A stretch of 33,257 bases of DNA from Candidatus Sumerlaeota bacterium (GTDB lineage Bacteria > Sumerlaeota > Sumerlaeia > JAFGJS01), in contig JAFGJS010000145.1 of assembly GCA_016928995.1 (NCBI GenBank), positions 1 through 33,257 of the forward strand, read 5' to 3'. Positions 1 through 33,257 of the stretch are shown piece by piece. The translations under genes were made by a program, and so were the position numbers. The first letter of the stretch is position 1. The number at the start of each line of letters is the position of its first letter. The notes beneath the pieces were generated by a model that made no database searches, was not told where the DNA came from, and was given only the letters and a program-made list of their open reading frames with translations.

Positions 1-208
1 AATTCCCTTTTGATCGCGCACGAATGATTGAGGCCGCCGGAAGATTCCCTGGGATCGGTGAATGATCCCCGAAGCCGGATAAATGCTCCATAAACCTCCT
101 ATTAGCACTGTTTTTATGTTTTTTATCCCTTCATCGACATCAGTCGAGGTCGTCTCATATTGCCCAACCATTTTGTGGAGCGCCCCGCAGACGCTCCTTG
201 CGCCGTCC
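1..208. other. Left-edge non-coding stretch
   Basis: No convincing gene is seen here. An open frame running rightward from about 83 has no ribosome binding site and no family resemblance, and it runs into the antisense of the regulator gene that ends at 209. A short 6-bp inverted repeat (GGGATC at 51-56, GATCCC at 64-69) is present but has no T-tract. Confidence 0.5.
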
Positions 209-748
209 TCAGCCAAGGCGGGTTTGTCGCAGGAAGATGCGGATGTTGCGCAGGGCGTCGGCAAAGGCTGATGGCGGCGCGTCGGGGTACATGCCGAATT
301 TTTCCGCCACGGAGTAAATTTCAAATCCCGTGGGTTGGAACACGCGCCAGAGTTCATCATCCTGCAGCAGGAGTTCGCGCAGTCCGCGCGGCAGGTCTTC
401 CGCCTGGGCGATGGCCTCGCGCATTTGCTTGCGATCCATGCGATGCAAGTATGCTGGCAGATCCTCCTGGCAGTCCTCCTTGAGCAGACGGCCTTCGTCG
501 TCGATGGCGATGTGTTCCCGGTAGCGTTCCGGCAGTTTCGACTTGATCCATAATAAAATGGTTTGTTTCTCGGACAGGCCACAGTCCAAGGCGAATCGAA
601 GCCAAAGTTTCAATGATGGATGGACATAGCCCTTTTCAAATTTGTATACAGCCGGACCGGAGACATTGTATTTTGCGCCAAATTGATCTTGGGTTAATGC
701 GTTGCGCTGGCGCAAAATTTTAATCCGCGACGCTAGATGAGATTCCAT
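209..748 (-). CDS. XRE-family helix-turn-helix regulator
   Basis: This encodes a DNA-binding protein of about 179 residues. The first 60 residues read as an XRE/Cro-type helix-turn-helix: a basic N-terminal helix (SRIKILRQRNALTQDQFG) followed by a recognition segment with the typical YNVSGPAVYKFEKG pattern. The remaining 120 residues are charged and helical and match no family I recognise; they may bind a ligand or mediate oligomerisation. I chose the ATG at 748 over the one at 757 because an AAGG motif sits 9 bases upstream of it. The gene stands alone, with an AT-rich upstream region that could carry its own operator, as many XRE regulators are autoregulated (inference). No toxin partner is adjacent. 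Confidence 0.8.
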   Translation of the reverse strand: MESHLASRIKILRQRNALTQDQFGAKYNVSGPAVYKFEKGYVHPSLKLWLRFALDCGLSEKQTILLWIKSKLPERYREHIAIDDEGRLLKEDCQEDLPAYLHRMDRKQMREAIAQAEDLPRGLRELLLQDDELWRVFQPTGFEIYSVAEKFGMYPDAPPSAFADALRNIRIFLRQTRLG

Positions 749-1052
749 TGAAAACATCCTTGATTCGAGTCAGGCAACAATATGGATTGACATTAAAAAA
801 TAGCGGATACTGCTTTTTTGTACTATATCCATCTTAAATTATCAGTACGGTTTAATCGGCGCAGTATTGTGAAGTCAACTAAAAAAAATCATCCAAGTTA
901 ATTTTGAATCCTAAATTGCTGCTCTGACTCAACTTTGGCAATTATGGAGACACCAAACTTAATTCCTCAAATACTCGAAAATGAATGAGGCAATTCACTT
1001 GTTCGAATTACAGTATCTTCACGATGTACCCAAGTGGTGCTATGACCTTCCG
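749..1052. other. AT-rich intergenic region upstream of the XRE regulator
   Basis: About 300 bases without a gene, markedly AT-rich. On the minus strand a TTGACT (complement of 873-878) could be a -35 element for the regulator, but the -10 position is poor. An imperfect inverted repeat, GGATA at 805-809 and TATCC at 826-830, lies in the leader of the regulator gene and could be an operator. A plus-strand frame from 981 is the antisense of the kinase gene and is not a gene. Confidence 0.4.
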
Positions 1053-2312
1053 CTATCCTTGCGCGTTGAGCAGGCTTTGTTTCATTTCCGCGGCGGTCTG
1101 GAAGCGGTCGTCGGGGTGGCGTTCGAGCGATTTGTGGATGGTGTCGGCGAGCGCTGGCGGAATGTCCACGCCGTGCTGCTGAATGGGGATCAGCGGATCC
1201 TGCATGATCGTTTTCAGGTGGTCGCCGTTGTCTTCGAATTTGAACATTAAATGTCCACTGATCATATAGTACAGCACGGCGCCCATGGCGTAGATGTCCG
1301 CCGTGGGGCCGACGTGCTTGGCGTTCATCGCCTGCTCGGGCGGCATGAAGGTGACCGTGCCGCGCATCTGACCGGTGGCGGTCAGATTGCCCGCCTGCTC
1401 GTAGTTTTTCGCCAGGCCGAAGTCGAGGATGCGCGCGTGATACTCGCCACTCGGGCCGCTGACCAGGATGTTCGCCGGCTTCAGGTCGCGATGCACGAGT
1501 TTCTTGCCGTGGGCGTAATCGAGCGCGTCAAGACACTGCGTGACGATGGTCAGGGCGTCCTTCACGATCATCCGGCCGCCTTGCTCGTTCACCACGCGCG
1601 CGGCGTCGCGGCCGTCGATGAATTTCATCACGAAGTAATGCAGGTTGTCGCAGACGCCTTGGTCCACGCACGAGACGATGTGTGGATGGTCGAGTGATTG
1701 CAGCACGCGCGCCTCGCGCTGAAACATCTGCAGCACGGTCAGGTCGCCGACCTGCTCGGGGATCACGACCTTGATCACGACGATGGTGTCCGTCGCCTCG
1801 CTGCGCGCCAGGTACACCACGCCCATGCCGCCGCGGCCCAGCTCGCGCAGAATCTGGTAGCCCTGGATCGGCTGCGGCTTGGTCTGCAGCTCCATGCGGC
1901 ATTTCGGGCAGATGAACACGGCGTCGGCGCTGAGGTTGATGGTGAACTCTTCTTCGGAGATCAGCATGCCGCAGACGGTGCAGACGGCGCGATTGAGGCC
2001 GGCGCCTTCGGGCAGGCCTTCGATTTCCACGCGGATTTTCACCTTGCCGCAGCGCACCAGGTCGTGATTGCGCAGCAAAGCGCCCTGCGTGCGCTGATCG
2101 TTGAGGTACGTGCCGTTGGTCGATTTCAGATCGCGCAGATATACGCGCGGCGGTTCGACCTCCAGCTGGCAATGCTTGCGGGACATCGTGGGATCCATCG
2201 GCCGCGCCACGTCCGCGCTCGACGAGCGGCCGAAGACGATCGTGCGTTTCTCCTCGACTTCGATGAGTTGTTCAGGATCCGCGTCCGAAAAAATTTTTAA
2301 GCAGACTTTCAT
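1053..2312 (-). CDS. FHA domain, zinc ribbon and Ser/Thr protein kinase
   Basis: A 419-residue cytoplasmic signalling protein. Residues 1-97 form an FHA phosphothreonine-binding domain with G28-R29-S30, S44-R45-K46-H47 and S64-T-N66-G67 visible. Residues 111-138 hold two CxxC pairs (C111/C114 and C135/C138), read as a zinc ribbon. Residues 150-419 are a Hanks-type kinase: glycine loop GRGGMG at 159-164, lysine K181, catalytic HRD at 274-276 with K278 and N281, DFG at 297-299, PPEQ in place of APE at 324-327, and D339. All catalytic residues are present, so it should be active. There is no transmembrane segment. The start is 50 bases after the small partner ORF of the PIN gene, so it may be the last gene of that operon. 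The N-terminal FHA suggests recruitment of phosphorylated partners or self-regulation (inference). Confidence 0.92.
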   Translation of the reverse strand: MKVCLKIFSDADPEQLIEVEEKRTIVFGRSSSADVARPMDPTMSRKHCQLEVEPPRVYLRDLKSTNGTYLNDQRTQGALLRNHDLVRCGKVKIRVEIEGLPEGAGLNRAVCTVCGMLISEEEFTINLSADAVFICPKCRMELQTKPQPIQGYQILRELGRGGMGVVYLARSEATDTIVVIKVVIPEQVGDLTVLQMFQREARVLQSLDHPHIVSCVDQGVCDNLHYFVMKFIDGRDAARVVNEQGGRMIVKDALTIVTQCLDALDYAHGKKLVHRDLKPANILVSGPSGEYHARILDFGLAKNYEQAGNLTATGQMRGTVTFMPPEQAMNAKHVGPTADIYAMGAVLYYMISGHLMFKFEDNGDHLKTIMQDPLIPIQQHGVDIPPALADTIHKSLERHPDDRFQTAAEMKQSLLNAQG

Positions 2313-2362
2313 AAGCGTCTCGATGGTTTTTTCGCTGCCAGGCCGCTATCTGCTGAGTCGCA

Positions 2363-2536
2363 TCAAGTTAATTGTTTTTGCGCATGCAAGTCGATCGTTG
2401 GCGCTTGACGCTTCACATGCGCGGTCTCCCGATTGATGATTTGAAATAGCTTGGCGTAATCGCCGCCGCATTCTTTCGCGATATCATTTTTGATGCGCCA
2501 GATTTCTTCTATGATTGCGTCTTTTGTTTGTTCCAT
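2363..2536 (-). CDS. Small putative antitoxin paired with the PIN protein
   Basis: A 57-residue ORF, too short for usual gene calling, starting 4 bases after the PIN gene stop. It has a good ribosome binding site, GGGAGG at 2548-2553, which lies inside the end of the PIN gene. The protein begins MEQTKDAIIEEIWRIKNDIA and continues with CGGDYAKLFQ. From memory this resembles short bacterial proteins found beside PIN-domain genes, with an N-terminal helix of the form (D)xIVEEIxxIR followed by a short segment ending in LF or IF. Position and size make it the likely antitoxin. No DNA-binding fold is obvious, so it may neutralise only by protein contact. Toxin-first order is the reverse of the commonest vapBC arrangement. 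Confidence 0.65.
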   Translation of the reverse strand: MEQTKDAIIEEIWRIKNDIAKECGGDYAKLFQIINRETAHVKRQAPTIDLHAQKQLT

Positions 2537-2540
2537 ATTC

Positions 2541-3014
2541 TTATTCGCCTCCCATTAATTCTTCAGGCGTACATATATGGGTCAATATTAAACCGCGCCG
2601 GTCCGTGATTGCCAGCAACTTTTTTATGAAATGGGCATTGGCCAAATAACGGCAATTCCAAGTCAGCAGAAAATCGACTTGGTGATAAGTGGCAATCGCC
2701 GCGTGCAAAGCGTCGTTGCGCGCGGATTCCGGAAGATCGGCATGGCTGAAGAACGATTCGGCAAGTTCCAGGCAATCCTCATTGATCGCTAATTCCGGTA
2801 TGCTGGAAATCAGCTTTAAGCTTTTTTCCGATGCGTCAGGGTCGCCTTTGATCGCTTCCAGGATGACAACCTTTGAGATGTAAAGATCATACTTTGACCG
2901 GCATTGCTCCCACCATTGATAGGTCAACTGCTGCCGCGCCGCGGCGACCAGATTGCCGCTTGGACGAGCAGTCAAATAGCTTGCGATAGTTGTCTCCAAA
3001 TAAACCGATTCCAT
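2541..3014 (-). CDS. PIN-domain protein, VapC-like putative toxin RNase
   Basis: About 157 residues. The start at 3014 (MESVYLETTIASYL) is chosen because its ATG overlaps the stop codon of the upstream prenyl synthase gene by one base (TAATG); a longer in-frame extension reads only through that gene. The N-terminal YLETTIASYL replaces the usual DTN-type acidic motif with an E. Further acidic positions follow in the LEAIKGD segment and the ARNDALHAAIA segment, ending with LLTWNCRYLANA. This pattern is typical of the PIN-like subgroup annotated as type II toxin-antitoxin VapC family. The likely activity is metal-dependent endoribonuclease (family knowledge). The 57-residue ORF directly downstream is the probable antitoxin. 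The pair is translationally coupled to isoprenoid and cyclophilin genes. Confidence 0.8.
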   Translation of the reverse strand: MESVYLETTIASYLTARPSGNLVAAARQQLTYQWWEQCRSKYDLYISKVVILEAIKGDPDASEKSLKLISSIPELAINEDCLELAESFFSHADLPESARNDALHAAIATYHQVDFLLTWNCRYLANAHFIKKLLAITDRRGLILTHICTPEELMGGE

Positions 3015-4102
3015 TATTTTCTTCTTTGCACGAGATAATCGGCCGCATCGATGAGCAGGTCGCGCAGGTCCGGGGGACAGGTTTTGGCAGCCTGGCGGCA
3101 TTGTTCGTGCAGACTTTCGCAATAATCCTGCGCGTGTTCAATGGCGCCGGTGCGTTCGAAGAGGGCGGTGGTCCAGACGATGTCTTCCACCGTCGTTTCC
3201 TCGCGCGGTTTATCGAGCATTTCGATCAAGCGCCTTCGCTCATCGTCGGCGCATGAGGCCAGCGCCTCAGCCACGAGAAAGCTGCGCTTGCCTTCGCGGA
3301 TGTCCGCGCCGCGTTCGCCGCGACCTTTGCCTTCGGTCAGGTCGATCAGGTCATCCTTGATCTGGAACAACGGCCCCAGATGCCGGCCGTATTGCTCCAG
3401 CGCATCCAGCACGCCATGATCCGCTCCGGCGGCGATGGCGCCGCCCACCAGGGGAGCGGCGAGGTAATATCCGGTTTTTTCCATCACAAGTTCGAGGTAA
3501 TCGTCGCGTGAGAAATCGGTCTTGGCGCGAGCGTTCATATCGAGCGCCTGTCCGCGATGGGTATGCAGGAGGACCTGCGTCATCAGCTCGATCAACCGCA
3601 TGCGGGTTGCAACGTCTAGCGTGCTGTTCCGGTTTTCAGTCAGCGCGCGGTACACCTGGCAGAGGAAGTAATCGCCGATGTTGATGGCATGGGGCAAGCC
3701 GAACTTGCGCCAGACCGCCGGGCGATTGTGCCGTGTCGCATCGCCGTCCTCGATGTCGTCATGCACCAGCGCGAAGTTATGCATCAGCTCGATGGCGAGC
3801 GCGAACGGCAGGATGTCCTCGCGGTTGCCGCCGAGGGTTTCGCAGACCATGATCGCCATTGCGGGACGGATGCGCTTGCCTCGCGCCGCAGGGTCCGCCT
3901 GATCCAGCCCCAGGCTGTAGCGCAGCCCGTCGTGCAGGTTCTCCAGCGGCGCCTCAGCGGCCAGGAAAACCGAGAGTTCCGCGTTCACCAAGTCCGCTAA
4001 CAATTGAATACGGGCTTCGAAATTCGAAGCCCGCGCAGTCTGATCGGCGGAGATTTCCATTCGTCTTCCAGATCCTTCGGCTCCGGCCGGACGCAGTATC
4101 AT
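3014..4102 (-). CDS. Polyprenyl (trans-isoprenyl) diphosphate synthase
   Basis: A 362-residue prenyltransferase that would elongate allylic diphosphates with isopentenyl diphosphate. Visible family motifs are GKRIRP at 75-80, the first aspartate-rich motif DDIED at 115-119, the second KDDLID at 249-254, and a late GKRSFL. Length is within the range for geranylgeranyl, octaprenyl and related synthases; product chain length cannot be told from the sequence alone. The start at 4102 overlaps the cyclophilin stop as ATGA, and a second possible start is at 4060 (MEISADQ). The stop overlaps the PIN gene start. The C-terminal third, with ETTVEDIVWTTALFERTGAI, is also typical of the family. Its product may feed quinone, carotenoid or lipid-carrier synthesis (inference). 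Confidence 0.9.
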   Translation of the reverse strand: MILRPAGAEGSGRRMEISADQTARASNFEARIQLLADLVNAELSVFLAAEAPLENLHDGLRYSLGLDQADPAARGKRIRPAMAIMVCETLGGNREDILPFALAIELMHNFALVHDDIEDGDATRHNRPAVWRKFGLPHAINIGDYFLCQVYRALTENRNSTLDVATRMRLIELMTQVLLHTHRGQALDMNARAKTDFSRDDYLELVMEKTGYYLAAPLVGGAIAAGADHGVLDALEQYGRHLGPLFQIKDDLIDLTEGKGRGERGADIREGKRSFLVAEALASCADDERRRLIEMLDKPREETTVEDIVWTTALFERTGAIEHAQDYCESLHEQCRQAAKTCPPDLRDLLIDAADYLVQRRK

Positions 4103-5079
4103 TGCGGCACGCGCTGAACGCCCGGGCGCTTTTCTTCGTCCGCCTCGGACTCTTCGCGATGCCGTTCACGAAGCTCTTTTAATTTTTTTTCCAGTTCCGC
4201 TTTGTTATGTTGCTGGTCCCGGAGCGCTTTAGTATCCCGGACCAGGATGGGATTGAGCCTCGTTTCAGCGGGTGTGCCGATAAGATCCGATGCCCTGATC
4301 GCGAAGGGATTGGTGTTGCTGGGTCGTCTGATGTCGCTTGTGTCGGCGTCCTGCTGAGGAGGCGTTTTGTCCGGCGAGGTGGCGTTCTGGGGCCGCGCGA
4401 TGGTTAAAGCCTCTTCCACGGTCATGACCGTGTTGCTGTAGATTCGGATGATGTAGATTTTCTGGACGTTGAGTTTTCTTTCCGGGATTTGCCGGAATCC
4501 GCAGGGGACATCGGACAGCCTGCGCACAACGTCGAGGCCGCGCACCACGCGGCCAAAGACGGGAGCCTTGCCGTTCAAATGCGGCAGCGCCGCGCAAGTG
4601 ACCGCAAACATGGATCCGCTGATGCGATTGTCCTGCGGCGCCATGATCAACGATCCCGCCTCCACTGTCATGTCCGGCTTGGTTTCGTCGTCCAGGAAAA
4701 ACCCGGCGATGCCCGAACCGTCTCCGTTGGGGCAGCCGGTTTGAATCGCCATGCCGGGATACACACGGCAAATCTGCATGCCCCGGTAAAACCAGCGTGA
4801 GACTAAATTGCCATTGTTGCCGTCATGCAGCACGCTTTTGCCTTCGACGATGCTGATGAAATTTTGCACGGTGGCGGGGGCTTTTTTATCATCCAGCCGC
4901 GCCAGAAAAGATCCCAGCGTGGTTTCAAACCTCGCATAAGTTCCTTCTTCGAGCTGCGCGTCGAGCGGCAATTCATCGGCGGCCGGCTCGCCCAGTCGTA
5001 CTGGCTCCTGTTGCGCAGCCATCGAGTTTCCCGCCAGCAGCGTCAATGTAAAAAAAACGACCCAATGTAATCGGCACAT
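4099..5079 (-). CDS. Exported cyclophilin-type peptidyl-prolyl isomerase
   Basis: 326 residues with an N-terminal signal peptide (hydrophobic 6-17, likely cleavage after NSMA at about 21). Residues 48-215 form a cyclophilin domain: APATVQNF, then R105-V-Y-P-G, Q113, GSLIMAP, and PVFGRVVRGLDVV. The catalytic arginine is kept, but the phenylalanine five residues after it (F60 in human CypA) is Met here, and the usual GSQFF is GSMFA, so isomerase activity may be reduced or altered. Residues 225-326 are a proline-rich linker and a charged predicted coiled coil, an extension not usual for bacterial cyclophilins. A GAGGCGG ribosome binding site precedes the ATG. The likely location is the periplasm, where it may assist folding. 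It overlaps the prenyl synthase gene by four bases. Confidence 0.85.
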   Translation of the reverse strand: MCRLHWVVFFTLTLLAGNSMAAQQEPVRLGEPAADELPLDAQLEEGTYARFETTLGSFLARLDDKKAPATVQNFISIVEGKSVLHDGNNGNLVSRWFYRGMQICRVYPGMAIQTGCPNGDGSGIAGFFLDDETKPDMTVEAGSLIMAPQDNRISGSMFAVTCAALPHLNGKAPVFGRVVRGLDVVRRLSDVPCGFRQIPERKLNVQKIYIIRIYSNTVMTVEEALTIARPQNATSPDKTPPQQDADTSDIRRPSNTNPFAIRASDLIGTPAETRLNPILVRDTKALRDQQHNKAELEKKLKELRERHREESEADEEKRPGVQRVPQ

Positions 5080-5136
5080 GATTATCCGCCTCTTGATTTT
5101 GCCGGGTTTTCCGTATGTGGCGTTCAGCCTTGAACG

Positions 5137-5373
5137 TCACAGCGCTTTTTTGATCATGCCAGCCAAGCGGCGGGCTCGCAAGTCCGCCAGATGGCTGTGC
5201 ACAACCAGCAACGCATGGATGATCACAAAGGCATAAGCCCAGGATCCGAGATGGGCGAATTGCAGCAGCCCGAGGATCAGGATCAACAGCGCAACGTTCA
5301 GCAGGAAAGCCACGATCCGTCCGCACAGCAGAATCGCCAGCGGCGGAAGGAGAATGGCGAGGAAATATCGCAT
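5137..5373 (-). CDS. Small membrane protein, YqaE/Pmp3-like
   Basis: 78 residues, strongly hydrophobic, with two membrane segments at roughly 3-35 and 45-62 and a basic C-terminus. The sequence order FLAILLPPLAILLCGR followed by a second hydrophobic stretch and an IIHALLVV segment resembles the YqaE/UPF0057 (Pmp3) family of small membrane proteins linked to stress and membrane potential, though it is longer than the typical 50-60 residues. It lies 57 bases upstream of the cyclophilin gene on the same strand and may head the operon. The function in bacteria is poorly defined. Confidence 0.7.
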   Translation of the reverse strand: MRYFLAILLPPLAILLCGRIVAFLLNVALLILILGLLQFAHLGSWAYAFVIIHALLVVHSHLADLRARRLAGMIKKAL

Positions 5374-5495
5374 TAACCACTCACCGTCGAATCCGTTAAT
5401 TTGATACTCAGCTTAGCTGATAGCGCCGGTGTATGCAAGGACTAATGCGGAATCTAGCGGTAAAAACAAATGCGCCGCAATACAGCAAACGCCTC

Positions 5496-6902
5496 TTATT
5501 CCAGCGTGGCGCTTTCGCCGTATTGTGGACAACTGACCTTCCAGCCGGTTTGCGCCGCGAGTTTTTCTTGCAGTGTGCGCGACGCTTCCGGTTCGCCGTG
5601 CACGATGAACACCTCCTGCGGCGGCTGCTTGAGCGCCGTGGCCCAGCGCAGCAGGCCGCGCTGGCCCGCATGGCCCGAGAAACCATGAATCTGCTCGATT
5701 TGCGCCCGAATCGGCCGCTGCTCGCCGAACAGCCGGATTTCCTTCGCGCCGTCCACGATGATCCGCCCTAGCGTCCCCACGGCCTGGTAGCCGACGAAGA
5801 GAATCGTGCTCTCCGGACGCTCGATGTTCGCCGAGATGTGGTGCTTGATCCGGCCGCCGGTGCACATGCCGGAGCCGGCCATCACGATGACCGAGCCTTT
5901 GATCTGGTTGATCGCCTTCGACTCCGCGGTGGTCCGCGACATCTTCAGCCCCAGATAATCGAACGGCGAACGGCCCTGATGGATGCGGTCCAGCATCTCC
6001 TCATCGAAATACGCCGGATTATCTTTGAAGACTTCGGTCACGCGGATCGCCATCGGGCTGTCCAGAAAAGTCATGATTCGCGGGATTTTCTTTTGAATGC
6101 GCAGGCCGCTCAGGTAGTACATCAGCTCCTGCGAGCGCTCGATGGAGAACGCCGGAATCACGATGTTGCCGCCGCGCTGGATCGTGGAGTTGATCACTTC
6201 CTCAAGCCGTTCGCTGGGGTTTTCCGTTTCCGGATGGTTGCGGTCGCCATAGGTGGATTCCATCACCATGCAGTCCGCCTGATCGTACGTCGCGGGATCT
6301 TCCAGAATCGGACGATCCCAGCGTCCAAGGTCGCCGGAAAACACAACCGTGCGCGTCTCTCCGTCGCGCTGGATGCGCACCTTGATCGTGGAGGAGCCCA
6401 GCACGTGCCCCGCGTCGTGGAATGTCGCAGTGATCCCCGGCGCCACTTCCACGTCCTCTTCATAGAAGCATGGCTCCAGCAGTTCGCACGCGCGTTCGGT
6501 GTCGTCGATGGTGTACAGCGGAACATAGGGATGCGGGCTTTTGCGGTTTTGCTTGCGGTGACGCTTTTCCTTCCATTTCACGTCTTCCTCCTGGATCTTC
6601 GCCGAATCGAGCATCACGATGCGCGTCAGGCTGGCCGTCGCGCCGGTGCAATGCACCCGGCCGCGGAAGCCCTCTTTCACTAGTTTCGGCAGCAGTCCGC
6701 AATGATCCAGATGGGCGTGCGTCAGCAGCATCGCGTCGATCGATCGCGGATCGATGCGGAAGCGCTCCCAGTTGCGATCCTGCAACGCCCGCTCCTGATA
6801 CAACCCGCAATCGACCAGGATGCGCGTGTCGTCCACTTGCAGCAGATGCCGGCTGCCGGTCACGTTTCCCGCCGCCCCCAAAAACTCAAGATGCGCTTGC
6901 AT
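5496..6902 (-). CDS. Beta-CASP metallo-beta-lactamase-fold RNase-like hydrolase
   Basis: 468 residues. The N-terminal metallo-beta-lactamase signature THAHLDH is at 61-67. Later come the AGHVLGSS motif, VVFSGDLG, and the MESTYGDR segment that leads into a beta-CASP domain. The C-terminal part has SGMCTGGR and GFSGHAGQRGLLRW, which supply the last metal and phosphate contacts. This is the organisation of the CPSF73/KseI-like or YsxN-type RNA-processing exonucleases found in bacteria and archaea. The start at 6902 has an AAGGGA site eight bases upstream. The substrate is probably RNA, but a DNA role cannot be excluded. It is divergent from the SUKH-like gene and has no obvious operon partner. 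Confidence 0.9.
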   Translation of the reverse strand: MQAHLEFLGAAGNVTGSRHLLQVDDTRILVDCGLYQERALQDRNWERFRIDPRSIDAMLLTHAHLDHCGLLPKLVKEGFRGRVHCTGATASLTRIVMLDSAKIQEEDVKWKEKRHRKQNRKSPHPYVPLYTIDDTERACELLEPCFYEEDVEVAPGITATFHDAGHVLGSSTIKVRIQRDGETRTVVFSGDLGRWDRPILEDPATYDQADCMVMESTYGDRNHPETENPSERLEEVINSTIQRGGNIVIPAFSIERSQELMYYLSGLRIQKKIPRIMTFLDSPMAIRVTEVFKDNPAYFDEEMLDRIHQGRSPFDYLGLKMSRTTAESKAINQIKGSVIVMAGSGMCTGGRIKHHISANIERPESTILFVGYQAVGTLGRIIVDGAKEIRLFGEQRPIRAQIEQIHGFSGHAGQRGLLRWATALKQPPQEVFIVHGEPEASRTLQEKLAAQTGWKVSCPQYGESATLE

Positions 6903-7035
6903 GTGTCAAGTCCCTTGATGTAGATTTCGATAAGAAGAATATTCAAGATGGCAACATCCTGAACGGCGGCCGGCGCAATGGCAAGCGTGAAAGCCAAAAA
7001 ACCAAAAAGTCCAACCCATAATGGGGAAGGGCGCG

Positions 7036-7839
7036 ATGAATTCCTTTGATGACATCTATAGCGTTTCAAGAAGAAAAGCACTCGTTAACGAAGATGAAAT
7101 CATTCGTGCTGAAATGAACTTGGAAGGCGAACTCCCTGTCGGATATGGCCACTTTCTCATGGAATATGGAATAGGTACTTTTTCCGGTTATATGCGTTTG
7201 TTGCGCCCATTCCAAATCATTGAAGCAAAGAAAGAAAATACGGAGCTTTTAATGCATGACTTTTGGGATAGAGGAGAAAATATCCCAAGCCTGGAATTGC
7301 GATCTAAAATGATCGTTTTTGCGGATTCAACTTATGGAGATTCATTTGCTTATCTTCCTGCCCAGCCCAATTGGTTTTTCATTTTTCCTCGTCATAATGA
7401 TCAGATATTTCAAGTTGGGTCTTGTTTTTTCGATTTAGTCAAATGGTTGTTATGTTCGGGCGATATGGTCACGTCTTTCAAGTACCAATATTTTGACCCA
7501 TATAATGAAAAAATTTCCATTCGATTTAAAATTCCTCAACCTTATCCAGAATTAACGCATATGAAGGATATATTTTCCGAGTTAGGTCAGCATGATTATA
7601 TTTATCAAACGGATGAGTACCTACTGTATTTTATTCAAGATGCAGGATTGCTTTTTCATTATAATAAATCGAGATACTCTGATTTTGATAATTATATGCA
7701 ATTATTTGTATCTTTTGACCGAGAATCGAATATTCTTTCCAGTGTCTATCAAGTATTCCAAGGCATGCAATTGCGAGCTATCGAGACAAAAGGCATTGAT
7801 CTTGATGACATCAAAATATATGAATTGAAGGAGTGTTGA
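7036..7839 (+). CDS. SMI1/KNR4 (SUKH)-like protein
   Basis: About 267 residues. The N-terminal part (roughly 10-130) fits the SUKH pattern: an E-rich start, LPVGYGHFLMEYGIGTFSGY, a downstream LLRPFQIIE, and then ADSTYGDSFAY with a WFFIFPRH strand. The second half is not recognised and may be a specialised extension. SUKH proteins often act as immunity proteins against secreted toxins, but no toxin lies next to it. The ATG at 7036 is preceded by GGGGAAGGG, whereas the alternative at 7021 has no site. Base composition is clearly more AT-rich than both neighbours, which suggests acquisition from elsewhere. Only nine bases separate its stop from the kinase start, so the two are probably cotranscribed. 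Confidence 0.7.
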   Translation: MNSFDDIYSVSRRKALVNEDEIIRAEMNLEGELPVGYGHFLMEYGIGTFSGYMRLLRPFQIIEAKKENTELLMHDFWDRGENIPSLELRSKMIVFADSTYGDSFAYLPAQPNWFFIFPRHNDQIFQVGSCFFDLVKWLLCSGDMVTSFKYQYFDPYNEKISIRFKIPQPYPELTHMKDIFSELGQHDYIYQTDEYLLYFIQDAGLLFHYNKSRYSDFDNYMQLFVSFDRESNILSSVYQVFQGMQLRAIETKGIDLDDIKIYELKEC

Positions 7840-7848
7840 GGTTGTATA

Positions 7849-9126
7849 ATGACTGAACCGCAGGATCCATATGTCGGCAAGATGATCGGCGAGTGCCTCG
7901 TCCGGCGGCCGATTAAGCGCGGCGGCATGGGCGCGGTGTATCTGGCGTTCGACCATATCCTCAAGCGCGAAGTGGCGATCAAGGTGATGGATGTGGCGTG
8001 CCGCCGTGACGACGACGCGGTGCGCCGGTTTCATCGCGAGGCGCGCATCCTCGGCGGACTCAACCATAAGAACGTGGCGCAGGTGCATCGCGCCGGACAA
8101 TTCAACGGCATTCCGTATTACGTGATGGAGTACATCGACGGTCCGTCGCTGAAGGACTTGCTGAGCGAAAAGGGCAAACTCACCGGCAGCCGCTGCGTGA
8201 ATTATCTGATCCAGGCGGCGGAAGGTCTGAGGGCGGCCGCCGATCAAAACGTCATCCATCGCGACGTGAAACCGGCGAATATCATGGTCACCAGCGAAGA
8301 CGTGATCAAGATCGTCGATTTCGGCATTTCCAAGATTCTGGACGAGGACACCTACAAGACGCAGACGGGCATGTTCATGGGCACGCCGCGCTATATGGCG
8401 CCGGAGCAGACGCGCGGCTATGAAGTGGATCGCCGCACGGATATCTATTCGCTGGGCGCCACGTTTTACCACCTGATCGCCGGGCGGCCGCCGTTCGATT
8501 CGGATTCGGCGCTGCGGTTGATGGAGGCGCATCAGAACGATCCTGTGCCGGACATCAAACTGCTCGCTCCGCATACGCCCGACCGCGTGTGCAACATCAT
8601 CTACGGCATGCTGATGAAGCGCCCGGACGATCGCTTCCAGAATTACAACCAGATCATCGCGGCGTTGCGCAACATTCACGGCAAGGTGACGCAGGATCTG
8701 GCGTCGTTCGACTCCATCGTCCAGCATGATCTGCCGCCCATCTCGCCCGCGGATAAGGCGAGAGCAACGCCCCTCAGCCTCGATGACCGCATGTCCCTGG
8801 AGCGTGAAGAGGCTGAGCGCAGGCATTCGCGTTTCATCCTGATCACCGGCGTGGTTGTGGTGGTGGCGCTGGTGCTCGCCGTGATGTTTCGCCCAAGGAC
8901 TCCGCCGCAAACGGCGGCCCCGCCCCCCACGAACCGCGCGGCCAGCGAGATGAGCGCGATGATGAAGACGCTTAAGGAAGCTCAGGACATGAACCAGGAG
9001 ATGCGCATGAAGCAAGCCCGGCAGATCTGGGAGTCGGAGAATGCGCTCAACTCTCCGGACGCTCCCCCGGATGCTTCCGGTAACGCCAAGATTCAAAAGG
9101 ATGTCCTGGACGATATTTACGAGTAA
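7849..9126 (+). CDS. Membrane-anchored Ser/Thr protein kinase
   Basis: 425 residues. The N-terminal kinase domain (about 8-275) has a glycine loop RGGMGAVY at 24-31, K45, E64, HRD at 137-139 with K141 and N144, DFG at 157-159, APE at 184-186, and D198. A single membrane segment at about 329-347 follows a charged juxtamembrane region, and the C-terminal 78 residues, rich in proline, methionine and charge, lie outside. This is the PknB-like topology, but the external part is too short for PASTA repeats and has no recognisable sensor domain. The ribosome binding site GAGG overlaps the end of the SUKH-like gene. The gene ends five bases before the convergent ferrochelatase-like gene. Substrates are unknown. 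Confidence 0.93.
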   Translation: MTEPQDPYVGKMIGECLVRRPIKRGGMGAVYLAFDHILKREVAIKVMDVACRRDDDAVRRFHREARILGGLNHKNVAQVHRAGQFNGIPYYVMEYIDGPSLKDLLSEKGKLTGSRCVNYLIQAAEGLRAAADQNVIHRDVKPANIMVTSEDVIKIVDFGISKILDEDTYKTQTGMFMGTPRYMAPEQTRGYEVDRRTDIYSLGATFYHLIAGRPPFDSDSALRLMEAHQNDPVPDIKLLAPHTPDRVCNIIYGMLMKRPDDRFQNYNQIIAALRNIHGKVTQDLASFDSIVQHDLPPISPADKARATPLSLDDRMSLEREEAERRHSRFILITGVVVVVALVLAVMFRPRTPPQTAAPPPTNRAASEMSAMMKTLKEAQDMNQEMRMKQARQIWESENALNSPDAPPDASGNAKIQKDVLDDIYE

Positions 9127-9131
9127 GATTT

Positions 9132-10181
9132 CTAGCGCGGCTTGGGGCGGCCTTGCGAGGGATCGACGGCCTCCCATTTCTCCGCAGGCTGGCCGAGGCG
9201 CTCGATGGTTTTGCGCGCAAGAATTTCAATGAAGCGCGGATCAGCGTTGAGGCACGGCAGATAAAGCGCGTCGTCCCACTCGAAATCGCTCAACGCGGCC
9301 TTTCCTTCATTTTGCGTTTCATTGTTATCAGCCATGAAGCCGAAAGGGAAATACACCACGTGTCGAATCCCATCGCGCTGTGCGCGCCGTGCGCTTTCCG
9401 TCACGTCCGGCTGAGTCCATTTGCCGCCGAGCTGGTGATTCAGCCAACCGATGCGGACCTTGGCGAAACGCTGCATCAGCCTCCGCCGCACGCCTTTCGC
9501 CAGCGTCATTAATTCATCCGCGCCATTCGGGATGGAATCGGGAAGCGTGACGATCGTGCCATGCGCGCCGAGGATCAGGATCGACTTGCGGCAGCGCGCC
9601 TCGTCCCAGCCATGCCGCTCGCAATGCTCCTCGATGTAGCACGCCATCAACTCCGCCAATTGTTCGTCATAACCGAAGCCCAGCACGTAGCGCGGCGGCG
9701 GCAGCGGATGAGCGCCGTTGCGCGAGACATGAAACTCATGCAAATCCGTGCGGCTGATCCCGCCGGTGAAGTCGCTATCGCTCATATACATCGGCAGCAG
9801 CAGCAGCTCGTCCGGCGGATTCCGCGCCCATTCCGCAAGCTTCTGTTTCAGGTACGGCGGCCGGAACTCGCGCACCAGCTCGCATTCCCACTGCGCGTCC
9901 GGATGCAGCGCAGATAATCTTTCCTGCAGCAGTTCCACTTGGCGAGCGGTGATTTTCTCCAGCGGCGAATGGTAGTTGATCGCAGCAAACATTTTCCGCC
10001 GCCCCCAGCCGCGTTTCAGCGCGATGTACGGCGGAATCGGCCTGGGGATCGGCGCCACGCGCAGCGTCAACCGCCGCAGGATCGAATAGGAGTATTTTAT
10101 CTGCTCCCAAAGGCCGTATCCCCACGGCTCACCATATGTCAGACAAACAACTTTGATGCGTCTGGATTTTTGATTCATCAC
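9132..10181 (-). CDS. Ferrochelatase-family protein
   Basis: 349 residues, of the usual length for ferrochelatase, which inserts ferrous iron into protoporphyrin or coproporphyrin. Family landmarks are visible: YHSPLEKITARQVELLQ near residue 70, the ILGAHGT segment containing the metal-binding histidine, LGGKWTQPDV, and PFGFMADNNETQNE, which keeps the D, ET and E positions of the usual DCLETLEE motif. The N-terminus is divergent: the opening LVNLGTP-type motif reads VVCLTYGEP. It is not adjacent to other haem genes. Start is GTG at 10181 or ATG at 10178; GAGG upstream suits either. A sigma70-like promoter lies 56 bases upstream. It is clearly of the chelatase fold, but the exact porphyrin substrate is uncertain. 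Confidence 0.78.
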   Translation of the reverse strand: MMNQKSRRIKVVCLTYGEPWGYGLWEQIKYSYSILRRLTLRVAPIPRPIPPYIALKRGWGRRKMFAAINYHSPLEKITARQVELLQERLSALHPDAQWECELVREFRPPYLKQKLAEWARNPPDELLLLPMYMSDSDFTGGISRTDLHEFHVSRNGAHPLPPPRYVLGFGYDEQLAELMACYIEEHCERHGWDEARCRKSILILGAHGTIVTLPDSIPNGADELMTLAKGVRRRLMQRFAKVRIGWLNHQLGGKWTQPDVTESARRAQRDGIRHVVYFPFGFMADNNETQNEGKAALSDFEWDDALYLPCLNADPRFIEILARKTIERLGQPAEKWEAVDPSQGRPKPR

Positions 10182-10236
10182 AAATGAATCCTCTTATCAG
10201 AAAACCAACTGATACGTGCTGGCATTCGCATGCGAT

Positions 10237-10264
10237 ATATTATCGAGCGCAACCGTTTTGTCAA
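10237..10264 (-). promoter_or_regulatory. Candidate sigma70 promoter for the ferrochelatase-like gene
   Basis: On the minus strand a perfect TTGACA (complement of 10259-10264) is followed after 16 bases by TAATAT (complement of 10237-10242). It sits about 55 bases upstream of the start codon in an otherwise gene-free AT-rich gap. This was read by eye and has not been tested. Confidence 0.45.
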
Positions 10265-10274
10265 TGTGTGTGGT

Positions 10275-10763
10275 TTATTTTTGCATGCGGCGCGGAAGGT
10301 TCTTTAATATAACGATGAACGTTTGAATATCATCTTTATCGATTCCCGGGATCGTCATGATGTGATCGGCATGGGGCAAGTGTCTGTAAACAGCCCCCAA
10401 AGTTGATTTGATTTCGTATGCCTGTCGCTCAGTGATCCATGTGTATCCTTTTTGGTGCAATGCTTTGCAGGCAAGCGTCGACTCCGCATAACGGCCAAAA
10501 AACGCAACGACAAAAAGCGGTGAAAAAATGAAGAGCGCGCAAATAGAAAATAGAAGTGAATAAGCCGATACATGTAAAAATAAAAAGAACGTTCGACTAG
10601 TCGATGTGCTGCTGAAAGGTATTCCGTTTTTTTGCGAGATATAAAGCGAGATTGACACGGTTAGAAGTAAAACACAGAGTGAAATGGCGATAAACAACTT
10701 GAAGTAGCTATATAACGGCGAGGCGTTGGGTGCACGTTCCGGTTGCTTGATTTTTCGGCTCAT
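10275..10763 (-). CDS. Unknown two-helix membrane protein
   Basis: About 162 residues from the ATG at 10763, which follows AAGGATCAAGGGG; a longer frame from 10832 has a weaker context. Two hydrophobic segments lie at about 18-42 and 60-88, leaving a cytoplasmic C-terminal part of some 70 residues that includes GYTWITERQAYEIKSTLGAV and ends with basic residues. I recognise no family. The coding sequence is more AT-rich than the ferrochelatase-like gene downstream, about 90 bases away. The C-terminal portion has a DHIMTIPGIDKDDIQTFI stretch that might be a small globular domain. It may be a recently acquired or lineage-specific gene. Confidence 0.6.
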   Translation of the reverse strand: MSRKIKQPERAPNASPLYSYFKLFIAISLCVLLLTVSISLYISQKNGIPFSSTSTSRTFFLFLHVSAYSLLFSICALFIFSPLFVVAFFGRYAESTLACKALHQKGYTWITERQAYEIKSTLGAVYRHLPHADHIMTIPGIDKDDIQTFIVILKNLPRRMQK

Positions 10764-11023
10764 CCCCTTGATCCTTATGATGGATAGCAAAGTTGTGGCG
10801 CTGGTATCATGCTTAACAGCCGTGTGTTCCAATTATTCTGGCAAATAAAATCTGCATCGGATTTCCATATTCGAATTTTGTATTTTGTGTTGTTGGTGCA
10901 TTGTAACGCATGATCCCACTCATGCGTTTCTTTGCGGCTTCGCGTCTTTGCGTTGATTCGGTTCAATTCGCCCGTTATTTGCTCTATATGCGGCCGTTGA
11001 TCCGCGCTGCCCTTAGACATGCT
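10764..11023. other. Intergenic stretch with degenerate repeat-like sequence
   Basis: No convincing gene. A minus-strand frame here has low-complexity content (KTRSRKETHEWDHA) and comes from a sequence of the CGCAAAGACGCGAAG type at 10927-10957, commonly seen as non-coding repeat in bacterial genomes. A related sequence recurs near 12071. Confidence 0.45.
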
Positions 11024-11234
11024 TCACAGAGCGGAATCCTGAATAGCCTTTTCCAGGAGTGCCAGAAGATCGAGTTCCGTCGCCCAGCGCCGCAGATATT
11101 CTTGATCCAACAAGCCTCTCTGCACTTTGAGAACGCCCAAAGCATCATTCCATTGGCGCTCCGAAACGGACGCTGAGCTCCTCGAATGCCCTGACAACAG
11201 GTTGAATGGCTGCGAGAAGGTCCGGTTTGTTCAT
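11024..11234 (-). pseudogene. Internally deleted nucleotidyltransferase remnant (AbiEii/DUF6036-like)
   Basis: The intact start ATG at 11234 overlaps the stop of the upstream gene as ATGA. Reading from it gives MNKPDLLAAIQPVVRAFEEL and then SVRFGAPME before a stop at 11145. Shifting one frame continues with VSERQWNDALGVLKVQ and then an unbroken stretch to a stop at 11024 (RRWATELDLLALLEKAI). From memory of the family, the first piece is the N-terminus of an AbiEii-like or DUF6036 nucleotidyltransferase, about 200 residues long, and the second piece is its C-terminus. The nucleotide-binding core between them, with its GGS and DxD motifs, is missing. The junction lies near GTCCGTTTCGG. This is an inactivated toxin-like gene whose partner is intact. 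Confidence 0.72.
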
Positions 11235-11494
11235 GATGTTTTTTCATCCAGGTATTTACGAAGCTGATCGGCCAGCTGATCGCCGTAATAATAGGAGATG
11301 AAATTCAAACGCAGCTCTTTTTGATTCAAGCCGGGATTGGCTCGTGTGATCGCCCGGCGGGAAAGTTGAATGACGCTTGCGGATATCGAACGTATTCTCG
11401 ACATTCTGCTGGCCATGCTTGCGTTGCGGATCAGTGATATTTGCAGTTCTTCGGCTGCCGGATGCGTGTCAGAAATTTGTTTTCGCGGATTCAT
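11231..11494 (-). CDS. Small partner protein of the nucleotidyltransferase remnant
   Basis: About 87 residues from the ATG at 11494 (alternatives at 11506 and 11512). The sequence has SDTHPAAEELQISLIRNAS, SVIQLSRRAITRANP, and ELRLNFISYYYGDQLADQL. From memory this resembles small conserved bacterial proteins with an SxTVxxLSRRAIARANP-type core that precede nucleotidyltransferase genes. The stop overlaps the start of the remnant (ATGA), the classic sign of translational coupling. It may be the antitoxin or regulator of a two-gene system that has lost its enzyme. No function has been assigned that I can recall. The gene is 45 bases downstream of rfaE2 and could be transcribed from it. Confidence 0.68.
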   Translation of the reverse strand: MNPRKQISDTHPAAEELQISLIRNASMASRMSRIRSISASVIQLSRRAITRANPGLNQKELRLNFISYYYGDQLADQLRKYLDEKTS

Positions 11495-11539
11495 TTTCCG
11501 ATTCATCCTCATATGCGCATGAGCGTCGATTCAACCGTT

Positions 11540-12019
11540 CTATTTCTCGTTCTGGATGCGCGAGATGATGCCACGCGTGGCGTTTTGCTTGGGCGCGCCG
11601 ACGATGGCGGTGCGGATGCCGAGGCGGTCGTTGGTGGCGCGCTCGGGCACGCTGTCGCTGGTGTAGTCCGTGCCCTTGGCGTGCACGTCGGGCAGCAGTT
11701 TCTCCAGCAGCGCATCCACGCTGGGCTCGTCGAACAGCACGACGTAATCGACCATCTCGAATGCGGCGAGGATCTCCGCTCGTTCGACTTCAGGCAGGAT
11801 CGGCCGGCCTTCGCCCTTCAGTCCGCGCACGGAGACGTCGCTGTTCAGCGCCACGATCAGCGTATCGCCCGTTTCCGCGGCGCCGCGCAAGTAGGACACA
11901 TGCCCGCCGTGGATGATGTCAAAGCAGCCGTTCGCCAGCGCCACGGTTTTGTTTTCCGCTTTCAATTGCTCTACGATCCGCCGCATTTCATCGGCGGATT
12001 TTATTTTTAAATGGGCCAT
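11540..12019 (-). CDS. rfaE2: Heptose 1-phosphate adenylyltransferase (RfaE2/HldE C-terminal type)
   Basis: 159 residues, a stand-alone nucleotidyltransferase of the cytidylyltransferase superfamily. The signature GCFDIIHGGHVSYL at about 30-43 includes the HxGH motif, followed by SVRGLKGEGRPI, and ends with GIISRIQ carrying the ISR-type motif. This matches the enzyme that adenylates D-glycero-beta-D-manno-heptose 1-phosphate in ADP-heptose synthesis for the LPS inner core. In many genomes it is fused to the RfaE1 kinase; here it stands alone and RfaE1 must lie elsewhere. The AGGAGG upstream is 13 bases from the ATG, longer than ideal. It supports an LPS-bearing outer membrane. Confidence 0.85.
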   Translation of the reverse strand: MAHLKIKSADEMRRIVEQLKAENKTVALANGCFDIIHGGHVSYLRGAAETGDTLIVALNSDVSVRGLKGEGRPILPEVERAEILAAFEMVDYVVLFDEPSVDALLEKLLPDVHAKGTDYTSDSVPERATNDRLGIRTAIVGAPKQNATRGIISRIQNEK

Positions 12020-12233
12020 GATCGACTGCCTGCCTCCTGAGAATCGCGTGTGATGAGCGGCAATATGTCACGCAAAGACGCAATGCGCAAAGCATTTTTG
12101 ATTGTTGGCCTTCGAATAATCCGGCGCTGACCCGTCCGAGGGCCGCATCCCACATGGCTGGTCCAGCAAGAATGCCATCAGCCGAAGCATGGTCGCTGCC
12201 ATCTCCCGCGATAGCACATTGCTTACTAATCTC

Positions 12234-13409
12234 TCATGACCGGTCCATGATTTCTTTTCCTCTCAACCATCCACTCTGCATACGTTCCTGTTCAATTGCC
12301 CGGTTCCTGGCTTCATTGACTTCCCTGAGAAATCTCTCCTCCATCGCACGTAGATACTCCTTGTTATACTTTCCATCAGGCGTCCTGATTCCAGCCTGAA
12401 TCTCTGCTTGGAAAGATCGAGCGGCGGCACCTCTGATTCTTTCCCGCTCCTCTTTTCCCTCAGCCCACTGCCAATCCTGCCAGGCTATAATACGTGCGGC
12501 GAGTTTACTCTCGACGAGGTATATCGATTGATTGTGAGTGAATTCGTCTTCGCTGACCGGGAGATAATATTGTTCCCGGCGCCAATTCAGATATTCAGCA
12601 TAACTGGCGCTCGTAACGGCCTGTAAGTTGAATGCTTCGAAGTCTCTCTCCAACCAATCACCTAACGTCGCCTCTTCCACGATTTCCCGCAAGTATTTCA
12701 AATCGCTTGGATCAAGCGTGTCGTGCCATTCCGTTCCTTTTAATTCCAGGAACTCACGGGCTCTGTACAAAGAGGCTACGGGCAATCGCTTCGACTTATT
12801 GCAGAAATAAGACCAAACACTAAAGGAGCGCTCTGACTGCACCTCATCCACGGCATCCGCTTCGCTGACGAATCGGCCCCGCGAGGCATTCCATGCTCGC
12901 CATTGAGCAATGTGAATATCAAACTGATCGCTCTGCTGTTCTGGATGTTCGCGGAAATGCTGTTGAAACCAGAAAAAACCGGGATTCTCATAATCGGTTG
13001 GCGTGTCGAACGTCCAGCCTCGGCTCTGCGCATCTTCCACTAATCTGCGAACCTCCGATTCTTCATATCGCTTTCTTTGCTCAGCCTCATCGAGCTCCTG
13101 ACGCCTCTGCAACTCCTTGATAGCTTCAGCGCGTGCGTCGGCTGTTTTCAGGCAATAAATGAAGGAGTAAATAAAAACCGCGACCGTGATGCCGCCTCCA
13201 ACCCAAAGACCCGCCACAGCAGTTCTCGCAAATGAAAAGCGATAAAAAGCGAGCGGGAATAAAGCGAAAACAAATGCCACAATTCCCCCGGCCGCGAGGC
13301 CCACTACGCTAAATCCTAACGCTTCGCCAAAAGCCGTAGGTAAAATATGCTCCCACCATACGCGACGAGTCATTCTGCAAATGTCTGCTTCATCAAAGGC
13401 TTTGTCCAT
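12234..13409 (-). CDS. Unknown membrane protein with long charged cytoplasmic domain
   Basis: 391 residues. Two hydrophobic segments lie at about 30-55 and 62-86, both within the first quarter. They are followed by a charged helical linker (KELQRRQELDEAEQRKRYEE) and then a 280-residue soluble region rich in Trp, Glu and Arg. No catalytic motif is recognised; the W-rich strings such as FWFQQHFREHPE and IAWQDWQWAEGKEE may form helical repeats. The start at 13409 has GAGG eight bases upstream. The protein lies in an accessory-looking zone beside the decayed nucleotidyltransferase locus. It could be a membrane sensor or a phage-defence-type protein, but nothing specific supports either. Confidence 0.6.
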   Translation of the reverse strand: MDKAFDEADICRMTRRVWWEHILPTAFGEALGFSVVGLAAGGIVAFVFALFPLAFYRFSFARTAVAGLWVGGGITVAVFIYSFIYCLKTADARAEAIKELQRRQELDEAEQRKRYEESEVRRLVEDAQSRGWTFDTPTDYENPGFFWFQQHFREHPEQQSDQFDIHIAQWRAWNASRGRFVSEADAVDEVQSERSFSVWSYFCNKSKRLPVASLYRAREFLELKGTEWHDTLDPSDLKYLREIVEEATLGDWLERDFEAFNLQAVTSASYAEYLNWRREQYYLPVSEDEFTHNQSIYLVESKLAARIIAWQDWQWAEGKEERERIRGAAARSFQAEIQAGIRTPDGKYNKEYLRAMEERFLREVNEARNRAIEQERMQSGWLRGKEIMDRS

Positions 13410-13558
13410 TATCGGCGCCTCAATGTTTAACGTTCATCATAAAATCGTAATGGTATAAAATCAATTTACTGAATCATCTGACGATAGTCTTGCAAATACA
13501 ATTTTTTTCCGTGTATTCCAGCAGCGCCTTGCTTAACTTCACTGCTATTGCGTTGAAT

Positions 13559-14932
13559 TTACTCAAACATGTCTTCCTGCGTGGCCTGGATCGGCGGATT
13601 GGCCGTGGCGGGCAGGTCGCCTCGCGCTGTTTGGATGCGGAGTTTTTGATGCGGCTTGGCCTCGCCGGGAGCGCGCAGGAGTTTTTCGCGTAATTGCCCG
13701 CGCTTTTCGCCCGGCTCCAGCAGATAAACGACGGAGTATCCGCGCTCCAGCACGGCTTTCGGATTGAGCGCGTTCAAGCGCCCGGCCAATCGTTCGAAGC
13801 GCGCCGTTTGCGCGTCATGCAAGCGCCGCAAGGCATGGCGTTGTTCGGCGTCATTGCGTTCCAGCCGCTGCTTACGGTCATGCAACAGCGTCCGCAGGGC
13901 GCGATCGCCGCGCCGCCGCGCGTCATCGAGCCGTTGCTGGAATTCCCGCACGCGATCCAACGGACGCCGCATTCCGTAACTCGCCGCCAGCATCTCCACA
14001 TGCCGCCGGCGTTCGCCGATTTGGTCCAGTGCCGCGCGCCGGAGCCGCCGGGAAAGCTGCGCCAATTTCTCGCCCAGCTCGGCCTGGTCTTTCGACACTA
14101 ATTCGGCCGCGGCGGATGGCGTGGGCGCGCGCAGGTCGGCCGCGAAGTCGGCGATGGTGAAGTCGATCTCATGCCCCACGGCGCTGATCACAGGCAGGCG
14201 GCTGGCCGCGATGGCTCGCGCCACGCGTTCGTCGTTGAAACACCACAAGTCCTCGATCGATCCGCCGCCGCGCGCGACGAGGATCACGTCCACGTTGTCC
14301 AGTTCATTGAAGCGCTCGATGCCGCGCACGATCTGCGGCGGCGCCTGATCGCCCTGCACCAGCGCGGGGCAGATAATCACGCGCAGATTGGCGAAGCGCC
14401 GCGTCAGCACGTTGAGGATGTCGCGGATCGCCGCGCCCGTGGGCGAGGTGACCACGCCGATGCGCTGCGGCAGGTATGGGATCGGCCGTTTGCGCGCGGG
14501 ATCGAACAGCCCCTCCTTTTCCAGCTTGTCCTTGAGTTCCAGGAAGCGCTTGTGCAGATCGCCAAGGCCCTTTTCCTCCATGCTTTTCACGACGAGCTGA
14601 TACTGGCCGCGCGGGGCGTAGACGGATATTTCGCCGCGCGCCAGGACCTGCTTGCCGTCCTCAGGCTCGAATTTCAGCCGTCCGCGCTGGCCGCGAAACA
14701 TGACGCAGCTGATCTGCGCCGCTTCGTCCTTCATTGTGAAGTATGCATGGCCCGACGCCGCCGGGCGCCAATTGGAGATTTCGCCCTCCACTTCCACTTC
14801 GCCGATCTCAATTTCCAGCAGGCGTTTGATCGCATGCGTCAGCTGCGTCACGGTCAGCGCATGCGGAGGCGCGGCCGGATCGTTCGGCGGTTCCGGAGAA
14901 AATAGGGATTCTGGATCAGACATGGCAGTCAC
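13559..14932 (-). CDS. xseA: Exodeoxyribonuclease VII large subunit
   Basis: 457 residues. The N-terminal OB-fold (about 22-120) begins with the ALTVTQLTHAIKRLLE segment and contains EGEISNWRPAASGHAYFTMKD. The catalytic domain has RIGVVTSPTGAAIRDI, VARGGGSIEDLWCFND and SAVGHEIDFTIADFAADLRA, all strongly diagnostic. A long coiled-coil region rich in R, E and L follows, and a final AVLERGYSVV segment closes the family core. It degrades single-stranded DNA as a complex with the small subunit XseB, which is usually encoded just downstream; no xseB-like ORF is present in the 149 bases before the next gene. The start codon is GTG at the annotated end, or an ATG three codons later. Confidence 0.95.
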   Translation of the reverse strand: MTAMSDPESLFSPEPPNDPAAPPHALTVTQLTHAIKRLLEIEIGEVEVEGEISNWRPAASGHAYFTMKDEAAQISCVMFRGQRGRLKFEPEDGKQVLARGEISVYAPRGQYQLVVKSMEEKGLGDLHKRFLELKDKLEKEGLFDPARKRPIPYLPQRIGVVTSPTGAAIRDILNVLTRRFANLRVIICPALVQGDQAPPQIVRGIERFNELDNVDVILVARGGGSIEDLWCFNDERVARAIAASRLPVISAVGHEIDFTIADFAADLRAPTPSAAAELVSKDQAELGEKLAQLSRRLRRAALDQIGERRRHVEMLAASYGMRRPLDRVREFQQRLDDARRRGDRALRTLLHDRKQRLERNDAEQRHALRRLHDAQTARFERLAGRLNALNPKAVLERGYSVVYLLEPGEKRGQLREKLLRAPGEAKPHQKLRIQTARGDLPATANPPIQATQEDMFE

Positions 14933-15012
14933 TATAGCGGGAGCGCTTTAACGTGTCCAGTGTGTAACAAGGCATGCCTTCGAAATCGAAGGATTGGGGA
15001 TCGCAAAGATAT

Positions 15013-15047
15013 GAAAATCCGGGAACGAGCATTACGCGTTCCCGGAT
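15013..15047 (-). terminator. Rho-independent terminator downstream of rpsT
   Basis: A perfect 11-bp stem (15017-15027 with 15037-15047) and a 9-base loop; the minus-strand transcript ends with UUUU after the stem. It lies 36 bases past the rpsT stop and should insulate xseA from rpsT transcription. Confidence 0.75.
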
Positions 15048-15082
15048 GGAAAGCATTCAAGTCCGTTGATCGGCGCTTGCGA

Positions 15083-15367
15083 TTATTCCTGCGCTGTTGC
15101 TTCGTTTTTAGCTGCGTTGAATTTCTGCGTCAGGCGGGAGATCTTGCGCGCGGTTTTGTTGGGATGCACCGCTCCCTTGGCGCTGGTTTTGCCGGCCACG
15201 CTCTGCGCTTTTTGCACCAGCGTCGATGCGGCTTCCAGATCGCCGGATTCGATCGCTTTTTGCGCACGGGAGAGCGTGGTGCTCATGGCGTGCTTGATCG
15301 CACGGTTGCGCTCACGGCGTTGTTCATTTTGACGGACGCGTTTTGCAGCGGATTTTTTGTTTGGCAC
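15083..15367 (-). CDS. rpsT: 30S ribosomal protein S20
   Basis: 94 residues, lysine- and arginine-rich, beginning MPNKKSAAKRVRQNEQRR and containing SAKGAVHPNKTARKISRL, which are hallmark S20 sequences. S20 binds 16S rRNA early in assembly of the small subunit. The start codon is GTG rather than ATG, with GAGG eight bases upstream, which fits a moderately tuned translation start. The gene stands alone, divergent from the secreted propeller-like gene, with a strong terminator after it. Confidence 0.97.
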   Translation of the reverse strand: MPNKKSAAKRVRQNEQRRERNRAIKHAMSTTLSRAQKAIESGDLEAASTLVQKAQSVAGKTSAKGAVHPNKTARKISRLTQKFNAAKNEATAQE

Positions 15368-15553
15368 TGTCCTGACCTCGGAATAAAATATCGAGCTGTT
15401 CGTATGCTTTTATGCATCAAAGGGGGAGTTTTCTATCCCTTGCCTGAGCATGAGTCAAGGGGAATTTACGGCTTTCTTGAGGAAATATCGCTCTTGGGAC
15501 CGTCATGCGGCAGCTTTGATTCCGGACTGGACAGTGCGATGAAAATGGTCTAT

Positions 15554-15577
15554 AAAGCAATTAATAAAGCAATTAAT
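15554..15577. repeat. Two perfect tandem copies of a 12-bp unit
   Basis: The 12-mer AAAGCAATTAAT occurs twice back to back (15554-15565 and 15566-15577) just upstream of the secreted propeller-like gene start. It could be a regulatory site or a slipped-strand duplication. Confidence 0.8.
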
Positions 15578-15617
15578 GCTTGCACGTGAAAGCATTTTAC
15601 GAGATTTTCACTCTCTA

Positions 15618-16781
15618 ATGATGAAGACAAACAATTTCATTTTTCATTCCGTAGTTCGCACCAGACTGCTGATGGCGGCTTTGTTCGCTCTGTCAACAGG
15701 ATTTACGCATGCCTTGCCGCTGCAGTTGAACCTGTTTTCCTATCCGGCCCGCGCGCCGCAGGTGGCGGTTTTTGGCGATGCGGATTACGCCGTCGTTTGG
15801 CAGGGGACGCTGGATGGGCGCGAACGCATCATGATGCGCCGCTTCCAAAACGGCGCATGGAGCGCCGAACAGCCGGTCGATTCCGGCCGTGAGGGCCAGC
15901 ATCTGAGCCCGCATGCGGCGGCGGATGATTCCGGCGCGCTGCATCTGGGATGGGTGCTCCGCACGGCGGATCCGCGAGCGGGCGACGTGGTGTGCTATGC
16001 CCGGCGTTCCGCGCAGGGCGATTGGCGCTATGAGGAATGGCCGCTGGCGGATGGAACGCTATGCGACACGCTGAGTTTGTTGCCGTGCGGCGGCAAGGCG
16101 CGGATCGCGCTGCATGCGGTGAGCGCCGAAACGAGCGACATTCTGTTGATCGACATTCCGGTTTCGGCCGCCAGACCGGCGGAGATGCAATACCTTTCGC
16201 CGGACAGCGGCCCCGAGATTTTCAATTTGTATCCGATGCTTTTCAAACAGGCTCCGGCGGAAGTGATGTGGTATCGCTCCAGCGCGCAGGGCTTCGATCT
16301 GATCGGCGCGTCGCAACTGGGCTCCGGGGAATGGGAGTTGCTTGGCGCGGAGGAGCTGCTGCCGGCGATCAACGCGTCGCGGCTGCCGTTGATCCGCGAA
16401 AGCGAGAACGGCGAGCCGATCGCCGTCTGGCATGAGCCGCTTGACGGAGTAGATCGCATCTGGCTTGTGCTTGGCGGTTCGGCCTCGGGTCCGGTCATCA
16501 TCGACGATTTGGCCCGGCAAAACAACCGCGTGCCCGATGCGGCAGTGGCGCCGTCCAGCGAGATCGCTGTGGCGTGGGTCGGCGAAACGCAGCAAGGCAA
16601 CACGATTCAATACAAAATTCTGGATTCGAATCTTTCCGTTTCCGGCCGCGTGGATTCCGCCGCTCCGAACAGCGCCAAGCCGGTTGCGGCATTCGCTCCC
16701 GGCGGCAGGCTTTTGCTGGCCTGGCATACGAACGACACGCAGGACGCAGGCGATATTTACTTCGAGATCATTCCCCGGTAG
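15618..16781 (+). CDS. Secreted protein, probable beta-propeller
   Basis: About 387 residues from the ATG pair at 15618/15621. A signal peptide (hydrophobic LLMAALFALSTGFTHA) is followed by the mature protein near residue 34. The mature part shows repeated blocks of about 50 residues with the pattern hydrophobic-AVxW-(Q/E/V)G-(x)-RIxxRR or VAWVGE-type, for example YAVVWQGTLDGRERIMMRR, PIAVWHEPLDGVDRIWLV and IAVAWVGETQQGNTIQYK. Such repeats are typical of sialidase-like or other beta-propellers. No catalytic Asp-box is seen. It is probably a periplasmic or surface binding protein; the ligand is unknown. A longer in-frame start at 15576 is less likely because it falls in the tandem repeat. Confidence 0.7.
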   Translation: MMKTNNFIFHSVVRTRLLMAALFALSTGFTHALPLQLNLFSYPARAPQVAVFGDADYAVVWQGTLDGRERIMMRRFQNGAWSAEQPVDSGREGQHLSPHAAADDSGALHLGWVLRTADPRAGDVVCYARRSAQGDWRYEEWPLADGTLCDTLSLLPCGGKARIALHAVSAETSDILLIDIPVSAARPAEMQYLSPDSGPEIFNLYPMLFKQAPAEVMWYRSSAQGFDLIGASQLGSGEWELLGAEELLPAINASRLPLIRESENGEPIAVWHEPLDGVDRIWLVLGGSASGPVIIDDLARQNNRVPDAAVAPSSEIAVAWVGETQQGNTIQYKILDSNLSVSGRVDSAAPNSAKPVAAFAPGGRLLLAWHTNDTQDAGDIYFEIIPR

Positions 16782-16782
16782 A

Positions 16783-16985
16783 AGAGTTTAGTGTTCAGAG
16801 CATAGAGGTTAGAATGCTCTGTCGATAACATTGCATTTGTGAAATTCTCAGGAAATCGGCGTCTGTATTGATGTTCTAAAAAGAAGGATTGATGCCTCAA
16901 GTCAATCGTTTTGAGGATGCGGCTGAGAATAACAGGGAGCACAAAACTCCGAATTCCAAACTCTGAACACTGAGCACTAAACTCT
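16783..16985. repeat. Inverted-repeat-bounded intergenic element
   Basis: Left arm AGAGTTTAGTGTTCAGAG at 16783-16800 is matched in reverse complement by CTCTGAACAC at 16961-16970 and CACTAAACTCT at 16975-16985; the right arm carries a short duplicated insertion (CACTGAGCAC). The arms flank about 160 bases without a gene, between the propeller-like gene and ruvC. The right part also has the degenerate AACTCCGAATTCCAAACTC type of sequence often seen in intergenic repeats. It may be a small non-autonomous element or an RNA hairpin. Confidence 0.55.
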
Positions 16986-17012
16986 AAACCTTCACGAAAG
17001 TCCACTTATCGC

Positions 17013-17534
17013 ATGAGCGCATCGTCTTCCGCCATCCGCATCCTCGGAATTGATCCGGGGCTGGCCAACACCGGATGGGGCATGGTGGAGCATGAGGCGC
17101 AATCGATCCGCGAGTTGGATAGCGGCATCGTGGTCACGGACGCGGGCGTTTCGCTGGCCGAGCGGCTTCAGGCGATCTACGACGGCGTCCATCAGGCTGT
17201 TTTGCGCTGGCAGCCCGGCGCGGTGGCGGTGGAAAGCCTCTTTTTTGCGAAGAACACCAAGACGGCGATGAGCGTGGCGCAGGCGCGCGGCGTGGCGATC
17301 CTCGCCGCAACGAAGGAAGGCGCGGAGTTTCATGAATACACGCCGTTGCAGATCAAGCAGGCCGTGGCCGGACGCGGGCGCGCCACCAAGGAGCAGGTGA
17401 TCAAGATGGTCCGCGTGATCGCCAACGTGCGCGAGGAATCGCTGGCTGACCACACCGCCGATGCCCTCGCCGCCGCGATCTGCCATTGCAATTTCGCCAA
17501 ATTCGAAAGCCGCCGGAAAATTTTCGGGCGGTGA
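17013..17534 (+). CDS. ruvC: Holliday junction resolvase RuvC
   Basis: 173 residues, the usual length. It carries ILGIDPGLANTGWG with catalytic D14, VAVESLFF with E74, AQARGVAILAA, and ADHTADALAAAICHC with H147 and D150. RuvC cuts four-way junctions in complex with RuvAB during recombinational repair. ruvA and ruvB are not adjacent. The start at 17013 has only a weak ribosome binding site. It is followed 10 bases later by the rdgB start, so the two are likely cotranscribed. Confidence 0.96.
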   Translation: MSASSSAIRILGIDPGLANTGWGMVEHEAQSIRELDSGIVVTDAGVSLAERLQAIYDGVHQAVLRWQPGAVAVESLFFAKNTKTAMSVAQARGVAILAATKEGAEFHEYTPLQIKQAVAGRGRATKEQVIKMVRVIANVREESLADHTADALAAAICHCNFAKFESRRKIFGR

Positions 17535-17544
17535 AGAGCAGAAA

Positions 17545-18210
17545 ATGACATACCCACACGATGCACAACCAGTCGAAAACATGCGCAAACTCGTGCTGGC
17601 CACGGGTAACCGGCACAAGGTTGGCGAACTGAAAAGCATGCTGAGCGCGCTGGATGTGCAGGTGCTTTGCCTGGCGGATTACCCGGACGCGCCGGAGGCC
17701 GTGGAGGATGGTGAGACCTTTGAGGCCAATGCGATTAAGAAAGCCATGCACGTGGCGCGCGAAACCGGCGAGATCGCGTTGGCGGACGATTCCGGTCTTG
17801 TGATCGAGGCGCTCGACGGCCGCCCCGGCGTGCATTCCGCACGCTACGCGCCGACGAACAACGAACGCATCGCCCGGGTGTTGCATGAGATGAGCGGCGT
17901 GCCCAAGGCCGAACGCACGGCATGGTTTGTTTGCGTGGCGGCCGTGGCGGATCCGGAGGGGAATGTCGCCACGCGCAAGGGAACCTGTGAGGGGCGCATC
18001 ACGCAAAATCCCTTTGGTTCCGCCGGTTTTGGCTACGATCCGATTTTTTACGTGCCTGAACTCCGCCAGACCATGGCGCAGCTTGCGCCGCCGGCGAAGA
18101 ACCGCATCAGCCATCGCGGAGCGGCGATGGATAAAATGTTGCATTTGCTGAAGAGTATCTTTATGGATGGCGTCTCGGTTCATCAATTGCCGGAGGAAGA
18201 TCCGGACTGA
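17545..18210 (+). CDS. rdgB: XTP/dITP diphosphatase (RdgB/HAM1)
   Basis: 221 residues from ATG 17545, or 209 from ATG 17581, whose MRKLVLATGN is the canonical family beginning. The conserved TGNRHKVGELK, LADDSGLVIEALDGRPGVHSARY, GSAGFGYDPIFYVPE and NRISHRGAAM are all present. The enzyme removes ITP, XTP and their deoxy forms from the nucleotide pool to prevent mutagenic incorporation. The start at 17545 has a GAAGAG-like site; the extra 12 residues it adds are not conserved in the family. A longer frame reaching back to 17461 overlaps ruvC and is not used. The C-terminal extension after the RdgB core is slightly longer than usual. Confidence 0.95.
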   Translation: MTYPHDAQPVENMRKLVLATGNRHKVGELKSMLSALDVQVLCLADYPDAPEAVEDGETFEANAIKKAMHVARETGEIALADDSGLVIEALDGRPGVHSARYAPTNNERIARVLHEMSGVPKAERTAWFVCVAAVADPEGNVATRKGTCEGRITQNPFGSAGFGYDPIFYVPELRQTMAQLAPPAKNRISHRGAAMDKMLHLLKSIFMDGVSVHQLPEEDPD

Positions 18211-18242
18211 GCGTCGGAGCTTCTTTTTGATGCGAGGGCGCA

Positions 18243-20090
18243 ATGATCAGGCGAGATTTCTGGACTGCACGGCTCCTTGACGGCATCGGACTTGCCGCGC
18301 TGCTCGCAGCTGCCGCCGCATTTCGAATCTATCTCTTTTTGCAGAATAAATTCGCCATCGACTCGGATCAGGCCATCGCCGGGATCGGCGCGTTGCGTTT
18401 ATTGGCCGGCGGCAAGCACTACTGCATGCTGCCGGGGCAGAACTACAACGGCGAGACCTACACTTACTACCTGCTGCCGTTCCACCTTTTTTTTGAACCC
18501 AGCGCCGCGCTGCTGCGGCTGGGCATGCTGCCGTTGACGTTGCTGCTGATCGCATCCACCTGGATGGCTGCGCGCAGCGTGTTCAACAGCCGCGCCTGGG
18601 CCTGGGGCGCGGCGCTGATGGTGGCCGTTTCGCCGTCCATGGTCACGGATTGGCTCATGCGGTCATCGTCGCTATACATCGTCGATATCATCTGCCTGAA
18701 CTTCTCATTGATGCTCTTTCACTGGATGCTGCATGCGCCGCCGGAACTGCAATGGACGCGGCGCAAGCAGGCGGCTGCGCTGCTCTGCGGCTTCCTGCTG
18801 GGCTTCGGCCAGTGGGCGCATCAATCCATGGCGATTGTGATTCTCGCGGAAATTCTGGCGTGTTTGATCTTGCCCTCCCATTTCAGCTTTCTGGGCGTCT
18901 TGCATCCGTTTCGCAGCGAGCGCCGTCGCGATTGGCGCCAATGGCTGCCGGGAAACGTCGTGCAACTCGCCTTGATCGGGACGTGCCTCGGATTGACCGC
19001 GCTGTTCCTGTATGGAGGGCTGCCGCATCATTTATTGCCGCACGGAGCGATGAAAATCCTCGCGCCCGCCGCCGTAGTTTTATTGGGAGCTCGCTGGGCG
19101 CTCGCTCGATGGCTCGAGCGCGAGAAGCCGTGGTATTATCTCTCTCCGGCGCTTTTTTTCGCGGGGATCTGGCTGGGCGCCTTGCCCATCGTGTTTTACA
19201 TCTGGGTTCATGATAATCAAGTTCTGTCCGCCGAGTTTGTGAAGGATTTTGCGACGATGCGGCAGCAGTTTTATGCGATCTTTCATACTGCGCTGCCGAT
19301 CCTGCTGGGATCGCGCCAGAACTGGAACACCGCCTTCCCCGCGCCGTTGTGGTGGAAAATCGCTGTTTCCACGATCCACGGATGCGGAGTGTTGTGCCTG
19401 ATGGGGGCAATTGTGCAATCCCTGTGGCGCCGGCAAACGCCGAGTTTCAGCGTGGTTGCGATTCTCCTGATCGCAATCATTCAAATTCTTTTAATCAGCG
19501 CCACGACGCAGGGCAGCTTTATGCTGGAGCCGCGTTATACCTTGAACCTGTATTGGATCTGCGCGATAAGCTTTGGCGCGTTATTGGGCGGTTTGGCGCG
19601 CCTCGGCCAAAATTCAACGAAGATGCGATGGATCGCCATTGCTGCCGCTTTGCTGCTTATGGCCGCTGTTTTGCCCTTCAATGTATGGAACTGCCTGCAT
19701 GGTCCGCCGAAACGCACTGTGGGAACCACGGGTTTGTATGCGGATGAAATCCAGCTCATGGACCGGATGCGCGAACTCAACCTCCACCGCGCTGTATGCG
19801 TCTTTCCGGGAGAGTCATACTGGTTCTGTTACAAATGGTCCTATCTCTCCGGGGAAGAGTTCATTTTCGCCCAGATCAACGATCCGAATTTGGCGTATGT
19901 CCGCTCGAACCGGTATCAGCGCGAGGTGCACCTGAATCCCATCGAGTGCGTTGTCAGCGTCAACGATGAGCATCGTCAACACCAGCGGGAGTATTTCGAG
20001 CGACAGGGCATTGAATTTGTCGAAGAGCAAATCGGCAGATTAACCCTCTTTCACGGCTTTATGCTGGATTATTTGCCGCCGGATTATTGA
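18243..20090 (+). CDS. GT-C type membrane glycosyltransferase (GT39-like)
   Basis: 615 residues with a dozen or so hydrophobic segments. Shortly after the first membrane segment is FAIDSDQAIAGIGAL, with D40 and D42 in the place of the acidic motif of the first periplasmic loop of GT-C enzymes such as PMT/ArnT relatives. It is followed by GQNYNGETYTYYL, a pattern I associate with bacterial GT39-like proteins of unknown acceptor. The C-terminal 120 residues are soluble and probably periplasmic. These enzymes use polyprenol-phosphate sugars, which the Dpm1-like protein encoded at 28794-29519 could supply (inference). A GAGGG ribosome binding site precedes the ATG by five bases. The gene is 32 bases after rdgB. 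Confidence 0.75.
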   Translation: MIRRDFWTARLLDGIGLAALLAAAAAFRIYLFLQNKFAIDSDQAIAGIGALRLLAGGKHYCMLPGQNYNGETYTYYLLPFHLFFEPSAALLRLGMLPLTLLLIASTWMAARSVFNSRAWAWGAALMVAVSPSMVTDWLMRSSSLYIVDIICLNFSLMLFHWMLHAPPELQWTRRKQAAALLCGFLLGFGQWAHQSMAIVILAEILACLILPSHFSFLGVLHPFRSERRRDWRQWLPGNVVQLALIGTCLGLTALFLYGGLPHHLLPHGAMKILAPAAVVLLGARWALARWLEREKPWYYLSPALFFAGIWLGALPIVFYIWVHDNQVLSAEFVKDFATMRQQFYAIFHTALPILLGSRQNWNTAFPAPLWWKIAVSTIHGCGVLCLMGAIVQSLWRRQTPSFSVVAILLIAIIQILLISATTQGSFMLEPRYTLNLYWICAISFGALLGGLARLGQNSTKMRWIAIAAALLLMAAVLPFNVWNCLHGPPKRTVGTTGLYADEIQLMDRMRELNLHRAVCVFPGESYWFCYKWSYLSGEEFIFAQINDPNLAYVRSNRYQREVHLNPIECVVSVNDEHRQHQREYFERQGIEFVEEQIGRLTLFHGFMLDYLPPDY

Positions 20091-20120
20091 TCGTGCGAAG
20101 CGGATTTTGCGATGGAACGC

Positions 20121-21119
20121 TTATTGGGCCGCCAATTCCAGCGTCTGCGGACGCGGCTTCACTTCGAAGGCACATTCCGCCCAGACGAGCCTATCCTTGG
20201 AATAAAGCGCGAATTCGTTTTGATGCTTATAGTAATAATCTCCATGAAAGCCAGATGAACGATACGGCGTATCGCTGCGGGTAAAGTCGCGCGGCAAATC
20301 CGCGAAAACGATCCGAAGAGCATAACGGCCGGGCGATGTGGGCGCGAGAAATTCGCCTTCACGAATCAGGACGCACCCGGCGACGGTGAGACTGGATACA
20401 AAGTAGCCTTGCTCCCACTGCTTGAACACATCGAAGCGGTATTTGCCTTCCAGATTCTCCAGGGCTGTGGCGGTGACGGAGAACTTGACGCGCGATCCCG
20501 GAGCGACGCCTTCCGGCACGCCCCAGGCGATTTTTTGCACGACGTCCGAGGAGTGAATTTCATCCGGATTGAACTGGTTTTCCGGAAATTCCGCGGCCAG
20601 GAAATCCATGCGGCGTGGATCCACCCATGCGCTATAGGGAATGGAGACGCGCTGCAGGGACTGTATTTCGTCAATCGACGCGAGGAAAACGGCGTTGCGC
20701 GAGGCCAATTCAAGCATCCCGGAGATGTGCACACGATCCTGTTCATCCACGCCGTCAAACCAGGCGCCGGAACCGTCGCATAACTCCAGATACAGCGCAT
20801 CCCGATTGGCATAGCGGTCCAGCCGTTCGATCTCCATCAGGAACACTTCCAGGATCAGCGGTCCGGTGGTCATCCCGAGCGTTTGGCGGGCTTCCATCAA
20901 GGACAATTTTTTCGCGCACGAGAGTTGCGCCAGGGATTCAACGCTGGTCGTCGCTTTGTCAGTCTTCAGAGCCTGGATCGCGGTGTCATGCACAGTGTGC
21001 CGTGTACCATCGGTCAATGTGATGACGTACGGCTGGTCGATTTGCGCGTCAGAGCGGTTGATCAGGCATAAGCCGATAAAAATGAGATAAAGCACGAAAG
21101 CGCCAGGAGATGATTTCAT
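20121..21119 (-). CDS. Secreted protein of unknown function
   Basis: About 332 residues from the ATG at 21119, preceded nine bases upstream by AAGGAG. A long in-frame extension upstream to 21515 overlaps the divergent LptC-like gene and is rejected. The signal peptide (VLYLIFIGLCLINRSDA) ends at about residue 25. The mature part opens with YVITLTDGTRHTVHD. It then has a region with Leu-rich helices, a middle stretch with DRVHISGMLELAS, and a C-terminal beta-rich part (PGSRVKFSVTATALE, PGRYALRIVFADLP) that looks Ig-like. I recognise no family. The gene converges on the GT-C gene and is divergent from the lipid-export-like genes, with which it may share a control region. Confidence 0.65.
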   Translation of the reverse strand: MKSSPGAFVLYLIFIGLCLINRSDAQIDQPYVITLTDGTRHTVHDTAIQALKTDKATTSVESLAQLSCAKKLSLMEARQTLGMTTGPLILEVFLMEIERLDRYANRDALYLELCDGSGAWFDGVDEQDRVHISGMLELASRNAVFLASIDEIQSLQRVSIPYSAWVDPRRMDFLAAEFPENQFNPDEIHSSDVVQKIAWGVPEGVAPGSRVKFSVTATALENLEGKYRFDVFKQWEQGYFVSSLTVAGCVLIREGEFLAPTSPGRYALRIVFADLPRDFTRSDTPYRSSGFHGDYYYKHQNEFALYSKDRLVWAECAFEVKPRPQTLELAAQ

Positions 21120-21240
21120 GATGATCCGCTCCTTGAATGACTGAATGAATCTGATGGGGAAAGGCCGTTTTCTTCCCAGACGCTTAGCGCTGGAAATGTT
21201 ACGTTTCAATTGAGCGATGATCCTTAAGCGCTGATCCCGG

Positions 21241-21268
21241 TTGACAGCGCATGAGGGGATGTTAAAAC
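21241..21268 (+). promoter_or_regulatory. Candidate sigma70 promoter for the LptC-like gene
   Basis: TTGACA at 21241-21246, 16-base spacer, then TAAAAC at 21263-21268 (4 of 6 consensus). It lies about 60 bases before the GTG start. Read by eye only. Confidence 0.35.
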
Positions 21269-21327
21269 AAGGCGTCCGGTTTGCTGGATTGAACCGGAGG
21301 CGATCATTTTCATCCGAGGTGCGGATC

Positions 21328-22047
21328 GTGAAACTGGCATGGCGAATGACATGGGCGGCGGCCGCGCTGCTGGCGATGGTCTCGACAATTGCGTTGAACG
21401 GCTGTCTGGATTCCCCGGCGACGCCGGAAGATGAGGATTGGTCGAACCGCGGCGGCGATATGCGCATTGACGGCTTCCGGAATGAATCCACCACCACCGG
21501 CACGATCAAAAACATCCTCGTGGCGGAATATGGCTATATGTTCGCGCGCGAGGACCAGATGGATCTTTATAACCTGCGGTTGAGCATGCTGGAGCCGGTC
21601 CAGGACGCAGCGGAGGGCGAACCGACATTCCGGGTGACGGGCGTGTTGACGGCTACGACAGGCACGTATTATCTGGATGACAAGGATTTCGGCGAAGGCG
21701 TCATCCGACATCAGGGCGATTTGGATTTGCATGCGCCGCGAGGCGATGTTATCGTGTATGACTCGCCAGATCAACGATTACAGGTGCAGGAATTGATGTA
21801 TTACGACACGCAAAATAATGCCTTGAGCACATCCAGGACTTACGTGCAATATCAACACGATAAGAAGATCGCCAGCGGACATGAGAAGGGCTTCACACGT
21901 TATATTCAGTCGGATGGCGACCAGAATACCTTTGGTTGGGGAAGAGTCATCAAATATGAGTACGAACGCAATACGGAGAATTTTGACACGTCGGGGGCCT
22001 ATGTGGGTCCGGATCCGCGGGAAATCCCCAAACCGCGCAAACGATAA
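21328..22047 (+). CDS. LptC-like lipoprotein
   Basis: About 239 residues from a GTG at 21328, preceded by GAGGTG at suitable spacing; the frame is open further upstream, but this start gives a proper lipoprotein signal (VKLAWRMTWAAAALLAM, lipobox LNGC). The mature part is beta-rich with an asparagine and aspartate-rich linker, then a segment like MDLYNLRLSMLE and the strands GVIRHQGDLDLHAPRG and VIVYDSPDQRLQVQELMYYD. This is the arrangement of LptC/OstA-fold proteins that pass LPS through the periplasm. It is followed by two OstA-like genes, which strengthens the reading. Classical LptC has a membrane anchor rather than a lipid, so a variant export bridge is possible (inference). Confidence 0.65.
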   Translation: MKLAWRMTWAAAALLAMVSTIALNGCLDSPATPEDEDWSNRGGDMRIDGFRNESTTTGTIKNILVAEYGYMFAREDQMDLYNLRLSMLEPVQDAAEGEPTFRVTGVLTATTGTYYLDDKDFGEGVIRHQGDLDLHAPRGDVIVYDSPDQRLQVQELMYYDTQNNALSTSRTYVQYQHDKKIASGHEKGFTRYIQSDGDQNTFGWGRVIKYEYERNTENFDTSGAYVGPDPREIPKPRKR

Positions 22048-22173
22048 TTCGCCTGTTATGCCGCAAATGGCACGTAATTTGAGCGCGCCTTGCTGTTTTT
22101 ATTGACAGCGGGCGTATTTTTACACAGTCTGTGAATTTCGGACATCAATGGAGGGTGAGGACACCGATACGAA

Positions 22174-23424
22174 ATGAAAAAGCGACTGATATACATAGCG
22201 TTAGCGCTGGCTTGCGCGGCTCTCTATACGAATTGCGGATCGAATGAGGACCAATCCAAGCCTGCCGCGCAGAAAGATGAGTGGAAGGCTCCGGCTCCGG
22301 CCCGGCCGAACCTGAGTTCTGCCAAGCCCGATCTGCCTGCTCCCACGCCGCCGTCATTGGCGCACGGCTGGTCTGATGAGCCGGACGAGGCGTTGACCGG
22401 GGCGCAGGATGACGCGGAAGGCCGGACGTTCGAAATGGATGGCAAGCAATACACGCTGTTCAATCGTAACGCCCAGATGGAACAGTACCGGGAAGATAAG
22501 GACCACAATCCTATTTATGTGCAGGCGATCGGCGACGTGGAGTTGATCTCCAACGATTTTCGGCTGCGCTGCCGGCGTTTGGAATACAAGAGCGAAGACG
22601 GCCTGATGGTCGCCGAGAAATGGCCGGAAAAGCAGGTGCAGTTGACGCAGGGCGATTCGGTTTCATACACCGACAAACTGGTGAACTACACGCAGAAGGG
22701 CGAGGTGCATCTCTTGGGCGACGCTTGCGTGTATCAGCAGAAGGACGGCGACAGCAGCGATATGCGCGGTGATAAAATCGTGCGCAAGGAAACAGAGGAC
22801 GGAGGCGCCATCGTGGATGTCGATGGGCATCCTGTGCTGGTGCGCAAATCCTCCGAGGAGCCGGCTGCTACTGAAGCGGCGGATCAGAACGCCGACGCGG
22901 ATGATCAGCAGATCAAGACGCTGGAGGCCAGCGTGGGCAAGAACTTCACGCTGAAGGCTGATCCCGAAAAGGGCACGTTCCACGTGATTTCCAATGCGGC
23001 GGGCGAGATGGAGACCTTCACCGCGAAGAACAATGTCAAGCTGGACGCGGAAAACATGGATCTGGAAAGCGATGTGTTCAAGATTTTGGACACCGGCAAG
23101 CGTGTCGAGGCCACGGGCGAGCTGGTGAAGATCAAACAGGGCGACGTGGACGCTGAGTGCAGCAAATTCGTGCATTTTCCCGATGACAAGAAAACCGAAC
23201 TTTACGGCTGGAAAGACAAGCCCGCCACGGTTATTCAGCAGGGCATAAAAAGTATGGCAGGCAAATTTGAACTGACGGAAAACGACGACAATACGATGAA
23301 TGTCGTGCAAATAGGGAAGCCGATTACGACAGGTCTCGACGATAAAAATGAAGCCCCAAAGACGCCGGCGCCGAAAAAGACTCCGAAACCGGATCAGGGG
23401 CGGCGGAGTTTGGAAGCGGAATAA
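22174..23424 (+). CDS. OstA/LptA-like exported protein, first of a tandem pair
   Basis: 416 residues. The N-terminus MKKRLIYIALALACAALYTN followed by Cys21 looks like a lipoprotein signal, but the residue before the cysteine is Asn, which is atypical. A Pro/Ala-rich linker (to about residue 80) is followed by an OstA-like beta-taco region with YVQAIGDVELISNDFRLRCR and a long series of short strands. Near residue 255 begins GKNFTLKADPEKGTF, matched in the next gene by GDSFTLKADPENGQF. The two proteins align along most of their length, so this is a gene duplication. The likely role is periplasmic lipid transport, as for LptA. The C-terminus is a Lys/Pro-rich tail. Confidence 0.72.
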   Translation: MKKRLIYIALALACAALYTNCGSNEDQSKPAAQKDEWKAPAPARPNLSSAKPDLPAPTPPSLAHGWSDEPDEALTGAQDDAEGRTFEMDGKQYTLFNRNAQMEQYREDKDHNPIYVQAIGDVELISNDFRLRCRRLEYKSEDGLMVAEKWPEKQVQLTQGDSVSYTDKLVNYTQKGEVHLLGDACVYQQKDGDSSDMRGDKIVRKETEDGGAIVDVDGHPVLVRKSSEEPAATEAADQNADADDQQIKTLEASVGKNFTLKADPEKGTFHVISNAAGEMETFTAKNNVKLDAENMDLESDVFKILDTGKRVEATGELVKIKQGDVDAECSKFVHFPDDKKTELYGWKDKPATVIQQGIKSMAGKFELTENDDNTMNVVQIGKPITTGLDDKNEAPKTPAPKKTPKPDQGRRSLEAE

Positions 23425-23443
23425 ATCTCCAGGGAGTGACGCG

Positions 23444-24574
23444 ATGACTTTGTTTAAACATAAGGATGCTCTCAAGGGCGCGGCAATGCTGTTTGTGGCG
23501 CTGTGTGCCGCGACGGCATGGCCGCAGAGCGGGCAGCAGATGGAGATCATGGGCAAGTCGTTCAACCTGATGAACCACTCCGCCGACGGCCGGCAGGAAT
23601 CGCGCGTGAAGGAAGGCCAGCTGGAGTATCTGCAATCGGTGGGCGACGTGGAATTGCATCAGGGCGAGGAACTCACGCTATACTGCCACCACCTGGAATA
23701 TTTCGCGGACAAGGGTCAGCTGATCGCGCTGCGCTGGGAGGACAAGCCGGTGAAGGCGTTGCAAAGCGGCACGACGGCCTACGCGGACAAGCTCGTTTAC
23801 ATGGTGGAGGCGTCGCGCATCGAGCTTTATGGCAAGGCCTCGGTGATCAGTGAAGACGCGGAGCAGGTGCGCGAGATTTACGGCGAGACGATCATTCGCG
23901 TGATCGATGAGCAGAGCGGCGAGACGACGATTCGTGTGCTGGATCAGCCCGTGATGATCAACAAGCCCTCGGGCGACGCGGCGCAACGGCGGCCGCTGGA
24001 GGAGAGCGTCGAGGATGACAGCGCCGCATCGGCGAACGTGGCAGGCACGCTGGGCGATTCCTTTACGCTGAAAGCCGATCCGGAAAACGGCCAGTTCGAC
24101 ATCAAGACCGGACCGCTTGGCGAAATCCTCAAGTTCACGGCATTGCGCAACGTAAGCCTGCGCTCGGAGAAGATGGACATCGACTGTCATCAGCTGGATT
24201 TGATCGACGACGGCGCGGAATTCATCGCCGTGGGCAATCCGGTGCTGCTGCGGCAGGGCGATGTGCGCGCCGACTGCCATCGCTTCCGTCATTTTGTGGA
24301 GAACAACCAGTCAGTGCTGACCGGCTTCCCGGCGCCGCGTATCCATCAGAAGGAAGACGGCCGTATCGTGACCTCCACAGCGCCGGTCATCCGCATCATG
24401 GAAGGCGAGAGCGGGGAGACAACCATCGACTGGCTGGTGGACGAGAGCGGTTTCGCGCAGAAGGGAAAACGGCCAACCTTGCCGCAGATCCAATTCCGCG
24501 ATCAGGTTGAAACTCAGCATGATGAAGCGGAAGGCCAGCGAGTGATGAAACTGGAATCGATGGCGCTTCGCTGA
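23444..24574 (+). CDS. OstA/LptA-like exported protein, second of a tandem pair
   Basis: 376 residues from the ATG at 23444, preceded by GGGAG. The signal peptide (AAMLFVALCAATAWPQS) ends near 27 without a lipobox. The mature part starts with MEIMGKSFNLMNHS and has YLQSVGDVELHQGEELTLYC, ADKLVYMVEASRIELYG and GDSFTLKADPENGQF, each with a counterpart in the preceding gene. The fold is read as repeated OstA domains, each a run of short beta strands. It lies 19 bases after the first copy and may be coexpressed. The pair could form a heteromeric bridge in lipid export, or one copy may be specialised for another lipid (inference). A longer frame that begins in the first copy is rejected. Confidence 0.75.
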   Translation: MTLFKHKDALKGAAMLFVALCAATAWPQSGQQMEIMGKSFNLMNHSADGRQESRVKEGQLEYLQSVGDVELHQGEELTLYCHHLEYFADKGQLIALRWEDKPVKALQSGTTAYADKLVYMVEASRIELYGKASVISEDAEQVREIYGETIIRVIDEQSGETTIRVLDQPVMINKPSGDAAQRRPLEESVEDDSAASANVAGTLGDSFTLKADPENGQFDIKTGPLGEILKFTALRNVSLRSEKMDIDCHQLDLIDDGAEFIAVGNPVLLRQGDVRADCHRFRHFVENNQSVLTGFPAPRIHQKEDGRIVTSTAPVIRIMEGESGETTIDWLVDESGFAQKGKRPTLPQIQFRDQVETQHDEAEGQRVMKLESMALR

Positions 24575-24695
24575 AATTGGAGTTTGTCTGAGCGGCAAGG
24601 AAGGCTTGAATTCGCCGCAAGGCATGGCATCTGAAGGGTGGCGGACCGGGCGTTCGTCCGGCGAAGTTGACATCTCACGAGAATGGAAAAAGTGA

Positions 24696-25646
24696 ATGAA
24701 GAACCTGATTACCGGCGCGGCCGGTTTTATCGGCTCCAGCATTGCCAGGCGTTTGATCGCTCAAGGCCAGACCGTGCGCGGCATTGATTGCTTCATCGAT
24801 TATTATCCTCGTTCAATCAAGGAAAACAATATTGCTCCGCTTCGCGATTGCGCGGAGTTTGAGTTTATCGAAGACAGCCTGATGTCCGTGGATCTGGAGC
24901 GTTTGCTCGACGGCGTGAAGGTGGTTTATCATCAAGCCGCGCAGGCTGGTGTGCGCGCCAGCTGGGGCCGGGATTTTGAGATCTACACGGAAAACAACAT
25001 CCGCGCGACACAGCGGCTGCTCGAAGCCTGCCGGGATCGCACGATCAAGGTCGTGTACGCCTCATCCTCCTCGGTCTATGGCGACACGGAAGACTTGCCG
25101 ATGCGCGAGACGTCTCCCACGGCGCCGCATTCGCCCTACGGCGTGAGCAAACTGGCGGCTGAGCACCTCTGCCGGCTGTATACGCGCAACTTTGGACTGC
25201 ATACCGTATCCTTGCGCTATTTCACGGTGTATGGACCTGGACAGCGCCCAGACATGGCGTTTCACAAATGGATCCGCGCGGCGCTGACGGGCAATCCAGT
25301 GACGGTCTACGGCGACGGCGCGCAGACCCGCGACTTCACGTTTATCGACGATATCGTGACGGCGAACCTGCTGGCGGCGGAACGGGGCCAGCCCGGCGCG
25401 GTTTATAATCTCGGCGGCGGCAATCGTATCGACGTGAACGGCGTGCTGGAACTGCTGGGCGGCATTCTGGGCGATGCGCTGAAGGTCGAGCGGATTGAAA
25501 AACAAAAGGGCGACGTGCGCCACACCTTCGCCGACACCACGCTGGCGCAACAGGATCTTGGTTTCAAGCCCGCGATCACGCTGGAAGAGGGCCTGTGCAA
25601 GGAAGCTGAATGGATCGAGCAAGTCATCCTCCCGCTGGCCGTCTGA
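24696..25646 (+). CDS. NAD-dependent nucleotide-sugar epimerase/dehydratase
   Basis: 316 residues of the extended short-chain dehydrogenase family. The Rossmann motif TGAAGFIGS is at 6-14, and the catalytic YGVSK is at 148-152, preceded by SSSSVYGDTEDLPM, with RYFTVYGPGQRPDMAFHKWI after it. The ending GFKPAITLEEGLCKEAEWI is typical. It resembles UDP-glucose 4-epimerase and UDP-glucuronate epimerase relatives; the exact substrate cannot be decided from the sequence. It would supply activated sugars for surface polysaccharide or LPS. A GGAAA site lies eight bases upstream of the ATG. It follows the OstA-like pair on the same strand. Confidence 0.88.
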   Translation: MKNLITGAAGFIGSSIARRLIAQGQTVRGIDCFIDYYPRSIKENNIAPLRDCAEFEFIEDSLMSVDLERLLDGVKVVYHQAAQAGVRASWGRDFEIYTENNIRATQRLLEACRDRTIKVVYASSSSVYGDTEDLPMRETSPTAPHSPYGVSKLAAEHLCRLYTRNFGLHTVSLRYFTVYGPGQRPDMAFHKWIRAALTGNPVTVYGDGAQTRDFTFIDDIVTANLLAAERGQPGAVYNLGGGNRIDVNGVLELLGGILGDALKVERIEKQKGDVRHTFADTTLAQQDLGFKPAITLEEGLCKEAEWIEQVILPLAV

Positions 25647-25739
25647 ACGCGGTTTTTAAAGACGAAAGCATCTCTCAACGTTCAGTAAATGAATCATCAT
25701 TTGGGATGGCGCTATTAATAACTTATGGAAGATTGAACC

Positions 25740-27035
25740 ATGATCGAACGTTACACACTGCCGGAAATGCAGGAACTTTGGAGCGAGCAGACGAAATTCG
25801 AGACATGGCTCGCGGTGGAGATTTACGCTTGCGAGGCGTGGGCGGAAAAGGGCGCCGTGCCGAAGGAAGCCGTGGAGGAAATCCGGCAAAAGGCCCGCGT
25901 GGACGTGCCACGCATCGAGGAACTGGACCTGCAGACGCATCATGACGTGGTGGCGTTCACCATGCAGATCGCGGAGACCGTGGGCGAGGCGTCGAAATGG
26001 GTGCATTACGGTTTGACCTCGAACGACGTGGTGGACACGGCGCAAAACATCCGGCTGGTCAAGGCGGCAGATCTGATTCTGCGGAAACTCGATGATAACA
26101 TCGCGATCCTGCGGCGCAAGGCGCTGGAATATAAAATGACGCCATGCATGGGCCGCACGCATGGCATTCACGCCGAACCGACGACCTTCGGCCTCAAGTG
26201 CCTGTTATGGCATGAGGAGATGCTGCGCAACAAGAAGCGCATCGAGGCGGCGCGCGAGACGATCCGCGTGGGCAAGATCAGCGGCGCCGTGGGCACGTAC
26301 AGCCAGGTGACGCCGGAGATCGAGGCGGACATCTGCAAGCGCGCCGGACTGGAGCCGTGCAGCGTGTCCACGCAGGTGGTGCAGCGCGACCGGCATGCGG
26401 AATTCATCAGCGCGCTGGCGATCCTCGGCGCCACGATCGAAAAGATCGCGGTGGAGCTCCGGCACTTGCAGCGCACCGAGGTGCTCGAAGTGGAGGAGCC
26501 GTTCGCCAAGGGACAGAAAGGCTCGTCGGCCATGCCGCACAAGCGCAATCCCGTGCGTTGCGAAAACATCACCGGTCTGGCGCGCGTGCTGCGGGCCAAC
26601 GCCATGGCGGCTTACGACAACGTGGCGCTGTGGCATGAACGCGACATCAGCCACTCGTCGGCGGAGCGCGTGATCCTGCCGGACAGCACGACGGCTGCGC
26701 ATTTCATGCTGCATCGACTGAATTTCATTCTCGATGGGCTGCTGGTGTATCCGGAGAACATGCAGCGGAATCTGAACCTGACCCAAGGGCTGATCTTTTC
26801 ACAGCACGTGCTGATCGCCCTGGTGAACAAGGGCTTGCTGCGCGAGGAGGCCTATCAGATCGTGCAGCGTTGCGCGATGGAGTCCTGGAAAACGCGCGAG
26901 CCGCTGAAGGATCTTCTGCTGGCCGATGCGGACGGTAAAAAGCATCTCACCGCCGGAGAAATCGACGGCATCATGCAGGTTGAGAAATACATCCGGCACG
27001 TGGATGAGGTGTTCGAACGTTGCGAAGTGAAGTGA
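25740..27035 (+). CDS. purB: Adenylosuccinate lyase
   Basis: 431 residues, a usual length. It opens with MIERYTLPEMQELWSEQTKF, a very typical start, has the LTSNDVVDTA segment, MGRTHGIHAEPTTFG with the catalytic histidine region, and the fumarate lyase signature GSSAMPHKRNP at about 261-271. PurB cleaves succinyl-AICAR and adenylosuccinate, two steps of purine synthesis. The HSSAERVILPD segment is also characteristic. A GGAAG motif precedes the ATG at 25740. It ends three bases before the convergent GH43 gene, so the two share a very compact end region. Confidence 0.97.
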   Translation: MIERYTLPEMQELWSEQTKFETWLAVEIYACEAWAEKGAVPKEAVEEIRQKARVDVPRIEELDLQTHHDVVAFTMQIAETVGEASKWVHYGLTSNDVVDTAQNIRLVKAADLILRKLDDNIAILRRKALEYKMTPCMGRTHGIHAEPTTFGLKCLLWHEEMLRNKKRIEAARETIRVGKISGAVGTYSQVTPEIEADICKRAGLEPCSVSTQVVQRDRHAEFISALAILGATIEKIAVELRHLQRTEVLEVEEPFAKGQKGSSAMPHKRNPVRCENITGLARVLRANAMAAYDNVALWHERDISHSSAERVILPDSTTAAHFMLHRLNFILDGLLVYPENMQRNLNLTQGLIFSQHVLIALVNKGLLREEAYQIVQRCAMESWKTREPLKDLLLADADGKKHLTAGEIDGIMQVEKYIRHVDEVFERCEVK

Positions 27036-27038
27036 CGA

Positions 27039-28115
27039 TTATTGTGGCGTTGCCAGAATGGGCCAGCCTGCGTCGTCCCAGCTGAGCGGCATGACCAGCA
27101 GCGCTGGGCGGCCCGGCGGTGTCGCGTCCGGATCGTAGTAATGGCAGCTGAACCACTCCTGTTCGCCGTCCTTGAGAATCGCGGCGTGGCCGGGGCCGAT
27201 GTAGCGTCCCTGGCTTTCGATCACCAGAGTCCCGCCGTTTTTCAGCATCTCGCGGCCGTCGCGGTCCACATAGGGGCCGGCGAGTTCGCGGCTGCGGCCC
27301 ACGCGGATGTTGTACGTGCTGTCCACTCCCCGGCAGCACTGATCCCAATTGACGAACAGGTAGTAATACTCGCCGCGTTGATACAGGTAAGGTGCTTCGA
27401 TGGCGTTGTTGCGCTCCGGCGCGGCAGCGAGCGCGATGACCGGTCCCGGCGGATCAAGGCGCTTGCCGGTTTGCGGATCGAGTTCGACCAGTTTAATGCC
27501 GGACCAATACGAGCCGAAAATCATCCACAGCCGGCCGTCCTCGTAAAACAGCGCCGGGTCAATGGCGTTGTAATCATTGTCCTCGGTCGTAATGATCACT
27601 GGGCCTTCGTCGCGCCAGCCGTAAGCCGGATCCTCGGGATTCAGCGTGGCGTTGACCGCCAGCCCGATCGCCGACGTTCTCTTGCCAAAGCGGGAAACAG
27701 AGTAATACAACAGATAGCGCTGATCGAGATGGATGACATCCGGCGCCCAAAGGTGGATGCCGTCGAAACCAGGCACGGCTTCCTTCCACCAATCCAGCGG
27801 CTCCTCGAAGGTCCGCGGTCCTCTTTCCCAGTGCATTAGGTCGGTGGAAAATTTGCAGCGGCAGCCCCGGCTGGTGTGAAAAATCCAATAACGGTCTCCG
27901 CAGCGCAAGATCGTCGAGGGATCATGCGCGACCATGTCGCCGTTTAACCGGGCGGATGAAAATTCCGGCATAGCGTCCGGAGTGTTTGCGCTGATGGATG
28001 GTTCGTCATTCATTTTCGTTTGACCTTCCGTTGCGGCGCGCTGGGCGAGTTCGGGCATTTCCGGCAGTGCGCATCCGCAAATCAGCGCCGCAAAACATAA
28101 TGCGGCAATCCTCAT
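27039..28115 (-). CDS. GH43-family arabinanase-like lipoprotein
   Basis: 358 residues. The N-terminus has a lipoprotein signal with lipobox ICGC at 12-15, so it is probably anchored to the outer or inner membrane. The five-bladed propeller of GH43 begins with VAHDPSTI (D65), continues with HLWAPDV at 121-127, AIDPALFYEDG (D186, the pKa modulator in the family) and the acid EAPYLY (E240). Those three residues are the catalytic base, modulator and acid. The NWDQCCRG segment, seen in endo-alpha-1,5-L-arabinanases, makes arabinan the most likely substrate, as opposed to xylan. It lies 42 bases downstream of tpx on the same strand, with its own GAGG site. Confidence 0.88.
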   Translation of the reverse strand: MRIAALCFAALICGCALPEMPELAQRAATEGQTKMNDEPSISANTPDAMPEFSSARLNGDMVAHDPSTILRCGDRYWIFHTSRGCRCKFSTDLMHWERGPRTFEEPLDWWKEAVPGFDGIHLWAPDVIHLDQRYLLYYSVSRFGKRTSAIGLAVNATLNPEDPAYGWRDEGPVIITTEDNDYNAIDPALFYEDGRLWMIFGSYWSGIKLVELDPQTGKRLDPPGPVIALAAAPERNNAIEAPYLYQRGEYYYLFVNWDQCCRGVDSTYNIRVGRSRELAGPYVDRDGREMLKNGGTLVIESQGRYIGPGHAAILKDGEQEWFSCHYYDPDATPPGRPALLVMPLSWDDAGWPILATPQ

Positions 28116-28157
28116 TATTTTAACCTCTATCGTTCATCGTACCGGCGCAACGAAGAT

Positions 28158-28655
28158 TCACTTCAGGGCTGCCAGGGCCGCCTCATAGTCCGGCTCCGTA
28201 GATAATTCGCTGACTTGCTCGCTGTACAGCACCGTGTTGTTTTCATCAAGCACCACGACCGCGCGTGAAAGCAGACCATGCAACGGGCCGTCCGTGAGTG
28301 TCACACCGTACATCACGCCGAAATTGCCGCGAAAATCAGAAAGCATCAGCACGTTTTCGATCCCTTCCGAGCCACAGAAACGTTTTTGTGCGAACGGCAG
28401 GTCCTTCGAGATATTCAGCACCACGACGCCATCGAGCGCCGCGGCAAGCTGATTGAACCGTTTCACCGTCATCGCGCAAACGCCGGTGTCGACGCTGACG
28501 CAGATGTTCAGCGCCTTTTTCATGCCTTTGTAAGACGTCAGCGTGGTTTCGGTCAGATCGTCCCTGACGAGTTTGAAATCCGGCGCCGTCGAACCGATTT
28601 CCGGCAATTCGCCTGCGGTGTGCACCGGCTTGCCTTTAAATGTGATCCTTGCCAT
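28158..28655 (-). CDS. tpx: Thiol peroxidase (atypical 2-Cys peroxiredoxin)
   Basis: 165 residues. The peroxidatic cysteine C60 is in the VDTGVCAMTV segment and the resolving C94 in KRFCGSEGIENV, preceded by ISKDLPFAQ. These match Tpx closely. It reduces hydrogen peroxide and alkyl hydroperoxides with thioredoxin. An additional cysteine, C52, replaces the usual Phe in the preceding strand (LNICVSVDT against LNIFPSLDT), which is unusual. A clear AGGA site is seven bases before the ATG. It stands between the GH43 gene and the Dpm1-like gene, separated from the latter by 138 bases. Confidence 0.95.
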   Translation of the reverse strand: MARITFKGKPVHTAGELPEIGSTAPDFKLVRDDLTETTLTSYKGMKKALNICVSVDTGVCAMTVKRFNQLAAALDGVVVLNISKDLPFAQKRFCGSEGIENVLMLSDFRGNFGVMYGVTLTDGPLHGLLSRAVVVLDENNTVLYSEQVSELSTEPDYEAALAALK

Positions 28656-28793
28656 TCGCCGATCCTTTCATCGTTCGCCGCATGAGTGACGGCGGCGTCG
28701 GGGTAAGATTGCGACGATGCATCAAGCGCCATTGATAGTTAGATATTTTCTCAAGTTTGGGCTGCGCCGTCCAGATTTTTCTGTCGTTCCGGC

Positions 28794-29519
28794 TTAGTTC
28801 CGTTTTGTCGTGGATTCATTCCATTTGCGGAACCGGTAGCGCCAGACATTGAGCATGCCGCGCAGGAGGATTTTCATATTGAAGGTTGATTCTCCGGCGG
28901 CGCGCTCTTCAAACATGATCGGCGTCTCGGCAAAGCGCAATCCGCGGGCCTTGGCGGCGGCCAGCATTTCCTGCACGATGGCCGGGCCGTTGGCGCGCAG
29001 GTTGTCCAGGCCAATAGTCTCAAGAGCTTGACGGCTGAATACGCGGAAGCCGGAGGTGCAGTCGCGCACGGGCACGCCGAGCACGAGCTGGGCGTAACGG
29101 TTGCCGACGGATGTGATCAGCGTGCGGATCCAGTTGCGACCGCGTTCGCCGCCGCCGGGAACGAGCCGCGAGCCGATCACCACGTCGGCGTTTTGCGCCG
29201 CTTCGAGCAGGGCCGGGATGAATTTCGGCTGATGCGAGAAATCGGCGTCCATCTCCACAATATAATCCGCGCCGAGTTCCACCGCGCGTTTGAATCCCGC
29301 CGTGCCCGCGCTGCCCCGGCCGCGCTCCGTGGTGCGATGCACCAGCGTCACACGCGGCTCCTCCTGCGCCATGCGGTTGACGATCTCCCATGTGCCGTCA
29401 GGCGAATTGTCATCCACCACCACGACGCTCATGTCGTCGCGCAAGGCAAGCAGTTCGCGGATCAACGGTTCGATGTTCTCCGCTTCGTTATACGTCGGCA
29501 GCATGGCGAAAATTTTCAC
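28794..29519 (-). CDS. Polyprenol-phosphate sugar transferase (Dpm1-like GT2)
   Basis: 241 residues, a GT-A fold glycosyltransferase. It opens with FAMLPTYNEAENI and has VVVVDDNSPDGTWEIV, the metal-binding DADFSH, VIGSRLVPGG and CTSGFRVFSRQAL, a set typical of dolichol-phosphate mannosyltransferase and its bacterial counterparts. It would transfer mannose, or possibly glucose, from a nucleotide sugar to polyprenol phosphate on the cytoplasmic side. No C-terminal membrane domain is present, so it is the single-domain type. The start codon is GTG at 29519, with AGGA ten bases upstream. It could supply donor substrate for the GT-C enzyme at 18243-20090 (inference). Confidence 0.9.
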   Translation of the reverse strand: MKIFAMLPTYNEAENIEPLIRELLALRDDMSVVVVDDNSPDGTWEIVNRMAQEEPRVTLVHRTTERGRGSAGTAGFKRAVELGADYIVEMDADFSHQPKFIPALLEAAQNADVVIGSRLVPGGGERGRNWIRTLITSVGNRYAQLVLGVPVRDCTSGFRVFSRQALETIGLDNLRANGPAIVQEMLAAAKARGLRFAETPIMFEERAAGESTFNMKILLRGMLNVWRYRFRKWNESTTKRN

Positions 29520-29659
29520 GGCGGTGAATCCTGCAATATTGTGTGATCCTGCGCGTGTTCTATTTTTCAGGGCGCCGCCGCGCCGTCAAGCCAGTTTTAA
29601 CGCCTCAGGATTTGTTTATTGCGATTTTTGGCTCAACGATGTTATTTTTCAAAGACGAT

Positions 29660-32600
29660 ATGAAACTCATGTCCAAGAAACTCGGCTATATAGCCTTTCT
29701 GCTTGCTCTGGGGCCGCTGACGGTGTGGGGAGCCGCTCCGGTGGCGGATGATGCATTGATTCGGATCACGGCGGATTATCAATACGTCATCGGCAGCGCG
29801 GACTACACGGATGCGGACGGCGATCCGGAGGCGGGCAGCCTGTATGCATGGCAGCTCAACAGTGCGCCGTTATCCAACGGAACTGCGCCGCAGTTGTTTT
29901 ATCTTTCATGCGACGGCGATGCGCTGGCCGGGGATGGCCAGGCGCCGCTGGAAAGCGGATCCGAGCAATTCGGCACAGGCAAATGGGGATCGGCGTTCAC
30001 GCTAGACGATGGCGGCAGCCTGGCTTACGCGCGCGCGAACAACCTTGATTGGGACGCGGGCACGCTCGGGATGTGGATCGCGTTGCGCGCTGACAGCGAC
30101 GATCCGATTTACAGTCAAAAAACGCATTACCTGTTCCATTACATGGCGGCGAATGACGATGACATGATCGTCGCCCAGTCGCGCACTTCCGGCATCATCT
30201 ATTTCGGCGGCAGCGTGGGCGGCGAGTGGCAAAGCGCGTATGGCGGCCGCGCGTCGATGCAGGGCTGGGTGGCCGGCGAGTGGCATCATGTCGCCTGCAC
30301 CTGGTCCACCGCAAACAATCGCATGCGCTTTTACCTGGACGGCGCGTTGATCGCGGACACCAACGAGGATCATTACTGGGCGCCGCCGTCCACCGGCGAC
30401 CGGTTTTATCTCGGCGGCAATGTCTGGAACAGCGTGGCGCATTATTGGATCGATGAAGTGCAGATACTCAGCTACGAAGCGGACGGCGACGAGATTCGCG
30501 CTCGCGCCGCTCGTTTGTCGGAGCCGCTGCACGGCGAGGTTTGGCTGGCGACGAACACGCTGAATCCCGGCGATATACTGCTTTTTCAATACACTCCTTC
30601 CGATGGAACCGGGACCGGAGCGGTCCAGACCAGCGATCCGTATATTTATCTCGGCGTGCCGCTTGGCGATCCCGACCCGCCCAGCACCTTGCTTCCGGCG
30701 AATTCGAGCTCCTTCAACCTGACCCTATCCTCCACCGCTCCCTTGTCGTGCCGCTATTCGGTGAATGCGATCATGGACTACGATGCAATGACCGATTTCG
30801 ATTCCGGGCAGGGCGGTCTCACGCATCAGACCACGATCGAGGGGCTGGATCCGAACACGCTGGTCCTCAACGATGTTTACGTCCGTTGCTCCACTCAGCC
30901 CGACTATTTGCTGAGCCTGAAGTACCGCAGCCTGCCCTCGCCCAATGCGCATTATCCGCGCACAGGCAACCTCTGGGGCTGGTGGAACTTTTACGACAAA
31001 GGCGTGGAATACATGTCGCGCATCGACCTCTGGCTGGGCGCGGATATGCCGCTGAGTTACAATATGCAACTGCGCAGGCTGAATCCGAACGTGGTGATCC
31101 TGACTTCGATCAACACCGTGGAACACAACGGCCTGCCGGACGACTATTACCTCAAGGATATCAACGGCGATAAGATCGAGGTCTGGCCGGACGTCTATCG
31201 CCTGAATCTGACCAAACCTGAGGTGGCGGCGTATCAGGCGAATTACGCTTATCAGAAAATTTTAGACAACAACCTGATGGTCGATGGCTGCTTCTTCGAT
31301 AATTTTTTCGTCTCGCAGTCCTGGCTGGATGAAGACATCCACGGCAATCCGGTGCAGCTGGACGCCGATGAGGACGGCGTCGAGGATGATCCGGATTGGC
31401 TGGACGAGCAATGGCGCGCGGGCGTCTTCGCCGAGATTCGCGAGTGGCGGCGCCTGATGCCTTACGCGTTGGCTTCCGGACATCTGCCTGCCGTGGATGA
31501 GCCGGACGTCGCCGAGGTGTTCAACTCGGAAAGCATCGGCTTCCTCACTGCCGACGTGCTGGATGGCAAGAGGCCGTTTATCGAAACGTGGCAATATTAT
31601 CACGACTGGTGCGATAATGGGCTGGAGCCGGACATCACCATGGTCGAATCCTCGCCGCACGATCAGATCGCCTATGGCTATGACTATAGCCCGTTGGAGA
31701 AAATCCCCGCGTCCACGCTGGAGTTCGCCAAGAGCTACTATCCCTACGTGCGCTTCGGACTGGCGCTGGTGCTGATGAACGACGGCTACTTCGCCCATGA
31801 GTTCGGCGACACCGATCACGGCCAGGATTGGTGGTACGACGAACTGGATTTCGACCTGGGGCATCCGCTGGGGCCGTATCAGCGAGTTGACATCGGCGCC
31901 ACATCCAGCGGGAACTTGATCGTGAACGGATCGTTTGAAAATCCGATTGGCGATTGGAACTTTTGGGTCAACACGGATTATGGCGCGGAGGCGACTGTTG
32001 AGCGCGTCACTTCCGGCGTCGTTGTTGGAACGGCATGTGCGCATGTCAATGTCGCGAATAGCGGAAACGGCACGAACTGGCACGTGAATTTCTATCAGGC
32101 GAACCGTTCGCTGACGGAAGGGCAATTGTATGATTTCATCTTCTGGGCGCGCAGCGACATCGAGCGCCCCATCGGCGTCAGCGCGCAAAAAGGCGGCGGA
32201 GACTGGCGCAACTATGGAATGTCCCGGGACGTCTACATCGGCACGCAATGGCGTGAATATACCGAGACCTTTGAAGCCAATGAAACCGCCACGGACGCCC
32301 GGCTGCAATTCTTCTGCGGAGACGAAGCTGGCGACATCTGGTTGGACGATGTGCGGCTGATCGAACATCCGGCGGATGTGTTCCGCCGCGATTTTTCGCG
32401 CGGCGTGGTGCTGCTCAATGGAACCGATGAACGTGTAACCCTGTCGCTTGAGTCGGGCCTTCAGCGCTTGCAGGGCGCTCAGGCGCCGATGCATCAATAC
32501 ATCCTCGACGACACGACCGACGTTTTTAGTTACACTAGCGCCTGGCTGCAGGTTGAGATCGACAGCGGTGAATGGAAATCCAGCGGCCCTTTCTATCACG

Positions 32601-33040
32601 ATTGGGGCGAGGATTGCCATCAGCTGGACTCCGGCGAGACTGGCGAGGCGCAGTGGGACCTGCAATTGCGCGCTGACGACACTTACACGATTCAGGCCTG
32701 GTGGCCCGCATCGCCCGATGCGGGCAGTTGGAGTTCACAGGTCGTTTGCGAAGTCGTCGCCGATGGATCGATTGCAACTTCAGCGATGCTCGACCAAACC
32801 ACCGGCGGCGACGAATGGCACACCATCGCCGCGCTGCCGCTGACGATGTCCAGCGCGCCGTATGTGCGCATTCGCAATGAAGGAACCGGCGCCTGCATCG
32901 CCGACGCGCTGCACGTCTTTTCCCAATCGCGCTACAACAACGGCGCCCGCACAGATGAAGTCACGCTCGAACCGCTTGACGGCGTCATCCTTCAACGCTC
33001 CCCTCGCGCTGCCAACATGAACTGGGATATTTATCAATAA
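29660..33040 (+). CDS. Large secreted multidomain glycosidase-like protein
   Basis: About 1126 residues from the ATG at 29660 (MKLMSKKLGYIAFLLALGPL), a good signal peptide; other in-frame starts lie at 29639 and 29543. Domains in order, with rough positions: an Ig-like half (30-70, YTDADGDPEAGSLYAWQLN); a LamG-type jelly roll (107-275); the other Ig-like half (VWLATNTLNPGD, 290-330); an Fn3-like stretch (345-425); a TIM-barrel-like segment with VDGCFFDNFF, SESIGF and a HEFGDTDHGQDWWYDE motif (430-745), resembling hypothetical glycoside hydrolases of the GHL15 kind; a CBM4/9-like jelly roll (750-900, beginning NLIVNGSFENP); a short beta segment; and a golvesin-like C-terminal domain (975-1092, FYHDWGEDC). 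The carbohydrate target is unknown. No ribosome binding site stands out. Confidence 0.75.
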   Translation: MKLMSKKLGYIAFLLALGPLTVWGAAPVADDALIRITADYQYVIGSADYTDADGDPEAGSLYAWQLNSAPLSNGTAPQLFYLSCDGDALAGDGQAPLESGSEQFGTGKWGSAFTLDDGGSLAYARANNLDWDAGTLGMWIALRADSDDPIYSQKTHYLFHYMAANDDDMIVAQSRTSGIIYFGGSVGGEWQSAYGGRASMQGWVAGEWHHVACTWSTANNRMRFYLDGALIADTNEDHYWAPPSTGDRFYLGGNVWNSVAHYWIDEVQILSYEADGDEIRARAARLSEPLHGEVWLATNTLNPGDILLFQYTPSDGTGTGAVQTSDPYIYLGVPLGDPDPPSTLLPANSSSFNLTLSSTAPLSCRYSVNAIMDYDAMTDFDSGQGGLTHQTTIEGLDPNTLVLNDVYVRCSTQPDYLLSLKYRSLPSPNAHYPRTGNLWGWWNFYDKGVEYMSRIDLWLGADMPLSYNMQLRRLNPNVVILTSINTVEHNGLPDDYYLKDINGDKIEVWPDVYRLNLTKPEVAAYQANYAYQKILDNNLMVDGCFFDNFFVSQSWLDEDIHGNPVQLDADEDGVEDDPDWLDEQWRAGVFAEIREWRRLMPYALASGHLPAVDEPDVAEVFNSESIGFLTADVLDGKRPFIETWQYYHDWCDNGLEPDITMVESSPHDQIAYGYDYSPLEKIPASTLEFAKSYYPYVRFGLALVLMNDGYFAHEFGDTDHGQDWWYDELDFDLGHPLGPYQRVDIGATSSGNLIVNGSFENPIGDWNFWVNTDYGAEATVERVTSGVVVGTACAHVNVANSGNGTNWHVNFYQANRSLTEGQLYDFIFWARSDIERPIGVSAQKGGGDWRNYGMSRDVYIGTQWREYTETFEANETATDARLQFFCGDEAGDIWLDDVRLIEHPADVFRRDFSRGVVLLNGTDERVTLSLESGLQRLQGAQAPMHQYILDDTTDVFSYTSAWLQVEIDSGEWKSSGPFYHDWGEDCHQLDSGETGEAQWDLQLRADDTYTIQAWWPASPDAGSWSSQVVCEVVADGSIATSAMLDQTTGGDEWHTIAALPLTMSSAPYVRIRNEGTGACIADALHVFSQSRYNNGARTDEVTLEPLDGVILQRSPRAANMNWDIYQ

Positions 33041-33257
33041 GTGGTTTCATGCTGATATTCGCTGGGCGGATTATCCAAGGCTCGTTCTGCTGTTGCCGCT
33101 CAAAGTGCGATTGACATACAATCTATCAAAACAATACGTTGATATAGAAATAAAAAACTGGTTTTATTCGCGTTGACTGCTAGCAGCCCGTTGAAAAAGT
33201 CATTTTCGGGGCAAACCTTGATGCTGGTTTTCAGATCTATTCAGGCAAACGAGTCAA
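33041..33257. mobile_element. Right-edge non-coding DNA with a possible IS end
   Basis: No gene is seen in these 217 bases. From 33181 the sequence AGCAGCCCGTTGAAAAAGTC resembles the outer terminal repeat of insertion sequences whose ends carry a GTTGAAAAA core. If so, the element would continue past the window. The identification is from memory and weak; the other end and a target duplication cannot be seen. Confidence 0.25.

Follow-up and report, generated by a model that had tools for sequence, protein, structure and literature searches.

The window, here the whole 33,257-nucleotide stretch of DNA that was analysed, comes from a little-studied bacterium of Candidatus Sumerlaeota, class Sumerlaeia, and very probably holds the lptC-lptA part of an ordinary lipopolysaccharide (LPS) transport (Lpt) system. 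In it, lptA was duplicated internally and then as a whole gene, so that LPS would travel from LptB2FG through an LptC-type lipoprotein and a groove of up to four modules to LptD. The locus is accordingly read as a variant of the known Lpt system in which LptA is multiplied, rather than as a bridge of its own for some other lipid.

Organization of the lptC-lptA-1-lptA-2 locus

A total of three consecutive open reading frames were confirmed on the forward strand, namely lptC-type, lptA-1 and lptA-2. The first (21328-22047) encodes a divergent LptC-type periplasmic lipoprotein of 239 aa with a GTG start, a signal peptide and the lipobox LNGC at Cys26. It is followed by two LptA/OstA-type proteins, LptA-1 (22174-23424, 416 aa) and LptA-2 (23444-24574, 376 aa). 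The open reading frames and the HMM homology described below agree with the sequence-only reading, which had proposed an LptC-like lipoprotein gene followed by two tandem OstA-like paralogues, and the 19 bases that it placed between the paralogues were recovered as well (23425-23443). No promoter-like site was found in this gap, which, together with its shortness, suggests that lptA-1 and lptA-2 are co-expressed. Downstream, a NAD-dependent sugar epimerase/dehydratase gene (24696-25646, forward strand; PF01370, E 1.9e-60) is the conserved neighbour of lptA in the class.

Other genes of the window were also recorded. A divergent gene upstream of lptC (20121-21515, reverse strand) had no Pfam or NCBIfam match, and a 1165-aa protein (29543-33040, forward) combined laminin-G-like, GHL15 glycosyl hydrolase, CBM4_9 and golvesin C-terminal domains. 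Furthermore, next to a gene for a Ser/Thr kinase lies one for a SMI1/KNR4 (SUKH) domain protein (7021-7839, forward), a type of protein that frequently provides immunity in toxin systems.

The LptC-type protein of the window gave no match to the Pfam LptC family (PF06835) up to an E-value of 1, but was found with an HMM built solely from seven relatives (E 4.3e-9, the best of 200 shuffles being 0.14). Five of the eight aligned members of this LptC-type family matched Pfam LptC (best E 3.9e-8), the lipobox cysteine was invariant across the eight-sequence alignment, and the position directly before lptA was conserved in relatives. The HMM match and the Pfam matches of its relatives indicate a divergent protein homologous to recognised LptC proteins through its Sumerlaeia relatives, and the LptC-like lipoprotein first suggested from the sequence holds. 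While the window protein carries a lipobox, E. coli LptC is anchored by an N-terminal membrane helix instead.

Paralogy and module composition of the LptA proteins

When LptA-1 was used as a query in its own genome, LptA-2 was retrieved with an E-value of 2e-43 and 32% identity across approximately 266 residues. Compared by halves, the two proteins matched N to N (31%, E 1.8e-20) and C to C (40%, E 1e-23), while the similarity between N and C modules was weaker (best E 2.4e-6). The collinear segments noticed earlier in the genes at 22174 and 23444 are therefore not due to chance. To describe the modules, nine LptA proteins of relatives, each with one module, served to build a single-module HMM that left out the window sequences. 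It matched each of the two proteins twice, giving four LptA modules at the locus: 1N (22411-22911, aa 80-246, i-E 3.6e-13) and 1C (22912-23208, aa 247-345, i-E 3.3e-20) in LptA-1, and 2N (23534-23995, aa 31-184, i-E 8.2e-13) and 2C (24020-24427, aa 193-328, i-E 6.7e-26) in LptA-2. The large size of both proteins is thus explained by two LptA modules inside each, and the much enlarged, duplicated OstA pair of the sequence-only reading is real, its enlargement being a module duplication. Moreover, in a tree of 53 modules, those of the window proteins grouped N with N (99/96) and C with C (95/93), a pairing that indicates that one two-module gene was duplicated whole; the bootstrap of this tree was short of fully settled and several branches were long, so the detailed placement of modules is unsure.

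Although this shared profile matched both long proteins, the curated cut-offs were missed. For Pfam LptD_N/LptA (PF03968), LptA-1 reached 18.8 bits and LptA-2 19.7 bits, both below the cut-off of 20.4, and LptA-2 scored 21.6 bits against TIGR03002 (E 1.5e-4), under a cut-off of 71.7. In the alignment of the window proteins with their relatives, 7 of the 15 sequences matched PF03968 (best E 2.2e-5). A match of LptA-1 to lysyl-tRNA synthetase (E 0.0015, 17 bits vs. a cut-off of 468) was judged to be chance.

With regard to the start types, LptA-2 has the plain signal peptide that had been proposed, followed by its two modules, but the lipoprotein-like start assigned to LptA-1 is doubtful. This protein begins with a signal-like segment and an approximately 60-residue Pro/Ala-rich spacer, after which come the two modules, and its candidate cysteines near the signal are preceded by Asn or by a very short hydrophobic stretch, making a poor lipobox.

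Predicted fold

LptA-2 was modelled with AlphaFold2 from a shallow alignment of five sequences. The model contained two beta domains, with a mean pLDDT of 65 and values of approximately 88 in the N module, while a pTM of 0.43 means that the mutual arrangement of the two modules lacks a confident prediction. The top matches in the PDB were LptH (4UU4) and LptA (2R19, 2R1A), with Foldseek E-values of approximately 1e-5 and VIA Z values of 14.9-15.2 over 114-123 residues, unrelated rows reaching 6.5 at most; the LptD N-domains and LptC ranked next, as expected for this fold. The aligned region (residues 36-169, Z ~15) falls in module 2N, for which the model predicts the LptA-type beta jelly-roll. 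For module 2C, the assignment as an LptA module stems mainly from sequence homology. When PDB sequences were searched by profile, the LptA and LptH matches were weak (E 0.027 and 0.11), and nothing useful emerged for the LptC-type protein. Structure prediction, which had been proposed as a check, therefore recovered the LptA-like jelly-roll for the N module of LptA-2, but the strand-rich model of the LptC-type protein (pLDDT 40.5) was too poor for use.

The best Foldseek match, Pseudomonas aeruginosa LptH (VIA Z 14.9, 23% identity over 115 residues), is a single-module protein proposed to act through oligomers (PMC7347655), while the window proteins have two modules. Similarly, E. coli LptA (YhbN) shares with the window LptA proteins the jelly-roll predicted by the model match (Z ~15), an export signal and a gene adjoining lptC, but it is one module from one gene, compared with two genes of two modules each in the window, and the identity in the structural alignment is approximately 15%.

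Conserved gene order in relatives

The loci of relatives were gathered with the conserved epimerase as a query, for which the best named matches were genomes of Candidatus Sumerlaeota; a search of the genome contigs with LptA-2 alone found none. The epimerase followed ostA in twelve loci (L036, L038-L041, L043, L045, L046, L048 and L051-L053). The order kdsB, pyrG, kdsC, lpxL, lptC, lptA, epimerase was found in L045 and L046/L053, L053 (Sumerlaeota AUK269) being also the locus of genome G018, which gives the class as Sumerlaeia. Shorter versions appeared in L038 (kdsC, lpxL, lptC, lptA, epimerase) and in L051 and L052 (kdsC, lptC-type, lptA, epimerase), where, as in the other relatives, the kds, pyrG and lpxL names were assigned on sequence motifs instead of profiles. 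The window retains lptC, lptA-1, lptA-2 and the epimerase, and this shared block, together with the KDO/lipid A genes around it in relatives, ties the locus to LPS. Single-module Sumerlaeia LptA proteins (e.g. AUK269, L053) occupy the same position between the LptC lipoprotein and the same epimerase, with one module vs. the two per protein of the window. Close relatives of the Sumerlaeota epimerase (59-61%) were also present in two contigs labelled Desulfobacterales (L054 and L055); in L054, two LptF/LptG-like frames precede the epimerase by a few genes.

Lpt partners and likely cargo

The remaining Lpt components were encoded on other contigs of the window genome. Contig C108 carried the sole LptB above the family cut-off (347.7 bits, cut-off 240), exactly two LptF/LptG proteins made up one pair, and LpxC and LpxL were present. 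Searches of this genome with the Pfam models LptC, LptD_N, LptD and LptD_2 gave no matches. However, a single LptD (C154:24487-26934; L190:4413-7181 (-), genome G000, a 923-aa frame) was recovered at E 2.8e-112 with a profile founded on two relatives' sequences, each of which had a sub-threshold Pfam LptD match. The blank Pfam searches were therefore failures of sensitivity, and the LptD assignment, as the protein has no score in the Pfam LptD models, rests on the relatives' profile. LptD is a divergent group in Sumerlaeia, and in each of the 20 genomes of good quality it was detected solely with the group's own profile.

LptB, LptC, LptD, LptF and LptG are thus all present in the genome. It is true that no LptB-like ATPase adjoins the locus, but this is no sign of a variant system, since LptB sits on another contig and its missing neighbourhood is a matter of gene order only. 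This set of partners and the KDO/lipid A cluster around the block in relatives point to ordinary LPS as the likely cargo, contrary to the lineage-specific lipid imagined from the sequence.

Number and history of LptA modules in Sumerlaeia

LptA modules were present in 36 of 39 Sumerlaeia genomes, ranging from one to four per locus, with the window genome at the maximum; these are draft assemblies, in which gene absences count as weak evidence. Most relatives had one lptA gene. Families f4, f5, f10 and f14 had one LptA module in proteins of approximately 218-300 aa, families f8, f12 and f13 had mostly two modules within one protein, and family f3 had two genes in a row, the first with one module and the second with two. 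The lptC-ostA-ostA order, which had been suggested as something to survey, recurred across several families (genomes G011, G008 and G005), while in genome G002 the contig ended before lptC. Two unusual frames were also seen: in genome G005, a 491-aa frame behind lptC-lptA (L170:608-2080 (-)) had two weak LptA modules (overall E 8.6e-6), and in genome G017, an LptC-type region and an LptA module shared a single frame of 471 aa that begins with a membrane-helix-like segment (L166:3763-5175 (-)). The latter frame is an apparent LptC-LptA fusion, and a separate LptA of 231 aa comes after it.

Placing all the N modules of two-module proteins in one clade was rejected (AU p 2e-8), and with it the idea that two-module proteins arose only once, so modules were most likely duplicated more than once. 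A clade of the four window modules was not rejected (p 0.30), so the first internal duplication may date to this lineage. Multi-module OstA proteins are known from other phyla, and proteins with two modules may therefore exist outside the class as well.

Proposed role of the duplicated LptA proteins

As the sequence-only reading had supposed, the locus very probably takes its place in a trans-envelope bridge, which is supported by the established LptA and LptC homology, the count of modules, the jelly-roll model of one of them and the partner genes. By analogy with the Lpt system, LptB2FG would extract LPS from the inner membrane and hand it to the LptC-type lipoprotein, from which it would enter a periplasmic groove built from as many as four serially arranged jelly-roll modules of the two LptA proteins, and reach LptD. 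The serial order of the modules, a direct contact between LptA-1 and LptA-2 and the nature of the cargo are inferred. The oligomer would then be partly built in covalently, and LptA-1 and LptA-2 may alternate along it. The best reading is a hetero-oligomeric LPS bridge, with the genes determining in part how many LptA units it contains.

Other roles were weighed against this one. The two proteins have diverged to approximately 32% identity and LptA-1 has a long Pro/Ala-rich spacer, as might be expected if one paralogue bridged LPS and the other served a different lipid or polymer. However, the genome has only one LptF/LptG pair, one LptB above the cut-off and one LptD, and this presence of a single inner-membrane and a single outer-membrane complex speaks against an additional bridge for some other lipid. 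Moreover, the locus lies inside the KDO/lipid A cluster in relatives, most of which manage this task with a single gene, making this explanation improbable. The same spacer, of approximately 60 residues at the N-terminus, and the cysteines near the signal could also suit an accessory LptA-1 lying outside the groove, such as a membrane adaptor, possibly with a lipid anchor; it is an equally improbable role, as each of its modules scores as an LptA module and has its counterpart in LptA-2, and the lipobox is poor. A somewhat better case, though still an unlikely one, can be made for exchangeable proteins, each building its own homo-oligomeric bridge, for instance under different growth conditions, given that both proteins are complete, with two modules and an export signal apiece. 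Against it stand the 19-base spacing free of a promoter-like site, which suggests co-expression, and the recurrence of the lptC-lptA-lptA order in other families.

The hetero-oligomeric LPS bridge bears on how many LptA units an LPS bridge contains, a number regarded as uncertain and under debate (PMC7347655). Single-module E. coli LptA and Pseudomonas LptH can form head-to-tail oligomers (PMC7347655), and a monomeric E. coli LptA still sustains growth (PMC5575297). Among the papers searched, none linked LptA with Sumerlaeota. Tentatively, and with the balance somewhat against it, the number of bridge modules in Sumerlaeia might be genetically preset, from one to four per locus, through repeated independent fusion and gene duplication. 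The window would then encode a hetero-oligomer of two two-module proteins with a fixed length, possibly matched to the width of the periplasm. Of these results, the repeated amplification of LptA in a single class holds the greatest interest. It provides a natural series of one to four modules per locus in which to ask whether the length of the bridge is fixed, whether it tracks the width of the periplasm and whether oligomerisation is needed.
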